Source: Thermogemmata fonticola (GTDB lineage Bacteria; Planctomycetota; Planctomycetia; Gemmatales; Gemmataceae). Taken from it: a stretch of DNA of 64,000 nt. The position numbers were made by a program, and so were the translations under genes. Shown here one piece after another: positions 1 to 64,000 of the stretch. The stretch covers positions 930,001 through 994,000 of the forward strand of contig NZ_JACEFB010000001.1 of assembly GCF_013694095.1 (NCBI RefSeq), read 5' to 3'. The notes beneath the pieces are model-generated. The model did no database searches. It was given only the letters and a program-made list of their open reading frames with translations, and was not told the DNA's origin. Every line of letters begins with the position of its first letter. Position 1 is the stretch's first letter.

Positions 1-967
1 ACAAGCCGCTTCCCGCCAGAAAGGGCGTACCGGCGACGCCGATGCGGCCTTCCGGGCTGATTTCCACATCCGTATCCCATTCCCGATAACGGCCGGGGGG
101 CAGTCCTGCTAGGCTGCTCGCATCACAGGTGAGCAGCAGGCGGTCCAAAGTCTTCCCGCGCACCAGGCACTTGACCACAGCAGGGGGAAGATGGAAGCCG
201 TCGCAGATGATACTGGCCCAGAGGTCGTCGCAAGCCAGTTGTTCCCAGAGGTAGTTCTCATGGCGCGGCAGAAGAGCATGACAGCCGTTGCCTAAATGCG
301 TACTCAAGCGAGCACCTGCTCGTACAGCCGCCCGAATCGCTTCCGCCGAGGCAGCAGTATGACCAATGGCCACGATGATCCCCGCGGCTACAAGTTTCTC
401 GATCATGGTGATGGCACCAGGCCGTTCGGGAGCCAAAGTGACCATGCGAATGTGACCGCCAGCCGCTTCTTGAAGGCGTTGAAATTCGTCCCAATCGGGA
501 TTACGGATATGGGCGCGGGGATGCGCGCCGCGAGGACCGTCTTCGGGTGAAAGATACGGCCCCTCCAAATGATAACCGGGACAGACTTGACGGTATTGGG
601 AATGGCTTTCACACACACGTTCCCATGTGCTCAGGGCTTGCTGCAAAGTCTCAAAACTCGCCGTGATCAACGTGGGAAGAAAAATGCCAATACCATGTGA
701 GCGGCATGCCTGGAGGACACGATCCCACGCTTCCTCTGGTTCCATCGAGACTGGCCCGCTCTGCGTCATCCGCCGATGGGGATAGAGGAATGAGATGCCT
801 ACAGCTCCGTTGATCTGTGGATCGCAGAAGCCGGGAGCCAGCCAAGGCAAATCGTCCGCAAGGCTCACCCCTGCCGCAACTTCGCGGACCGTAACGATGG
901 TTTGGCCATCGACGACGAGTTCTAAGGGTTGGGCGGTTTCGTAATGGCGAGCGATAACACGAGTCAT
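1..967 (-). CDS. nagA: N-acetylglucosamine-6-phosphate deacetylase (partial, 3' end outside window)
   Basis: The gene runs off the left edge, so 322 N-terminal residues are visible without a stop. NagA hydrolyses N-acetylglucosamine-6-phosphate to glucosamine-6-phosphate and acetate in the cytoplasm, in amino-sugar catabolism and cell-wall recycling. I see the amidohydrolase signature PGFCDPQINGAVGISF near residue 45, the metal-ligand region HLEGPYLSPEDGPRGAH, then GHTAAS and THLGNG, which carry the histidine ligands, and later CDGFH and TCDAS. The family usually has THLFNAM where this protein has THLGNG. The start is the ATG at 965-967 (MTRVIARHYE). The gene follows the kinase gene by 43 bp on the same strand and may be cotranscribed with it. 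The C-terminal quarter is not visible. Confidence 0.88.
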   Translation of the reverse strand, partial: MTRVIARHYETAQPLELVVDGQTIVTVREVAAGVSLADDLPWLAPGFCDPQINGAVGISFLYPHRRMTQSGPVSMEPEEAWDRVLQACRSHGIGIFLPTLITASFETLQQALSTWERVCESHSQYRQVCPGYHLEGPYLSPEDGPRGAHPRAHIRNPDWDEFQRLQEAAGGHIRMVTLAPERPGAITMIEKLVAAGIIVAIGHTAASAEAIRAAVRAGARLSTHLGNGCHALLPRHENYLWEQLACDDLWASIICDGFHLPPAVVKCLVRGKTLDRLLLTCDASSLAGLPPGRYREWDTDVEISPEGRIGVAGTPFLAGSGL

Positions 968-1010
968 GGAATTACGACTGTGGCGGGGTCCACGGTAGCA
1001 GGGTGAAAAC

Positions 1011-2699
1011 TCATTCGCTCGGCGGCGGTTCCGGAGGTTTGGGACTTAAGAGTCGGGCGATCACAAACCCCAGAGCTGTGGCAGAAAAAACGGAGGCTGA
1101 CCCTGCGATAAGCATCATCCAATCCCGGCGGCTCAGCTCGGTCAAGGGACGGTCCTCCGTCACCGGGCGATTCGCCAATTCCGTTGGTCCCGTCACCAAT
1201 TCCACATCGACTTCGAGCATGGGCGGAGATGGGGGCACAGGCTGAGGCGCAACTGCTGGTCCAGGTTGGGGCATCGGTACAGCTTGCGGTAAAGGGTAAG
1301 CAGGAGCTGCAGTGGCCAGGCCTGGGGGAGCACTGAGTCCAGCCATCTGCTGGACATTTCCCCCAGGAGGAATTGCCGTGGGAACAGACTCTGGAGGTAG
1401 AATCGGCTTGGGAGCCGTATCCGGAGCTGCCTTCCGAATGCCGGACGAACGATGCGGGACATCGCTGGATGTACCTTTGACACCTAGTGGGGGTGGAGCC
1501 AGTTCCAGTGCGGATTCGTTTTCCAACCAGGCTTTGTAAGCCGGAGTCAGACGAGCGAGGGTAGGCCGAGCACCGCGCGAAGTCAACAAGGGTTGCAAGG
1601 CAGTACTGGCAGCCGCGGGGGTTGCATAGCGCTTCTCGGGTTGTTTGGCTAACAGAGTATCCATAACCGCCTGTAACATCGGTGGGATATCGGGAACAAA
1701 CTCCCCCAGAGGCCGAGGTGGTTCCATCGCATGCCGGACCATCTGAGCCATGATATTGCTATCTGGAAAAGGAGGTTGACCTGTAATGCAGTGATACAGG
1801 ACACACCCCAAGCTGTAGATATCCGCCCGGATATCCGCACTACTAGCGTCACGAGCCTGTTCCGGGGCCATGTAGTCAGGGGTTCCCAACACAGAGCCTT
1901 CTTGGGTGATCTGCGTCTCGATTTGTCCTTCCGGAGCGTTTTCGTCAAAAAGTTCGCGGCCTAAGCCGATATCGAGAATCTTCAGAGTCGCATCCCAGGT
2001 CGTGTCATCATGGTCCCGGCGGCTTTCCTCCGTTTCCTTTTCACTCTCGCGGCCATCTACCAGCATAAGGTTGGCGGGCTTGAGGTCCCGGTGGACCATG
2101 TGGCGTTCGTGCAAATGTTGCAATCCCTGGAATGCCTGATGGATCAAGCGCACAGCTTCCTGCCAAGGCAACCGACCGCGGCGCTGCAACACTTCCTGGA
2201 GGGTTTCGCCCTCCAGATACTCCATCACCAGGTAATGGACGCCATGGGCTTCACCCACCTGAAAAGCCCGGACGATGTTGGGGTGATCCAACTGCAAAAG
2301 CAAGCGGGCTTCACGTTGGAAACGGGCCAGAGTGTGAGGATCCGAGGCTTTGGAAGCGGGTAGAATCTTTAAGGCGACAATCTGGCCGAGGTGATGAAGG
2401 GCCTTATACACCCCTCCTACACCCATATGGCCTTTGCCAACGCGATCGAGAATCTTGTATCCGCCGATGAAAAATCCTTCCGCTCGGCCGCGCTGGATCA
2501 TATGAGCCTGATATTCGGTCAACAAGCGCTGGCGGACGAGATAGCGGCGAAAGCGGTCAATGTCGGTCGTGGACTTTCCTTCCGCCTCACTTTCTTTCTG
2601 GAACCGCTGATAGGCCGCTTCCACCTCTTCATTTAGCAACAGACGGCTCCTGGCTAGCAGGGCACAGTAGTCTTCAATCGTGGCGGGAGGCGTGGGCAT
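1011..2699 (-). CDS. PknB-like Ser/Thr protein kinase with C-terminal membrane anchor
   Basis: A 562-residue Hanks-type kinase that should phosphorylate Ser/Thr on cytoplasmic targets. Residues 1-75 are a helical N-terminal region. The kinase domain spans about 80-370: VALK with Lys111, Glu130, HRDLKPAN at 203-210, DIG at 243-245 in place of DFG, and an APEQ motif. A charged insertion lies between HRD and DIG. A proline-rich linker precedes one transmembrane segment at about 527-550, leaving only a dozen residues outside, so no sensor domain follows. The glycine loop reads GKGHMGVGGVYKA, two glycines longer than the usual GKGxMGVVYKA. The start ATG has a modest GAGAG ribosome-binding site. 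The next upstream gene on this strand is a pseudokinase 149 bp away. Confidence 0.9.
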   Translation of the reverse strand: MPTPPATIEDYCALLARSRLLLNEEVEAAYQRFQKESEAEGKSTTDIDRFRRYLVRQRLLTEYQAHMIQRGRAEGFFIGGYKILDRVGKGHMGVGGVYKALHHLGQIVALKILPASKASDPHTLARFQREARLLLQLDHPNIVRAFQVGEAHGVHYLVMEYLEGETLQEVLQRRGRLPWQEAVRLIHQAFQGLQHLHERHMVHRDLKPANLMLVDGRESEKETEESRRDHDDTTWDATLKILDIGLGRELFDENAPEGQIETQITQEGSVLGTPDYMAPEQARDASSADIRADIYSLGCVLYHCITGQPPFPDSNIMAQMVRHAMEPPRPLGEFVPDIPPMLQAVMDTLLAKQPEKRYATPAAASTALQPLLTSRGARPTLARLTPAYKAWLENESALELAPPPLGVKGTSSDVPHRSSGIRKAAPDTAPKPILPPESVPTAIPPGGNVQQMAGLSAPPGLATAAPAYPLPQAVPMPQPGPAVAPQPVPPSPPMLEVDVELVTGPTELANRPVTEDRPLTELSRRDWMMLIAGSASVFSATALGFVIARLLSPKPPEPPPSE

Positions 2700-2848
2700 G
2701 TTGATGGCTACTCTCTCAGAATCTCAAGTCACGATCTTTCCGTACAATTCATCCCTTCCCTCCAAGTCCGCTCATCCAGCGGTGGACCGGGGAGGGGGAT
2801 AAACTTCACCTACTTTAGGGTATAGCACTTTTCCGGATGGGAAGGTGA

Positions 2849-4450
2849 TCAATTCTCGGAGGCTTTTTGGAGAAACTCCAGCATTGCCGGGTCGCTTCGA
2901 TACAATTCCTCCAGGCTCCGGCGAACAAGGTCGGCATCCGCTGTGCGGCCTGCCCGGCGCAATTCCCGGATGCGTTCGATAACGGGCTGTAAGTGCGTGG
3001 GAATAGCGGAGGCTTCTCTGGTTCCCATCCGCGAAGCGTCGTACTGGTCTAAGAGCATCAGGCCCGTGCGCGCTAACTCGACCCACACGCGCTCCGATTG
3101 TTGAGGTTCGAACACCACGATCAGGGCATTCCAGAGGCGCCGTGCTGCGGCGACATCTCCCATCTGTACCATCCTCAACCCTCGCCAATAGGCGCGCTCA
3201 GCTTCCGAGCGGGGTTGCCAATGGGTCGCTTCGGCGATCAAGCGCTGGAGTTCCCGATATTCCCGCAGCTTTTGCCGGAATGCCGCAACCTCTCCCGTGT
3301 AGCGGTCAGGATAATACCGGCTGAGGGGTTCGAGATAGTGTTGCCAAGCGTACTCCCAGTCTTCGGGCCGGTGAGATTGCATGAGCGGTCGTGCCGCCTC
3401 GTAGAGTTCCTCAGCAGGTACGCGCGGACGCAGGAAGGCATACAAGAGTAACCCCACGACGATAACAAAAGCGGGAATGACCACCCACGCTCGCTGGAGC
3501 AGAGGGCGCGGTTCCTGGCGTATTTCTGAGTCGGTCTGTCCGTCTTTCTGCTGGGTTAGCGCCACTGTCTCGACCGTGTCGGGTGTCAGAGGGGCAGGCC
3601 AATCGATCTTTCGGCCGCGGCGCTCCAGTTTCGCGCGAATCCGCTCTAGCTCGTCCAGTATCTGCATGGCATTCACTGGGCGGCGCGAGGGATTCTTCTC
3701 CAGAAGCAGGCACACGAACTCGTCCAACTCCGGCGGAATGTCCGGAACCAGCATAGCCGGCCGCTCTGGAAGCATGTAGCAGTGTTTGTGAGTCAGTTCG
3801 ACCAAACTCGCTGCGGCAAAGGGTGGACGGCCAGTCAAGAGGGCGTAGAGCACACCCCCAAAGGCATAAAAGTCGCTCCGCCGACTGTACGGCTTGCCGC
3901 TGGATAATTCGGGGGGCTGGAACGATTCGGCTCCCAAGGGCGAAGGCGTCATTGCCACCGGCGGAGGAAAGATGCGGGCTAGACCGCAGGAGAGCAATTT
4001 GACAACGCCTTCCTCCGTCCTCATCACATGGGCGGGTTTGAGTTCTCGATGAAGAACGTTGCGATTGTGAGCATGTTTCAAGGCGCGGGCCATCTGGACG
4101 GCCACCTGGAGCACTTCCTGCCACGGCCGCGGACCTTGGCGCAAACGCCGGCCATAGTCCTCACCGTTGACCCATTCGCATGCGATGTACACCACACCGG
4201 CACTGATACCGCTTTCGTAATAACGGGCAATGTTGGCGTGCTCGAGGCGCTGCAACGGCAGCATATCGGCTGCAAGCGTCTGCTGAATGTCGGGCTGGCG
4301 GGCGACTACGTTTTCCAAGATTTTCACAGCAGCCAAGCGGCCATCATCTTGATAACTCCGGGCACGGTAGAGTAGGCCTTGTGCTCCTCGTGCGACTTCT
4401 TCTTCCAGATACCAGTTACCGATTCGAGCACCGATCCATGCACCGCTCAT
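2849..4450 (-). CDS. Kinase-fold protein lacking catalytic residues (predicted pseudokinase), membrane anchored
   Basis: A 533-residue protein with a Ser/Thr kinase fold over about residues 12-275. The ATP-binding Lys43 (AAVK) is kept. The catalytic HRD is HRE (134-136), the Asn of KPxN is His141, and DFG is SCG (154-156), so the catalytic base, the Mg-binding Asn and the Mg-binding Asp are all lost. The activation segment ends PPE and the C-lobe is intact. One transmembrane helix lies at about 321-340. The remaining 190 residues are helical, TPR-like and predicted to be extracytoplasmic. By analogy with other pseudokinases it may bind or regulate an active kinase, plausibly its downstream tandem neighbour; this is inference. 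It is divergent from cbiX across a 46-bp gap with a palindrome. Confidence 0.85.
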   Translation of the reverse strand: MSGAWIGARIGNWYLEEEVARGAQGLLYRARSYQDDGRLAAVKILENVVARQPDIQQTLAADMLPLQRLEHANIARYYESGISAGVVYIACEWVNGEDYGRRLRQGPRPWQEVLQVAVQMARALKHAHNRNVLHRELKPAHVMRTEEGVVKLLSCGLARIFPPPVAMTPSPLGAESFQPPELSSGKPYSRRSDFYAFGGVLYALLTGRPPFAAASLVELTHKHCYMLPERPAMLVPDIPPELDEFVCLLLEKNPSRRPVNAMQILDELERIRAKLERRGRKIDWPAPLTPDTVETVALTQQKDGQTDSEIRQEPRPLLQRAWVVIPAFVIVVGLLLYAFLRPRVPAEELYEAARPLMQSHRPEDWEYAWQHYLEPLSRYYPDRYTGEVAAFRQKLREYRELQRLIAEATHWQPRSEAERAYWRGLRMVQMGDVAAARRLWNALIVVFEPQQSERVWVELARTGLMLLDQYDASRMGTREASAIPTHLQPVIERIRELRRAGRTADADLVRRSLEELYRSDPAMLEFLQKASEN

Positions 4451-4473
4451 GGGAAACCGCCAGCAGGAGGACC

Positions 4474-4487
4474 ATATGACGTCATAT
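4474..4487. promoter_or_regulatory. Perfect 14-bp palindrome in a divergent promoter gap (candidate operator)
   Basis: ATATGACGTCATAT is a perfect inverted repeat with the core TGACGTCA. It sits in the 46-bp gap between the pseudokinase start (minus) and the cbiX open frame (plus). A -10-like TATAAC overlaps its right edge on the plus strand. The position suits a dimeric regulator acting on one or both genes; no regulator is identified. Confidence 0.45.
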
Positions 4488-4523
4488 AACTAGACTATGA
4501 ATACCCGATCACGAGGTTTTTCC

Positions 4524-4925
4524 ATGCCGTCGTCCCGCCGGGCCATTCTTTTGATCGCTCATGGCAGCCGTCGGCCGCAAGCCAACGCGGAGCTGGAAAA
4601 CGTTGCCGAATCGCTCCGCCAGCGCGGCCATTTCGATTTCGTCCAGCCGGCGTATCTGGAGTTAGCAGAACCAACCATCGAACAAGGAGCTGCTGCCTGT
4701 GTCGCTCATGATGCCCGTGTCGTCATCCTGCTCCCGTATTTTTTGTCACCGGGCCGTCATGTGGCCGAGGACTTAAACGCTGCCTGCCAGCAGCTTCGCC
4801 GGCTTTACCCCCATGTTCATTTCGCCCTCGCTCCACCCTTAGGGCAGCATCCCGCCATCATCGACATCCTTCTGCATCACGCTTGGGAGACGCTTGCCAA
4901 GACGGAAACACCCCCGTCACGCTAA
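4524..4925 (+). CDS. cbiX: CbiX/SirB-type single-domain ferrochelatase or cobaltochelatase
   Basis: A 133-residue protein of the CbiX family, which inserts Fe or Co into sirohydrochlorin or a related tetrapyrrole. Family features are LLIAHGSRRPQANAELENVA at the N terminus, containing the metal-binding His, and the later LLPYFLSPGRHVAED with a second His. The short form is expected to work as a homodimer. I prefer the ATG at 4524 because ACGAGG lies about 9 bases upstream and a TATAAC box at 4485-4490 would start transcription near 4497. The in-frame ATG at 4497 would add nine residues. Siroheme is the cofactor of NirB, encoded about 17 kb away with cobA, so a siroheme role is plausible. The metal choice cannot be read from sequence. 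Confidence 0.82.
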   Translation: MPSSRRAILLIAHGSRRPQANAELENVAESLRQRGHFDFVQPAYLELAEPTIEQGAAACVAHDARVVILLPYFLSPGRHVAEDLNAACQQLRRLYPHVHFALAPPLGQHPAIIDILLHHAWETLAKTETPPSR

Positions 4926-5001
4926 CCTAACCCCTCAGTGTGTGTGCCTATCCAATGGCCCTGGGTGAAATCGATAAATTTGAGGGATTCCGTGATCTCC
5001 T

Positions 5002-7227
5002 TCAACGCTGCTGTTTACGGAACCAGTCCAGCCAAGCTTGGGCCGCAGCCCTTCTGGCTCGCAGATCGGCACCAGGCAGAGGGCCAAAATCCTGACCGGT
5101 CAAGCTTTTCAAACCAACTCGCGCGGCACGCACCACCATCTCTTCCTCATCCAACAAGGCGGTGATCAAATCGGGAACAAGCGTTATATCATCTTTCATG
5201 GCCATAGCCAAAACTGCAGCCCGGCGCAGCTCTGGATCCTCCCCCTTCATATACTGTCGCAAGGTTTCTGCCGTCATGCGGGCTAAGCGCTCCGCCAGGG
5301 CTTGCCGGACCGCACCGGCTTTGTCCTCTGCTACTCGGCGGATGGCCATGAGCAATGCTTGGGTGTAAACGCTGCCCTTGCCATCCCGGACCGCGGCCAG
5401 GCGGAGAATCCACTGATCCTCCGTGGCCCGCATCAACTCCTCCACCAAAGGCATTGCATCCGCCGGTTGAATTGAACCAGCGGTCCCGCCCGTTTTCGGC
5501 TCCGGCCGAGGTATGGGAATCGGGGGAAGCTGAGGCGGCGGCGTAATGGCACCGGCGGGTGATACCGTAGGGCCAGGCGTTCCCCCCACTTCTTCTGTAC
5601 GCGGTTTGGGAACAGGTGGTGCGGTTCCAGTGGCCACCGACTGATTTGCTTCCGGGACAGAAGTGGAGTTTTCCCCTCCCATTGGCCTTTCTCCATGAGG
5701 TAATGGGGAAAAAGGAGGCAATCCCCCGGAACGCAATTCAGCATCACGGGTTTTTCCCTGAACGACCCGGCTCAGATCACGCACCACATTGGAACGGGCC
5801 AGAAACAAGAGGGCAAAGGCGGTATCCACTCGGTTCCCCCAACTTCCATTGGGGTGTTGCGCTGGGAGAAGGATATCTGTCCCATACTGATACCAATCGA
5901 CTGGTCCGATCTTTTCCAGACCGTAAATTACGCCCACACGTTCCAGAGACCAGAGGAAGTAGTAGTCCCGTCCGCCGAGGATATCGCGGATGCGTTTGCC
6001 TTTGCCGCCGGGGAGATTCCCTTGGAGGACGGCAGCGAGGTTGTCCAATCCTCTTTGAATGGCAGGAGCACACGGATCTCCTGCGAAGGGCATTTTCCTT
6101 TCCTGGACGGGCGGCAATGCTTTCGCAGCCGGCAGCTTCTGAACCGGTGGCTGGTGCGGTTGATTTAATTTCTGATCTTGCAGCGGCGGCTGGAAAAACG
6201 GATCGCCCTTGTCCACGCCTTTGGGATTTGGCAACTCCGGCGGCGGCTGGAAAAACGGATCGTCGAGGCGTGTGTCTTGGTTCTTCAAGCCGGCGGCTTT
6301 CGCTGGGGTGGGGGCAGACTTGGCAGGGGGAGTCAGGGGAGAGGGATCGTTGCGGAGCAGGCGTTCTTGCCGCCGGCCCACGGCCGTGGCTAAAGCCAGC
6401 AAGCCGGCGCAGGTCATCGAAGGAGAACCGGGAACGCCCCGACCGGAGTAAGGCCAGCCGCCATTGTGACATTGGGTGAGGAGAAACCGCTGCTGGATGA
6501 GATCGAATGCTTCCTCCACCGGCACGCCATGCTTGCGTGCGGCCCACAGTCCGAGTATGGCAAACTGCGTGTTGGAGTTGTCATCCCCAAAATCCCCCCA
6601 CCCCACTCCGCGGCGGAACTCCGCTTGGAGTTGCCGGGCATAACGCTGGACTGCCGGGTGGAGGCGGCTAAGGTCTCGTGCTGGTGACGTGGGTCGTACC
6701 GATGCCGCCTTTTCCACTGCGGGACGAACATCGCCACTACGCAATTCGGCGGTCAGCAATGCGCTGCGCAACTGCGCCTCCATCGCGGCCGTGCCGTGAC
6801 TGCAAGTGTACGTCCAGCCTCCCTGCGCGTTCTGACCTGCCAACAAACGAACCGCTAGCATCTGGATAATCGGGACATCTGCCGGATCGCCTAAGCGATC
6901 CAGATAGAGGATGTACAGGGCCAGGTGATAGGTCTGTGTTTCCGCAAAAGCCGCTTCGCGAATACGAGCTGTGACTCCTTTGAGGGCGGGATCATCTCCC
7001 GGCACCCCGCATTCCAGGAGCGCCAAGCCGGCCAGAGCCGTCTCACCTAACTCTCGCTCCCCTCCTCTGCCGCCTCCCCCCACATTTCGCTTGAGAAAAT
7101 GGACTCCCTTTTGAATCGCGGCATCGACTTCCCGCGGAGTCGCGGCTGACATAGGCGAAGAACCGCCAATAATCCCCGCCATGCCGAGCAGATACAACAA
7201 GGTGCACAGTATCCAAGGGCGCTTCAT
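5002..7227 (-). CDS. Exported squalene-cyclase-like toroid protein with HEAT-like C-terminus (paralogue A)
   Basis: A 741-residue protein with a signal peptide (about residues 1-29), so it acts in the periplasm or envelope. Residues 30-570 carry alpha-alpha repeats of the prenyltransferase/squalene-oxidase type, including GQNAQGGWTYTC, CHNGGWPYSGRG and QHPNGSWGNRVDTAF. A low-complexity proline-rich linker at about 310-380 holds two DPFFQPP motifs. The C-terminal 150 residues look like HEAT repeats (ELRRAAVLAMAMKDD). The Asp-rich catalytic motifs of true terpene cyclases are not evident, so enzymatic activity is not supported. The start ATG has GGAGAG seven bases upstream. It is a tandem paralogue of the next upstream gene and shares its C-terminal organisation almost motif for motif. 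Function unknown. Confidence 0.85.
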   Translation of the reverse strand: MKRPWILCTLLYLLGMAGIIGGSSPMSAATPREVDAAIQKGVHFLKRNVGGGGRGGERELGETALAGLALLECGVPGDDPALKGVTARIREAAFAETQTYHLALYILYLDRLGDPADVPIIQMLAVRLLAGQNAQGGWTYTCSHGTAAMEAQLRSALLTAELRSGDVRPAVEKAASVRPTSPARDLSRLHPAVQRYARQLQAEFRRGVGWGDFGDDNSNTQFAILGLWAARKHGVPVEEAFDLIQQRFLLTQCHNGGWPYSGRGVPGSPSMTCAGLLALATAVGRRQERLLRNDPSPLTPPAKSAPTPAKAAGLKNQDTRLDDPFFQPPPELPNPKGVDKGDPFFQPPLQDQKLNQPHQPPVQKLPAAKALPPVQERKMPFAGDPCAPAIQRGLDNLAAVLQGNLPGGKGKRIRDILGGRDYYFLWSLERVGVIYGLEKIGPVDWYQYGTDILLPAQHPNGSWGNRVDTAFALLFLARSNVVRDLSRVVQGKTRDAELRSGGLPPFSPLPHGERPMGGENSTSVPEANQSVATGTAPPVPKPRTEEVGGTPGPTVSPAGAITPPPQLPPIPIPRPEPKTGGTAGSIQPADAMPLVEELMRATEDQWILRLAAVRDGKGSVYTQALLMAIRRVAEDKAGAVRQALAERLARMTAETLRQYMKGEDPELRRAAVLAMAMKDDITLVPDLITALLDEEEMVVRAARVGLKSLTGQDFGPLPGADLRARRAAAQAWLDWFRKQQR
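6183..6262. repeat. Two perfect 23-bp direct repeats inside paralogue A
   Basis: The 23 bases at 6183-6205 recur exactly at 6240-6262, with starts 57 bp (19 codons) apart. On the minus strand both encode DPFFQPP in the linker of the toroid protein. The same peptide, with different codons, occurs once in the paralogue near 8476-8500. Confidence 0.9.
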
Positions 7228-7473
7228 GATTCACTCTCCTGTTTTCCACGACTTCCACTTGGGAAATCGAATGTGCTTATGTGTCGGACTCCATCAGGGA
7301 AGCCCACGCTTCGGCTTCACAGGCGATGCAGTGGCCGATCATCGAAGACGGTTCCACGGGCGGCTCGACCACTCCCAGAGCGGGGAATGCGGTCATGTGC
7401 GTTTGAGGAATCCTTGACCGCTCATCCCCATTGACGTCAGGGGCAGGAAGCCGTCGGAGCAGGGCTTAGGCTA

Positions 7474-9393
7474 TCACTTCTGGCGTTGCAATTCCCACCA
7501 CTGTTTCCAGGCTTCCACCGCAAGGCGTTTGTCGTGAGCGGAGGCGAAGGGCGGCGGCCCGAAGTCTTGTCCGGTGAGGGCCTTTAGCCCCGCTTTGGCC
7601 GCCCGCACCACCAGCTCTTCTTCATCGAGTAGCACCTCGATCAAATCCGGGATGTGGGATTTGTCATCTTTCATCGCCATGGCGAGGACTGCTGCTCGGC
7701 GGAGTTCCGGATAATCCTTGGCTCGTGAATAAGCCCGCAAGGTCTCCGCACTCAGGCGGGTCAAACGTTCGGCCAGGGCAGTCCGCACATCGAGCAAGCG
7801 GACCCCTTCGAGGCGATCCGCCGCCAGTGCCAGAGCTTGCGTGTTGACGCTTCCGTTGCTGTCGCGGATTTTACGCAGAGTGACCGCCCACTGGCTCTCA
7901 CTACTCCGCAGCAAAGTGGCGGCGAGCGTGGCCGCTTCGCTGTTCAAGTAAGAAGGACTGGCGGCTTTGGAAGGACGCCCCACACCCGAAGGCGTACCGC
8001 TTCCCGACGGACCGGGACCCGCTCGCATTTCTGTGTTGATGTCATTTTGGACTTTGCCGGACAAATCCCGCGCCAGGTTCGACTTGCACAAAACGAGGAT
8101 CGCAAAGGCCGTATTGACCTCTGGGTCATATCCGCCGACTTCCCAGGAACCATCCGCCGCTTGCGTCATCACCAAAGTCGTGGAAACCGCTTCGTACCAA
8201 TCGATGTTGGCAATGACATCGAGGCCGTAAATCACACCGACCCGCTCCAGCGACCAGAGGAAGTAGAAATCGTTGCGCCCATGCCCTCCACCCTGTCCGC
8301 CGAGGACGAAGGCACTGCCGCCTCGGCCATCCGGGCGCACGGAGTTGTGGAGCACCGCACCCAAGGCCGCGAAGGCAAACTGGGCCGCTCGGTCCCGCGC
8401 ATCCAACCGCAGCTTCCCCTTCTCTTCCGCTTTGGGTTCGGCCGTTTTCTTGGGCGGTGGCGGAGAGGCAGGGTCCGGCGGCTGGAAGAAGGGATCATCC
8501 GGGGTGGAGGCTCCCTCCTTCGGTTTCTCTGGCATCTTCTTCGGAGCGGGTTCTTCCGTGGCTTTCAGGCTCCGCTCTTGCCGCCGAGCAATGCCCGTCG
8601 CCAGGCCCAAGAGTCCCGCGCAGATCATGGACGGCGACCCTTCCTGGACGATGGCCACGGAAGCGCCCGCAGCCGGGCCGGTATAGGGCCATCCTCCCGT
8701 GCGTGTTTGGGTGAGCAGGAAGCGCCGCTCCACCAGGTCCAAAGCCGTATCCACCGGCACGCCGTGCTTGCGCGCCAGCCACAAGGCCAAGACGGCAAAT
8801 TGTGTGTTCGAGTTGTCATCCCCCACACTGTTCTGCGGATTGCGGCGGCTGAACAGAACTTGGGCATAGCGTTCGATGTCGGGATGCATGCGGCCCGCTT
8901 GTCCCATTGGCTTCACGGCTCGCAAAAACTGCACTTCTTTCGCGCTCACCTCCGCGATGCAGCCGTAACCCCAACCCCCTGTTTGGGTCTGGCCCACGAG
9001 AAGCCGCGCCGCCAAAGCTTGAATCAACGGGACATCGTTCGGGTCCCCCAAGCGGTCGAGATACATCAGGCAGAGCGAAATCTGGTAAGTCTGGACCTGG
9101 GTATAGGCTGCCTCCCGGACAATCCGGGTGATGTTCTGCACCGCCGGGTCTGTGGGCGGCACCCCCGCCTCCAGCAAGGCTAACCCCGCCAGACACGTCC
9201 CGCCCAGAGCATGATTGAACGGAATGTTGATGTTTGGCCCCGCGTTGGGCTGGAGATACTTCTTCTTGATCCAAGCCACGCCGCGCTGAATCGCCGCATC
9301 CACCTGTTTCGGATCCGCCGCACGCGCCGGCGCAGCCATGTATACGAGCAGCCCGAGGAGAATAGCCAAAAGTATGCCGCTTTTCCGCATCAT
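7474..9393 (-). CDS. Exported squalene-cyclase-like toroid protein with HEAT-like C-terminus (paralogue B)
   Basis: With the start at 9393 the protein has 639 residues and begins MMRKSGILLAILLGLLVYMA, a classical signal peptide ending near AARA. GGGAGG lies four to seven bases before the two ATG codons. Toroid repeats include GQTQTGGWGYGC and QTRTGGWPYTG, followed by a proline-rich linker with one DPFFQPP and a HEAT-like tail (ELRRAAVLAMAMKDDKSH). It closely matches paralogue A, so the pair looks like a tandem duplication. The frame stays open upstream to an ATG at 9642 that has its own strong ribosome-binding site and promoter. An 82-residue extension before a signal peptide would be unusual, so I take the shorter form. 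Terpene cyclase chemistry is not supported; function unknown. Confidence 0.82.
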   Translation of the reverse strand: MMRKSGILLAILLGLLVYMAAPARAADPKQVDAAIQRGVAWIKKKYLQPNAGPNINIPFNHALGGTCLAGLALLEAGVPPTDPAVQNITRIVREAAYTQVQTYQISLCLMYLDRLGDPNDVPLIQALAARLLVGQTQTGGWGYGCIAEVSAKEVQFLRAVKPMGQAGRMHPDIERYAQVLFSRRNPQNSVGDDNSNTQFAVLALWLARKHGVPVDTALDLVERRFLLTQTRTGGWPYTGPAAGASVAIVQEGSPSMICAGLLGLATGIARRQERSLKATEEPAPKKMPEKPKEGASTPDDPFFQPPDPASPPPPKKTAEPKAEEKGKLRLDARDRAAQFAFAALGAVLHNSVRPDGRGGSAFVLGGQGGGHGRNDFYFLWSLERVGVIYGLDVIANIDWYEAVSTTLVMTQAADGSWEVGGYDPEVNTAFAILVLCKSNLARDLSGKVQNDINTEMRAGPGPSGSGTPSGVGRPSKAASPSYLNSEAATLAATLLRSSESQWAVTLRKIRDSNGSVNTQALALAADRLEGVRLLDVRTALAERLTRLSAETLRAYSRAKDYPELRRAAVLAMAMKDDKSHIPDLIEVLLDEEELVVRAAKAGLKALTGQDFGPPPFASAHDKRLAVEAWKQWWELQRQK

Positions 9394-9512
9394 GAAGCCT
9401 CCCGTTTTCGCGGCTGATATGAATCCCGCAACCCGATGATCCCTCGGATTCCACTTCCTGAGCGCAAAGGCATACGGCACAGACGCCGCTTCCCCCTTGC
9501 CTTTCCAGTGTA

Positions 9513-9642
9513 TCACACCCGCCGTTGCCGCAACAGGGGCAGATCGAGCCTCCCCAAGCGATCCGCTGCCTTGGCCGCCCCGACTCGTGCCGTCGAAACG
9601 GCGAGCAATCCCACGCCGAACAGGATGGTGATTCGTAGTCAT
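9513..9642 (-). pseudogene. Possible short exported-protein gene broken by one extra base near its start
   Basis: ATG at 9642 follows a perfect AAGGAGG at 9651-9657 (spacing 8) and a good promoter. The first five codons read MTTNH. Skipping the base at 9627 opens a frame reading ILFGVGLLAVSTARVGAAKA and continuing to a TGA at 9513-9515, for 42 residues in all. That frame has mostly G or C in third positions and looks like a signal peptide plus a short tail. Unshifted, the frame has no GC bias at third positions and runs into paralogue B. It could be a decayed small gene, a sequencing or assembly indel, or a real N-terminal extension. Confidence 0.35.
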
Positions 9643-9650
9643 GGCTGGTA

Positions 9651-9657
9651 CCTCCTT
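9651..9657 (-). promoter_or_regulatory. Strong ribosome-binding site upstream of ATG 9642
   Basis: The minus strand reads AAGGAGG, a full anti-SD match, eight bases before the ATG at 9640-9642. It is a better match than the site in front of paralogue B itself, which makes the intended start of this transcript unclear. Confidence 0.7.
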
Positions 9658-9696
9658 CGTATTGGACATTTTTCCATTTCGCTGACTTCAACTGTA

Positions 9697-9725
9697 AATA
9701 TGTCCCATAAATTCGCCGCTGTCAA
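9697..9725 (-). promoter_or_regulatory. Sigma-70-like promoter for the paralogue B transcript
   Basis: On the minus strand TTGACA (9720-9725) is followed after exactly 17 bp by CATATT (9697-9702). It lies in an AT-rich island and would start transcription near 9690, about 48 bases before ATG 9642. The -35 box is perfect and the -10 box is close to consensus. Confidence 0.6.
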
Positions 9726-9748
9726 ATCGAAAAATCCATTTTTTCCAA

Positions 9749-9776
9749 AAAAGTGAAAAACGGCCTGTTTTCAGGC
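9749..9776 (-). terminator. Weak intrinsic-terminator-like hairpin
   Basis: The minus strand reads GCCTG-AAAA-CAGGC (9763-9776) followed by CGTTTTTC. The stem is only five pairs. It lies about 190 bp after the stop of the permease gene and just before the paralogue B promoter, so it could end the upstream transcript. Confidence 0.38.
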
Positions 9777-9961
9777 TTATTTTGATGCCCTAGGCCGGTC
9801 GGACCCCCAAAACGCGAGTCTGTTCCGTTTCAGGACACCCGGCCCTTCCCCGGGGTTCACCATGCGATTGCAAAAGGCACGCTGAGCCGCAGCGTTACAG
9901 CTTACGGCCTTAGAGAAGGCTGCGGGGGCGGAGGAAGGGGAAAATCTCCAAGCGGCTCAGG

Positions 9962-11380
9962 TTATTCGTGGCGGAGGGCTTCGATCGGATCGAGCCGGGA
10001 GGCCCGCCAGGCGGGGTACAAACCAAAGCCAACTCCGACCAGGACGGAAAAGATCAACGAGACGAAGATGATGGGTACGTGCACTTTCGCTGGCAAGGGA
10101 CTGCCCGTGAACCAACCCCACTGGAGCATCTGGGACCAGAGGGCCGGGACGGCATACACCATCGCCAGTCCGATGAGCACGCCGAGCAGACCGCCCAACG
10201 TCGTCTGAACGACGGCTTCCACGAGGAATTGCAGGACAATGTCCCGCTGTTTGGCTCCCAAAGCTCGGCGGATGCCGATCTCACGCGTCCGTTCCGTGAC
10301 GGTGGCCAGCATGATGTTCATGATGCCGATGCCGCCGACGAGCAGAGAGATCGAGGCGATCATGGCCATCAGGGTGATGAAGCGGTTCTTGGCCCGCTCC
10401 GCCTCTTCGAGGCGGTCCAGGGGAATCGTGACGGCCCAATCGCGCTTGGGGGCATGCTCTTCTTCCAGGATTTGTTTGATGGCATCGCCGACAGGCCGAA
10501 CGAGGTCGATATCGGACACCGTGAGCGTGATCTGGGTATATTGGACCTTTTCGTTGATGCGGGAACCGGAAGTCCGGACCGAGATGATCTCGCCGAAGCG
10601 GGCAAAGCTGGTGTGGAGGGGGATGTAAATATCATCGTTGAAGTCTTCCGCGGCTTGGGAACCGCCGCTGCCGCCCGTGGGCATGCGCTCGCGGATGACC
10701 CCCACGACCTGAAATTCAAAGGAACGCATCAGGATCGAACGACCAAGCGGGTCTTCAAAGGGGAAGAGTTTGTCCGCCACCGCTGAGCCGAGGACGCAGA
10801 CGTTTTTGCGTTCCCGGTCGTCGATGTCGGTCAGGAAACGTCCCGATGCTAGTTCAAAACGGTGGATGTCGGCATATTCTGGCGTCGTGGCGATGACACG
10901 GGCGTTGGCCATGCGCTCCAGATAGCGGGCTTCCGTGGGCAAAACCCGCAAGGGGACGATGCGCACGATCGCATCCCCGAACGTCTTGAACCGTTCCAGG
11001 TCCCGGCGGGTCAGCCCGTAGGTGGTCACCCAGGTACGCGTCGCCGTGGCCGAATCATCCGGCGGCTTGACACTGCGAATGATGATGTTGGTCGCTCCTT
11101 GCCGCTTGATGTCCTCCAGGGCGTCCTGCATCGATCCCTCGCCGAAGGCCATCAGGGAGATAACCGAGGCGATTCCAATAATGATGCCCAAGACCGAGAG
11201 AAAAGACCGGAGTTTGTGGAGCCAGAGGCTTTTGATGGCCAAGGCGATATTGCGGCGGAGCTTGATGATCGCGGCGCGTTGCGCCCAGGAATTGGAGGCG
11301 ATGAGGGCCACGAAGGCCGCTCCCGCGACTGCGAGCAAAAGCCAGAACCACCAGGGGAAATCGGAGTACATTGGCAGCAT
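9962..11380 (-). CDS. MacB/FtsX-type ABC transporter permease
   Basis: A 472-residue inner-membrane protein of the MacB permease family, mechanotransmission subunits that work with a separate ATPase. An extra N-terminal hydrophobic segment (about 9-28) precedes the family's first helix (SFLSVLGIIIGIASVISLMA). A periplasmic core domain of about 220 residues follows, then three C-terminal helices with TREIGIRRALGAKQRDI and a final YPAWRASRLDPIEALRHE, both typical. I place the start at 11380 (MLPMYSDFPW) with GGAG five bases upstream; the frame is open further upstream but looks non-coding. No ATPase or membrane-fusion gene is nearby, which is unusual for this family. Its substrate is unknown. 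Confidence 0.85.
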   Translation of the reverse strand: MLPMYSDFPWWFWLLLAVAGAAFVALIASNSWAQRAAIIKLRRNIALAIKSLWLHKLRSFLSVLGIIIGIASVISLMAFGEGSMQDALEDIKRQGATNIIIRSVKPPDDSATATRTWVTTYGLTRRDLERFKTFGDAIVRIVPLRVLPTEARYLERMANARVIATTPEYADIHRFELASGRFLTDIDDRERKNVCVLGSAVADKLFPFEDPLGRSILMRSFEFQVVGVIRERMPTGGSGGSQAAEDFNDDIYIPLHTSFARFGEIISVRTSGSRINEKVQYTQITLTVSDIDLVRPVGDAIKQILEEEHAPKRDWAVTIPLDRLEEAERAKNRFITLMAMIASISLLVGGIGIMNIMLATVTERTREIGIRRALGAKQRDIVLQFLVEAVVQTTLGGLLGVLIGLAMVYAVPALWSQMLQWGWFTGSPLPAKVHVPIIFVSLIFSVLVGVGFGLYPAWRASRLDPIEALRHE

Positions 11381-11727
11381 GGCAACTCCGTGGGAGCCGA
11401 ACGAGCACAGTCGACCGCATCCGCAGGCGCTATTCGCCGAATCGCAGGAGGGAGGACAGCGAGAACTATCCCTTCGCTTGGTGACAATCCAGGAGCACGA
11501 ATCGTGCGCCCCCTGGTTGTTTACGGAGCTATTATAGCAGGTAACCCTGCCTTCCACTGCCGAAACTCCTTCACGCAGCACTCCCGAAATGTCCCAGGGG
11601 CGTTCCTTTCGGAACGGCTCAGCAAAAAAGCCAGCTCCAGACAAGCCGCAGGGAAGCCTGTCTGGAGCCGAGTGTGAGGTTCGGATGCCGGCGGATCACA
11701 TCGGCGGGGTGGAAGTTGAACCGCGGG

Positions 11728-14700
11728 TCATTGCCCCAGCGGCGGCCGGCCTTCCGTCTGGAAGATCTCCTCCTCCGAATTGATGATGATCCGCGGCGTG
11801 ACCATGATCATGATGTGTGTGGTTTCCCGGCCAATGCCGACATTTTTGAACAAGCGGTTCAGGTAGGGAACCTTGCTCAACACTGGCGGTCCGAACTCGT
11901 TGCGTCCTTCCGAGACTTGCTTGAAGCCGCCGAGCAGGACGGTCCCGCCATCGGGGCAGACGACCGTGGTGTTGATGTTGAGCGTGGTAAAGGCCGGCTG
12001 TTGCAGGAACTGTGTGAACGGCACCGGTTGTCCCTGGCTGCCTCCCTCAAACACAGGGATGACGAAGGTGGTGAAGGGGAAGAGGGGCACGTTGGCACCG
12101 GTCTGAGCGCTCATCGTGATCGGCATGTTGAGGCGGACGAAGCGCCGATCCGCAGAAATCACCCCCTGGATGGTGATCGAGACGATACCCCCCTGGTTGA
12201 AGTCGCCCGGTCCGGGGAAGGGTACGTTCTGCGGCACGAAGACCAGTTGGCCGTTGACCGAGATCACCTGGACGTTGGTCACGAAGAACTGGAGGTTGGA
12301 GACTGTCAGGGTCGCCGTCTGGCCGTTGAAGAGGGTCAGTTTCGGCGCTTGCATGACGTTGACGCGCCGGTCGCCTTGGGCAGCCTCCATGAACATATAC
12401 ACCTGGATGTCGTTGAGGAAGGCCAGTCCCAACGCGATGCCGCCGTTGTTGCCGGGCATGTTCGGATAACCGCCAAAGGGCGGGATGGCCATTTGGAAGT
12501 TCCGCGGGCGGATGGGCACGTCCAGGTCTGGAGTGAAGGTGCCGGCGGGCGTCAAGCCGACCGTCACACCCCGCGCGTTGATGTCGTTGATGAAGGGGAC
12601 AGGGCGGAAGACACCCGAAAAGCCCGTGTTGGGATCGACGGCGGTCAATTGCGGCTCGAACTGCGTCGTGTGGGTCTTGATGTTCATCGAGAAGTCCAGA
12701 CCCATTCGCTCGAACCAGCTTTCCGAGACCGAGACGATACGGACTTCGACGGCCAGGGCCAGGTCCTGGAGCCGGCGCAAGGCTTCGAGCAGGTCCTCGA
12801 CTTCCCGGATGACGTCGGCGGTTTGATTGACCACCAGGGCGCTGCTAACGTCGTAGTACTGGATGCGTCCGGCACCGCCCATGCCATCCCAGGTGTGGGG
12901 TTTGATCAAGCTGGTGATGAGCTGGATGAGTTGCTCATGGCGGCTGTTCTGCTCCGTGGTCACAGGAGCCGAGGCGCTGACCGGCCCGCCGGATTGCCAT
13001 TGGCTCTCCAGCCGTCCCGCTTGACTGAGGGGTACGCCGCCGTGGATGCCCGGCTGCAAGCCCGCCGTCATCGAAGCTGGCAGACCGCCTCCCAGACCGC
13101 CGGGAGGATTCAACGGCGTAGGCAAGCCGCTGGCGCCGATTTGGGCTTTGGCCGCGCTATTGGCGAACATCTTGTCCACGTTGGCGTAGTCCGGCATGGC
13201 GAAGTTGGGGATGGGAGTCACCAGGTCCGCCACGGCGAAGACTTTGGTGTAAAGCCGTCCCTTGGCCTTGCGCGTGGTCGTCACTTTGACCATGTCGTTT
13301 TCGATGACGTAGCTCAGTCCCGCTTGCTCCAGGGTGAAGCTGAGCAGGTGCTTGGCGGCGACCGGGTAACCGGGTTTGACCGTCACTGGCTTGACCGGAC
13401 TGAGACCCTCCGCCTCCAGAGCAGCTTCGTCGAGCAGGATCGGCACTCCGATGAGGGTCTTGAGGTTTTCGATCGCCTGGTTGATTGGCGTCTGGGTGAA
13501 TTCGATCTCGATCGGTTTGTTGAGCTTCAATTCGATGTCGTATTCCGCCTCGGAGCGGGTCTTGAGGTAGGCGTCGTCGAGGGAGCCGCGGTTGCGCGCG
13601 CGACGGTAGGCTTCGAGTTTGACGGCGACGGGATTGTCCACATCGACGAACGGCCCCGGTTGCTCCGCCTTGTTGAGGGCGTCCAGCACAAACTGCTCCT
13701 TGTCGCTTTTGAGTTTTTCCGCTTCGCGGACGCGTTTGCTCATCTTGGCCATGTACACAAGCTGGGCCAGGGCGGGATTGTCGGGGTCCAACTGCTTGGC
13801 CTGCAAGGCGACTTTTTCCGCTTCGCTGAAGTCGGCCCGCTTGACCAGCTCGTGATAACGGCGGACCAGTTGCGTGATCTCGGCTTTGCGTTGCTCTTCG
13901 GCAGCGGCTCGTCCGGCGATCAACTCGCGGGCCTCGCGGTTCTCCCGCTGCTGCCGGGCGATGGCATCCGTCTGGCCTTTCATGACCCGGAAGGTGTCCA
14001 GGCGGCTCTCAATGGGCCGGAGCAACAGAGCGATGCTCGACGCATCCAGGTCAGAAGCCCGAACTTTTTGGATGTAGTCCTGAAGCATCTGGATCGCCAG
14101 GTCGGTTTCCCCGTTGCCAAACGCCTTGGTGGCTTCCGCTTGGACCTTCAGCCCTTCACTGCGGAGCTTTTGGAATTGGACCTGCCGCAGGGCTTCGGTT
14201 TGGGTGGCCACCGATTCGGGATTTTTGGGTTGTGCCGGGTCGGAGGGAACCGGTGAAGAAGGCGATGGGGTGCTGTGGGCCGCCCCGGAAGTACCGCTCT
14301 TTTCCAGTTCGTTGCGGCAGAGAGTGAGCAATTCTTCGCGTCGGGCCTTTTTGTCCGCCGGTAAGTGATTCGGATCAATGAGCAGGAGCACGCCGAGGGC
14401 CTGATTGTAGTCGCGTTGCTGCGTCGCCGTTTCAGCGGCTTCCAGGGAACGCAGGGCATTGACCTTTTTCTGGGCCAGGCGTTCCGCGTCGATGGAATTG
14501 AGCAAGGCGCGGGCTTCGTTGTGCAAACCGCCATCGGGATGATTATGGGCCTTGAGGGCGAGTTGTTCGGCGATGTCGAGCCGTCCCGCGGCGAACTCCT
14601 GGGCGGCCTGATCGAGGAGTTGCCGGGCGGTCAGTCCGGCGGGAGACTGGGGAGCGGCAGGAGCACCAGGTGAAACGGGAGCCAAGGGCGGCACAGGAGC

Positions 14701-15789
14701 GGCCGGTGGTGGAGTCGGCCCCGCTCCTCCAGCAACAGTTGCGGAAGTACCGCCGCGTATTTGGGCACGCAATTCGTCAATCGGCCGGGAGTGCAATCCC
14801 AACTGACCGGCGATCTGGGCCGCGCGCTGGAGGGCCGTCTCGGCCGCGGAGGTTTCGTTTTTGTTCAGATGGGTCCGGGCTTGGGCCACCAGTTGATCGA
14901 TGGCGCGCTGGCCGCGAGCATTGAGGTCCTGCAAGGCGTAGGCCGGGGAGTACTCCTGCGGTCCGAAACTGGCTCCGAGGCGATCCGCTTCAAGGAAGCG
15001 GGCCTTAGCGGCGGCAAATTGTCCCTCGTCCGCCAAGCGTTTCCCTTCGGCGAGGAGCCGCTGAGCGGCGGCCTTTTTGCTGTCGGCGGTGGCGGGCGGC
15101 GGAGAAGCAGCGGGACGGCTCGGCGTCGAACCCGTCCCCGCCGAGTGGGCCGGCGTGAGCGAGGAAGGGGTCTGTCCCGGCCGGACCGAGGCGGTGGTGA
15201 CGCCGTGCGGTGTACCGGGCGGAGTAATGGGCGGCACATTGAGCCGGGCACGGGCCGCTTGAATCTGCCGGATGAGCTTGTCCGGGCGGTCGCCGAAATC
15301 CCAGATGGAGTAGGGGCCGTGGAGTTGTTCCGCCCGCTGAGCCAGTTGCAAGGCCCGATCGAGTTGCTCGGCTTTTTCGCGGTCCGAACGCGCTGGCTGG
15401 GCCAGTAGTGCCTTGGCCTGACGGAGGAGTTGTTCGGCCTCCTTCTTCTGGGCTTTGGCCACAGCGGCCTGGATGTCTTTGAGCAGCGCCTGCGGGGTGT
15501 CTTCAAACAAGCCCCAGCGTCCACTCGGATTGCTGGCTTCCGCGGCACGGGCTAAATCCTGGGCACGGTCGAACTGCCCCGCTTCCAAGGCCCGCCGCCC
15601 TTCCCGCAACAAGGCACGGGCATCCCGACCCGGCATGCTCTTGGCTGTGACTCCACTGGGAGCAGCCCCGCCCTTGGTTCCCAGTCCTTGCGCTTCGAGC
15701 GTTGCGGCTGACAAGCCACACAACAGCGGCGCCACCAGCAAGCGGACGGCATAGCCACGCCCGCTCCACGTCCTTGCCCTACTCACCAT
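11728..15789 (-). CDS. Secretin-domain outer-membrane protein with long TPR-like N-terminal region
   Basis: A 1353-residue protein beginning MVSRARTWSGRG with a signal peptide. Roughly residues 45-560 hold degenerate TPR-like helical repeats separated by proline/serine-rich linkers. A charged helical stretch and an STN-like domain (IEIEFTQTPINQAIENLKTL) follow, then an N-domain and a type II/III secretin domain with VNVMQAPKLTLFNGQTA and GGTVLLGGF, ending SKVPYLNRLFKNVGIGRE and a hydrophobic strand. Secretins form multimeric outer-membrane gates. No other type II secretion or pilus gene is in the window. ATG 15789 has AAGGAGG two bases away and the adjoining GTG at 15786 is better spaced. The 58-codon extension upstream looks non-coding. 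Confidence 0.88.
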   Translation of the reverse strand: MVSRARTWSGRGYAVRLLVAPLLCGLSAATLEAQGLGTKGGAAPSGVTAKSMPGRDARALLREGRRALEAGQFDRAQDLARAAEASNPSGRWGLFEDTPQALLKDIQAAVAKAQKKEAEQLLRQAKALLAQPARSDREKAEQLDRALQLAQRAEQLHGPYSIWDFGDRPDKLIRQIQAARARLNVPPITPPGTPHGVTTASVRPGQTPSSLTPAHSAGTGSTPSRPAASPPPATADSKKAAAQRLLAEGKRLADEGQFAAAKARFLEADRLGASFGPQEYSPAYALQDLNARGQRAIDQLVAQARTHLNKNETSAAETALQRAAQIAGQLGLHSRPIDELRAQIRGGTSATVAGGAGPTPPPAAPVPPLAPVSPGAPAAPQSPAGLTARQLLDQAAQEFAAGRLDIAEQLALKAHNHPDGGLHNEARALLNSIDAERLAQKKVNALRSLEAAETATQQRDYNQALGVLLLIDPNHLPADKKARREELLTLCRNELEKSGTSGAAHSTPSPSSPVPSDPAQPKNPESVATQTEALRQVQFQKLRSEGLKVQAEATKAFGNGETDLAIQMLQDYIQKVRASDLDASSIALLLRPIESRLDTFRVMKGQTDAIARQQRENREARELIAGRAAAEEQRKAEITQLVRRYHELVKRADFSEAEKVALQAKQLDPDNPALAQLVYMAKMSKRVREAEKLKSDKEQFVLDALNKAEQPGPFVDVDNPVAVKLEAYRRARNRGSLDDAYLKTRSEAEYDIELKLNKPIEIEFTQTPINQAIENLKTLIGVPILLDEAALEAEGLSPVKPVTVKPGYPVAAKHLLSFTLEQAGLSYVIENDMVKVTTTRKAKGRLYTKVFAVADLVTPIPNFAMPDYANVDKMFANSAAKAQIGASGLPTPLNPPGGLGGGLPASMTAGLQPGIHGGVPLSQAGRLESQWQSGGPVSASAPVTTEQNSRHEQLIQLITSLIKPHTWDGMGGAGRIQYYDVSSALVVNQTADVIREVEDLLEALRRLQDLALAVEVRIVSVSESWFERMGLDFSMNIKTHTTQFEPQLTAVDPNTGFSGVFRPVPFINDINARGVTVGLTPAGTFTPDLDVPIRPRNFQMAIPPFGGYPNMPGNNGGIALGLAFLNDIQVYMFMEAAQGDRRVNVMQAPKLTLFNGQTATLTVSNLQFFVTNVQVISVNGQLVFVPQNVPFPGPGDFNQGGIVSITIQGVISADRRFVRLNMPITMSAQTGANVPLFPFTTFVIPVFEGGSQGQPVPFTQFLQQPAFTTLNINTTVVCPDGGTVLLGGFKQVSEGRNEFGPPVLSKVPYLNRLFKNVGIGRETTHIMIMVTPRIIINSEEEIFQTEGRPPLGQ

Positions 15790-16515
15790 GGCCTCCTTCC
15801 CCTTTGCCGGGTGATCTGTGGACCGCGATCTCTCACGACCGTCATCCCCCGATGTCTCGATCGTGAGGCGTCCCCTCCGGCGGACCTCGGCCACCCCCTG
15901 CTGGATACGCTGGCCGATCTCCCTCCATCCGCCGACGAGACGCTGCCGCGTCGGTTCCTCCAATCAAGCACCGGCCTATAACGACCCCCTTCCCGCAAGT
16001 CAAGCATCCCATCACTTTTTTTGGCACTTTCTCCCCAAATTTTTCCCCTTCCATCCCGCCAGGACGGTAAACCACGCAAGACATGGCCAACCCCGCAAAA
16101 TTGCCCCCGTTCCGCAGAAAACATCTCACTCCGTATGATGGGTAAACTCGAAAGGAACAGAAGTTGCTCGTCCCCCGCCGCTCCTTCCCCGGAGCTAAGC
16201 CAGGAATCGTCAACATACCCCTGGGAACCAAGGAATCACAAACCACGGGAGGGGACCTTGGGGGGCTTTGAGCACACCGCGGCCATCGCTCAACACGCGG
16301 CGGCCATCAATTCGGCTGAAATGGCAGCAGGCGGCACAGCGCTGTTCCGGACCGCCTTGGAGAGGAGAATCCGCTAGAATGTGCTCAGAGAGTTATGGGA
16401 CGCTCCCGCGCGACCCGCCATAAAGGTCGAGGAGCCAGACGGTATCCTAGAATTGGGGAGCTGACGCCAGACGCAGCCGTCCCCATAGGCCGGACAGAAG
16501 AGGAGGTGCTGCCCT
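15790..16515. other. Non-coding divergent region
   Basis: About 725 bp between the secretin start (minus) and the M20 peptidase start (plus). I see no convincing gene. A 7-bp inverted repeat, CTCACGA (15832-15838) and TCGTGAG (15861-15867), lies upstream of the secretin gene and could be an operator. Short open frames here lack ribosome-binding sites and codon bias. Confidence 0.6.
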
Positions 16516-17919
16516 ATGCTGGAAACCGCGTTGAACTGGCTGCAAAAGAACCACGAAGAGATCGTGCGGAACCTGGCCGAACTCGTGGCCATTCAGAGTA
16601 TTAGCACGGACGGGGAACACCAGGCCGAGATCGAACGCACAGCCCAGTTGACCTGCGAGCAGATGCGCCAGGCCGGCCTGCACAATGTGGACATCCTCCG
16701 CATCGGCGGTTCTAACCCTTACGCCTACGGCGAGTGGCTGGAAGCCAATGGCAAGCCGACGGTGTTCCTCTATGCCCATCACGACGTTCAGCCCATCAAC
16801 TACGTGGAGCAATGGAAGACGGACCCCTGGAAGCTAACGCGGCGGGATGGCCGACTCTTTGGGCGCGGTTCCGCCGATGATAAGGGAGCTATTGCCGCTT
16901 TTCTCGGCGCGGTCGCCGCCTATCGCAAGACAGGGAATGCTTTGCCCGTCAACATCAAAATGCTGGTGGAGGGGGAAGAAGAGGTCGGCTCGAAGAACTT
17001 GATGAAGTTTTTCGAGATGTACAAGCAGAAGCTGCAATCCGACGTGATCGTCGTATGTGACACCGAGAACATCGAAGTGGGGGTCCCCAGCATCACTTAT
17101 TCCTTGCGGGGGATCGTCATGGTGCGTGTCGATGTGGTGACGGCCCGCACCCCGATTCATAGCGGCACCAGCGGAGGGGGTATTCCCGATGCCGCGATCG
17201 CCCTCAACCACATCCTCGGACGGCTCTATTGGGACAACGGCCCCCTGCCGATCCCGCATTTTTACGACGATGTCCGCCCCCTGACCGAGCGGGAACGGGC
17301 AGCCTTCACCCGCCTCCCCTTCGACGCCCAGAAACTGCGGCAGGAAATCGGGATGGTTCCTACCGTCCGCTTCGCCATGGAGGAAGGCTACAGCTTCTAT
17401 GCGCAAACCTGGCGGCGTCCCGCCATCACGGTGATCGCGCAAGAGGCCAGCTCCCTCAAAGGGGCCTCCAATCAGGTCCTGCCGCGGGCCTCGGCGATCG
17501 TGAGCTGCCGCATCGTCCCTGATCAGAAACCGGAGAAAGTCCTCGCCGATCTGACCGCCTTCCTCACCCACGATCCGCCTTGGGGCTGTGAGGTCCACGT
17601 CACTCCCTACGGTCCCTCCGTGGATTGGTGGATGATCGATCCGAGCGGCCCGGCGTTCGAGGCGGCTTTGTCGGCCTTACGAGAGGGTTACGACCGGGAC
17701 CCCGTGCCCATCGGTTGCGGCGGTACAATCGGGTTTGTCGGCCCGCTGTCCCAGCTCTTCGGCGGCGCCCCCGCCCTGCTCTTGGGGATTGAAGACCCGG
17801 CCAGCAACGCCCACGCCCCCAACGAAAGCTTGCATGAAGGCGACTTCCGCAAGCTCATGGCTTCTCTGGTACGGCTTTTCGACAACCTGGGCCGGCTGAC
17901 ACCGGAGCGCATCCGCTGA
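16516..17919 (+). CDS. M20 family metallopeptidase (dipeptidase-like)
   Basis: A 467-residue cytoplasmic zinc peptidase of the M20/ArgE/DapE/CPG2 superfamily, which cleaves dipeptides or N-acyl amino acids. Metal-site motifs are in order: YAHHDVQP near residue 95, GRGSADDKG near 117 and EGEEEVGS near 155, where Glu is the general base. A dimerisation-domain His region is near TPIHSG (residue 213) and a C-terminal His is in NAHAPNE. Length and motifs match the dipeptidase branch (DUG1/CNDP-like). The start ATG follows GGAGG by eight bases. It stands alone, converging on galT. Exact substrate unknown. Confidence 0.9.
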   Translation: MLETALNWLQKNHEEIVRNLAELVAIQSISTDGEHQAEIERTAQLTCEQMRQAGLHNVDILRIGGSNPYAYGEWLEANGKPTVFLYAHHDVQPINYVEQWKTDPWKLTRRDGRLFGRGSADDKGAIAAFLGAVAAYRKTGNALPVNIKMLVEGEEEVGSKNLMKFFEMYKQKLQSDVIVVCDTENIEVGVPSITYSLRGIVMVRVDVVTARTPIHSGTSGGGIPDAAIALNHILGRLYWDNGPLPIPHFYDDVRPLTERERAAFTRLPFDAQKLRQEIGMVPTVRFAMEEGYSFYAQTWRRPAITVIAQEASSLKGASNQVLPRASAIVSCRIVPDQKPEKVLADLTAFLTHDPPWGCEVHVTPYGPSVDWWMIDPSGPAFEAALSALREGYDRDPVPIGCGGTIGFVGPLSQLFGGAPALLLGIEDPASNAHAPNESLHEGDFRKLMASLVRLFDNLGRLTPERIR

Positions 17920-17969
17920 CCGCAAGCACTTGCCTTGCGTTCGCCCCTCGATGTCCACCCCCTCCTCCG

Positions 17970-19001
17970 TCACGGGAGCGGGGGGAGATGTTGCCGCAAA
18001 GTCGCAGCCGCCTCCTCCGGCGTAACCGCCACGATGTAGCAACCAAAGCCCCACTCCAGTCCCGCCGGGCGGGTCAAGCGAGGTAATAACTCCACGCGCC
18101 AGTGCAGGTGGTCTACGCCGTCGCCCTGCCAGGGGGCTGTTTGGAGAATCCAGTTGTAGGCGGGTTGGTGGCAGGCATCATCTAAAGCCGCCAGAACCTG
18201 ATGCCAGATTTGAGCCAGTTCCTGGAACGCGGTCGGGTCCTGGTGCTCAAAACGTGCCTGATGACGGAGGGGAGCCAGCCATAGTTCATATGGAAATCGC
18301 GGGGCATTAGCCGCCAAAACCGCAAAATGTTCGCTGCGGGCAATGAGGCGGTGTCCTTTGTGCAGTTCGCGCTCCAGAAGCGCACAGGTCAGGCAGCGTC
18401 CTGTACGCTCAAGGTAGGTCCGGCATACTGCACTTTCCTGAGCCAGGGGGCGGGGGAGCAACGGCAGAGCAATGATCTGCGAGTGGGTGTGCGGCAAAGA
18501 TGCTCCTGCCTCCGCGCCGACGTTTTTGAACACCGCCGCACAGGTCCATGTCCCCTCCTGCGCCAAGGCCAGCAAGCGGTCCTGGTAGGCGCGGAACAGA
18601 TCGGCGAGTTCGGCCAGGGTGAGCCGCTTGGGATCGTCGAGATGGCGGGGAGTTTCGATGACCACCTCGCTGCGGCCCATCGCCGGAGCCTCGGCTTGAG
18701 ACTCATCAGCCTGGCAGTAGGGCGTTCCGAGATCCGGACGCACCGCAGGATACTTATTGGGAACGACCCGCAGGCGCCAAGCCGCCGTTCGATCCCCGCT
18801 AGGATCAGCCGGATAGGTGAGCACCGCCGGCGGGGTCTGATCTTCACGACCGGGACAGAAAGGGCACAGCGCCGGATCATCCGGGAAGCTTTGGCGGGGT
18901 AACATCCCTAGGCCGACTTGGGGGCGGGCGGACCGTTCCGGAGCGAGAATCGTCCAGTGGCTGCGGAAAGGATCGCGGCGGAACTGCGGCGGCTGCGGCA
19001 T
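17970..19001 (-). CDS. galT: Galactose-1-phosphate uridylyltransferase
   Basis: A 343-residue enzyme of the Leloir pathway, exchanging UMP between UDP-glucose and galactose-1-phosphate. Two cysteines in CPFCPGREDQTP (46, 49) fit the structural zinc site. The active-site motif is HTHSQ at 171-175, where the enterobacterial enzyme has HPHGQ; His173 would be the uridylylated nucleophile. FKNVGAEAGASLPH and the C-terminal YNWILQTAP region also fit. I use the ATG at 19001 (MPQPPQFRRD) because homology begins there; the frame is open about 84 codons further but that part looks non-coding. A relaxed nucleotide-sugar transferase of the same family is the alternative. Confidence 0.86.
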   Translation of the reverse strand: MPQPPQFRRDPFRSHWTILAPERSARPQVGLGMLPRQSFPDDPALCPFCPGREDQTPPAVLTYPADPSGDRTAAWRLRVVPNKYPAVRPDLGTPYCQADESQAEAPAMGRSEVVIETPRHLDDPKRLTLAELADLFRAYQDRLLALAQEGTWTCAAVFKNVGAEAGASLPHTHSQIIALPLLPRPLAQESAVCRTYLERTGRCLTCALLERELHKGHRLIARSEHFAVLAANAPRFPYELWLAPLRHQARFEHQDPTAFQELAQIWHQVLAALDDACHQPAYNWILQTAPWQGDGVDHLHWRVELLPRLTRPAGLEWGFGCYIVAVTPEEAAATLRQHLPPLP

Positions 19002-19143
19002 AAGCAGATCATCTGACGCTCGAAACACGGAACACCGGCAAATCCCGGCGGCTGCTCCGGAGACATTCTTAGCGATCGCCCCCGGGAAAGAGTACCACAT
19101 CGGACCGAGTGGCGGGAACCTGTCAGTGCCCGGTGCAATCCCG

Positions 19144-19725
19144 TCAGCGGCCTGTGCCAAAGGTTTGGCCCGTTGGTGGAGGAGCCACGGAGGGAACCAC
19201 ACCGGCTGAACCTGGAGGTGCCACGGGTACGCCACCGGCCGGTTGGACAGCATGCGGGCTGCCCGGTGAAGTGCCGTTCGCCGCTGGCCGTGGTCCCGCG
19301 GCGGGGCTGCTATTGCGGGGCTGCGGATTCCCCGGGGCCGGTGGATAATGCGGGCTAGCAGCGCGGCGATAAGCTATCCGCCATTCCGTCAGCTCGCGGG
19401 TCGTGGTAATCCCTGCCAGAAAATCCGGACCCACTTGCTGATTGTTATTCGTCTGCTGCCCAACGACCACCTCGCGCTCTTCCAGGATTTCGTAATGCGG
19501 CCCGACATGCTGCGTGATCAAATCCAACGCTGCCTGCCGGTAATAGGTGGGCCAGTGATTGCTGTTTTCCGGGATGGCCACAACACCCCCATCGGCATGC
19601 CGTTCCACATAGCGAGCCGTGGCGCATCCGCTCAAATTCGCGATCACTCCCACGGCCAGCAATAAGCTGATCCAACGCTGATTCACATTCCGAACCGCCC
19701 ACGTTTGAGGTGCTTGGCTTGCCAT
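19144..19725 (-). CDS. Small proline-rich lipoprotein of unknown function
   Basis: A 193-residue predicted lipoprotein: a basic/hydrophobic leader and lipobox (NLSGCATARY) put the lipidated Cys near residue 33. The mature part has a compact region with two Trp residues (NHWPTYYRQ, ELTEWRIAYRR), then 80 residues rich in Pro, Gly and Ala that are likely disordered. ATG 19725 has GGGAGG upstream; the ATG seven codons earlier has none. I do not recognise a family. It lies upstream of galT on the same strand, but a 142-bp gap and different compartments give no clear link. Confidence 0.75.
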   Translation of the reverse strand: MASQAPQTWAVRNVNQRWISLLLAVGVIANLSGCATARYVERHADGGVVAIPENSNHWPTYYRQAALDLITQHVGPHYEILEEREVVVGQQTNNNQQVGPDFLAGITTTRELTEWRIAYRRAASPHYPPAPGNPQPRNSSPAAGPRPAANGTSPGSPHAVQPAGGVPVAPPGSAGVVPSVAPPPTGQTFGTGR

Positions 19726-20325
19726 CTGCCCCCTCCCATGCAACAAACCCTATGGAACCTTTCCCCCTCGATAGTTCCGAATATGCCTTGAAGCGCCCGC
19801 TCTATAACGGCGGCTTTTCGGGGTGTCGAGAGGAATTTTGCATGCGGACCGAACTGCTCCAATTCCCCTAACTCCGCCGCGGGAGTCGCGGAGGGGCCAG
19901 AGAAAACTCCTTCAAACCATGTCTGGGACTACTGGAACCTTTCCCCCGCATCTTCCGCATATCCCGTGCTGTTGCTACTGCCACGGAAGTAGCTGAGGAG
20001 GTAGAGTTCTCCTCGCCACGCGGGACGCCTAGCTCGTCCTCGCTCTGTCTCAGCCGTTCCGCTTGCGGGGTTGACCGCGGTTCCGCTGATCGGGGCCTGC
20101 GCAGCCTGAGTGAAGCCACTGCTTACAAACCGGGCAACGCCAAACCTTTCGAGAAGCGGGAAATCGGGTAGGCTCTGCGTGGTTCACTCCGCCGTTTTCC
20201 CCTTGTTTTCTAGGCAAAAGTCGATTGGTCTGCCGGAAGAAATCCCACATGGTACGGAAGTTGCTCGAGAGTTCTGCGACCGGATTGACCGGGAGGTAAA
20301 AACAGGGCCAAGTCAGAGGAAACGG
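19726..20325. other. Non-coding divergent region before the nitrate cluster
   Basis: About 600 bp between the lipoprotein gene (minus) and cobA (plus). I see no convincing gene. A hairpin with CTCCGC/GCGGAG arms (19873-19894) is present. Promoters for the nitrate cluster should lie here, but I found no clear sigma-70 pair and cannot identify a nitrate-responsive leader by eye. Confidence 0.55.
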
Positions 20326-21108
20326 ATGAAGGCAGCCCAAGCGGGGTGGGTGTATTTGGTGGGCGCAGGACCGGGTGCTGCGGACCTGATCACGGTGCGC
20401 GGCTTGCGGATTTTACGCACGGCGGACGTGGTGCTCCACGACGCGCTCATCCCACGGGAGTTGCTGGAGGAAGCCCGGCCGGATGCGGAAATCCTCAGCG
20501 TGGGAAAGCGCGGCTATTGCCTCGGCAGCACCCGCCAGGAAGCGATTCAGGAAGCCTTGATCCGCTTGGCTCGCTCCGGGCGCTCCGTCTGCCGCCTCAA
20601 AGGGGGCGATCCGTACGTCTTTGGCCGGGGCGGTGAAGAGGCCGAGGCGCTGGCTCAGGCGGGGGTTCCGTTCGAGGTCGTGCCGGGAATCACGGCGGCC
20701 ACCGGAGCCTGTGCGGCGGCGCAGATTCCGCTGACCCACCGGGCGGTGGGACCTGCCGTGGTCCTAGCTACAGGCCATCACGACCCGGAAGGGCCAGACT
20801 GCAAGCTCGATTGGGACGCCTTGGCCCGCTTGGGGAACGTCATTTTCTACATGGCCAGCCGCTATCGGACGGCCATCGCCCGCCGCCTGATCGAGCATGG
20901 TCTGCCGCCGACCACCGCCGCCGCCGTTATCGAAAAAGCCACCACGCCTGAACAGCGTATCGTCGTCGCCACCTTGGCCGAGATCGCAGACGATCTGACA
21001 CTCCCCGGCGAGGTCGGACCCTCGTTATTCCTCGTCGGTGAGTGCGTCCGCCACCGTCAGGGGCTGTATCGGCCTTGGGAAAGCTTCGCGGAGGTGACTG
21101 CTCCATGA
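20326..21108 (+). CDS. cobA: Uroporphyrinogen-III C-methyltransferase
   Basis: A 260-residue SAM-dependent enzyme that methylates uroporphyrinogen III twice to precorrin-2, the entry to siroheme and B12. Motifs: YLVGAGPGAADLIT at the N terminus, VVLHDALIPREL, RLKGGDPYVFGRGGEE and VPGITAATGACAAAQIPLTH, all typical of SUMT. Length matches the stand-alone form without the CysG oxidase/chelatase part. ATG 20326 follows AGAGGA by about six bases; the longer frame upstream lacks homology. Its stop overlaps the nirB start (ATGA), so translation is probably coupled. This fits supply of siroheme to NirB. Confidence 0.93.
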   Translation: MKAAQAGWVYLVGAGPGAADLITVRGLRILRTADVVLHDALIPRELLEEARPDAEILSVGKRGYCLGSTRQEAIQEALIRLARSGRSVCRLKGGDPYVFGRGGEEAEALAQAGVPFEVVPGITAATGACAAAQIPLTHRAVGPAVVLATGHHDPEGPDCKLDWDALARLGNVIFYMASRYRTAIARRLIEHGLPPTTAAAVIEKATTPEQRIVVATLAEIADDLTLPGEVGPSLFLVGECVRHRQGLYRPWESFAEVTAP

Positions 21109-23576
21109 CCGGAAGTCCTGCTCTCACTCCCCCTGCACTCTCTGTCCAGCGTGAAGGGCGTCCACGGCTGGTCGTGGTCGGGAATGGCATGGCAGGCGGG
21201 CGGCTGCTGGAAGACATTCTCGCCTGCGATCCCCAGCGCTTCGCCATCACCGTTTTCGGAGAGGAACCCTACGGCAACTACAACCGCATCCTCCTATCCG
21301 AAGTTCTCAACGGCAGCCAGGAAGCCCAGAATATCTTCCTCAATCCTCTGGCCTGGTACGCGGAAAATGGCATCACTTTGCATGCCGGGCGCAAAGTCGT
21401 CCGCATCGACCGGGAACAGCGCCGTGTCTATTGCGAGGACGGCCAGAGCGAACCCTACGATCTTCTCGTCCTGGCGACAGGCAGCAAACCGTTTATCCCG
21501 CCGATTCCGGGCACAACTTTGCGAGGTGTCTTCGTCTTTCGCACCCTCGATGATTGCCGGCACATCGCATCTTATGCCCGGCAATGCCGACGGGCGGTGG
21601 TCATCGGCGGCGGATTGCTTGGCCTGGAAGCCGCCAAGGGGTTGATGACCCATGACCTGGATGTCACCGTGGTGGAGATGGCCCCGTATCTGATGAGCGT
21701 GCAACTAGACGAACCCGGCGGCAGAGTCCTGGGTCAAACCATCGAGCGGCTGGGTATTCACGTCCGCACCGCCACCACGACTAAGGAGATTGTCGGACAT
21801 ACCCATGTCACTGCGGTGCGATTCGCCGACGGTACGGAAATCCCGGCGGATATGGTCGTCATCGCCGCGGGCATTCGGCCCAACATCGATCTGGCCCGTG
21901 AGTGCGGCCTGGCCTGCGAACGCGCCATCGTGGTGGACGATCAACTGCGCACCTCCGACCCGAACATCTATGCGGTGGGAGAATGCGTACAGCATAATGG
22001 TGTCGTTTACGGCCTCGTGGCGCCGATTTGGGAGCAGACCAAAGTCCTGGCCCGCGTGCTGACCGGCAGCGATCCCCACGCCCGTTACACCGGCTCCCGC
22101 ATCGCCACACGCCTGAAAGTCATGGGGGTGGACCTGGTCAGTCTAGGCCGCATTCAGGATGTGCAATCCAGCGATGAGGTGGTGCAATTCAGCGAGCCGG
22201 CTCGTCAAGTGTACTGGAAAGCCATCATTCGCAACGGGCGCTTGCATGCCGCCTGCTTACTCGGCGATCTAGGTCCGGCGGATCAACTCCAGCGCCTCTT
22301 CCACAGCGGTGCAGAGGTCCCCCAACGGCGCGTCGAGATTTTCTTTCCCCCCGCGGCCAGTGCTGCCCCTGTCACTTTGGCGGACTTGCCCGATGCGCAG
22401 CAAATCTGCGATTGCAACGGCGTCAGCAAAGGCACCATCGTGGCGGCCATTCGGGCCGGCAAATGCACTCTTCCGGCGATCGGCAAAGCGACCCGTGCAG
22501 GCACTGGCTGCGGCAGTTGCAAGAAAATCATCAAGGGACTCATCGAATGCTTCGCCGATTCGGTGACCCCGGACCCCAGCGAGGACTGGTATGTCCCGGC
22601 GGTCCCGATGGACAAGCCGACCCTGGTGGCCGAAATCCGCCGCCGCGGCCTCAAAAGCGTCTCCGCCGTGCTCCAGGAACTCGGCCACGGGGAAGACGAA
22701 AAGAGCAAAAACGGCCTGGCATCCCTCCTGAAAAGCCTCTGGGGGAAGGAATACATCGATGAACGCGATGCCCGCTTCATCAACGACCGCGTCCATGCCA
22801 ACATTCAGAAGGACGGCACGTTTTCCGTGGTTCCCCGCATGTATGGCGGCGTCACGACGCCGGACGAACTGATCCGTATCGGACAGGTCGCCAAAAAATA
22901 CCAGGTGCCGATGGTCAAGATCACCGGCGGGCAGCGGATCGACCTCTTAGGCATCCGCAAGGAGGACCTCCCGAAAGTCTGGGCGGATCTCGGCATGCCG
23001 AGCGGCTACGCCTATACCAAGGCGCTGCGTACCGTCAAAACCTGCGTGGGCAGCGAGTTCTGCCGCTTCGGCCTCAATGACAGCACGGGCATGGGGATTG
23101 CCATCGAGAAGCGGTTCCAGGGCTTCGAGTTTCCCGCCAAGGTCAAAATGGCGGTCAGCGGCTGCCCACGCAATTGTGCCGAAGCCACGGTCAAAGACGT
23201 CGGTGTGGTGGCCACGGAAGGCGGCGAATGGGAAATCTCCATCGGCGGGGCCGCCGGTGCTCATGTCCGCAAATCGGACGTCCTCTGCCGGGTGTCCAGC
23301 CGGGAAGAGGTGCTCCGCATCATCGGCCGCTTCCTCATCTACTATCGAGATAACGCCAAATGGCTGGAACGCACCTACGACTTCGTCCCACGGATCGGTT
23401 TGGACAAAATCCGAGACATCATCGTGCATGATAAGCTCGGCCTGGGCGAGTACTTGGATGCGGAAGTCGAAAAGATGGCCGCCGCCTACGTGGATCCGTG
23501 GCTGGAACGGGAACACCCCGCTTACGAGGGCCAATTCGACGGAGAAAGCCGCATCCCCCTGCCCATGGTGACGTGA
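21105..23576 (+). CDS. nirB: Nitrite reductase [NAD(P)H] large subunit
   Basis: An 823-residue cytoplasmic assimilatory nitrite reductase subunit, reducing nitrite to ammonium with six electrons. The N-terminal 400 residues are an FAD/NAD(P)H oxidoreductase (VVVGNGMAGGRLLED, VVIGGGLLGLEAAKG). A BFD-like [2Fe-2S] domain has Cys435, 437, 469 and 472. The C-terminal half is the nitrite/sulfite reductase ferredoxin-like and catalytic domain, with Cys647 and 653 (CVGSEFC) and Cys687 and 691 (SGCPRNC) binding the coupled siroheme-[4Fe-4S] centre. All eight expected cysteines are present. GGAGGTGA precedes the ATG, which overlaps the cobA stop. Length is normal for NirB. Confidence 0.95.
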   Translation: MTGSPALTPPALSVQREGRPRLVVVGNGMAGGRLLEDILACDPQRFAITVFGEEPYGNYNRILLSEVLNGSQEAQNIFLNPLAWYAENGITLHAGRKVVRIDREQRRVYCEDGQSEPYDLLVLATGSKPFIPPIPGTTLRGVFVFRTLDDCRHIASYARQCRRAVVIGGGLLGLEAAKGLMTHDLDVTVVEMAPYLMSVQLDEPGGRVLGQTIERLGIHVRTATTTKEIVGHTHVTAVRFADGTEIPADMVVIAAGIRPNIDLARECGLACERAIVVDDQLRTSDPNIYAVGECVQHNGVVYGLVAPIWEQTKVLARVLTGSDPHARYTGSRIATRLKVMGVDLVSLGRIQDVQSSDEVVQFSEPARQVYWKAIIRNGRLHAACLLGDLGPADQLQRLFHSGAEVPQRRVEIFFPPAASAAPVTLADLPDAQQICDCNGVSKGTIVAAIRAGKCTLPAIGKATRAGTGCGSCKKIIKGLIECFADSVTPDPSEDWYVPAVPMDKPTLVAEIRRRGLKSVSAVLQELGHGEDEKSKNGLASLLKSLWGKEYIDERDARFINDRVHANIQKDGTFSVVPRMYGGVTTPDELIRIGQVAKKYQVPMVKITGGQRIDLLGIRKEDLPKVWADLGMPSGYAYTKALRTVKTCVGSEFCRFGLNDSTGMGIAIEKRFQGFEFPAKVKMAVSGCPRNCAEATVKDVGVVATEGGEWEISIGGAAGAHVRKSDVLCRVSSREEVLRIIGRFLIYYRDNAKWLERTYDFVPRIGLDKIRDIIVHDKLGLGEYLDAEVEKMAAAYVDPWLEREHPAYEGQFDGESRIPLPMVT

Positions 23577-23708
23577 AATCGTCCGGGTGGAACTCCCCCG
23601 TATTCCCTCTCCCCCGCTTCGTCCTACCAGAGCATACCATCAACCCGCCTGTTGGACAGGTGGGTGATGACTATCGTTTTGCCCCTGGAGAAGGGAGGTT
23701 TTGCACCG

Positions 23709-24083
23709 ATGAGTTCGGGTGAAATCACCTATGTCACGGTTGGCCCCGTATCCGCGATCCCACCCGGAATGGGACGAGCGTATCACGTGGGTCCCCATCG
23801 GATCGCCGTCTTCCGCACACGCAGCGGCCGGGTCTTTGCCACGGCTCAGAGATGCCCCCATCGCGGCGGCCCCCTGGCGGACGGCATGCTTGTCGGAGAA
23901 CAGGTCGTCTGCCCGCTGCACGCCTTCCGCTTCGACCTGCATACGGGCCAATGTGAACAAAGCCATGTCTGCCCGGTGCAAACCTACCCTGTGGACATCA
24001 CGCCGGAAGGTTGGATCCGCATCGGCATTCCCACGCGCTTCCGCAGTTCTGAGGATGTCTCCCCGTTGCTGACATCCTGCTGA
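23709..24083 (+). CDS. nirD: Nitrite reductase small subunit, Rieske type
   Basis: A 124-residue Rieske [2Fe-2S] protein with the ligands Cys49-x-His51 (CPHRGG) and Cys68-xx-His71 (CPLH). NirD partners NirB and supports its activity. ATG 23709 follows GGGAGG by about ten bases. It lies 131 bp after nirB and 19 bp before the nitrate reductase gene, consistent with one operon. The usual NirD clade often lacks the cluster ligands; here they are all present, as in the longer Rieske form of NirD. Confidence 0.9.
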   Translation: MSSGEITYVTVGPVSAIPPGMGRAYHVGPHRIAVFRTRSGRVFATAQRCPHRGGPLADGMLVGEQVVCPLHAFRFDLHTGQCEQSHVCPVQTYPVDITPEGWIRIGIPTRFRSSEDVSPLLTSC

Positions 24084-24102
24084 CCAGAGAAAGGGACCGG
24101 GA

Positions 24103-26223
24103 GTGGCGACGACCTTACCCCAATTGGATACCGCCGCGGCGGGACGAACCCATTGCCCCTTCTGCGCCTTTCAATGCGGGATTGTCATGGGCGAAGCGGA
24201 TGACGGCTGGCGGATCTCCGGCGACCCCCACTTTCCCGTGAACCGAGGGCGGCTCTGTATCAAAGGCTGGAGCGCGACAGAATTGTTGCAGCACCCCCAG
24301 CGCCTGCGGCAACCCCTGCTCCACGGCCAGCCCGTCGATTGGGACACCGCCTACGACTACATCACGGAACGCCTCCGCGACCTCCTCCAGCGATACGGCC
24401 CGCAAACGATCGGCGTCTTCGGTTCCGGGGCGCTAACCAACGAAAAGGCCTATTACCTGGGGAAATTCGCACGTCTGGTCCTGCGCACACCACACATCGA
24501 CTACAACGGCCGCTATTGCATGTCCAGCGCCGCTGCAGCCAGCAACAAAGCCTTCGGTATCGACCGCGGACTCCCCTTCCCCGTCAGCGATTTGGCCCTG
24601 GCCCGCACCATCCTTCTGGTGGGGGGCAATCCCCTGGAAACCCTCCCCCCGATGGCCCAATGGTTCGAGGAACAGCGTGCGAATGGCGGGCGGCTCATCG
24701 TCGTGGACCCCCGGCGCACGGCTACGGCCCGAACCGCGGATTTGCACCTCGCCATCACTCCGGGCAGCGATCTGGCCCTGGCCAACGGTTTGCTTTTCCT
24801 CGCCATCGAAGAAAAGCTGGTGGACCTGGAGTTCATCCGGTGCCGCACCGTGGGTTATGAGGCCGTCCGCCGCACCGTGCTCCATTACCATCCCGCCCGT
24901 GTGGAACAGTTGACCGGATTGCCGGAATCCGCCTTGCGCCAGGCCATCCGCTGGCTTGCCGAGAAACCGTCGCTGATTCTCACGGGTCGCGGCGCGGAAC
25001 AGCATAGCAAAGGCGTCGATACTGTTTTAGCCTACATCAACCTGGCTTTGGCCCTCGGACACATCGGGCAACCCGGCGGCGGGTACGGTTGCCTGACGGG
25101 ACAGGCCAATGGCCAAGGCGGACGCGAACATGGTCAGAAGGCCGACCAGCTCCCCGGTTACCGCCTCATCGAAGTCCCGGAACACCGCGAGCAAGTCGCC
25201 CGACACTGGGGTGTCGATCCGCAGTCACTGCCCGGAAAAGGGCGCAGCGCCTGGGAACTGCTCGACTCGCTCGGCCCCAAGGGCATACGAGCCTTGTTGG
25301 TCTTTGGCTCGAATGTGGTGGTGGCTTCTCCCGATGCCCGCCGCATCCAGCAGCGCCTGCAAAGCCTGGACCTGCTCGTCGTCTGTGACGCTTTCCTCCA
25401 GGAAACCGCCCGCCTGGCCCATGTGGTTTTACCGGTCACCCAATGGGCCGAGGAAGACGGCACCGTCACCAACCTGGAAGGGCGCGTCCTGCGTCGCCGC
25501 CGGGTCTTAACCCCGCCGGCTGGTGTCAAAAGCGATCTGGAAATCCTGCGGGATTTGGCCCACCGCCTCGGCCATGCGTCCCACTTTCCCACGGCCCAAC
25601 CGCGCGAGGTTTTCGCAGAACTCTGCCGCGTCACTTCGGGCAGCATCGCCGATTACTCCGGCCTCAGTTACGACCGCCTGGAGGAACAAAACGGCATATT
25701 TTGGCCCTGTCCCCATCCCGATCATCCCGGTACGCCGCGGCTGTTTGCCGAGCGCTTTTTCCACGCGGATGGCAAAGCTCGCTTCCATGCGGTCGAGCAT
25801 CGCTCTGCTGCCGAAGAGCCGGATGGCGACTTCCCCTTGTACTTCACCACGGGGCGCACCCTGGAACACTACAACTCCGGCGCGCAGAGCCGGCGTGTCA
25901 GTCGATTGTCACGAACTTGTCCCCATCCTGTTCTGTGGATTCATCCGGAGCTGGCGGCACACTACGGCATTGGCGACGGTGCGGAAGTGGTCGTGGAAAC
26001 CCGCCGCGGCCAGGCCGCTTTCCAGGCTGAGGTCACGAGCGACATCCGGCCCGATACCCTCTTCGCCCCCTTTCACTGGGGGGATGCCCAAGCCGCCAAC
26101 CTGCTAACCCAAGGGGCATTAGACCCGACCAGCCGCATGCCCGAATTCAAGCTCTCGGCAGCCCGCATCGTGGCTGTCCATCCGCCTTCCCCCAACGGTC
26201 ATCCAGCCAAGGAGCCAGCATGA
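24103..26223 (+). CDS. nasA: Assimilatory nitrate reductase catalytic subunit (molybdopterin)
   Basis: A 706-residue Mo-bisMGD oxidoreductase that reduces nitrate to nitrite in the cytoplasm. The N-terminal [4Fe-4S] cluster has Cys18, 21, 25 and 52 (CPFCAFQC, LCIKGW). CMSSAAAASNKAFG provides the likely Mo-ligand Cys, and the molybdopterin and dinucleotide-binding domains follow (GNPLETLPP, TGRTLEHYNSGAQSRR). Length and the position between nirD and a flavoprotein favour the NasA/NarB type over formate dehydrogenase. The start is a GTG preceded by AAGGGACCGGGA. The stop overlaps the next ATG (ATGA), so the flavoprotein is probably translationally coupled. No Tat signal is seen. Confidence 0.9.
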   Translation: MATTLPQLDTAAAGRTHCPFCAFQCGIVMGEADDGWRISGDPHFPVNRGRLCIKGWSATELLQHPQRLRQPLLHGQPVDWDTAYDYITERLRDLLQRYGPQTIGVFGSGALTNEKAYYLGKFARLVLRTPHIDYNGRYCMSSAAAASNKAFGIDRGLPFPVSDLALARTILLVGGNPLETLPPMAQWFEEQRANGGRLIVVDPRRTATARTADLHLAITPGSDLALANGLLFLAIEEKLVDLEFIRCRTVGYEAVRRTVLHYHPARVEQLTGLPESALRQAIRWLAEKPSLILTGRGAEQHSKGVDTVLAYINLALALGHIGQPGGGYGCLTGQANGQGGREHGQKADQLPGYRLIEVPEHREQVARHWGVDPQSLPGKGRSAWELLDSLGPKGIRALLVFGSNVVVASPDARRIQQRLQSLDLLVVCDAFLQETARLAHVVLPVTQWAEEDGTVTNLEGRVLRRRRVLTPPAGVKSDLEILRDLAHRLGHASHFPTAQPREVFAELCRVTSGSIADYSGLSYDRLEEQNGIFWPCPHPDHPGTPRLFAERFFHADGKARFHAVEHRSAAEEPDGDFPLYFTTGRTLEHYNSGAQSRRVSRLSRTCPHPVLWIHPELAAHYGIGDGAEVVVETRRGQAAFQAEVTSDIRPDTLFAPFHWGDAQAANLLTQGALDPTSRMPEFKLSAARIVAVHPPSPNGHPAKEPA

Positions 26224-27656
26224 ACCTCTCAGCACGAGCGCGTTTGGCGATTGTGGGTAATGGCATGGCGAGCGGCCGGCTCCTCGATGAATTGCTCCGC
26301 CGGGATGCCCTGCGCCAGCTCCAGATTTCCGTCTTTGGCGAAGAACCGCAGGGGTGCTACAACCGCATTCTCCTCCACCGCTTGCTTTCGGGCGGTACCT
26401 TGGAAGAGATTCTCCTCAAGCCACCCGCTTGGTACGCAGAGCATGGCATCGCCTTCCATCCCGCGACTGTCACGCACATTGATCCCTGGCATCAGCAGTT
26501 ACAGACAGCCGACGGTCAGTGGCATGCTTTCGATCAGCTCGTGCTGGCGACGGGAAGCGTGCCGGTCATTCCTCCCCTGGAAGGCCTGCGCCTGGCTGAC
26601 GGGCAATGGCGGCCCGGAGTCGTTCCCTACCGCACCGCTGCGGATTGTGAGCGACTGCGTCAGTATCTACGTGCGGGAAGACAAGCCGTAGTCATTGGTG
26701 GCGGATTACTCGGCTTGGAAGCCGCCAAAACCCTGCACGATCAGGGCCTGCACGTGACCGTGCTCCATGCCGCCGAGTGGCTCATGAACCGCCAATTGGA
26801 TGCCCCGGCCGGGCGCTTCCTTCAGCAAGCCCTGGAACGGATGGGACTGGCCATTCGCACCGCAGTCCAGGCTACCCGTCTCCTGGGTGAGACCGCAGTT
26901 GAGGCCGTGCAACTGGCGGATGGTGCCACATTGCCCGCGGACCTCCTCGTGCTGGCGTGCGGCGTCTCGCCGCGGGTGGAACTGGCCCGCCAGGCCGGCC
27001 TGGAGGTTCGCAAAGGCATCGTTGTGGACGACCAGCTCCGCACCAGCCAGCCCCAGATTTACGCAGTGGGTGAGTGTGCCGAGCATCGAGGCGTCGTCTA
27101 CGGCATCGTCGCACCGCTCTACGAACAGTGCAGCGTATTGGCTGACATCCTCAGCGGCGTCCGTCCCCAAGCCCGTTACCGGGGTTCCCTCCTCTACACG
27201 CGCTTGAAAGTCGCCGGTGTGGATGTGGCGAGCATGGGGGAGATCGAATCCGAAGGGGAACAGGATGAGATCATCCAGGTCATCGAACCGCAGCGGGGTG
27301 TTTATCGCAAGCTGATCATCCGCCAGGAACAATTGGTCGGAGCCGTGTTAGTCGGGGATGCTACTGCTGCCGCTTCCCTTTTGCGGCGCCTGCAACGCGG
27401 CGATCTGGTTCCGTCCAATCGTCTGGATTGGCTCGCCTCGCCTTACCGCCGCGACACTCAGGAACAAGAGGATGTGGTCTGCCATTGTCACCAAATCCGC
27501 CCGCAGCAACTGATCCAAGCCATCCAGAACGGTTGCCGGACGCTTTCAGAACTCGGCAGCCGAACGGGGGCGGGAACCGGTTGTGGCTCCTGCCGGGGTC
27601 AACTCGCCCGGCTCCTGCTTCAGCATGCCGCGGCAGCAGCGGGCGCACCTTCATGA
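26220..27656 (+). CDS. FAD/NAD(P)H oxidoreductase with BFD [2Fe-2S] domain, likely nitrate reductase electron-transfer subunit
   Basis: A 478-residue flavoprotein homologous to the N-terminal half of NirB: two Rossmann motifs (LAIVGNGMASGRLLDE and VVIGGGLLGLEAAK) and a C-terminal BFD-like [2Fe-2S] domain with Cys421, 423, 455 and 458. The siroheme half is absent. The ATGA overlap with the nitrate reductase gene argues that it passes NAD(P)H electrons to that enzyme, as NasB/NasC proteins do elsewhere. It probably arose by duplication of a NirB-type module. An independent role as a NirB partner is possible but less likely. Confidence 0.85.
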   Translation: MNLSARARLAIVGNGMASGRLLDELLRRDALRQLQISVFGEEPQGCYNRILLHRLLSGGTLEEILLKPPAWYAEHGIAFHPATVTHIDPWHQQLQTADGQWHAFDQLVLATGSVPVIPPLEGLRLADGQWRPGVVPYRTAADCERLRQYLRAGRQAVVIGGGLLGLEAAKTLHDQGLHVTVLHAAEWLMNRQLDAPAGRFLQQALERMGLAIRTAVQATRLLGETAVEAVQLADGATLPADLLVLACGVSPRVELARQAGLEVRKGIVVDDQLRTSQPQIYAVGECAEHRGVVYGIVAPLYEQCSVLADILSGVRPQARYRGSLLYTRLKVAGVDVASMGEIESEGEQDEIIQVIEPQRGVYRKLIIRQEQLVGAVLVGDATAAASLLRRLQRGDLVPSNRLDWLASPYRRDTQEQEDVVCHCHQIRPQQLIQAIQNGCRTLSELGSRTGAGTGCGSCRGQLARLLLQHAAAAAGAPS

Positions 27657-27735
27657 CAACCCACGGACACAAGACTTCCTCTCCACGCTCTCCCCGTGAT
27701 GGCTCGTTCTTTCCTGCCCTTAGAAAGGAGCATCC

Positions 27736-29049
27736 ATGCGCGAGACTGTGGAGGCTGCCCCTTCCGAGGCCACGGGACCGCGGCAACGCGTCCTCTGGCT
27801 GTCCACCTGGTCGTTTACCCTGCTCTTTGCCGTGTGGCTCATGTACGGTGTGCTGGGAGTCAAAATCCGGGATGAACTGTCCCTGACGCCCGGTCAATTC
27901 GAGTGGCTCCTGGCTGTAGCGATCCTCGCCGGCTCGTTGCCCCGCTTGCACTTCGGCATCTGGGCTGACCGATACGGGGGCCGCAAGGTCATGACCGCCT
28001 TGCTCCTCCTGGTCGTACTTCCCACGCTGTGGGTCAGTTATGCTTCCAGCTACTGGGAACTGCTTCTCTGTGCCGCCATTTTCGGTCTTGCGGGCAACGC
28101 CTTCACAGTAGGCATTTCCTGGAACTCTGCGTGGTTCCCGGACCGGATCAAGGGCACAGCCTTGGGAATCTTCGGTGCTGGCAATGTCGGGGCGTCGCTG
28201 ACTAAGTTTCTCGCTCCGCCGCTGCTGGCCCTGATTCCCGCCGCAGGCTTTGCCCAAGGAGCCATCCCCGGCGGCTGGCGTTTCATACCGCTGGTGTACA
28301 CGCTGCTGCTGCTTCTCACCGCGGCGGCCGTCTGGTTCGTCGCTCCCCGTCCGGATCGCTGCCCCGGCCAAGGGCGATCCCGCAGGGACCTTTACGCCCC
28401 ACTCCAACACATGCGAGTCTGGCGGTTTAGCCTCTATTATGTGGTGGTATTCGGGGCTTATGTGGCCCTCGCCGCCTACCTGCCGAAGTATTATGTCGAT
28501 GTCTATGGCCTGCCACTGGCCACGGCGGGGTACCTGACCGCGCTGTACATCTTCCCTGCCAGTCTCCTGCGGCCCCTAGGCGGTTGGCTTTCCGATCGTT
28601 ACGGACCGCGGTGCGTCACCTATGGCGTCTTTATCACCATGACGGTCGCATTGGCCTTCATCTGCCTGCCCAATCACTGGTGCGACCCCGGTGTGATCGG
28701 CTTTACCGCCCTGATGTTCATCGTGGGATGTGCGATGGGCATCGGGAAAGGTTCGGTTTACAAATACATACCAAACTACTTCCCGAACGATGTCGGTGCG
28801 GTCGGCGGGATGGTCGGGATGCTCGGCGCTCTAGGCGGCTTTATCCTCCCCCCGCTCTTCGGCATCCTCGGTCGCTGGTTGCAGTCCCCGCAGGCGGCGT
28901 TTCTGGCCTTGCTGCTGCTGACCCTCTTGAGCTTGGGATGGCTCCATTGGACTGTTCTGCGACTCAAACTCCAACAACAACTCCAGAGCATCCAACAGGC
29001 GATCCCCTTGCCTGTTTCGGTGACTGAGGTGAATAAGGCCTCCTCGTAA
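27736..29049 (+). CDS. narK: MFS nitrate/nitrite transporter
   Basis: A 437-residue inner-membrane protein with about twelve hydrophobic segments. NarK-type features are the first-loop motif WADRYGGRKVM, the glycine-rich nitrate signature around FGLAGNAFTVGISWNSAWFP, and a second signature near FIVGCAMGIGKGSVYKYIPN. It should import nitrate (or exchange nitrate and nitrite) for the reductases upstream. ATG 27736 follows AAGGAG by about six bases. It is the last gene of the cluster, with a strong terminator starting 61 bp after its stop. Confidence 0.92.
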   Translation: MRETVEAAPSEATGPRQRVLWLSTWSFTLLFAVWLMYGVLGVKIRDELSLTPGQFEWLLAVAILAGSLPRLHFGIWADRYGGRKVMTALLLLVVLPTLWVSYASSYWELLLCAAIFGLAGNAFTVGISWNSAWFPDRIKGTALGIFGAGNVGASLTKFLAPPLLALIPAAGFAQGAIPGGWRFIPLVYTLLLLLTAAAVWFVAPRPDRCPGQGRSRRDLYAPLQHMRVWRFSLYYVVVFGAYVALAAYLPKYYVDVYGLPLATAGYLTALYIFPASLLRPLGGWLSDRYGPRCVTYGVFITMTVALAFICLPNHWCDPGVIGFTALMFIVGCAMGIGKGSVYKYIPNYFPNDVGAVGGMVGMLGALGGFILPPLFGILGRWLQSPQAAFLALLLLTLLSLGWLHWTVLRLKLQQQLQSIQQAIPLPVSVTEVNKASS

Positions 29050-29110
29050 CGGATAGCATCAGCATCGTGCGGCCCAGTCCTACCCTCTGCGGGTAGCCTT
29101 AGAAAACCAC

Positions 29111-29155
29111 GGATGGCGGGACGACCTGAGTCATCCCCGCCATCCATTTTTTTTT
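29111..29155 (+). terminator. Strong intrinsic terminator after narK
   Basis: A ten-pair stem, GGATGGCGGG (29111-29120) with CCCGCCATCC (29136-29145), encloses a 15-base loop and is followed by A and nine T. It ends the nitrate cluster. Since the porin gene converges on it, it could also work weakly on the minus strand, where only a short T tract follows. Confidence 0.9.
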
Positions 29156-29195
29156 GAACATCTCAATGTGATATTCACATTCTGCACAATCTACA

Positions 29196-30938
29196 CTACC
29201 AGCGTGTGTTGAAGATCAAGTAGAAACTGGCGGAGTCAGCACCACCACTACCCGGTGGCTGTGTATTGCGTAGAAAGTCACCAGAGAACAAGTAAGCATA
29301 AGCAACGAGCAAGTCCGTTCTCTTAGTGAGATGGAAATTGACGATAATATCCAACTCGTTACCAATATAACTGCCAGCGGCACCAGTCGGATCACGGCGG
29401 ATAGCATTCCCCGCCACATTGTAAAGTGCATCCCGACTGCTAGCCAGCCAGAAGTTATGATATTGGAACCATAAGGTAATCCAATTCGTTGGATACAGAT
29501 ACATGGCGAGGAAAACATCATGGATATTCTGCCGTCCTATCATATCAGCCCAGCCGAAGTAGAAATGTCCGAAGGGGAATAGTTGGTTGAACGTTGTGAA
29601 GTTGCCACTATTCGGATTCCGGTCGCCACTCGCGTATTCATAGTACACCCAGAAGGTGGGATTCCACGGCATATCTACAAAGTGATAGCCCAAACCTGCT
29701 GTGGCCATGCCCGCTACCACGTCCGCACTTCCCCGGCGGCCCAACTGCATGGCACCCTCAAAATCGAAGAGAATCTGGTTGTCAATATCTCCCGCAAACC
29801 GTGAGCCGAACGTATGCAACGTCACAGGGAAGCGATCGATACCCAACTGATTGACACGATTGGTGTTATCGTACAACATGTAGTAGAAATCTAAATACGT
29901 TCCTCTCTTCGGCTTATAGGTCGCCCAGGCACCGATAAAGTTTTGGTTGTTATCAATGGAATCGAGTGCTGTACGATTGGGAATCACTGGCTGCAACCAG
30001 AACAGGTCCGTATCCCATTTTTCACCTGTGCGGAACAGGCGGACCCCTTGGAATGTCCGTCGTGTATTCGCCCACTCCAAAGTAGATACCAATCGTTGGG
30101 AACCGAGGAGTAGCTCCTGACGGCCAACACGGAGATAGACACCATCATTCGCGATCTGGCCGAGCTTCAAGTCTACAAAGAGGTTCAGGAAATCAAAGCG
30201 TGTAGCATCAATGGGCAATAACGGCAGATTCGCACCATTGGTTTCCGCATAGATTCCTTCAACATAGATGCGGAAAATATCTTGATACCACAAGTCCGTA
30301 TAGAGTCGTGTACGGATCTGTGCATAGTCGTTGTATCGACCACTCAGGCGGCTGTTTTGCTCATAAAAGTAGCGTACCCAATTGGCTCCGCCAATGTTGA
30401 GGAGCCAATTATCCCCTAAACGTACGCGTTTGAGGCGATCCAGAGCATCGGCTTGGGCATACGCCTCGGGGTTGTCCAGATAGCGCCAATCGGCATCAAA
30501 GAGTCCGGGGAACATCAGAGCAAACGGCGGGTAGCCGTACTGCGGCGGCTTGTCTCGCATCTCCCCGCGCAGGGCATCCAGCAAGCTGTAGTAGCCGCAA
30601 CCGGTGGGCGGAATCGGGAACATCCCCGGCCGGGGGGTGGGCCGTACCGGAGGCACACGCGAAAAGTCAAACGCGCAAGGGTCCCGTTGAGGCGCGCAGG
30701 GTGTGGCGGTGCTCCCGGAAGGAGGAGTTGCGGTCGAACCAGCACCTCCAGAGTCCGCCGATACTGAAGCAACTCCAGGTGAACTCTGCACTGCTTCCTG
30801 CACGCCTGGTGCAGAAACGGCAGATGGCTGCGGCCCAGGCATGACCATGGGCACATCTTGCGCCTGAGCTACATTTCCCCATCCGCCAAGGCCGCCCAGA
30901 AAGGCGATGCTCCATCGCCAATGTTTCCACCAACGCAT
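29196..30938 (-). CDS. Outer-membrane beta-barrel porin (alginate-export-like family)
   Basis: A 580-residue exported protein: signal peptide to about residue 26 (VAQA/QD), a Pro/Ser-rich segment to about 100 with two Cys, then a long run of alternating aromatic strands ending FYLIFNTRW with a terminal aromatic residue, as in outer-membrane barrels. GANWVRYFYEQ, DLKLGQIANDGVYLRVGRQE and FQGVRLFRTGEKWDTD resemble the alginate-export/AlgE-like group. AAGGTGAG precedes the ATG. The barrel part is much lower in GC than its neighbours (43-47% in sampled 60-base lines, against 67% in narK and 75% in this gene's own 5' part). It converges on narK. Nitrate or another small anion is a possible substrate, but this is a guess. 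Confidence 0.8.
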   Translation of the reverse strand: MRWWKHWRWSIAFLGGLGGWGNVAQAQDVPMVMPGPQPSAVSAPGVQEAVQSSPGVASVSADSGGAGSTATPPSGSTATPCAPQRDPCAFDFSRVPPVRPTPRPGMFPIPPTGCGYYSLLDALRGEMRDKPPQYGYPPFALMFPGLFDADWRYLDNPEAYAQADALDRLKRVRLGDNWLLNIGGANWVRYFYEQNSRLSGRYNDYAQIRTRLYTDLWYQDIFRIYVEGIYAETNGANLPLLPIDATRFDFLNLFVDLKLGQIANDGVYLRVGRQELLLGSQRLVSTLEWANTRRTFQGVRLFRTGEKWDTDLFWLQPVIPNRTALDSIDNNQNFIGAWATYKPKRGTYLDFYYMLYDNTNRVNQLGIDRFPVTLHTFGSRFAGDIDNQILFDFEGAMQLGRRGSADVVAGMATAGLGYHFVDMPWNPTFWVYYEYASGDRNPNSGNFTTFNQLFPFGHFYFGWADMIGRQNIHDVFLAMYLYPTNWITLWFQYHNFWLASSRDALYNVAGNAIRRDPTGAAGSYIGNELDIIVNFHLTKRTDLLVAYAYLFSGDFLRNTQPPGSGGADSASFYLIFNTRW

Positions 30939-31336
30939 AACTCACCTTCCTTGGTTTGAGAAGTCCATGAGATACCAGGCACATGTTTCCTCGAATCCGT
31001 GCCATCGCTGAAAATATCGCATTGAGAAAGTCGGCAACTGCAAGCATCACCTGCGAGGATGTCATTCCCGGTACGTCCGCTTTTCCTAAACTCTGCATAA
31101 ACCGCACGCCCGGAATCGGCGGCCTTCTTAACATCCAACCTCTTCATACACCCAATCTGTCCACTTCATGGGAATGAGCGATTTCCGCGGTTGTGCCGAT
31201 ATTTTCCGATTTGGGAAATGGGTCGAATTCTGCGATTTTGCCAGATGCAGCGGTGAGGGAAGATTTACCATCCAGCAAAAGAGGGCGAGCAAAAGAGGAG
31301 GTTCGTGGAAACCCAGGGCGCCTCACATCGCGCGCG
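30939..31336. other. Intergenic region with no recognised gene
   Basis: About 400 bp of lower-GC DNA upstream of the porin gene and downstream of aceF. It should hold the porin promoter, but no clear box pair was found. A 92-codon minus-strand frame here overlaps the porin start and has no family resemblance. Confidence 0.5.
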
Positions 31337-33067
31337 TCAGGTTTCCATGAGCAACCGGATGGGATCGCTGAAAAGCTGCACGAGCCGAGCGACGAAACGG
31401 CATCCATCCGCCCCATCGATCACACGGTGATCGTAAGTCAAGCTCAAAGGGAGCATAAGGCGAGGCACGATTTGCCCATCCCGCACGACAGCCTGCCAAG
31501 TGGATCGAGACAGGCCGAGGATTGCAACTTCAGGATAATTCACAATGGGAGTAAAGGCCGTACCCCCGATGCCGCCGAGATTGGAGATGGTGAAGGTGCC
31601 GCCGCGCATTTCTTCGAGGCGAAGCTTACGGGCACGGGCCTTTTCGGCGAGGACCTGGACTTCCGCGGCCAAGTCCCGAATACTCTTCTTATCGGCGTCG
31701 CGCACCACGGGCACCACCAGGCCTTCTTTCGTATCCACAGCAATGCCGATGTGGTAGTAACGCTTGTAGATCAGGCGGCCTGTGTTCATGTCGAAACTGC
31801 TGTTGAAGTGGGGGAACTCCTTGAGGGCCGCCACGCAGGCTTTGATGGCCAGCACAGTCATAGTGATTTTGGGACTGCCCGGCGGCATAGCGTCCACGAT
31901 GCGCTTGCGCCCAGCTTCTAGATCGGTGATGTCCGCCAGGTCATGTTGGGTCACCATCGGCACTGCCCGCCAGGCCAGGGTCAGATTGCGGGCAATGGTT
32001 TGGCGCAGAGTGGACACTTCGCGGATTTCTACCGGTCCATATTGGCTGAAATCCGGCAGTGGCGGAAGAGCAAGGCCGGCAGCTTCGCCTGAAGCCTGCG
32101 ATGGGGGGGCTGGGCGGAGTCGTTGCCGTTCGGTGCGGATGAAGTTTTTGATGTCGTCCAGAGTGACTCGTCCTCCCCGTCCGCTGGGAGGCACCTCATT
32201 AAGCGAGACTCCGAGTTCGCGTGCCAAGCGCCGCGCCGCCGGACTCGCGGGAACCAAACCCGCGCGGGCATCTTTCGCCGAGGGAGGAATGGATGAAGTT
32301 GCGGCAACGCCATTGGTCGCGGCAGCTTGCTGACCTTCTCGTTCTGGGGTGAAAGAAGCGGAAGGCTCGGATGGCGGCGGCGTCGCTCCCGCACTGCTGG
32401 CCGCTGATCCACCGGCGGGCGAAGTCGTAGAACGGGCTGATCGTCCCGCCGATTGTAGGCTCAACACTCGTCCCCCGACCGGCACCTTATCCCCCGGCTG
32501 GACGTGGACCGCCGTCACAATGCCAGCGCGATCGATCGGCACCTCCACGGCGGCCTTGTCGGTTTCCACCGTCACCACGTTCTGGCCCGGCTGCACCGTG
32601 TCCCCCGGTTGCACCAAGACGGCGGTGATCGTTGCCGCTTCGATTCCCTCTCCCAACTCGGGGAGCAGAAAATCACTCGTGGCGGGAGTTTCCGCTGATT
32701 CCGCCGCGACACCTCGTAGCGAAGCCACGGAACTTGTGGAAACTGTCGCAGTAGGAGCCGGTGCACGGGCAGCCGCTTGGGGAACCGCAGAGGGAGGTGA
32801 CAATCCCGCGGAAGTTGGCGTCTTGTTCCCCTCGGCATTCGCACGCAAGCGCAGAACGGGGGTATCAATCGGTATTTTGTCGCCAGGTTGAACCAAAACC
32901 GCTTCGACAACACCGCTGACATCGACCGGAACCTCGACCGCCGCCTTGTCTGTCTCAACGGTCAGGACATTCTGGCCGGCCTGTATCACATCTCCGGGCC
33001 GAACCGTGACCGCGGTGACGGTGACCGTGTCGATCCCCTCCCCTAAGGGCGGCAAACGGAATTCCAT
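31337..33067 (-). CDS. aceF: Pyruvate dehydrogenase E2, dihydrolipoyl acetyltransferase
   Basis: A 576-residue core subunit of the pyruvate dehydrogenase complex, transferring acetyl groups to CoA. There are two lipoyl domains with lipoyl-lysines in ETDKAAVEVP at Lys41 and Lys171, exactly 130 residues apart. Ala/Pro-rich linkers follow, then a peripheral-subunit-binding domain at about 275-315 (ASPAARRLARELGVSLNEV) and a catalytic domain ending with DHRVIDG (His547) close to the C terminus. It lies 78 bp downstream of aceE on the same strand, so the two form an operon. No E3 (lpd) gene is in the window. Confidence 0.94.
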   Translation of the reverse strand: MEFRLPPLGEGIDTVTVTAVTVRPGDVIQAGQNVLTVETDKAAVEVPVDVSGVVEAVLVQPGDKIPIDTPVLRLRANAEGNKTPTSAGLSPPSAVPQAAARAPAPTATVSTSSVASLRGVAAESAETPATSDFLLPELGEGIEAATITAVLVQPGDTVQPGQNVVTVETDKAAVEVPIDRAGIVTAVHVQPGDKVPVGGRVLSLQSAGRSARSTTSPAGGSAASSAGATPPPSEPSASFTPEREGQQAAATNGVAATSSIPPSAKDARAGLVPASPAARRLARELGVSLNEVPPSGRGGRVTLDDIKNFIRTERQRLRPAPPSQASGEAAGLALPPLPDFSQYGPVEIREVSTLRQTIARNLTLAWRAVPMVTQHDLADITDLEAGRKRIVDAMPPGSPKITMTVLAIKACVAALKEFPHFNSSFDMNTGRLIYKRYYHIGIAVDTKEGLVVPVVRDADKKSIRDLAAEVQVLAEKARARKLRLEEMRGGTFTISNLGGIGGTAFTPIVNYPEVAILGLSRSTWQAVVRDGQIVPRLMLPLSLTYDHRVIDGADGCRFVARLVQLFSDPIRLLMET

Positions 33068-33145
33068 GCCTCACCTCTGCCTTAGAAGCCACGCACGTCG
33101 TAACCGGAGCATACCTTGTCACTTACCCGGAGTTGCTGCCTCCCA

Positions 33146-35974
33146 TCAAACGGTCCAAGGCGGCGGAGCATCGGGTGACACTCCCAGCGACTCCAGCGCT
33201 TGCTGCACGACAGAACGGTCGATCTCCTGACGCTCTGCCAGGGAGTAGAGGGCAGCGACAGTGACGTGCTCCGCGTCGATCTCGAAGAAGCGGCGCAGCG
33301 CCTTACGCGTGTCGCTTCGGCCAAAACCATCCGTTCCCAACGCCAGCAACCGCCCTTCCAAAAAGGGGCCGATGAGTTCCGGCACTGCTCGGACATAATC
33401 GCTAGCGGCGATGATCGGACCGGGAACATTCCCCAACACCTGGCGGACGAAGGAGACGCGCTTTTCTGCCAGGGGATGCAACCGATTATATCGCTCACAT
33501 TCCAGGGCTTCCCGGCGTAACATCTGATAACTCGTCACACTATAGACAGTACTGGCCACATTATATTGTTCCGCAAGGATTTTCTGGGCACGTAATACTT
33601 CCATGAGAATAGGACCTGACCCCAGGAGTTGAACTTCCGCAATGGCTCCTTGCGGCCGCAAACTCCGAAACGGATAGATACCGCGTATGATTCCCTCTCG
33701 AATCTGGGGTGAAGGCATGGGAGGCATATCATAGCTTTCATTGTACAACGTTAGATAGTAGAAGCACTCTTCATTACGGATGAACATGGCATGGATGCCT
33801 TCTTCGATAATAACGGCCAGTTCGTAGGCAAAAGCCGGATCATAAGCCCGGCAGGTGGGGACAGCGGAGGCGACCAGATGGCTATGGCCATCCTGGTGTT
33901 GAAGGCCCTCTCCGTTGAGCGTAGTACGGCCCGCGGTCGCTCCGAGGAGGAAACCCCGCGTGCGGGCATCGGCTGCCGCCCAAATCAGATCCCCGACACG
34001 TTGGAAGCCAAACATCGAGTAGTAGATATAAAACGGTATGGTATTAACACCGTAAGTATTGTAAGCCGTCCCTGCTGCGATGAAGCTGCACATAGCTCCA
34101 GCTTCATTGATTCCTTCTTGCAATATTTGCCCATTGGTTGACTCTTTATACTCGGTGAGAGTTCCCTTATCGACGGGCGTGTAAAGTTGTCCGATACTGG
34201 AATAGATTCCGAACGATTTATACATAGGCGGCATGCCAAAGGTTTGTCCTTCATCCGGGACAATGGGAACGATGTATTTGCCAATGGCGGGGTCCTTCAT
34301 GATTTGTGTCATGAGCACAACCCAGGCTAGAGTGGTGGATTGCCCTTTACCGGGGGGTGTGCCTTTCAGGAGGGGTTCAAAGGCTTTGGGGTCGGGAGGC
34401 GAACTGGGGGTGAAGGTTGTATTGCGGAAGGGTTGGAAGCCGCCCAGGGCGCGCCGGCGATCCCGCAAGTATTTCATCTCCGGGCTGTCTTCTGGGGGGC
34501 GATAGAAGGGGACTTCGCCGAGCTGTTCATCCGTGAAGGGCAGCTCGAAGCGATCGCGGAACAAGCGTAGGGCAGCGATCATCTGGCGTTTGCTGATCTC
34601 TTCCGGCGCGAGGCTCGGTTCCCGTTCGATCTCCACCGCCAGCTTTTTCAACTGGTGCGTGGTGTTCTTGCCTGCCCCGCCCGTGCCTGGAATGCCGTAC
34701 CCTTTGATTGTCTTGACCAGGATGACCGTGGGTTGTCCCTTATGCTCCACGGCGGCCTTATAGGCAGCGTAAACCTTGAGGGGATCATGTCCGCCACGCT
34801 TGAGAGTCGCCAAACGGGAGTTGGGAAGATGCTCGACCAAGGCTCGCAATTCGGGAGTGTTGAAGAAATGTTCGCGGATGAAGGCTCCCCGGCGTTCGAG
34901 GTCTTCCTCCTCGCTGAGGACGACTTTGTTGCGGATTTCCTCCGGCGTGCGGACATCTCGGCCGATGTATTCCTGGTACTCGCCATCGACCACTTCCATC
35001 ATGCGGCGTGCCAAAGCACCCGTGTGGTCGGCCTGCAAGAGGGGGTCCCAATCGGAACCCCAGATCACTTTGATGACATTCCAGCCGGCACCGCGGAAAA
35101 TCCCCTCTAGTTCCTGGATGATCTTGCCGTTGCCGCGGACGGGGCCATCCAGACGTTGCAAGTTGCAGTTGATGACCCAAATGAGGTTATCGAGGCGTTC
35201 GCGTCCCGCCAAGCCGATGCAACCGAGAGTCTCCGGTTCGTCGCATTCACCATCGCCGAGGAAGGCCCAGACTTTGACCGGGTCAGTATCTAACAGGCCG
35301 CGATCGCGCAGGTAGCGGTTGAAGCGGGCGTGATAGATCGACATGATCGGGCCGAGGCCCATGCTGACGGTAGGAAACTGCCAGAAGTTGGGCATGAGCC
35401 AGGGATGGGGATAGCTGGACAGGCCGCCTCCGGTTTGCAATTCGCGGCGGAAATTCAGCAACTGCGTTTCGCTGAGCCGTCCTTCGAGAAAGGCGCGGGC
35501 ATACATTCCGGGACTGGCATGACCCTGGAAGAAAATGACATCGCCGGGATGGGTTTCGCTCCGACCGCGGAAAAAGTGATTGAAGCCGATTTCGTACAGT
35601 GTCGCCGCACTGGCAAAAGTGGAGATGTGCCCGCCAACGTTGGTGTTGCGATTGGCCCGCAGCACCATCGCCATCGCATTCCAGCGGACGATGCTTTTGA
35701 TGCGCCGTTCTAGTTCGCGGTTGCCAGGGAAAGGAGGCTGTTCTTCCAGAGGAATGGTGTTGACGTAGGGCGTGGTGATGGCCCCGATCATGGGGGTGCG
35801 GGTCCGGCGGGCCACCAAGGCCATCAACTGTTCCAGCAAATAGTGAGCGCGTTCTGGTCCGGCGTGGCGGAGCACCGCCTCCATCGATTCGAGCCACTCC
35901 GCGGTCTCCTGCGGGTCGTGGTCCTCCGCCAGGCGTGCGGCACGACGGGCCAGCACGTCGGGTGTTGTGAGCAT
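33146..35974 (-). CDS. aceE: Pyruvate dehydrogenase E1 component, homodimeric type
   Basis: A 942-residue thiamine-diphosphate enzyme that decarboxylates pyruvate and acetylates the E2 lipoyl groups. Features are GHISTFASAATLYE near residue 125, the ThDP motif GDGECDEPETLG, NCNLQRLDGPVRGN and a transketolase-type middle and C-terminal region. Length is slightly above the usual 880-900. I place the start at MLTTPDVLAR, with TGGAGATC eight bases before it; the longer open frame adds 31 unlikely residues. The segment at about 33530-34330 has clearly lower GC (40-42% in two 60-base lines) than the 5' half (58%). It is followed by aceF. Confidence 0.94.
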   Translation of the reverse strand: MLTTPDVLARRAARLAEDHDPQETAEWLESMEAVLRHAGPERAHYLLEQLMALVARRTRTPMIGAITTPYVNTIPLEEQPPFPGNRELERRIKSIVRWNAMAMVLRANRNTNVGGHISTFASAATLYEIGFNHFFRGRSETHPGDVIFFQGHASPGMYARAFLEGRLSETQLLNFRRELQTGGGLSSYPHPWLMPNFWQFPTVSMGLGPIMSIYHARFNRYLRDRGLLDTDPVKVWAFLGDGECDEPETLGCIGLAGRERLDNLIWVINCNLQRLDGPVRGNGKIIQELEGIFRGAGWNVIKVIWGSDWDPLLQADHTGALARRMMEVVDGEYQEYIGRDVRTPEEIRNKVVLSEEEDLERRGAFIREHFFNTPELRALVEHLPNSRLATLKRGGHDPLKVYAAYKAAVEHKGQPTVILVKTIKGYGIPGTGGAGKNTTHQLKKLAVEIEREPSLAPEEISKRQMIAALRLFRDRFELPFTDEQLGEVPFYRPPEDSPEMKYLRDRRRALGGFQPFRNTTFTPSSPPDPKAFEPLLKGTPPGKGQSTTLAWVVLMTQIMKDPAIGKYIVPIVPDEGQTFGMPPMYKSFGIYSSIGQLYTPVDKGTLTEYKESTNGQILQEGINEAGAMCSFIAAGTAYNTYGVNTIPFYIYYSMFGFQRVGDLIWAAADARTRGFLLGATAGRTTLNGEGLQHQDGHSHLVASAVPTCRAYDPAFAYELAVIIEEGIHAMFIRNEECFYYLTLYNESYDMPPMPSPQIREGIIRGIYPFRSLRPQGAIAEVQLLGSGPILMEVLRAQKILAEQYNVASTVYSVTSYQMLRREALECERYNRLHPLAEKRVSFVRQVLGNVPGPIIAASDYVRAVPELIGPFLEGRLLALGTDGFGRSDTRKALRRFFEIDAEHVTVAALYSLAERQEIDRSVVQQALESLGVSPDAPPPWTV

Positions 35975-36261
35975 TCGTTGATCTCCAGCGCGCAACCGAG
36001 GGAGAGGTAGCGGCAGGGTAGTGGCGTGGATGGGACATCCTGACCCAACACGCCGCCTCCGCATCATCTAATAGGGGCGGAGAAGGTTTCAATTCCATCC
36101 GACACTGTTTAGAATAGGTTGAACCCCAGGGATGTCCATTGCTCCTGGCCCTGGTCTCGGCGATGACACACGGGTTTCACCACCGAGCTGCCACTGGGAG
36201 TGGAGAGATTTCGCCCAAAGAGGAGCGAATCGCCTAAAGAGTCACTGGAAAGGACGAGCCA

Positions 36262-37332
36262 ATGTCTCCCCGCCCCGCGATTGTTTTTGGGTTGGCCTGC
36301 GGCTTGGCCGGTGTGTTGCTTCCCCTCCTGCCAGCTTCGCCCTCCCCGGACATTCCCCCCGCGACCGTTGTAAGCTGGTCCCCCTCGCCGTCCCCGCTGC
36401 GGCAGGTGGTTTCTGCTTGGGCCCAAAAAGGGGGCCTCCAAGTCGAGGTAGCCCCCCCTTTGGCCGAACTTCCTGTCTCTCTCTCGTTGGAGAACGTTCC
36501 GTTGTGGGAGGCGTTGGAGCGAACCGCCCGGCAGGTTCGGGGACAGTGGAACGTCAGTGCTGACGGGAAAAGCCTGCGCTTGCTCCCAAAGGGGGAAGGG
36601 CAAACGATCGCAGCCTCGGCCGGCCCCTTCCGAATCGTGGTGCAAACGGTCCATGCCCGCTTGCAGCCTTCCACGGCCCATGCCGTTTGTGACCTCGATC
36701 TGCTGGTCCACTGGGAACCGCGTTATCCCGTGTACCGAATCGACGCCTCTCCCAGCATCACGATGGCTCAGGACGAGCGGGGGCAATCTCTCGCGGCGGA
36801 AAGCTCCAGGAGCCGCCAATATCCCCCTGCCGCCGCCAGCGAGATGTTTGTACGTCTCACCGGGGTGCGACGGCAGGCGCAGCGGATTGCATGTTTGGAG
36901 GGCGTGTTCCGGGTGACGTTGGCCGAGCGCCTGCTCACCCTCCGTTGGGACACCCCGCCGCGGGAGAAAATGGTGACACAAACAGCCGGTCCTCTCATCT
37001 TCACCTGGAAGTCGCTGCGGCGAAATCCCACCCTGCAAGTATGGGAGGTGGAGCTGGAGGGGGAATATCCAGCCGACCATCCGCGGTTCGATAGTTACGA
37101 AGAGAGCAAGTGGCTGCGGGATGTGCAGATTCAGTGGCGCACCGCCGCAGGCCGAATTGTCCGCCCCCAAGGGGAGGAGATTTATGCCAGTGGACGCAAA
37201 GTCCAGGTGGCCTGTCAATTCCCGCAGGCCATTGATCCCCTTGCGGCGGGCGGGTCGTTGCTCTTGACCGTCCCAGCCCCCCTGCGCGAAGTCCGCATCC
37301 CCTTCCGCTTGGAGAATATCCCGCTTCCCTGA
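36262..37332 (+). CDS. Exported protein of unknown function with STN-like N-terminal domain
   Basis: A 356-residue protein with a signal peptide (about residues 1-28). Residues 45-110 resemble the short secretin/TonB N-terminal fold, with a pattern like that in the secretin of this window (LPVSLSLENVPLWEALERTA). The rest is beta-rich with no recognised motif, including GVFRVTLAERLLTLRWD and a closing LREVRIPFRLENIPLP, in which the FRLENIPLP pattern echoes the STN part. AAGGACGA precedes the ATG. It stands between divergent aceE and the next plus-strand genes. Envelope location is likely; function unknown. Confidence 0.72.
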   Translation: MSPRPAIVFGLACGLAGVLLPLLPASPSPDIPPATVVSWSPSPSPLRQVVSAWAQKGGLQVEVAPPLAELPVSLSLENVPLWEALERTARQVRGQWNVSADGKSLRLLPKGEGQTIAASAGPFRIVVQTVHARLQPSTAHAVCDLDLLVHWEPRYPVYRIDASPSITMAQDERGQSLAAESSRSRQYPPAAASEMFVRLTGVRRQAQRIACLEGVFRVTLAERLLTLRWDTPPREKMVTQTAGPLIFTWKSLRRNPTLQVWEVELEGEYPADHPRFDSYEESKWLRDVQIQWRTAAGRIVRPQGEEIYASGRKVQVACQFPQAIDPLAAGGSLLLTVPAPLREVRIPFRLENIPLP

Positions 37333-37582
37333 GAGCGGTGCTGGCGGCGACATGTGAACAACATGCCAGAACGGTCCCTGTCCCATGACGAGTTTCGCCA
37401 CTCAAGTTCTCTCCATTGCACGAGATGGAACTACGCCGTATAATCCTCCCAGGGAAACCGCATGGTTCACGCAGGGAAGCGGATCGGAACGACGGCCAAG
37501 ACGCAACGGCCGTCTCCAACAGCGGGCAGAAATGATTTCTTGAGCGGCCTTCGCACCAACTCCCAGCGAGGGGAAGAGTGTC

Positions 37583-37972
37583 ATGCCGGCGACATCCTCT
37601 CCGACGCGCTTGCGAACGGATTGGGAACTGTTACAAGGTGCCTGGCGATCGGTAGCCGGTCCCTGTGAGGCCCGCTTGCTGATTGCGGGGGACCATTTCA
37701 GTTTCGAGTTTTTGGATGGCGACATTTACATGGGAACGTTCGTCTTGACGCCAGAGGGGATGGATATGCATATCCTGGCGGGACCGGCGGAGCACCGGGG
37801 TAAGACGGCGCTCTGTCTGTACCGCTTGGAAGGGGGTGTCTTGCAGTGGTCGCCGGGCCGGCCGGGATCGCAGCGGCGCCCCAGCCGTTTCCCGGAGGTG
37901 GATGATCCCCGCTCGCTGTCGTTCGTCTTCCGCCGGGATCGTCGGCTCGCCCGCCGTGGACCGCTGCGCTAG
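37583..37972 (+). CDS. Small TIGR03067-like protein
   Basis: A 129-residue protein without a signal peptide. It begins with a helix DWELLQGAWR, continues as beta strands (LLIAGDHFSFEFLDGDIYMG) and ends SLSFVFRRDRR, a layout matching the planctomycete TIGR03067 family as I know it. That family has no assigned function. GAGGGGAAGAG precedes the ATG at a normal distance. It is about 100 bp upstream of the PFOR genes on the same strand, with no obvious functional link. The assignment is by eye and moderately secure. Confidence 0.62.
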   Translation: MPATSSPTRLRTDWELLQGAWRSVAGPCEARLLIAGDHFSFEFLDGDIYMGTFVLTPEGMDMHILAGPAEHRGKTALCLYRLEGGVLQWSPGRPGSQRRPSRFPEVDDPRSLSFVFRRDRRLARRGPLR

Positions 37973-38074
37973 GTGTTGAAAATCGCTCGTGGTTCCTCCG
38001 CCCAGGTTTCCCTTGCGCCCCTGCGGGCATACACCAACAGTATCCATGACCTCAAAGCGGGAGGTTTTCGATTC

Positions 38075-40066
38075 ATGAGCATCGCTGTTGCGCAAGCGCC
38101 GATCCGGACTCCCGAGGCCAGCCGTGAAGCCGTCGAGGCTAGCTATCAGTATCCGGGCATTCCGACCACGTGCGACGGCGCCGAAGCCGTGGTCCATGTG
38201 GAGACGCACATCAGCCAGGCGGCAGGGGCGTATCCGATCACCAGCTCCACCACCATGGGAGGCGGTTTCAATGCGGCGGTCATGAACGGGGCGAAGAACC
38301 TTTGGGGCGACCCCCTGATGTTCTTTGAACCGGAGAGCGAACATTCGGCCGCTTCCATCTGCGAAGGGTTCGCCGTGGCGGGGGGGCGCGTCACCAATTT
38401 CACCAGCGGCCAGGGCTTGGTCCTGATGAAAGAGGTGCTTTACACCATCGCCGGCAAACGCCTGCCCGTGGTGATGAACATCGGAGCCAGGGCTTTGACC
38501 AGTCAGGGCCTCAACGTCCACGCTGGGCATGACGACGTCATGAGCGTGGCGGACTGCGGCTGGGGCATGCTCTTTGCCCGCAATGCGCAGGAGGCAGGGG
38601 ATTTCTGCCTCATCTGCCGCCGCGTCGCTGAAGCGACCTTTACCCCCTTCTTCAACATCCAGGACGGCTTCCTCACAACTCATACTGTCGAAACGGTCCG
38701 CCTGCCGGAACCGGAATTCATGAAGGAGTACGTCGGCAACCCCAAGGAAAAGCTGATCAACCTGATGGACCCCGCCAACCCTATGATGTCCGGCGTGGTG
38801 CAAAACCAGGACTCGTACATGAAGGGGAAGATCGCCCAGCGCTGGTACTACGACCGCATTGCGCCGGCGCTGGAGGATGCCTTCGACGAGTTTGCCCGTA
38901 AGACCGGACGGCGCTACGGCTTCGTCGAACCCTACCGCTGCGAGGATGCCGAATACATCCTCGTCGGTATGGGCTGTTACATGGAGACTGCCAAGGCCGT
39001 CGTGGATTACCTGCGGGAGAAAAAAGGGATTGCCGCGGGATGCCTGACGGTGTTCGTCTTCCGCCCCTTCCCGGCCCGCCACATCGTCGAGGCGCTGAAG
39101 AACTGCACGGCCTTCACTGTCCTGGAACGCATGGACGACCCGCTGTCCACCACGGGCAACCACCTGACGCGGGAAATCAAGGCGGCCTTCTGCGATGCCA
39201 TGACGGGACAAAATGGCCAGGAAAAGATCGACCGCATTCCGCGCATCTATCATGGCTCCGCGGGGTTGGGCAGCCGGGATGTCCGTCCCGGTGACCTCAT
39301 CGCCGCTTTCCACAACATGATGATCGACGGCCCGGACTACTTCTGCGTCGGCATCGATCATCCGCTCGCTCTTAAGGTCACGGAAGACCCCGATCTGCGC
39401 CCCAGCGGGGCCTTCTCCATGCGCGGGCACTCCGTCGGCGGTTTCGGCTCCGTTACCACGAACAAAGTCATCGCCACGATCGCCGGCAACGTCTTCGGTA
39501 AAGATGTGCAAGCCTACCCCAAGTACGGCTCCGAAAAGAAAGGCCTGCCCACCACCTATTACCTCACCATTGCCGATAGCCATATCAATCTCCACTCCGA
39601 ACTCGAACGGGTGGAATTGCTGGTGATCAACGATCCCACGGCGATCCTGAGTCCTTTGACTCTCAAAGGTCTGGTTCCCGGCGGCGCCATCTTCATGCAG
39701 TCGCCCTACAGCGACCCCGCCGAGGTCTGGAAACGCATCCCCGATTTCAACCGCCGGACGATTCGAGAAAACAACATCCGGGTCTATTACTGCGACATGG
39801 TGCGCATTGCCCGGGAAGTTGCCAGTGAACCTGACTTGCAGATGCGCATGCAAGGCATTGTACTCCTGGGGGCGTTCCTGCGATTGACCCCTTATGCACG
39901 GGAAGCCGGCATGACCGACGAGCAGGTGTACGCCGGGGTCGAGAAAGCCCTGCGCAAGTACTTCGGCAAGCGCGGCGACCAGGTGGTTCAGGAAAACCTC
40001 ACCTGCGTCAAGCGCGGCTACAGCGAGATGAAGGAAATCCCCCGGAGCATCATCGCGGCGGAGTGA
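38075..40066 (+). CDS. Pyruvate:ferredoxin oxidoreductase, alpha-gamma fusion subunit
   Basis: A 663-residue subunit corresponding to NifJ domains I-III. It begins with the pyrimidine-binding domain (YPITSSTTMGGGFNAAVMNG and FTSGQGLVLMKEVLYTIAGK). Domain II, a transketolase C-terminal-like region, follows (LVGMGCYMETAKAVVDYLRE). The last third is the gamma domain (MRGHSVGGFGSVTTNKVIAT). The complex oxidises pyruvate with CoA to acetyl-CoA and CO2 and reduces ferredoxin. ATG 38075 follows GGGAGG by eleven bases; the frame is open further upstream without homology. The partner subunit starts 128 bp downstream. A different 2-oxoacid specificity cannot be excluded. Confidence 0.88.
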   Translation: MSIAVAQAPIRTPEASREAVEASYQYPGIPTTCDGAEAVVHVETHISQAAGAYPITSSTTMGGGFNAAVMNGAKNLWGDPLMFFEPESEHSAASICEGFAVAGGRVTNFTSGQGLVLMKEVLYTIAGKRLPVVMNIGARALTSQGLNVHAGHDDVMSVADCGWGMLFARNAQEAGDFCLICRRVAEATFTPFFNIQDGFLTTHTVETVRLPEPEFMKEYVGNPKEKLINLMDPANPMMSGVVQNQDSYMKGKIAQRWYYDRIAPALEDAFDEFARKTGRRYGFVEPYRCEDAEYILVGMGCYMETAKAVVDYLREKKGIAAGCLTVFVFRPFPARHIVEALKNCTAFTVLERMDDPLSTTGNHLTREIKAAFCDAMTGQNGQEKIDRIPRIYHGSAGLGSRDVRPGDLIAAFHNMMIDGPDYFCVGIDHPLALKVTEDPDLRPSGAFSMRGHSVGGFGSVTTNKVIATIAGNVFGKDVQAYPKYGSEKKGLPTTYYLTIADSHINLHSELERVELLVINDPTAILSPLTLKGLVPGGAIFMQSPYSDPAEVWKRIPDFNRRTIRENNIRVYYCDMVRIAREVASEPDLQMRMQGIVLLGAFLRLTPYAREAGMTDEQVYAGVEKALRKYFGKRGDQVVQENLTCVKRGYSEMKEIPRSIIAAE

Positions 40067-40193
40067 GCGGCGCTACCGCTTGGCCATCGGCTCTGGGCCT
40101 GCTGTTTCGGGCTGTGTGCACTTGGCCTGAAGGAATCTGCATAACCGGGAAACCACTCACCGCAGGAAACCATCGAACTCGCGAGGTGAATTT

Positions 40194-41840
40194 ATGGCAA
40201 CAGCGACCCTGCAAGCTCCCTCGATGAACGCGGCCCACGAACGCGACCCGTTCAACAACAGTTGCTACGGTACGACTATCGACCGGCCTTACAAATTGGT
40301 CAGTCTCCCCGTGCTGGATGTGGTCGATTTCAACGAACGGATCATCCGGGGTTATGAGGAAGGGTACGGGGAAAAGGAGTTGCCAGCGGACCTGTCTGTC
40401 GCCCGCTCGCTCATTCCGGCAGGCACCGCTTCGTTGCGGGACTTTAGCTACATCGCCCCGGAAATTCCTGAATACATCCCGGAAAACTGCACCGGCTGTA
40501 TGGAGTGTGTGACGGAATGCCCCGATACCGCCATCCTCGGCAAGGTGCTTTCCGAGGAAGAATGGCAGCAGAAGATGAGCCAACTGCCGCCGGAAGATCG
40601 CGCCCTGTACGAACCCCAATGGTCCCGCACCAAGAAGTACTACGACGGCTTCAAGAAGAAGCTCGGCGTCGGCGGGATGTTCAACATCATCATCGACCCG
40701 TCCAAGTGCAAGGGCTGCGCGGAGTGCGTGACAGTCTGCGATGACAACGCCTTGCGCATGGTGCCCAAAACGGATGAGGTCATGTACAAGGCGCGGAAAA
40801 GCCACCGCTTGTTCAAGAACATGGGGCCGTCCGACGAGAAGTACATCAGCGGCAACCTGCTCATCGACATCATGCTCAAGGAAAGCGCCCATATCTATAC
40901 GGGCGGTGCTGGCTCCTGCGCCGGCTGCGGGGAAGGGACGGCTTTGCGTATGCTCTGCGCCGCCACCGGCAGCAAATACGGCGAAGATTGGGGCATCGTC
41001 GCCGCCACGGGCTGCAACACTGTGTACACTTCCACCTATCCTTACAATCCGTATCTGGTGCCCTGGACCAACTCCCTCTTCGAGAATGCCCCCACCTATG
41101 CGATTGGCGTGCGGATGCGCTGGGACCAAATGGGCTGGAAGGACAAACCCCTTTGGGTCATCGGTGGGGATGGCGCCATGTACGACATCGGCTTCCAGGC
41201 CCTCTCCCGCATGTTCATGAGCGGCCTCAACATCAAGGTGTTTGTCCTGGACACGCAAGTGTATTCCAACACCGGCGGCCAGGCTTCGACCAGTAGCTAC
41301 ACCGGCCAGAACACCAAGATGTCCGTGCATGGCAAGGCAGTATTCGGCAAGCAGGAACGCCGCAAGGAGATCGCCCAAATCGCCATGATGCATCCGGGAG
41401 TTTACGTCGCCCAGACGACCTGTGCCCACGTCAATCACTTTTACAAGTCCGTCTTAGGCGCCCTGGAGTATCCGGGACCGGCCATTGTCTCTTGCTACAC
41501 GACTTGCCAGCCGGAGCACGGCGTAGCGGATAACATGGCGGCGGAACAAGCCCGTCTGGCCGTCGATAGCCGAGCTTTCCCCTTGCTCATCTACGATCCG
41601 CGTGCAGGGGATACCATCAAAAGCCGTCTCTCCCTGCAAGGCAACCCGAACGTCAAAGGGGATTGGTACATCCACCCGAAGACCGGCAAGGAGATCACCT
41701 TCATCGACTTCGCGCGCACGGAGGGCCGTTTCGCCAAGCATTTCGACAAAGACGGCAACCCGTCGGAAGTGCTCCTGGCGGCCAACCAGGACCGCTTGCA
41801 AAACTGGCGGCTGCTTCAGGAACTTGCTGGTCTGCGCTGA
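40194..41840 (+). CDS. Pyruvate:ferredoxin oxidoreductase, ferredoxin-beta fusion subunit
   Basis: A 548-residue subunit corresponding to NifJ domains V-VI. The ferredoxin part holds two [4Fe-4S] sites: Cys99, 102, 105, 109 (CTGCMECVTEC) and Cys172, 175, 178, 182 (CKGCAECVTVC). In the second site the residue after the last Cys is Asp, not the usual Pro. The ThDP part has SCAGCGEG, ATGCNTVY, GDG at 325-327 and LDTQVYSNTGGQAST, close to NifJ. Further cysteines (SCYTTCQPEHG) fit the proximal cluster region. GCGAGGTGA precedes the ATG. Together with the upstream gene it makes a two-polypeptide PFOR, where NifJ is a single chain. Confidence 0.9.
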   Translation: MATATLQAPSMNAAHERDPFNNSCYGTTIDRPYKLVSLPVLDVVDFNERIIRGYEEGYGEKELPADLSVARSLIPAGTASLRDFSYIAPEIPEYIPENCTGCMECVTECPDTAILGKVLSEEEWQQKMSQLPPEDRALYEPQWSRTKKYYDGFKKKLGVGGMFNIIIDPSKCKGCAECVTVCDDNALRMVPKTDEVMYKARKSHRLFKNMGPSDEKYISGNLLIDIMLKESAHIYTGGAGSCAGCGEGTALRMLCAATGSKYGEDWGIVAATGCNTVYTSTYPYNPYLVPWTNSLFENAPTYAIGVRMRWDQMGWKDKPLWVIGGDGAMYDIGFQALSRMFMSGLNIKVFVLDTQVYSNTGGQASTSSYTGQNTKMSVHGKAVFGKQERRKEIAQIAMMHPGVYVAQTTCAHVNHFYKSVLGALEYPGPAIVSCYTTCQPEHGVADNMAAEQARLAVDSRAFPLLIYDPRAGDTIKSRLSLQGNPNVKGDWYIHPKTGKEITFIDFARTEGRFAKHFDKDGNPSEVLLAANQDRLQNWRLLQELAGLR

Positions 41841-41895
41841 AGCCTATCGCCGATGGTGATGAAGCCCATCGGGGTTAGCACGACAACGTTGTGCC

Positions 41896-42222
41896 ATGCC
41901 AGCTCCCCTGCCTCCTCCCAAAGCGGTGCATGTGTTCCAGGGCGATGTGGGCGCGGCCCTGGAGTTTCTCAAGCGTGCCCGCTGGGAATTGCGGGAGCTG
42001 CGTTACGCCCGCCTTTACCAGGATCGTCTGCTGGTCATCGACGTGAACCGCGATTCCCTGGAAATCCAGGGCGTGGGTTATCCCCATTCGGCAGCGGCGA
42101 CACTGTTGCGTGCAGTCAACGCAGCGTTCGATCCCGCCACGCTCGCCGAGGCCACATCCGCCGAGTATAAGGAGTTCACCACGGGACGGCGCCACGCTTG
42201 GGCCGAAGATCGCGTCATGTAG
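41896..42222 (+). CDS. Small hypothetical protein
   Basis: A 108-residue soluble protein with no signal peptide. It has the look of a compact alpha/beta domain (VHVFQGDVGAALEFLKRA, RLLVIDVNRDSLEIQGVGY, HSAAATLLRAVNAAF) and high-GC third positions, which favour real coding. The ribosome-binding site is weak. It starts 55 bp after the PFOR beta gene on the same strand and may be the last gene of that transcript. I do not recognise a family. Confidence 0.6.
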   Translation: MPAPLPPPKAVHVFQGDVGAALEFLKRARWELRELRYARLYQDRLLVIDVNRDSLEIQGVGYPHSAAATLLRAVNAAFDPATLAEATSAEYKEFTTGRRHAWAEDRVM

Positions 42223-42323
42223 ATGGACACCCCCGTCCTTTCCGACCTCTTGGACTTCAGTACGTATCTGTCTTGCGCCACTGTCAAACAGCCGCAGTCA
42301 GGAAAGCGGGGAGCGAAAGGGTT

Positions 42324-44120
42324 TCAGCGGCGGTCATACACGATGCGGCCTCCCACCCCTGTCAGCAAGACCCGCGTGTCCCGAATATCATCTACGGGAC
42401 ACGTGAAGATATCCCGGTCGATGAGGATGAAATCGGCTAGCTTACCCACTTCCAGGGAGCCTTTCTGTTTTTCTTCCCGGTGGAGGTAGGCATTATTGAT
42501 GGTGTAAAGGCGCAGGGCTTGTTCGCGTGTTAAGGCTTCCGCCGGTTGATGGACCTGTCCGCTTTCCAGCCGTCGCGTGATGGCCACCCACATTCCCAGC
42601 CACGGACTCCAGGGATTGGTGCTGCTGAACGGATCGGTCCGGATCATGTGATCGCTGCCCCCGCCGATGGTCGTGTATTTCCACCACGATTGATAGGGCT
42701 GGAACCAGCGCATCCGTTCCGGTCCCAGGAGCCGAAGCAGAGTATCGCCATCTTTGTAGAGCCAGGCGGGTTGGATGTCGGCGCAGACACCCAGCTTGCG
42801 GCAGCGTTCGAGATTGTGCTGGCTAGGAAAGTTGGCGTGCGTGATGCAGAAGCGCAAGTCGCGGATAGGGACAAAGCGGTCCGCAAATTCATAGGCATCG
42901 AGGAGCACATCCATCGCCGCTTCTCCGGCGCAGTGAGCTGTTACAGCCCACCGCCGACGCGCCGCCTCTACGCAGAAAGTCTGCAACTGTTCCGGAGGAA
43001 CGAAGAGCAAGCCCCGGTAGTTCTCCTCCGTCACCTGATAGGCTTCGCCTTTGGGCCAGGGTTGACGCATGTAGGCCGTCCCGTTGAGCATGCCTCCGTC
43101 CAGAAAAATTTTGATGGGGCCGATGCGGACCCAATCATCCCCCGCGCCGGTCGGCCCGTCCTGTTTTTCGGGTCCCAGGAGTTGTTCCAGCCGCCGGATG
43201 AGGTCATCGGCATTTCCCGTAGGAGAAAAACTGCGGGCGACGTTGACGCGTACGGTCAGTTCGCCCCGTTGCTGGAGATCGCGATAGAGTTTCAAGGCAT
43301 TCGGTCCGGCGTTGCGGTCGGAGATGCTGGTCAAGCCATGAGCGTTGTACAATGCGAAAAGTTTTTTGACAGCGGCCTGTCGTTGCTCCGGAGTCAACCG
43401 CTCGCCTCCACCAGGCACACCTTTGAGGACACTGTAGGCATTGCGAAGCAGACCGGTCGGCTCCCCGGTTTTCGGATCCCGCACAATCTGTCCCGCCGGC
43501 GGATCCTTGGTGTGCCGGGTGATGCCTGAGACCTTCAAACCGAGGCTATTGACCACGCCGGCTGGCCCTGCGTGGTACAACACCGGATGCTCGGGCGCCG
43601 CTGCATCTAGCTCGGCGCGGGTCGGGAAGCGGGCTTCTTTCAGGCGGGTCGGGAAACCATAGCGGATAACGATCCACTCGCCTTTGGGCGTGCGTTGGGC
43701 TTGGGCGCGGATAGCTTCGAGCACTTCGGCCACGGAACGGAATTGCGGCAGCGGTCCTTCCGCTTCGCTCCAAGCGGCTTGCAGGGGATGGGTATGGCTG
43801 TCGTATAATCCCGGCAGCACCATGCGCCCCTGGGCATCGATCATCGTGGTTTTCGGCCCTTGCCACCGCAGAATATCCGCATTTTTCCCCACCGCGATAA
43901 TTCGCCCATCGCGCACGGCCAACGCCTCGGCTATACTCATCCGCTCATCCACCGTGACCACCCGCGCATTGTGAAGGATCAGGTCGGCGGGAGGCGATTC
44001 CGCTTTCTTCTCCGTTTGTACCTGCCGCAGGTCTGTTTCGCGGCAGAGGCAAGTGTCCCAAATCACCCCGATCAGTACTCCCAAAATTGCCGTGGCGGTA
44101 AAAAAGTGTCTCGGAGCCAT
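42324..44120 (-). CDS. Exported YtcJ-like metal-dependent amidohydrolase
   Basis: A 598-residue amidohydrolase of the YtcJ/amidohydrolase-3 type, which hydrolyses amide or related bonds in unknown substrates. An N-terminal hydrophobic stretch (FFTATAILGVLIGVIWDTC) suggests export or anchoring. Motifs are LILHNARVVTVDE, GLYDSHTHPLQAAW (first metal-site HxH), AHCAGEAAMDVLLDAYE, RFCITHANFPSQ and GGGSDHMIRTDPFSSTNPW (catalytic Asp). It ends with the beta-sandwich GKLADFILIDRDIF. ATG 44120 follows AAAGGAAAC; 19 codons of open frame further upstream are unlikely. Convergent with the small gene before it. Confidence 0.87.
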   Translation of the reverse strand: MAPRHFFTATAILGVLIGVIWDTCLCRETDLRQVQTEKKAESPPADLILHNARVVTVDERMSIAEALAVRDGRIIAVGKNADILRWQGPKTTMIDAQGRMVLPGLYDSHTHPLQAAWSEAEGPLPQFRSVAEVLEAIRAQAQRTPKGEWIVIRYGFPTRLKEARFPTRAELDAAAPEHPVLYHAGPAGVVNSLGLKVSGITRHTKDPPAGQIVRDPKTGEPTGLLRNAYSVLKGVPGGGERLTPEQRQAAVKKLFALYNAHGLTSISDRNAGPNALKLYRDLQQRGELTVRVNVARSFSPTGNADDLIRRLEQLLGPEKQDGPTGAGDDWVRIGPIKIFLDGGMLNGTAYMRQPWPKGEAYQVTEENYRGLLFVPPEQLQTFCVEAARRRWAVTAHCAGEAAMDVLLDAYEFADRFVPIRDLRFCITHANFPSQHNLERCRKLGVCADIQPAWLYKDGDTLLRLLGPERMRWFQPYQSWWKYTTIGGGSDHMIRTDPFSSTNPWSPWLGMWVAITRRLESGQVHQPAEALTREQALRLYTINNAYLHREEKQKGSLEVGKLADFILIDRDIFTCPVDDIRDTRVLLTGVGGRIVYDRR

Positions 44121-44458
44121 GTTTCCTTTCTCCCGATTGGGAGGAACCTCCTCCCGGTTCACACAACAGGAAGCCAACGGCTTGACCCCCTGCTCTAATC
44201 TACCAGGACTCCGCCGCCGCTCAAGCGAATCGATCTCCCTTCAGAAAAGTGTCGTTCTCCTGAAGGAAGTTCGGTCCTCCCCATAGTGCGGACAAATCAT
44301 CTCCAAGCAAGCCTTCCCCCTCGTCAGGCGGAAGGTTTCCGATTACACTGCTTTACAATCTGAGGTGGTGCACAACAAAGGGTATGCCACCCCCAGTAAT
44401 CCCAGCAACGAGCGGGCATCGAGCCATGAGGGGACGCACACTTCGAGGCAAGGACATA

Positions 44459-47311
44459 ATGGCAAACGCCCTTCGGCATTGGGGAGTGGTTCCGTTGATT
44501 CCCCTGATCGCCTTGGGATATTGGCAGGGTAATGGAGCATCCGCGGAGGCGGTTCGGGCGACTGAGAGTCTCGGAGCGGGGAATCCGCCGTCTACCCTGC
44601 TCTCGGAATCTAGGATCATCACGCCTCCATTCTCTTTGGGCAAGTTGCATTCCGGGAGTGCCTGGAGCGCTGCTCCAGGAGGGTATATTTTGCCCGCATC
44701 CTGCTCCGCTTTGGCCATGGAACTCCAGCGCCGCGGCGTGGAAGTCCGGGAGCTGCTGGAAGACATCCGCCTGTACGTCGAACTCTATCCTGGGCTTTCG
44801 GAAGAAAGCGGAAAGAACCGGCTCTCTTCCCCCAAGTCTGGCATTCCTCGGCGCGAGCGGCTCATGGTACCCGCCGGAAGTTACGTCCTTCCTCCGCAGC
44901 AACCCCTGGGTCCTTGGCTCGCGCGATGGCTAGACCCGGACAGTCCCCAGAATCTGCTCCGACAGTTCCCAGACCTTTCCGGCAACCCTGTAAATCCGCC
45001 TTACCCCATCTGGCGAGTGCTGGAGCGGGTGCCTTTGTGGACTGGCCCCCCGCCTTTGCTTCCCGAACAACGCCGGCCCTTGCAACCGATTACCGAAGCC
45101 TTGCTGTTCCGCCCCGATGGCACGATCTCGCAAGGCTTCCAGGGAACGCCTGCCCGGATTGTCGACTGGCTCGACGGCGAACATTTCCTGCAAGTCAAGG
45201 AAGGGAAACTTTGGAAAGTCGAAGCCCGGACGGGCCAGGCCGAACTCTTTGCCAATCCGGAATCGATCGCTCGGTCCTTACGTGCAGCCAAAGAGATTCC
45301 CGCCTCGTTAGTCCAGCGTTGGAGCACCGCGACGAGCTTCCGTTTTACGCCGGATCATAGCGGCTTTCTCTTCGAGGTCGGAGATGAGTTGGCCATTGGT
45401 TACTTCAACGGCCGGCCAGCCAGGGTGTTGACTCGCAGCGGCGGGCGAAAGGAACATGTTACCTTCAGTCCCGATGGCCAATCTCTGGCCTTTGTGCGCG
45501 GCGGCAACCTTTTCGCCGTGGACATCGTCTCCGGTGCGGAACGGCAACTCACCCACGATGGCGGCGGCGACATCCTCAACGGCAAAGCCGATTGGGTTTA
45601 CGAAGAGGAAATTTTCCTCCGCAATGGCCGGGCCTACTGGTGGAGTCCCGATGGCCAACAGATCGCCTTCCTCCGTTTTGACGACAGTCCGGTGCGCCGC
45701 TTCACCATCACTCGTTTCGAGGGAACCTACGGGGAAGTGGAGCGTTATCCCTATCCCAAAGCGGGCGAAGCCAACCCCCATGTTCGTATTGGGGTCGTCT
45801 CTGTCCGAGGCGGAAAGCCTCGCTGGTTGGACCTGCCCCCGGAATATCCCCCGGCCAATACGCTGATTGTCCGCGTGGGTTGGCGTCCGCTTATCATGGC
45901 GAAACCTCAAAACCCACCGGCACCTCAACCTCCGGCAACGCCCGAGGCAATTCCGAATCCGCCGCCGCCACGGGAAGCACCGCCTTCCTCGGACCGCTTC
46001 TGGAGCACCCACGGCTTGTATGCCTATGTGCAAAACCGGACGCAGACGTGGCTCGATTTGCTCGTATGGGAGGCCCCCGATCAACCTCCGCGCCGCTTGC
46101 TGCGTGAGACCACCGCCGCCTGGGTCGAAGATGCCGGGCCGCCACACTTTCTCCCCGACGGCTCCTTCCTGTTCCTCAGCGAACGCAGCGGCTGGAAGCA
46201 TCTATACCACTATGCCGCTGATGGCCGTTACCTGCGCCGCATCACCCATGGCACCTGGGAGATTCAAGATGTCCTCCGGGTGGACCCGGACCGGCAGCGG
46301 ATTTACTTCACGGCCCGATGGACCTCACCGACGGGGGTCGATTTCTGCTCCGCCACTTTCGACGGCAAAGTCGAGCTGCTCAGTGAAAAGGGCAAAACCC
46401 ATCAGATCACCCTGGCCCCGCAAGGATCGTTGTACATCGACCGCTGGAGCGATCCCTACACGCCCCACCAGCAAGTCCTCGCGGAGATCGGACGAGGGAC
46501 GATCCGCCGCCTCGATACCAACCCGGTGCGCGAGAGGGAACGCTTCCGCTTCGGCAAACACGAACGGGTCCGCATCCCTCTGGCGGACGGCTTCATCCTC
46601 GAAGGGGCAATCACCTATCCGCCCGACTTCGATCCGCAGAAACGCTATCCGGTCTGGCTGTTCATTTATGGGGGGCCGCGGATGCCTACGATTCGGGATG
46701 ATTACAGCGCGGGCCGCGTTCTGGACCAATCGCTGGCATCAAGCGGCATCGTCGTCGTCCGAGTCGATCCACGCAGTGCCAGTGGCAAGGGAGCACAGTC
46801 GGCCTGGAGCTGTTACAAACAGCTCGGCGTCCAGGAATTGAAAGACCTGGAAGAAGTTGTCCGCTGGCTCACAGCCCAAAAGTGGGCCGATCCCAAACGC
46901 CTCGGCCTGAGCGGACATAGCTACGGAGGCTACCTGACCGCTTATGCCCTGACCCATTCCTCCCTTTTCGCCGCGGGGATCGCTTCGGGTCCCGTCACAG
47001 ACTGGCACCTGTATGACACCATCTATACAGAACGCTACATGCTTACGCCCCAGGAAAACCCCAAGGGCTACGAACGGAGCAGTTGTCTCAACGCCGCCAA
47101 AAATCTGCAGGGCCGCTTGCTGATCCTCCACGGCATGATCGACGACAATGTCCATGTGCAAAACACGATGCAATTGGCGGAAGCCCTGCAAAAAGCCAAT
47201 AAGCCGTTCGAGATGATGCTCTATCCCTCGTCTCGCCACGGGATCCGCGGGCAGCATTACATGCGCGTCCAACTGGACTTCATCCGCCGCTCGTTGGGAG
47301 TGAATCCGTGA
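44459..47311 (+). CDS. DPP-IV-like S9 peptidase with an extra N-terminal M14-tail-like region
   Basis: A 950-residue exported serine peptidase. After a signal peptide (to about residue 30), residues 70-195 include VPAGSYVLPPQQPLGPWLAR and LDPDSPQNLL, patterns I know from the C-terminal part of some M14 zinc carboxypeptidases. No M14 zinc-binding domain is present. The DPP-IV beta-propeller follows, with DWVYEEE at 378-384 (the Glu pair that binds the substrate amino terminus), then the alpha/beta hydrolase with Ser821 (GHSYGG), Asp895/896 (DDNVH) and His927 (SRHG). It should remove dipeptides from peptides outside the cytoplasm. A proline-rich insert lies near 485-510. ATG 44459 has AAGGAC upstream; an ATG at 44427 is possible. 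Confidence 0.86.
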   Translation: MANALRHWGVVPLIPLIALGYWQGNGASAEAVRATESLGAGNPPSTLLSESRIITPPFSLGKLHSGSAWSAAPGGYILPASCSALAMELQRRGVEVRELLEDIRLYVELYPGLSEESGKNRLSSPKSGIPRRERLMVPAGSYVLPPQQPLGPWLARWLDPDSPQNLLRQFPDLSGNPVNPPYPIWRVLERVPLWTGPPPLLPEQRRPLQPITEALLFRPDGTISQGFQGTPARIVDWLDGEHFLQVKEGKLWKVEARTGQAELFANPESIARSLRAAKEIPASLVQRWSTATSFRFTPDHSGFLFEVGDELAIGYFNGRPARVLTRSGGRKEHVTFSPDGQSLAFVRGGNLFAVDIVSGAERQLTHDGGGDILNGKADWVYEEEIFLRNGRAYWWSPDGQQIAFLRFDDSPVRRFTITRFEGTYGEVERYPYPKAGEANPHVRIGVVSVRGGKPRWLDLPPEYPPANTLIVRVGWRPLIMAKPQNPPAPQPPATPEAIPNPPPPREAPPSSDRFWSTHGLYAYVQNRTQTWLDLLVWEAPDQPPRRLLRETTAAWVEDAGPPHFLPDGSFLFLSERSGWKHLYHYAADGRYLRRITHGTWEIQDVLRVDPDRQRIYFTARWTSPTGVDFCSATFDGKVELLSEKGKTHQITLAPQGSLYIDRWSDPYTPHQQVLAEIGRGTIRRLDTNPVRERERFRFGKHERVRIPLADGFILEGAITYPPDFDPQKRYPVWLFIYGGPRMPTIRDDYSAGRVLDQSLASSGIVVVRVDPRSASGKGAQSAWSCYKQLGVQELKDLEEVVRWLTAQKWADPKRLGLSGHSYGGYLTAYALTHSSLFAAGIASGPVTDWHLYDTIYTERYMLTPQENPKGYERSSCLNAAKNLQGRLLILHGMIDDNVHVQNTMQLAEALQKANKPFEMMLYPSSRHGIRGQHYMRVQLDFIRRSLGVNP

Positions 47312-47437
47312 CATCATCCGCCGCCAGATCAGTCAGAAAACCATTTGTTTTTCTGGCAGATGCCCCCTATATTCCTCAAAGGAACTCCTACTGTGGCGTG
47401 TGAGCGAGCCACGACATCACCCCAGGGACTTCCTGAC

Positions 47438-47466
47438 TTGCAAACACTATCACCGATCCGAATAAA
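47438..47466 (+). promoter_or_regulatory. Sigma-70-like promoter for the lactonase gene
   Basis: TTGCAA (47438-47443) and AATAAA (47461-47466) are separated by exactly 17 bp, each matching four of six consensus bases. Transcription would start near 47473, giving a leader of about 95 bases. Confidence 0.4.
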
Positions 47467-47568
47467 CCAACGCAGGCGCGCTGACACCATCGGCTTGCCG
47501 ATGTGTCCTGGGATTCTGGTGGAAATGGACAGGGCAGCCGGAAGTGGTTTTCTCCAGGAGGATGAATC

Positions 47569-48699
47569 ATGAAACATCGATTGGCGATGGTATGGAGCGT
47601 ACTACTGGCAAGCACCGGCGTTCTCAGCGCCCAGGAGTACTGGGTTTACATCGGCACCTACACGAGCGCCAAAGGCAGCAAGGGGATTTATCGGGCCAAG
47701 CTGGAGGCGAGCACGGGGAAGCTCAGCGAACCGGAGCTGGCCGCCGAGGTAGGTAGTCCATCGTTTCTGGCGATCCATCCGAACCACAAGTTCCTCTACG
47801 CCGTCGGAGAAACGAGCGGCAAAGGCGGCGGAGCCGTGCGGGCCTTCGCTATCGACGCGAAAACCGGCGCCCTGACCTTGATCAATGAAAGCACCAGCGG
47901 CGGGGCGGGACCATGCCATCTCGTAGTGGACCCGAAGGGCCGCTTTCTGCTTGTGGCCAATTACGGCGGGGGAAGCACGGCCTTGTTCCGCTTACGGGAA
48001 GACGGCGGGCTGGGAGAACGCTTGGCCGTGCTCCAGCATCAGGGGAGCGGGCCGAATAAGGGGCGCCAGGAAGCACCCCACGCCCACTGCACGGCCTTCA
48101 GCGCCGATGGACGGTACGCCTTCAGCGTCGATTTGGGAATCGACCAAGTTAAGGTCTTCCGACTCGAACCCGATTCGGGGGCCATCGACGATGCAGCCCT
48201 AGCGGACATCCGCCTGCCAGCGGGTTGCGGCCCGCGCCACATCACCTTGGCAGCCGACGGCCAATATGCCTACGTCAACGGCGAACTGGATTCCACCGTC
48301 CACACCGTCCGCTTGGACCTCGCCCAGGGGAAACACGAAGTCTTGCAATCCCTCTCGACTCTCCCCCAGCCCGTCAAAGGAAACACTACCGCCGAGTGTA
48401 TCCTTTCTCCCGATGGCCGATTTGTCTATGTTTCGAACCGCGGCCATAACAGCATCGCCGTCTTCCGTGTCCGTCCGGATCGCACTCTGGAGGCAGTCGG
48501 CCACATCACCGGCGACATCAAAATCCCCCGCAATTTCAACATCGATCCCACCGGGAAATGGCTGCTCATCGCTAGCCAAGATGGGGACAAAGTCGGCGTT
48601 TGGAGTCGGGATGCTGCCACAGGTCTGGCTAAGGAGACAGGCCAAACGATCCCAGTGAGCCGGCCGGTTTGCATCAAGTTCGTACCTATCGCACGATAA
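47569..48699 (+). CDS. Exported lactonase-family seven-bladed propeller (6-phosphogluconolactonase-like)
   Basis: A 376-residue protein with a signal peptide (MKHRLAMVWSVLLASTGVLSAQ by position) and a beta-propeller of the YbhE/Pgl lactonase family: YIGTYTSAKGSKGIY, PSFLAIHPNHKFLYAVGE, GPCHLVVDPKGRFLLVANY, PHAHCTAFSADGRYAFSVDL, GPRHITLAADGQYAYVNGEL and FNIDPTGKWLLIASQDGD. The cytoplasmic relatives hydrolyse 6-phosphogluconolactone in the pentose phosphate pathway. Export makes that substrate unlikely here, so another sugar lactone or a non-enzymatic role is plausible. AGGAGG lies eight bases before the ATG. It stands alone. Confidence 0.85.
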   Translation: MKHRLAMVWSVLLASTGVLSAQEYWVYIGTYTSAKGSKGIYRAKLEASTGKLSEPELAAEVGSPSFLAIHPNHKFLYAVGETSGKGGGAVRAFAIDAKTGALTLINESTSGGAGPCHLVVDPKGRFLLVANYGGGSTALFRLREDGGLGERLAVLQHQGSGPNKGRQEAPHAHCTAFSADGRYAFSVDLGIDQVKVFRLEPDSGAIDDAALADIRLPAGCGPRHITLAADGQYAYVNGELDSTVHTVRLDLAQGKHEVLQSLSTLPQPVKGNTTAECILSPDGRFVYVSNRGHNSIAVFRVRPDRTLEAVGHITGDIKIPRNFNIDPTGKWLLIASQDGDKVGVWSRDAATGLAKETGQTIPVSRPVCIKFVPIAR

Positions 48700-48874
48700 T
48701 CGTGGCCTCATCCTGGAGCCGGGAGTTTGGGCCAACTGACCTGTCCTCATCAGCAGGGTGCCTGGCCTGCCGAAACATCTGGATTGCAGCGATGCCGTCC
48801 TACGATCAGGATCGCCGTGCCAACAGGCCAATCCAAACCGGCAAGGCCATCGCACCGGCGGGAAGATGGCCCGG

Positions 48875-49774
48875 CTACCGCTGCTGACGCCGCTTTTGCA
48901 GATAGGCGGCCAGTTCGTGCCCCAAATCGGCGTCCGTTCGGAGCAACACGTAGTCGATCTCCAGTTCCCGGCAACAGGACTGAAGGGCGGCTTGGTGCTG
49001 GGCCAATGCCCTCAAATAGCTCTCCCGAATGCTCGCCGGGTCGGTGAGGACATCCGGCAGCCCTTCCAAACCCCGGAAGAGCGTCAAATGGCGGAAGGGA
49101 AAGTCCAGCTCTGCCGCATCCAAGACGTGGAACACGATGACTTCGTGCTTGTGGAATACCAAATGCTGCAAACCCTGGCGGATGGCCCCCACCTCATCGA
49201 GCAGATCGCTCAAGAGAAAGACGATTCCGCGGCGGCCCATACGCGGCGCGAGCTGGTGCAAGGCCTGCCCAATGTTCGTGGTCTGTCGTCCCGGTCCTGG
49301 AGCTAGCACCCGGCAGATTTCGCGCAGATGCGTTCGCTGACTGGAAGGCCGCAATTCGGCCCCAGAGGAAAGGCCGCTCAGCGTCATCAGGCCGACACTG
49401 TCCGTCTGGGCCAAGACCATATAACTGAGGGCAGCGGCGGCGATCGCGGCTACGTCATACTTGCTGCGCTCCGCCGAGGCGTAGCTCATCGACTCGCTGG
49501 CATCCACGAGCATCCAGGCGACCAGGTTGATCTCCTGTTCGTATTGCTTGAGGTGGAAACGTTCGGTGCGGCCGTACACTTTCCAATCGATGTGTTTGAG
49601 ATCATCTCCTGGAACATAGGGGCGGTGCTGGGCGAACTCGACGGCGAATCCATGCCGGGGGCTGCGGTGCCGGCCCGCCAGCATTCCTTCCACCACTTGC
49701 CGGGCTTCCAGTTCTAAGCGTTCGATCCGTGCCAAAACCGCGGGATCGAGCGGTGAAGGCTGTTGCGGGGTCAT
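48875..49774 (-). CDS. DUF58 domain protein, MoxR partner
   Basis: A 299-residue protein of the DUF58 family. The signature PYVPGDDLKHIDWKVYGR is present, followed by a von Willebrand A-like region (LVAWMLVDASESMSYAS). No transmembrane segment is obvious. DUF58 proteins regularly accompany MoxR ATPases and are thought to take part in chaperone-like maturation of envelope or metal-containing complexes. ATG 49774 has AGGA ten bases upstream; the longer open frame is unlikely. It follows the MoxR gene by 65 bp, so the two are an operon. The BatA/BatB genes common in such loci are not seen here. Confidence 0.87.
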   Translation of the reverse strand: MTPQQPSPLDPAVLARIERLELEARQVVEGMLAGRHRSPRHGFAVEFAQHRPYVPGDDLKHIDWKVYGRTERFHLKQYEQEINLVAWMLVDASESMSYASAERSKYDVAAIAAAALSYMVLAQTDSVGLMTLSGLSSGAELRPSSQRTHLREICRVLAPGPGRQTTNIGQALHQLAPRMGRRGIVFLLSDLLDEVGAIRQGLQHLVFHKHEVIVFHVLDAAELDFPFRHLTLFRGLEGLPDVLTDPASIRESYLRALAQHQAALQSCCRELEIDYVLLRTDADLGHELAAYLQKRRQQR

Positions 49775-49839
49775 AAGACACGTTCCTGCGGATTTGGCGC
49801 ATGCACTCCCTTGAAGAGTGCTCAACCGCACTCCTTGCC

Positions 49840-50886
49840 TTAGGCGGTCCGGGCCGGGACATCGCGGAGTAGCCTCCGGATCAGATCATCCGGGGTGACA
49901 TTGTCCGCCTTGGCTGCATAATTGGTGATGATGCGATGGCGCAGCACGGGCAAGGCTACTGCCTGGATATCCTCGACGGCCACATGGTGCCGGCCGTGAA
50001 GCAACGCCCGGCCTTTTGCGGCCAGGACTAGGTTCTGGCCGGCCCGCGGTCCAGCGCCCCAGGTGACATACTGCCGCACATAGTCTGGCACATCCTTCGG
50101 GACGGCGGCATGGGCGTCCCAAGATACAGGACGCGTCCAGCGGGTCAGCCGCAAGGCGTAGCGTATCACGTAATCCGCCGCCGGTATCCGCCGGACTAAT
50201 GCCTGCATTTGGCCAATCTGCGAAGCCGTTATGACCTGTTCGACCTGAGGTGTTGGGCCGCCTGTCGTCGTGGCAATCACGCGGAACTCGTCCTCTTCGG
50301 GCGGATAATCTACCACAATCGTGAACATGAAGCGATCCTGTTGGGCTTCGGGCAAAGGATAGGTTCCCTCCTGCTCGATCGGATTCTGGGTAGCCAGGAC
50401 GAAGAAAGGATCAGGCAGCTTGTGGCGTTCCCCGGCCACGGTGACCTGGCGCTCCTGCATGGCTTCCAGCAGGGCCGCCTGGGTCTTCGGCGGCGTGCGG
50501 TTGATCTCATCCGCCAAAATGACTTGAGCGAAGATCGGGCCTTTGACAAAGCGAAACACCCGCTGCCCGCTGCTACGGTCTTCCTGGAGAATTTCCGTCC
50601 CGGTGATGTCGGAGGGCATCAAGTCCGGCGTGAATTGAATGCGGCTGAAGGACAGGTTCATGCAATCCGCCAGCGTGCGGATCATCAACGTCTTGGCCAG
50701 ACCAGGGACCCCAACGAGCAAAGCATGGCCTTGACCCAGCAAGGCGATCAGCAGCAACTCCAGGACCTCCCGCTGACCCACGATCACTTTGCCGCACTCA
50801 TCCAGGATGCGGCGGCATAGTTCCCGCGCTTGCTCGGCTGCTGCCAATTCATCGTCCAGCATCACGGCTGCCGCGTCGTCGTTCAT
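49840..50886 (-). CDS. MoxR-type AAA+ ATPase
   Basis: A 348-residue AAA+ ATPase. Walker A is GVPGLAKT, Walker B is VILADEINRTPPKTQ, and the MoxR signature continues QAALLEAMQERQVTVAG with a sensor region FVLATQNPIEQEGTYPLPEA. MoxR proteins act as chaperone-like ATPases with a DUF58/VWA partner, encoded 65 bp downstream. Length is normal. The start ATG at 50886 gives MNDDAAAVMLDDE, an acidic N terminus. The client protein is not apparent from the neighbours. Confidence 0.93.
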   Translation of the reverse strand: MNDDAAAVMLDDELAAAEQARELCRRILDECGKVIVGQREVLELLLIALLGQGHALLVGVPGLAKTLMIRTLADCMNLSFSRIQFTPDLMPSDITGTEILQEDRSSGQRVFRFVKGPIFAQVILADEINRTPPKTQAALLEAMQERQVTVAGERHKLPDPFFVLATQNPIEQEGTYPLPEAQQDRFMFTIVVDYPPEEDEFRVIATTTGGPTPQVEQVITASQIGQMQALVRRIPAADYVIRYALRLTRWTRPVSWDAHAAVPKDVPDYVRQYVTWGAGPRAGQNLVLAAKGRALLHGRHHVAVEDIQAVALPVLRHRIITNYAAKADNVTPDDLIRRLLRDVPARTA

Positions 50887-51081
50887 ACCTCGTGATCCTT
50901 GGATCGGGGATATCTCTTCGCCAGTGCTGCTCTCTGGGTCGCAGAGCCTCTCATGCTATCCTACAACCCCGCGGACCTTAGAGAACAGCAGGCATTTCTG
51001 CCAGCAAGCTCCGCGAAAGGGACGGAACACCCTGGTGAATCTGTCCTGGCGAGGAACTCTGTTTCAGAAGTCAAGATCCCA

Positions 51082-53178
51082 TCAGGGCGGCGGGCCGAAG
51101 CGGAGGCGTTCCGATACACAGCCTAAGAGGTGCTGGGGAGTCACGGCAATCAGCATGCCGTCCACCATTACGTAATGGGCCAGGGGCAACTGATCCGATA
51201 AAGGATCGAAACAGGGGGTACCATCCTCGTGGTGGAGGGCCAGCATTCCCGCACGAGTGGGGTAGAGAAGGTGGTGCAGCGTCGTCAGACTGAGGGCGGA
51301 CTCCGTAGCAGTATCGCGTAGCGGAACGAACCACCCCCCCTCGGACCGCCGGGGTGAGCCGGTCTTCACGTTGACGGCCAAAATGGCCGGCAGGGGGCGG
51401 CGCACCGTAGCGAAGAGGTGGCGTGCTGTGACGGCGTGCAGCAGGACGCCTTCCAGACCCCGGAGCTGCCAGAGCAGGCGGCCATCGTGGACATCCAAGG
51501 CGAAGATGCCGTCACTATCTGCTGGGGCCACGTACACCCGGCCATCGTCATAAATCGCCGGCGCCGGCTGGGCGGGAGCATCTTGGCCGGCACTGCGAGA
51601 AGCCCGCGGGTAGCGAAAGGCCCACAGGCGCTGGCCCGTCGAGCTGTCTAAGGCCATCACGACTCCGCTGTTGGTGTTGAAGACGATGCGGCCATCGGCC
51701 CAAGTGAGCAATTCCAACCGGGTCCGCCCTGCGGCGAGGGGCAACCATGGACTGATGCTGACTTCCGCCTGCCACCGGAGAGCTGGAGGATTGGCCGCAT
51801 CGGCCGGATCGTAGCACACCACCCCCTGCTGGAGCCGCCCTCCCTCGAAGCGGCCATAGGCGGCCCAGAGTTTGCGTCCGACGACCAGCGGCGCCCCTTC
51901 CCAGAACGCGTTGGGAATCGGAGGAGCCAGCCGCCAGCGTTCCTGCAATGTTACGCCGTTTTTCTCGTGGCGTTGGATTTGGACATGCACCAACCGGCCT
52001 GTCCAGCCACGATCGCCACGTGCCCCTGCCGGACGAAGGAGAGGAAGGCCGGCGCGCAGGTACAGTCCGTCTCCTTCCAGGGTCAAGGTGGGGCATGCCA
52101 GGGTGCCAGGGGGCCAGACTTCTCGCGCCAAGGGCGGTGGAGCCAACAACTCCAGGGTGGCGTGGGGACGCCCGCTAATGGCATCGAAGGCATAAAGACG
52201 GAAACCATCCGTCAGAAAAATGCACTTCTCGGCAGCCACGGGATGCGGCCAGGGCTGGCGGAATCCGGCAAGTTCCCCCTCAGCGGGCAGGCGCGGGACG
52301 AGAGATAACTCCCGGCGCCAGGCGGGCCGGGTTTCTCCCGGTCGATAGCTCAGGGCTAAAGTGGGGTTGCGCGTGGGCCGGCTGCCAAAGGTGCTCCAAC
52401 TCCGCCCCACATTCCCAGCGCGCGGATAATGGGGCGGCTGCCGCAAAAGTTCCGCGAGAACTTCGTGGTACACCCCTTCTTGACCCGCCAATCGGCCCCG
52501 TGCTTGGGGATACTGCTGACGCAAACGTTCGTAGTGTTCGCGGGCTTGGCGGACTTCCCCCTCCAGCCACAGTGCCAACCCTTGCCGGGCCATCGCTTGT
52601 GCTACCAAGTCCGCATTCTGGCTTAGCCGCACATCCGGATGGGTCCATTCCGCAGTTCCTTCCGGCTGCAAATGTTCCCAGAGTGCCCGTGCCGCTGCCG
52701 CCTCGCCTCGTTCCAAAAGGGCATCGCCCGAAAGCAACAGTGCTTGCACCGCAGGTCGGGATAACCCATACCGTTCGACAACCCGGCGCAACCCGTGTTC
52801 CTCCCCTTGCTGGCGGACGCGGGCCAGCATCTGCTCGGCTAAAGGATCGACCCGCAAGCGATAAGTCTGGAGTTGCTGGGGTGAAAGCCGGCTCAACAAA
52901 ACTTGCCCCCAATACCTTGCCGGGACATAGCGATGGGCGTCCACCTGGATCAGGACCTCGCCGTCTTCTTCCATCCAGCGGAGGACTTCATCGACAGCTT
53001 CTGCGTCCGGCAGGCGACGCAGGCGCTCCTCCAATTCCGCAAAACGCTTGCGGGTCTGATCCGACGCTCCGGCCACCTGCACCGCCTCTGCGGATGCACC
53101 TCCCGGATTTTGATTCCCGAACGAGACCGGCCACCAGGCCAGGAGCGCCATCGCCATCCCGACTGTGACCCTGCGCAT
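51082..53178 (-). CDS. Exported PQQ-like beta-propeller protein
   Basis: A 698-residue protein with a signal peptide (MRRVTVGMAMALLAWWPVSF). Residues 35-260 are helical with TPR character (LLSGDALLERGEAAAARALW). The C-terminal 430 residues are PQQ/BamB-like propeller blades: YAFDAISGRPHATLELL, MALDSSTGQRLWAFRYP, FALDVHDGRLLWQLRGL and LAVNVKTGSPR. Quinone-binding or dehydrogenase residues are not evident, so it is more likely a scaffold or binding protein than an enzyme. GGAGG lies five bases before ATG 53178. Upstream of moxR on the minus strand is this gene's 3' end, 195 bp away, so a shared transcript is possible. Confidence 0.8.
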   Translation of the reverse strand: MRRVTVGMAMALLAWWPVSFGNQNPGGASAEAVQVAGASDQTRKRFAELEERLRRLPDAEAVDEVLRWMEEDGEVLIQVDAHRYVPARYWGQVLLSRLSPQQLQTYRLRVDPLAEQMLARVRQQGEEHGLRRVVERYGLSRPAVQALLLSGDALLERGEAAAARALWEHLQPEGTAEWTHPDVRLSQNADLVAQAMARQGLALWLEGEVRQAREHYERLRQQYPQARGRLAGQEGVYHEVLAELLRQPPHYPRAGNVGRSWSTFGSRPTRNPTLALSYRPGETRPAWRRELSLVPRLPAEGELAGFRQPWPHPVAAEKCIFLTDGFRLYAFDAISGRPHATLELLAPPPLAREVWPPGTLACPTLTLEGDGLYLRAGLPLLRPAGARGDRGWTGRLVHVQIQRHEKNGVTLQERWRLAPPIPNAFWEGAPLVVGRKLWAAYGRFEGGRLQQGVVCYDPADAANPPALRWQAEVSISPWLPLAAGRTRLELLTWADGRIVFNTNSGVVMALDSSTGQRLWAFRYPRASRSAGQDAPAQPAPAIYDDGRVYVAPADSDGIFALDVHDGRLLWQLRGLEGVLLHAVTARHLFATVRRPLPAILAVNVKTGSPRRSEGGWFVPLRDTATESALSLTTLHHLLYPTRAGMLALHHEDGTPCFDPLSDQLPLAHYVMVDGMLIAVTPQHLLGCVSERLRFGPPP

Positions 53179-53223
53179 GAACACCTCCTACCCTGTCGGA
53201 CATTTTCCGCTACCTTTCCATTC

Positions 53224-53251
53224 TTGACAAAACTCCGCGGAATACAAGAAT
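53224..53251 (+). promoter_or_regulatory. Sigma-70-like promoter for the cytochrome c gene
   Basis: TTGACA (53224-53229) with AAGAAT (53246-53251) at 16-bp spacing lies in the divergent gap upstream of the cytochrome gene. The -35 box is perfect and the -10 box is partial. Confidence 0.45.
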
Positions 53252-53308
53252 CAGCAGGGGAGGGATAGGCAAAACCTCCGGCATCCACACTCTGAGTTGA
53301 CAGAGACA

Positions 53309-54826
53309 ATGGCACGAGATTTCTCTTGGCTAAAACACGCGGGCGTCGTCCTGGTCATCGGGCTGACAGCCGGGTGTAGCTCCTCCACGGACTCGTTGTC
53401 GATTGGGGAACCGCGCTCCGCTGGAAATGAGGCGGTGGAGCATTATCCGCTCCGCACGGATTGGCTGGTGGTAGGGAAAACGGGTCTGGATGGCGCGCCT
53501 AAGCGTTGGCCGACACCGGGATTTTCCCCTCTCAAGAGCGCTCAGTTTCCGCAATTGACTCCCGACCGCGATTTGGCGGAGGACATCCGCGCCCAGCTAG
53601 GACGGAACGTGCTGGACCCCGCCAATCTCACAGCCACTCAGCTCCGGCGTCTGTCCCACCTCATGGATAGCTACTTTGGCACTCCTGTTCAGCCTAGGGT
53701 CCGACTTCCTGATTGGCCCAGTTGGGTACTCATCACCCAAACACGCCCGGACCCGCAGAAAGGGGTATTTGCAAATCTGGCCAGCATCCATGCACGGTTG
53801 CAGAGTTGGGCAGGGGCGGAGCGTCAGCAGGCACGGCAGCAGTGGGAGCAGGTCCGGCATGTCTGGCAGGACCTGCGTCTGGATGATCAAATCTTGGCCC
53901 GCGGTTCCGTTTTGTACCGCCGCTGGTGCCTCGTGTGTCATGGTCCCACGGGAGCAGGGGATGGCCGGCAGGCCGTCGCGCAAGCAGCTCCGCCACGGGA
54001 TTACCGCCAGGGCATCTTCAAATTCATCACCGCCTCTCCGCCCCCGGACTTGCCCCGTGTCGGCCGAGGAGCGGCGGGCAAACCCCTCCGCAGCGACCTG
54101 GTCCGCATCCTCCGCCGCGGTGTCGACGGCTCCATGATGCCCGCCTTCCCGCATCTTCGAGACGATGAAATTGATGATCTCGTCAGCTATGTCATCCACT
54201 TGAGCATTCGCGGGGAAACAGAGTTTGCTACGATGGCCAAAGCCATGCAACCGACGGAGGAAGACCCGGATTTTGAAGGGCCGGAACTCGATGCCCTCTT
54301 CGTCAAGAACCTGGCGGATGTTCTGTATAACTGGGGCGTCGCCGCTCAATACCCGATACCCATCCCACCGCACCATATCCGGAACGAAGACGACCGGCTT
54401 CTCTCCGCCCTGCGGGGATACAAGCTGTACAACTCCGCCGAATATGGCTGCGCTTCCTGCCACGTCAAGTATGGCAGCGAACCGCAACTCAAATGGGACC
54501 TCTGGGGCGGCGTCGTACAACCCCGCAATCTGCTGCTCGGTGTTTACCGGGGCGGGCGGCAAGGCCACGACCTCTACGCGCGCATCTACGGAGGCATCTA
54601 TCCCAGCGGCATGACTTCCTTCCGCAACACTCTAACCACGGGGCCTTCCTATCCCGACCGGCCCGATAAAATCTGGAACATCGTCCACTTCCTCCAAGCC
54701 CTTGCGGACCCCTACGACCGCGATCGGCTGCAAGACCCCCAACTCCTGGAACGGTTCAAAAGACAACTCCGCCAACAAGGCGACTTTTTCCTGGATGATC
54801 TGGCCCGCGTCACCATCGAACGCTGA
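53309..54826 (+). CDS. Di-haem cytochrome c lipoprotein
   Basis: A 505-residue predicted lipoprotein (GLTAGCSS, lipid Cys23) facing the periplasm. Two haem c sites are seen: CLVCH (207-211) in an N-terminal domain with the likely distal Met in DGSMMPAF, and CASCH (381-385) in a second domain, where GGIYPSGMTSF may supply Met. Each domain has a cytochrome-c-like helix before the motif (LYRRWC, LYNSAEYGC). The first 180 residues before haem 1 have no recognised fold. It would carry electrons in a membrane-bound chain; partners are not encoded next to it. ATG 53309 is preferred over the TTG twelve bases earlier. Confidence 0.88.
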   Translation: MARDFSWLKHAGVVLVIGLTAGCSSSTDSLSIGEPRSAGNEAVEHYPLRTDWLVVGKTGLDGAPKRWPTPGFSPLKSAQFPQLTPDRDLAEDIRAQLGRNVLDPANLTATQLRRLSHLMDSYFGTPVQPRVRLPDWPSWVLITQTRPDPQKGVFANLASIHARLQSWAGAERQQARQQWEQVRHVWQDLRLDDQILARGSVLYRRWCLVCHGPTGAGDGRQAVAQAAPPRDYRQGIFKFITASPPPDLPRVGRGAAGKPLRSDLVRILRRGVDGSMMPAFPHLRDDEIDDLVSYVIHLSIRGETEFATMAKAMQPTEEDPDFEGPELDALFVKNLADVLYNWGVAAQYPIPIPPHHIRNEDDRLLSALRGYKLYNSAEYGCASCHVKYGSEPQLKWDLWGGVVQPRNLLLGVYRGGRQGHDLYARIYGGIYPSGMTSFRNTLTTGPSYPDRPDKIWNIVHFLQALADPYDRDRLQDPQLLERFKRQLRQQGDFFLDDLARVTIER

Positions 54827-55134
54827 AAACGAGATGCTCGCCGCCGAAGCCTGCAAACGATCTTTCCTCCTTCGATTCCTCCGGCTCACCAGCCCGCCGC
54901 TCTGAGCTTTGGGTTTTCCCGCATCGGCCCTCCGCCTGCCTGGCATCCCCCAGATGTTCAGACCTCCTCTTGCGAAGGTCTGGCCACAACGTGAAATGAC
55001 GGCGGTTGCTTCCCTTTTACTACCATCCAAGCTGTTGCTTCCCCATGCTACCATCTAAGATGAGGGAAAGAGCTAGGATGTGGAAGAAGCAGGATACTTC
55101 TGCAACCGCGGTTGATTGTGGAGATAACTTTGTG
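54827..55134. other. Intergenic region with tandem repeat, no gene recognised
   Basis: About 308 bp between the cytochrome and CRTAC1 genes. It holds a 7-bp stem-loop (CAGACCT 54959-54965 and AGGTCTG 54976-54982) without a T tract, and the tandem repeat listed separately. Open frame extending upstream of ATG 55135 covers part of it but looks non-coding. Confidence 0.55.
55005..55059. repeat. Imperfect tandem direct repeat of about 27 bp
   Basis: Unit 1 (55005-55031) and unit 2 (55034-55059) share GTTGCTTCCC at the left and CTACCATCYAAG at the right, differing only in a short middle part and one transition. They lie 76-130 bp before the CRTAC1 start. Paired operator sites or a simple duplication would both give this pattern. 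Confidence 0.75.
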
Positions 55135-56988
55135 ATGCGACCGAGCAACAGGGGGAGAGGCAGCGGCCTTGGCGCGCTGGTCCTCATCGCCATGATGGGT
55201 TGCAATCCTGGTGCGGCACCCCCCCCGGCGTCTACGACTCCCGCGGGGAATTCCGGTACTTCGGCTCTGCCAGCGGGACCTCCGATTTTTGAGGATGCCA
55301 CCGCCACGACCGGCATCGCTTTCACCTACCGCAACGGCGAAGAAGCCAACCACTATGCTATCATCGAATCGCTCGGCGGGGGGGTCGCCCTGCTCGACTA
55401 CGACCAGGACGGACTGCTCGACATCTTCCTAACCGGTGGGGGATATTACGTCGGGACCAAGGTCCTTGGACATCCTTGCAAGCTGTATCGCAATCTCGGC
55501 CAATTCCGCTTTCAGGATGTGACCGCTCAAGTCGGCCTCGACGTCATCTCCTTCCCTTACAGCCACGGTGCCGCCGCCTTCGACTACGACCGCGATGGCT
55601 GGCCGGACCTGCTCATCACCGGATACAATCGCCTGGTGCTCCTGAAGAATGTAGCCGATGAAAAGAATGGCCGCCGGTTCATCGATGTCACATCTGCCGC
55701 CCGGTTGAATGACAACCTCTGGTCCACCTCCGCCGCCTGGGGCGACCTCGACGGCGATGGCTATCCCGAAATCTACGTCGCTCACTACGGCGATTGGGGA
55801 TTCGAGACGAACCATCCCACGGATTGCACCTACGACGGGAAAACACGGGACGTTTGCCAGCCCCGGCGCTTCAAACCCCTGCCCCACACCCTCTACCGCA
55901 ACAACCGGGATGGGACCTTCACGGACATTTCCGAGGCCTGCAAGATTCGCAAAGATGGCAAAGGGATCGGCGTTATCCTCGTTGATGTGAACAACGATGG
56001 CCGACCGGACATCTACGTGGCCAACGACACCGATGACAATCATCTGTACATCAACCGGAGCGAAGCCGGGCAGGTCCGCCTGGAAGAGGTCGGCCTGTTT
56101 GCGGGAGTGGCGCGAGACGATCGAGGCATCGCCAACGGGAGCATGGGTCTGGATGCTGCCGATTACAATCACTCCGGCTGGGCTTCGCTGATCGTCACCA
56201 ACTACGAGAACGAATTGCCGGCGTTGTACAAGAACCGCAGCGATGCCAAGCAGATTCGCTTTTTGTACGACACCATGCCGAGCGGCTTGGCGGTCATCGG
56301 CGGCACCTATGTCAGTTGGGGCGTCGGGTTCTTCGACTTCGACTGGGATGGCTGGCAAGACCTGCTCATTGTCAGCGGGCATGCCATCCGTTTCCCGATC
56401 AAATTGGATCGCCGGCAAAAACCGCAGTTACTGCGGAACGTCCAGGGACGGTTCCGTGTTATCACCCCCCAAGGGGGCAGCTACTGTCAGCAGCCCCATA
56501 ACGCGCGAGGTGCGGCCTTTGGAGATTTGGACAACGACGGGCGCATTGATGTCGTGATTAGCCATCTCAACGAGCCGGTGTCTGTGCTGCGCAATGTTTA
56601 TTCCGCTCCGGATCATCACTGGCTGGGTCTGCACCTTCAGGGTGCCAAGCATGCCGACATCGTGGGGACACGTGTCGTCCTCGAAACGGCCCAGGGGAAG
56701 CAAACCGCCTTTGTCAAAGGGGGAGCCAGTTATGCGAGCACGAATGACCCCCGCTTGCTCTTCGGACTTGGGCCAACCACCACCATCCAGAACCTGACCA
56801 TTTACTGGCCTTCGGGCACAATCCAGAAAGTCACGGGATTGGAAGCGGATGCTTATTGGGCCATCACCGAAGGCGAAAGTGCACCCCGGCGGCGACACTA
56901 TCCCACCTCGACATCATCCGCCTCCACCGCCTCGCCTCACGAATCCCAGAAGAACGAACCCTCCCTGACAAAAACAAACCTTCCATGA
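55135..56988 (+). CDS. CRTAC1-like FG-GAP/ASPIC-UnbV lipoprotein
   Basis: A 617-residue predicted lipoprotein: a basic leader and lipobox (IAMMGC) put the lipid Cys near residue 23, which is why I choose ATG 55135 over longer frames. Repeats with calcium-binding DxDxDG cores recur: DYDQDGLLD, DYDRDGWPD, DLDGDGYPE, DVNNDGRPD, DFDWDGWQD and DLDNDGRID, forming an integrin-alpha-like propeller. The C-terminal 120 residues match the ASPIC/UnbV domain (HHWLGLHLQGAKHADIVG, GGASYASTNDPRLLFGLG). Such proteins are exported and presumably bind ligands or surfaces. Its stop overlaps the next start (ATGA). Confidence 0.88.
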   Translation: MRPSNRGRGSGLGALVLIAMMGCNPGAAPPPASTTPAGNSGTSALPAGPPIFEDATATTGIAFTYRNGEEANHYAIIESLGGGVALLDYDQDGLLDIFLTGGGYYVGTKVLGHPCKLYRNLGQFRFQDVTAQVGLDVISFPYSHGAAAFDYDRDGWPDLLITGYNRLVLLKNVADEKNGRRFIDVTSAARLNDNLWSTSAAWGDLDGDGYPEIYVAHYGDWGFETNHPTDCTYDGKTRDVCQPRRFKPLPHTLYRNNRDGTFTDISEACKIRKDGKGIGVILVDVNNDGRPDIYVANDTDDNHLYINRSEAGQVRLEEVGLFAGVARDDRGIANGSMGLDAADYNHSGWASLIVTNYENELPALYKNRSDAKQIRFLYDTMPSGLAVIGGTYVSWGVGFFDFDWDGWQDLLIVSGHAIRFPIKLDRRQKPQLLRNVQGRFRVITPQGGSYCQQPHNARGAAFGDLDNDGRIDVVISHLNEPVSVLRNVYSAPDHHWLGLHLQGAKHADIVGTRVVLETAQGKQTAFVKGGASYASTNDPRLLFGLGPTTTIQNLTIYWPSGTIQKVTGLEADAYWAITEGESAPRRRHYPTSTSSASTASPHESQKNEPSLTKTNLP

Positions 56989-57488
56989 CTGCTGACGATG
57001 TCATCCGCCTGCTGCAACTGGAACCGCACCCCACAGAAGGGGGGTACTTTCGCGAAACGTATCGTTCGGCGCTGCAACTGCCGTCAAGCATCTTGCCCGC
57101 GCATAGCGGGAGCCGTTCCTTGTCCACCGCCATTTATTACTTGCTGCGTCCAGGCCAGGTTTCCGAACTCCATCTGTTGCCCAGCGATGAGATTTTTCAC
57201 TTCTACCTGGGCCAACCTGTGGGCATGCTGCAATTGCATCCCGACGGCAGCGGCCGGGAAATCATCCTGGGACAGGACCTGAACGCTGGCCAACTGCCGC
57301 AGGTCGTCGTTCCCGCTGGTGTATGGCAAGGCAGCCGTTTGCTCTCGGATAGCGGTTTCGCTTTGCTCGGCTGCACCGTCGCTCCAGGTTTTGACTACGC
57401 CGACTATCGCCGAGGTTCCCGTGCTGAGTTGATCCAGCGCTGGCCCGCCTTTGCTCAGATTATCACACTGTTGACTCCCAACGGCTGA
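56985..57488 (+). CDS. DUF985-type cupin protein
   Basis: A 167-residue cytoplasmic protein of the cupin DUF985 family: LQLEPHPTEGGYFRETYRS at the start, TAIYYLLRPGQVSELHLLPS, FHFYLGQPVGMLQLHPDG and FALLGCTVAPGFDYADY. His residues in the usual cupin positions (SELH, FHFY) could bind metal. The function is unknown; relatives have been suggested as sugar-modifying proteins. ATG 56985 overlaps the CRTAC1 stop, so translation is probably coupled, an odd pairing of an exported lipoprotein with a cytoplasmic cupin. Confidence 0.87.
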   Translation: MTADDVIRLLQLEPHPTEGGYFRETYRSALQLPSSILPAHSGSRSLSTAIYYLLRPGQVSELHLLPSDEIFHFYLGQPVGMLQLHPDGSGREIILGQDLNAGQLPQVVVPAGVWQGSRLLSDSGFALLGCTVAPGFDYADYRRGSRAELIQRWPAFAQIITLLTPNG

Positions 57489-57556
57489 TCCTCAGCGATC
57501 GCTCCCTTGCTGGAGAAGAAACGTTATTGCCAGAGGGAAACGTTGCCCTCAGCCCG

Positions 57557-58411
57557 TCAACGTTCCGGAGTCCCTTGGTCCGCCCAGCGACGCTCCAGTA
57601 CGAGCCGATCGTACCACGAGGGGAAGAACCACGACTCCGGCCACAGGCCGAGCAAACGGCAGTACAAGGGTGCCAGCCAATCGGGCAGGAAGCGAGCCAA
57701 GACGGAGGGGCCTGTTTCACCGAGATAAATGAGATCGCCGGGTTGGAGGGGAACATTGTACAGCGTAGGCAAGCCGTAGAGTGCGGAACGGACATCGCAA
57801 CGAAACACCTGCGGGCGCTGGCCCTGAGCCACTCCGGGACGGACGACATAAATCTGACCCAGTTGCGTGCCCGGCGGCAGCCCTGAAATCCGCTTGAGGA
57901 AATCCAGGACGGTTTCGGGACCCTGATAGGGCACGATACGGAGCCGACCGCGGATTGGGCCATGCACGAAGAGGTATTGGCCTCGCGGTTCCACCAATCG
58001 CAGTTGGACAGCATCCGGCGGAATCTGTACGGACTGTGCCAGCAGGTCTCGGCTTTCGCTGACCGTCAAGCCTTCCACGCGCGGTTCCGCGGGCAGCCCC
58101 AAGGGCAAGCGTCCATCCAGACTCACGGCCACCAAGGCATCCCACTGCGGTTGGGTGTCAAAGCGGACTTCCACCACGTCGCCACAGGCTAAGCGGTAGT
58201 GCGGATGCGGTTCGATGGCCCGGACCGCCTGCGGCGCTTCCAGCCCCGGCCTTGGACAAGTTTGCCGCAAGAGCTGCTGCTCCGTACAGCCACTTCCCAA
58301 GATAAGCCACGCCGACAATAGGCTAGCTGTGCAGAGCAAACCCCTCTGCGCTGGCGCAACTGTCCATCTTCTGCCTTCCGTACATAAGGACACATATCGT
58401 TTTTCGGCCAA
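57557..58411 (-). CDS. Polysaccharide-export (Wza/SLBB-type) lipoprotein
   Basis: A 284-residue predicted lipoprotein (LGSGC, lipid Cys near residue 42). The poly-export domain is seen in HYRLACGDVVEVRFDTQP and VSLDGRLPLGLP, followed by SLBB-like segments (GQYLFVHGPIRGRLRIVPYQ and VLDFLKRISGLPPGTQL) and a PLQPGDLIYLGE strand. A C-terminal amphipathic, aromatic-rich tail could be a membrane-spanning helix as in Wza. Such proteins form outer-membrane exit channels for polysaccharide. The start is uncertain: TTG 58411 and GTG 58393 are in frame and neither has a clear ribosome-binding site. No capsule genes are nearby. Confidence 0.8.
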   Translation of the reverse strand: MAEKRYVSLCTEGRRWTVAPAQRGLLCTASLLSAWLILGSGCTEQQLLRQTCPRPGLEAPQAVRAIEPHPHYRLACGDVVEVRFDTQPQWDALVAVSLDGRLPLGLPAEPRVEGLTVSESRDLLAQSVQIPPDAVQLRLVEPRGQYLFVHGPIRGRLRIVPYQGPETVLDFLKRISGLPPGTQLGQIYVVRPGVAQGQRPQVFRCDVRSALYGLPTLYNVPLQPGDLIYLGETGPSVLARFLPDWLAPLYCRLLGLWPESWFFPSWYDRLVLERRWADQGTPER

Positions 58412-58542
58412 TGCAAGGCCACATCTTCAGCAGAATCGGCCCAGCTTAGCATCGGTCCACCTCAAACCCTGTAGCCTTCTCGGCTACTCGCCGCCCCCGC
58501 AGAGGAAAGAGGCGGAGTCAGATTCCCCGGACCGCCGGCGGG

Positions 58543-61500
58543 TCAGAGAGGTGGACCGGAACGCGGGCGCCGTTCCCGCCACAAGAGGGTTTGGTAGCAG
58601 CGGCGGATGGCTGTGGTGTGCCGGCGCCAGTCGTCCCAGAAGGACTCCAGCCGGGGATAACCCAGGCGTCGGGCCAAGCGGGTCAACTCCGCCGGGTCCT
58701 CCGGCAGTTCGTTGAGCGGCCGGTCCGTAACAATGCGCAATCGGGCCTCGACCAGGCGGAGGAAGGAGTAGCCGGCGCGCAGAACGGCCAGTTCGCCCTC
58801 CGCCATCAGCCGCTGTTCTTCGAGTGCATCCAAAGCATCCCAGACATTCGGCTGGAGGATAGACGGATATTGCGCGCCATGCTTCATTTGCAGCAACTGG
58901 ACCAGGAATTCCACATCCGCCAGGCCGCCGGGCGCCCGCTTGAGGTTCCTCGGACTGCCGTTGATTTCCAATTTGCGCCGCATGGCTTCCCAAGCGTCCA
59001 GGCTCTCGGCGGTCCACGGACGGGCAAAGAGAGCTTCGCGCAGCAAGGCGTGCATTGCTTGGCACAAAGGCGGCGGACCCCGGAGAACCCGCGCGCGGGT
59101 CAGAGCTTGGCGTTCCCAGTCTTGGCAATCGGACTGAGCAAAGTAACGCCGGAACTCGGAAAGCGGCAAGACGAGCGCGCCGGATTTGCCAGTGGGCCGG
59201 AGGCGCATATCGACCGCATAAAGCCGGCCCCAGGGTCCCATCTGGCTCGCCCGGCGAATGATCGCCCGCACCAGTTCGGTGAAATACACAGAGTTGGCTT
59301 GCCCTTCGGTCGTTTGTCCCTCCGCTTCGTACAGGAGCAGCAAATCCAGATCGCTGTGGTAACTGATCTCCCGGCCGCCGAGCTTGCCCAATCCCAAAAG
59401 CACGTAAGCGCAAGGCTCCGCCGCACCCCGGTCAGGGTGCAGGGGAATCCCCCAGCGGCGCTGCATCTGGGGTTCCACCAAATCGATAATCTGCAAGAGG
59501 ATCGTCTCGGCCAGATCCGAGAGGGCGGCTGTCGTCTGCCGGATGGTGGATCGTCCTAAGAGGTCGCTGACGCCGATGCGGAGCAATTCCTTGTCCTGGA
59601 AGCTGTGCAAGATCGGTTCAGGGTCATCGGCTCCGCGGCACAGCTCGGCCAATTCCGCTCGCAATTCCGCGGCAGTCCGTGGTTGATTCAGGACGAGACT
59701 ATCCAGCAGCTCGTCGATCATTCCCGGATTATTGATCAGCAGGCCCGAAAGAAAGGGGCTGCTGGCACAAAGCTCGACGTAAAGCTGCAAGCAGGCGGGA
59801 TGCTGGCTGAACAACTCCCAGAGGACGGCCTTGGCCCCCAGCGAGGCAGACACCCGTTCCAGTTGGGTCAAGGCGTCATCGGGATCGGGAGTATCTGCGA
59901 CGGCGGCGAGCAGGCGGGGTGCAATGCTGGCGAGAAAGTGCCGACAGCGGCGGGAGGACAAAAAGGGTACGGACTCCCGCGCCAACTGCGTCAAGTTCAG
60001 ATACGCACGGGGAATATCCCGGAACCGATAACGGCTCAGGACCGCCTGGATCATTTCCACTTCGGGTTCGGGGTCGAGGATCAGATCGCTTTCCGGCTCG
60101 GCTTTATCCCCCGCGTCGGCGAAAGTCTGATGCAATAGGTGATTGAGAATGGTGCGGGTCAAACTTGTCTTGTCCTGCAAATCTTTGAGAAAGCGATCGA
60201 GAGGATCGACGAGGAGAGCGGAGGTATTGAGCGAGGGGAGGGGAGGCTCTTCGTCGAGGGGTGAGCGCCGTTGCGGCGCATGACCGGCTTCGGTCGGTGA
60301 AAGGGTGCGTGAGCCTGAGAGTGTGAGCGATCCCAGTGAACGATGGGGTGAGGCGGCATATCCCAGGCGTAGGGCCAATTGCCGCAAGCGCTCGGTATCG
60401 GCGGGCAAGGTGTGGGTTTGCAGGTCGCAGAGCAACTGAAGGCGATGTTCGGTGGTGCGGAGGAAGCGGTAGGCGTCGGCGAGCAAATAGGTCTCCTGGG
60501 GAGTGAGGCAGCCCGCGATTTCCAGGGCTTCCAGAGCCAGGAGGGTGTTGCGCTGTCGGACGGCGGGCAAGTCTCCGCCATTGAGCAACTGGAGGAACTG
60601 CACCGTGTATTCGATGTCCCGGATGCCTCCTGGCCCATGCTTAATATCTCTGGGAAAATCTCCTTCCCCCCGGCGGCGTGCTGCCCGTTCCTCCATGCGG
60701 CGCTTGAGGGCTTTGACCTCGTTGATCTCCGCGAAACTGAGATATTGCCGATAAACAAACGGCTCCAGGGCGGCCTGGACCTCCCGGCCCAAGGCGGCAT
60801 CGCCAGCCACCGGGCGGAGTTTGATCAATGCCTGGCGCTCCCACGTCCGCCCCATCGTGTCGTAATAATGCAGAGTGCTTCGCAGGCTCCGCGCCAAAGG
60901 ACCGCGTTGCCCCTCTGGACGCAAGCGCAGATCGACACGATAAGCGACACCCTCCTCGGTATGACTCGACACGAGGCGCACCAACTCGGCGACAATCCGG
61001 GAAAAACACTCGCTGTTCGTGATCCCCGGCCGGCGCCCGCTTGTGGTTCCCTCATGGTCATACACCACGATCAGGTCAATGTCGCTGGAGTAATTCAGCT
61101 CTTCTCCGCCGAGTTTTCCCAGGGCCAATACGGCCAGCCGAGCCGGAGAGCCGTCCGGAGCGGTTGGAACGCCGAAACGTGCGGTGATCGTGCGGTAGGC
61201 ATGCTGCAAGGCGGCTGCGATCAAGGCCTCGGCCACGCGCGACAGTTCCCGTGTGATCTCTTCCAGGGAACGCTGGCGGATGATGTCGTTGATCCCAATC
61301 CGCAGCAGATGGCGGTGGCGGAAGCGGCGAAGAGCCTGTAACACGGAGACATCATCTGGGGCCAAGCGAATTTCACTTTGCAGCTCGGCGAGAAGTTCTG
61401 CGGTGGTAGGGACACTGCGGGGGGGATGGCGGATCGCCTCTAGCCATTCGGGATAGCGGGCGAGGGTGTCAGCAAAAAACTGGGACACTCCGAGGAGTTG

Positions 61501-61761
61501 CACCAGGATTTCCAATCCTTTCCCACGTCCTTCGAGGAGGTGTGCCCAGCGCTCCTGCATGCCCGGCCGGCTGGCCAAGCGCTCCAGGTGATTCAACGCC
61601 ATGTCCGCGTCGGGGCAGTGAGGCAGGAAACGCCGCAAGAGAGCACAGAGTTGCGGCCAGTGTTCCTCTCCAAGGTGGTGGGCCAATCCCGCAAGGTTCC
61701 GCCGGCCCCGTTCCGGGTCGCGGAGGAATTTCAAAAGTACCTCGTCTGCCGCGCTTGGCAT
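58543..61761 (-). CDS. glnE: Bifunctional glutamine synthetase adenylyltransferase/deadenylylase
   Basis: A 1072-residue enzyme that adenylylates and deadenylylates glutamine synthetase in response to PII and glutamine. Two nucleotidyltransferase halves are clear: LGKLGGEELNYSSDIDLIVV in the N-terminal (deadenylylase) half and GLGKLGGREISYHSDLDLLL in the C-terminal (adenylylase) half. Each is followed by the metal-binding VDLRLRPEG or VDMRLRPTG and a helical GlnE domain (FPRDIKHGPGGIRDIEYTVQ, NLKRAPGGLADVEFLVQLLQ). Slightly longer than the enterobacterial enzyme, with a Ser/Pro-rich linker between halves near residue 490. It complements the nitrate assimilation genes elsewhere in the window. 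No glnA or glnB is seen. Confidence 0.95.
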   Translation of the reverse strand: MPSAADEVLLKFLRDPERGRRNLAGLAHHLGEEHWPQLCALLRRFLPHCPDADMALNHLERLASRPGMQERWAHLLEGRGKGLEILVQLLGVSQFFADTLARYPEWLEAIRHPPRSVPTTAELLAELQSEIRLAPDDVSVLQALRRFRHRHLLRIGINDIIRQRSLEEITRELSRVAEALIAAALQHAYRTITARFGVPTAPDGSPARLAVLALGKLGGEELNYSSDIDLIVVYDHEGTTSGRRPGITNSECFSRIVAELVRLVSSHTEEGVAYRVDLRLRPEGQRGPLARSLRSTLHYYDTMGRTWERQALIKLRPVAGDAALGREVQAALEPFVYRQYLSFAEINEVKALKRRMEERAARRRGEGDFPRDIKHGPGGIRDIEYTVQFLQLLNGGDLPAVRQRNTLLALEALEIAGCLTPQETYLLADAYRFLRTTEHRLQLLCDLQTHTLPADTERLRQLALRLGYAASPHRSLGSLTLSGSRTLSPTEAGHAPQRRSPLDEEPPLPSLNTSALLVDPLDRFLKDLQDKTSLTRTILNHLLHQTFADAGDKAEPESDLILDPEPEVEMIQAVLSRYRFRDIPRAYLNLTQLARESVPFLSSRRCRHFLASIAPRLLAAVADTPDPDDALTQLERVSASLGAKAVLWELFSQHPACLQLYVELCASSPFLSGLLINNPGMIDELLDSLVLNQPRTAAELRAELAELCRGADDPEPILHSFQDKELLRIGVSDLLGRSTIRQTTAALSDLAETILLQIIDLVEPQMQRRWGIPLHPDRGAAEPCAYVLLGLGKLGGREISYHSDLDLLLLYEAEGQTTEGQANSVYFTELVRAIIRRASQMGPWGRLYAVDMRLRPTGKSGALVLPLSEFRRYFAQSDCQDWERQALTRARVLRGPPPLCQAMHALLREALFARPWTAESLDAWEAMRRKLEINGSPRNLKRAPGGLADVEFLVQLLQMKHGAQYPSILQPNVWDALDALEEQRLMAEGELAVLRAGYSFLRLVEARLRIVTDRPLNELPEDPAELTRLARRLGYPRLESFWDDWRRHTTAIRRCYQTLLWRERRPRSGPPL

Positions 61762-61824
61762 GACAACTCAGTATCCGTGAAAGGGATGTGCTCGTGAAGA
61801 CCCCCGGCCCTTCATGTCATTGGC

Positions 61825-62406
61825 TCATGAGCTAACGGAACCTGCTCCGCTGATTCGGCCCAATTCCTGTCGATACAGTTCATAGTCCCGCGCACCGAAG
61901 GTGCAGAAAATGAGGCGCTCGCAGGCGTCGTGCCGCTCCAATTCTTCCAGAACAGTGCGTACAGCGATCGGGCAGGCTTCTTCGGGCGGATAACCGTAAG
62001 CTCCGGTACTGATCGCCGGAAAAGCAATCGAGCGTAAGCCATGCTGCCGTAACAAAGCGAGGGAGTTGCGATAGCAGGCGGCCAGGCGCTCGGCTGCTTC
62101 CGCCGGCGTCCACTCACGGTACACCGGCCCCACGGTGTGGATGACATAGCGGGCCGGGAGTTGTCCGCCGCCGGTGATCACAGCCTCGCCCGCGGCCAAG
62201 GGCCGCCCGCCCCGCTGCTCCATGATCTGTCGGCATTCCTGAAGGATGGTTGGCCCACCGGCACGATGGATCGCTCCGTCCACCCCGCCCCCGCCCGCCA
62301 GCCACGGATTGGCAGCGTTCACAATCGCGTCCACCGCCAACTGCGTGATGTCGCCTTGCACAACCTCCACGCGGCACCCATTCCTGGTCAACTCTGTTGC
62401 CACCAT
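61825..62406 (-). CDS. Macro-domain protein (O-acetyl-ADP-ribose deacetylase-like)
   Basis: A 193-residue cytoplasmic macro domain of the YmdB/MacroD type, which removes ADP-ribose-linked acyl or aspartyl groups. Signature residues are GDITQLAVDAIVNAANPWLA, the GGGGVDGAIH loop, YVIHTVGPVY and the second loop AISTGAYGYP. A GAGGAGAG ribosome-binding site precedes the ATG. It follows glnE's 5' end on the same strand by 63 bp and could share its transcript, though a functional link is not obvious. The macro fold is secure; the exact substrate is inferred. Confidence 0.92.
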   Translation of the reverse strand: MVATELTRNGCRVEVVQGDITQLAVDAIVNAANPWLAGGGGVDGAIHRAGGPTILQECRQIMEQRGGRPLAAGEAVITGGGQLPARYVIHTVGPVYREWTPAEAAERLAACYRNSLALLRQHGLRSIAFPAISTGAYGYPPEEACPIAVRTVLEELERHDACERLIFCTFGARDYELYRQELGRISGAGSVSS

Positions 62407-62818
62407 GCTTCTCTCCTCACTCCCGCTGACTTTGCCTGGGCGGATGTGGGTACAATGTCATCCCCACCCAAATGCCCTAGATGAAACTCCCAGGACGCTG
62501 CCCACTTTAGCTCACCTTCCACCTCGGCTCACTTTCATTATGGTGTGTCTCTCTCTCAGAGGGCAATCATTCCCGCTGCCAGAGGATGAACCAGATTTGT
62601 CAGGTGGCTAAGACGGATATGCCAGCGGAATCACCAGACAAGCATGCCGCGGAGCCTCCAGATAAGGAGGGGCCTTAAAGGCTGGAGAAAGAGTTCCTCC
62701 GGCGTGCCCTGAGTATGTCAAAGCCAGAGCAACTTCCAGCGCGAGAGTGGATGAGCCATTCTGATGGCGGGCGGCGTTCATCGAACTGTTGGACTGATGA
62801 GGATAACGGAGGCGGGAT
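62407..62818. other. Intergenic region with no recognised gene
   Basis: About 410 bp between the macro-domain gene start and the protease gene stop, both minus strand. Only very short frames occur. One plus-strand 30-codon frame (62586-62678) has an SPDK/PPDK repeat but its purine run abuts the ATG and is too close to serve as a ribosome-binding site. Confidence 0.55.
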
Positions 62819-64000
62819 TTAGGGGTTGAGTGGCAGCCAACCCTCGCGCAGGCGGCCTTCGCGGATGACGTAGTATTTCAAGGGAAGGAAGGCGGCGAAG
62901 TCTTTGTGCTGCAACACGAAGGCGATGTTATCGTGGTTAAGGATTTCCCAGGTGTGCAAACCGACGAGGATATCGCCCCGTTGCAGGCCGGCAATGGCAG
63001 CGGCGCTTTGCGGCGCCACCTCGCTGATGAGCATGCCGCCGCGTAGCTGCGGATTGGCCCGGCTGACGGCATCCGCTCCGACCGCGATGAGCCGCAGGCC
63101 TAACTTCCGCCACACCAACTCCGCCGAGCCTGCGGGCACCACTCGCGCAGGTCCCAGGGGCAACACGGCTTCGACCGCCTCATTCCCACGCCGGAGCTTG
63201 ACCGAAACCGCTGCTGTGCCGCCGAGATCGAGGAGGGCACGCTCCAGGTCCATCGAGGTGAAAACCGTCACATCCCCGATTTTCTCAACGACGTCACCCA
63301 CTTTGGCTACACTCTGGGCAGCGGAGGACCCCGCCTCGATGGCTTCGATGACGACCTTGCGGCGGACGGGACTGTCCAATTCTTCCCGCTCTGCGACATC
63401 CCGCACGACCCAACCGTGCCGCCACGCCCGGCGGCGCGCCAGCATCTCGGCTGTCCGTCCGATGACCTGATCCACGGGCAACGCAAAACCGATATTTTGG
63501 GCACCCGCGCGAATGGCGACATTCACTCCGACTACCTCTCCCAGCAGATTCAGAAGCGGTCCGCCGGAGTTGCCCGGATTGATCGGAGCGCTCGTTTGGA
63601 TCAAGCCCCGATATCCCATCTCCTTGTTCAAAGTGACATCGCGTCCCTTGTAGGAGACGCGGCCATCGGTGATAGAGTGCTCATAGCCATAGGCATTGCC
63701 GATCGCAATGACGGCTTCACCCACCATGAGGTCGGCAGAGGTTCCCCAAACGAGTAGCGGCAGGGGTTTCTGGGGATCGATCTTGATGATCGCCAGGTCA
63801 GCTTCCTTATCCACGGCGAAGATGCGGGCCGAGTAGCCGCTGCCATCGCACAAGCGGACCCGCAGGGTCTGCACATCATCCACCACGTGAAAATTGGTCA
63901 GGATGTAACCCCGCGGATCGAGGACAATTCCCGTACCCATGCCATTGACCCGCTGGGGCTGAACGTGCAAACGGAAGGGGTCCTCCCCCGCCGGCACTAC
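62819..64000 (-). CDS. HtrA/DegP-type serine protease with two PDZ-like domains (partial, 5' end outside window)
   Basis: The 394 visible C-terminal codons run off the right edge with no start seen; the GTG near 63997 is inside the frame. The trypsin-like triad is intact: His in ILTNFHVVDD, Asp in EADLAIIKID and Ser in PINPGNSGGPLL. Two PDZ-like regions follow, one around VAKVGDVVEKIGDVTVFTS and one around APQSAAAIAGLQRGDILVGL. HtrA proteins are envelope quality-control proteases or chaperones. The signal sequence lies outside the window, so export is assumed. Confidence 0.88.
   Translation of the reverse strand, partial: VVPAGEDPFRLHVQPQRVNGMGTGIVLDPRGYILTNFHVVDDVQTLRVRLCDGSGYSARIFAVDKEADLAIIKIDPQKPLPLLVWGTSADLMVGEAVIAIGNAYGYEHSITDGRVSYKGRDVTLNKEMGYRGLIQTSAPINPGNSGGPLLNLLGEVVGVNVAIRAGAQNIGFALPVDQVIGRTAEMLARRRAWRHGWVVRDVAEREELDSPVRRKVVIEAIEAGSSAAQSVAKVGDVVEKIGDVTVFTSMDLERALLDLGGTAAVSVKLRRGNEAVEAVLPLGPARVVPAGSAELVWRKLGLRLIAVGADAVSRANPQLRGGMLISEVAPQSAAAIAGLQRGDILVGLHTWEILNHDNIAFVLQHKDFAAFLPLKYYVIREGRLREGWLPLNP

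Follow-up and report, generated by a model that had tools for sequence, protein, structure and literature searches.

The promoter described here can be set beside several known kinds of regulatory element. It resembles sigma-70 promoters with an UP element in its TTGACA hexamer, 17-nt spacer, -10 element with A2 and T6 and upstream A/T tract, whereas it differs from them in the additional strong conservation and the palindromic form of the spacer's 3′ half and the start region, and in that the sites are few and discrete; this conservation exceeds the known sigma-70 contacts. In single-repressor regulons, such as that of LexA, the operator lies over the -10 element and the transcription start. 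The set of sites found here is similar in being discrete, in carrying a palindrome over the promoter and in including a candidate autoregulated helix-turn-helix (HTH) gene, but lexA and recA are not members, site turnover is very high and the regulator is a candidate only. Putative mobile promoters, reportedly described by Matus-Garcia et al. in 2012 in a study cited in PMC8049555, are similar promoters that precede non-homologous genes of one genome. Similar promoter sequences upstream of non-homologous genes are also what we found, although common descent of most copies is unsupported here because non-functional columns are not shared. Finally, as in the regulons of gene transfer agents (GTAs) and domesticated prophages, phage-type genes lie behind two of the four clearly conserved sites, namely a terminase-small-subunit-like gene and a portal, protease, major head and adaptor set; in contrast to such regulons, most targets here are host genes. 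GTA packaging genes are treated in PMC7947584. In the literature searched, PMC11958385 included, no such promoter class was found for this bacterial group.

The window analysed is a 64-kb stretch of the genome of Thermogemmata fonticola (own genome, G000), and the elements discussed lie on its minus strand. The sequence-only reading had pointed to TTGACA-17-CATATT followed by AAGGAGG-8-ATG as the best expression signal of the area; both are present where it placed them, and the genome-wide data below strengthen the claim. A consensus scan located the -35 hexamer TTGACA at 9720..9725 and the -10 hexamer CATATT at 9697..9702, 17 nt apart, with 10/12 consensus matches. The promoter is thus of the sigma-70 type in having a TTGACA-like -35, a spacer within 16-18 nt and a -10 element with A2 and T6. 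The window contains four sites of at least 10/12 with a spacer of 16-18 nt, and only this one has a spacer of 17; a generic consensus scan of a 13-kb stretch gave 4 sites relative to 2.6 expected, which is not clearly above chance. Directly upstream, at 9726..9746, is an A/T-rich, UP-element-like tract, recognized from the information content per column of 25 own-genome copies of the promoter; the tract columns conserved in the class are -21..-13 and -7..-1 relative to TTGAC. The perfect Shine-Dalgarno sequence AAGGAGG occupies 9651..9657, 8 nt before the ATG at 9642. The combination AAGGAGG-N5..9-ATG is scarce in the own genome, at 13 per 800 kb on both strands.

A BLAST search of the own genome with 401 bases around the window promoter returned five more partial copies, all of them on the promoter and none on the reading frame that follows it. 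Eight own-genome sites matched the pattern TTGACA-N8-TTTATGGGACATATTTACAGT with three mismatches or fewer, and the reversed control matched 0. A sequence model (R1) built from nine copies gave, at E<=1, 34 matches in the own genome and 27 in a genome of the same genus (G001), and its best match in 39 other genomes was only E 0.0013. A second model (R2) was built from 36 of 41 aligned copies (25 from the own genome and 16 from G001), with the omission of L096, L103, L108, L109 and L110, for which the gapless register was poor, cut or unsuccessful. At E<=1e-3, R2 found 28 sites in G000, 21 in G001 and 2 in G016, a genome of a third genus, of which 25/28 in the own genome and 11/21 in G001 are training sequences that match by construction; the other 37 genomes had none at E<=0.01. 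Over 800 kb of the own genome (40 pieces, joined), the scores were bimodal, with three sites above 50, then 24.8 and 18.2 and then noise, and the maximum in the reversed control was 8.2. These counts and the bimodal scores indicate that the sites form a discrete class rather than the upper end of the ordinary promoters. The exact pattern had no match in an 84,980-species genome collection from which the own and very near genomes are possibly absent. As a separate observation, same-strand pairs of the motif in tandem, about 80-200 nt apart and with weak second members, occur at three places in G000 (C2:510637 and 510837, C8:61265 and 61355, and C9:15120 and 15199).

In the alignment of the 25 own copies, only columns -21..-13, -7..-1, TTGAC and +12..+38 from TTGAC carry information, which amounts to about 57 bits; the flanks are at background, and homology ends sharply at the promoter boundaries. 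TTGAC itself is invariant (36/36 aligned copies). Columns +14..+37 form a 24-bp imperfect palindrome, the centre of which is identical in the two species and is the best of all 24-column windows in both. In the window this operator-like element reads TTTATGGGACATATTTACAGTTGA and lies at 9688..9711, spanning the 3′ half of the spacer, the -10 element and the predicted start. The palindrome is TTTATGGTACATATTTACAGTAAA in G000 (r=0.62) and TTTATTGTTCATAATTACAGTAAA in G001 (r=0.72; 12 sequences, with L096, L103, L108 and L110 omitted), and column permutation gave p=0.002 and p=0.004, respectively, for a centre that was chosen after inspection and without correction for that choice. Because the motif overlaps the -10 element, part of the symmetry could be promoter constraint. 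Short direct repeats in the core also score, and a direct-repeat reading was rejected since they span only 6-10 columns. What was found is a discrete set of sites with a symmetrical putative binding site, as in an operator-controlled regulon. In two G001 copies, L100 and L106, TGTTC-N4-GAACA palindromes lie directly past the promoter core.

The first genes downstream of the copies are mutually unrelated and have no obvious theme. Targets include ribosomal proteins S14-S8 (S14 by eye) and L21, as well as PriA, a LeuA-type enzyme, a rhomboid protease, an ABC transporter, an ATP-grasp protein and an acyl-CoA-ligase-type enzyme. A same-strand start lies within about 850 nt of 22/25 own copies, and L091, L092 and L114 have no convincing one in that distance; leaders of several hundred bases are common. 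A perfect AAGGAGG-N5..9-ATG occurs within 250 nt behind 6/41 copies, where about 0.07 is expected (4/25 in the own genome relative to 0.043 expected, and 2/16 in G001 relative to 0.028). The pairing of promoter and ribosome-binding site in the window is, therefore, typical of the class. Two own copies, L079 (G000:C4:308612) and L083 (G000:C5:13688), are followed by 1 kb of 84% identical DNA, and behind them are long Pro/Arg-rich frames of 868 and 1093 codons.

We estimate at somewhat below 60% the probability of our main reading, which is that the window carries a single member of a class of strong sigma-70-type promoters confined to the genus, that the class is the regulon of one dedicated putative DNA-binding protein, and that the window copy drives a leader and paralogue B. 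RNA polymerase with the housekeeping sigma factor would bind TTGACA and CATATT, aided by the upstream A/T tract. One dedicated protein, probably a dimer, would bind the 24-bp palindrome and switch all copies on or off together, acting from that position as a repressor. RNA would begin near 9690 and run through a leader of about 300 nt into paralogue B.

RNA polymerase might instead read the spacer and UP element by itself, in which case the class would be a constitutive strong sigma-70 subtype of the genus. The canonical -35 and -10 elements, 17-nt spacer and UP-like tract, the housekeeping nature of some targets (PriA, and ribosomal proteins S14-S8 and L21) and the Shine-Dalgarno enrichment, which suggests a high-expression cassette, are all consistent with such a subtype. 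However, there are only about 28 sites in 4.8 Mb, with a gap in the scores and no continuum, and the conserved spacer half and start region form a palindrome; we consider a constitutive subtype unlikely.

Turnover of the sites was evaluated by comparison with G001, taking the best match of each gene as its orthologue and scanning about 1.5 kb upstream with a position weight matrix trained partly on G001 copies. Every one of fifteen promoter-bearing own genes was matched in G001. The promoter was clearly kept at L089 and L093 and was doubtful at L085 and L111, and the other eleven genes had none within about 1.5 kb upstream. It was also kept at L094 and L112, and was absent from G001 at the window locus, which was compared by alignment and blastn/tblastx only. 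Over the 18 loci compared, the promoter was thus kept at 4, doubtful at 2 and absent in the other species at 12, a turnover that is unusual for a tight regulon. The promoter consensus differs between G000 and G001 over the whole set. At L008 of G001, within about 700 nt upstream of paralogue B, the DNA resembles a decayed transposase by eye, which suggests that this intergenic stretch is a turnover hotspot.

This turnover bears on a further possibility, that promoter-sized DNA copies itself in front of unrelated genes, so that the similarity of the copies would be due to common descent with no dedicated regulator. Such copying would fit the unrelated downstream genes behind a similarity of promoter length, the absence of most sites from the orthologous locus of the sister species, and an information content far above that needed for about 28 sites. 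Some copies also share flanks: L079/L083 (84% over 1 kb), L090/L091 (84% over 160 nt), L090/L092 and L091/L092; in addition, L079 and L093 are each preceded by a 39-nt repeat that is 95% identical between them. On the other hand, once these four duplicated pairs (L079/L083 and the three among L090, L091 and L092) were removed, identity in the core and identity in the non-functional columns were uncorrelated (r=0.03) and flanks were at background, so descent from one another is not seen outside the pairs. Selection on a binding site is therefore favoured over recent copying, and the species-wide difference in consensus fits co-evolution with a factor. Self-copying thus appears rather unlikely as an account of the class. 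A dispersed short repeat of the GCGAATGGCGAATGG / CGCTCGCCGCTCGC type, which hints at copying, adjoins three of the copies (L079, L083 and L093) some 40 to 130 nt ahead of TTGAC.

As to the identity of a regulator, the genes behind the top R2 matches of G001 and of G016 belong to the same family as the gene directly behind own copy L093, the promoter of which is at G000:C1:610708-610768. Proteins of this family have an N-terminal HTH-like domain and weak similarity to terminase small subunits; the assignment is weak (the best Pfam match, a domain of unknown function, has E 0.0028, and the PHROG terminase small subunit has E 0.098). The HTH domains of G000 and G016 are 25% identical, with E 0.001 in a two-sequence comparison. 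A profile of the domain matched a single gene each in G000 and G001 and two genes in G016, with weaker matches elsewhere. In these three promoter-bearing genomes, the promoter was upstream of 4/4 genes of the family. The second G016 gene (L188), which was in no training set and was listed by neither model, has it about 140 nt before the domain match, with a score of 11.3 compared to a background 99th percentile of 7.2. The homologues examined in G020, G006, G009, G042 and G002 had no promoter upstream. An ATG lies about 80-90 nt past TTGAC in three of the four copies. In the G001 gene, the domain is deep inside the frame and the promoter is 713 nt before the domain match, and to place this gene under the promoter requires that the protein have a real, long N-terminal part. 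The occurrence on 4/4 genes is the pattern expected of an autoregulated gene, and we take the HTH protein as a candidate regulator from its position, which is a weak lead. A BlaI/MecI-type repressor was also considered and rejected, the genome having a single weak member of that family.

Behind another of the conserved copies, L112 in G000 and L096 in G001, comes a gene for a protein of 106 residues and then, as recognized from head families, genes for the portal, the head protease, the major head protein and the head-tail adaptor (G000:C15:78545-88605 and G001:C196:21819-31878). This HK97-type head cluster has the same chromosomal position in the two species and lies among conserved genes, the locus and its flanking genes being 76-94% identical, as would be expected of GTAs and domesticated prophages. 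It is possible from the gene content and position that the cluster is a domesticated prophage or a GTA-like element, and these genes suggest that the regulon may be phage-derived. The most specific form of this idea is that a phage-derived, terminase-small-subunit-like HTH regulator controls its own gene and the domesticated HK97-type head cluster, and that its site has since evolved separately in the two species, ahead of dozens of host genes; we regard this as improbable.

The spacing of the half-sites resembles that of the E. coli SOS box, and TATTGTTCATAATTACAGTA in G001 resembles TACTGTATATATATACAGTA. The class might thus be the SOS (LexA) regulon. However, neither the sole LexA-type gene found nor recA has the motif upstream, and this identity, which we rejected, is scarcely conceivable.

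The remaining question is what the window promoter transcribes. The sequence-only reading was exact in that, when base 9627 is skipped five codons into the frame of ATG 9642, translation can go on for 37 codons (9626..9516) to a TGA at 9515..9513, the whole occupying 9513..9626 and starting with a hydrophobic segment; it also rightly saw that the unshifted frame (9394..9642) continues into paralogue B. From this it had proposed a decayed small exported protein, a programmed frameshift or an assembly error, which proved wrong or without support. Neither frame is conserved, the outcome that it had itself named as decisive against these proposals: the skipped-frame peptide had nothing below E 0.1 outside its own locus in 21 genomes, and for the 92-residue unshifted stretch, which includes the 82-83 residues from ATG 9642, no match among 41 genomes, its own locus apart, was better than E 0.006.

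Open frames of these lengths are at chance level. Of 2000 dinucleotide shuffles, 20% kept the unshifted frame free of stops over 78 codons, and in 75% some other frame ran without a stop for 36 codons or more. The case for a small exported protein, decayed or frameshifted, or for a programmed frameshift, starting at ATG 9642, lies in three features of the skipped frame: its codon score is the highest among the three frames of that interval, its GC content by codon position is coding-like (0.74, 0.53 and 0.76), and its hydrophobicity was equalled in only 0.4% of 2000 shuffles, a test made after the fact. However, its codon score is 0.7 for 38 codons, or about 0.02 per codon compared to about 0.2 for real genes of the same genome; BLAST found no second copy in the own genome, and nothing conserved lies upstream of the G001 orthologue of paralogue B. 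For a programmed frameshift, conservation of both frames as protein would be expected in relatives, and was not seen. Codon usage backs neither frame. These possibilities were rejected as very improbable, and the broken frame is probably not a gene, judging from sequence comparison.

Paralogue B (7474..9393) has a signal-peptide-like N terminus and could start at ATG 9393 or ATG 9390, respectively 4 and 7 nt behind the ribosome-binding site GGGAGG at 9398..9403. A true start at 9642 would add an 83-residue N-terminal extension, and the open frame and the better ribosome-binding site would agree with it. However, the extension was not found in relatives and has a negative codon score, and each of the eight full-length relatives examined has an ATG no more than about 30 nt from the signal-peptide region. 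The G001 orthologue, 77% identical, has an ATG and an AGGAGG of its own at its start, and the DNA upstream of it has no blastn or tblastx similarity to the window leader. An extended paralogue B is hardly credible and was rejected. The starts in relatives, the G001 orthologue and the unconserved extension together place the start most likely at 9393/9390, behind GGGAGG. A related-locus search for paralogue B found nothing. Paralogue A (5002..7227) is downstream on the same strand and is possibly co-transcribed with paralogue B. In our main reading, then, translation of paralogue B would begin at 9393/9390. The leader frame, probably translated from the perfect ribosome-binding site at 9657, would have an unimportant product, and its in-frame continuation into paralogue B is likely due to chance.

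The further suggestion, that of a leader controlling paralogue B, holds in the weak sense that there is a long 5′ leader. The part that would call for an RNA structure did not hold: the fold z-score of the leader is -0.31, and a comparison with Rfam gave one sub-threshold match only, at 18 bits relative to a cut-off of 87. A structured leader RNA or riboswitch was rejected on these values.

Little is known of the promoters and regulons of this bacterial group. The approximately 28 strongly conserved promoters, with their palindrome and a candidate HTH gene, are a compact, discrete set that can be tested directly and that offers a ready strong-expression cassette. If the phage-derived regulator were real, a domesticated phage head cluster would be linked to host gene control, and host gene expression, that of paralogue B, PriA and ribosomal proteins included, would be tied to a GTA-like element. 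The promoter class would also show the near-total re-targeting of a regulon between two species of one genus.
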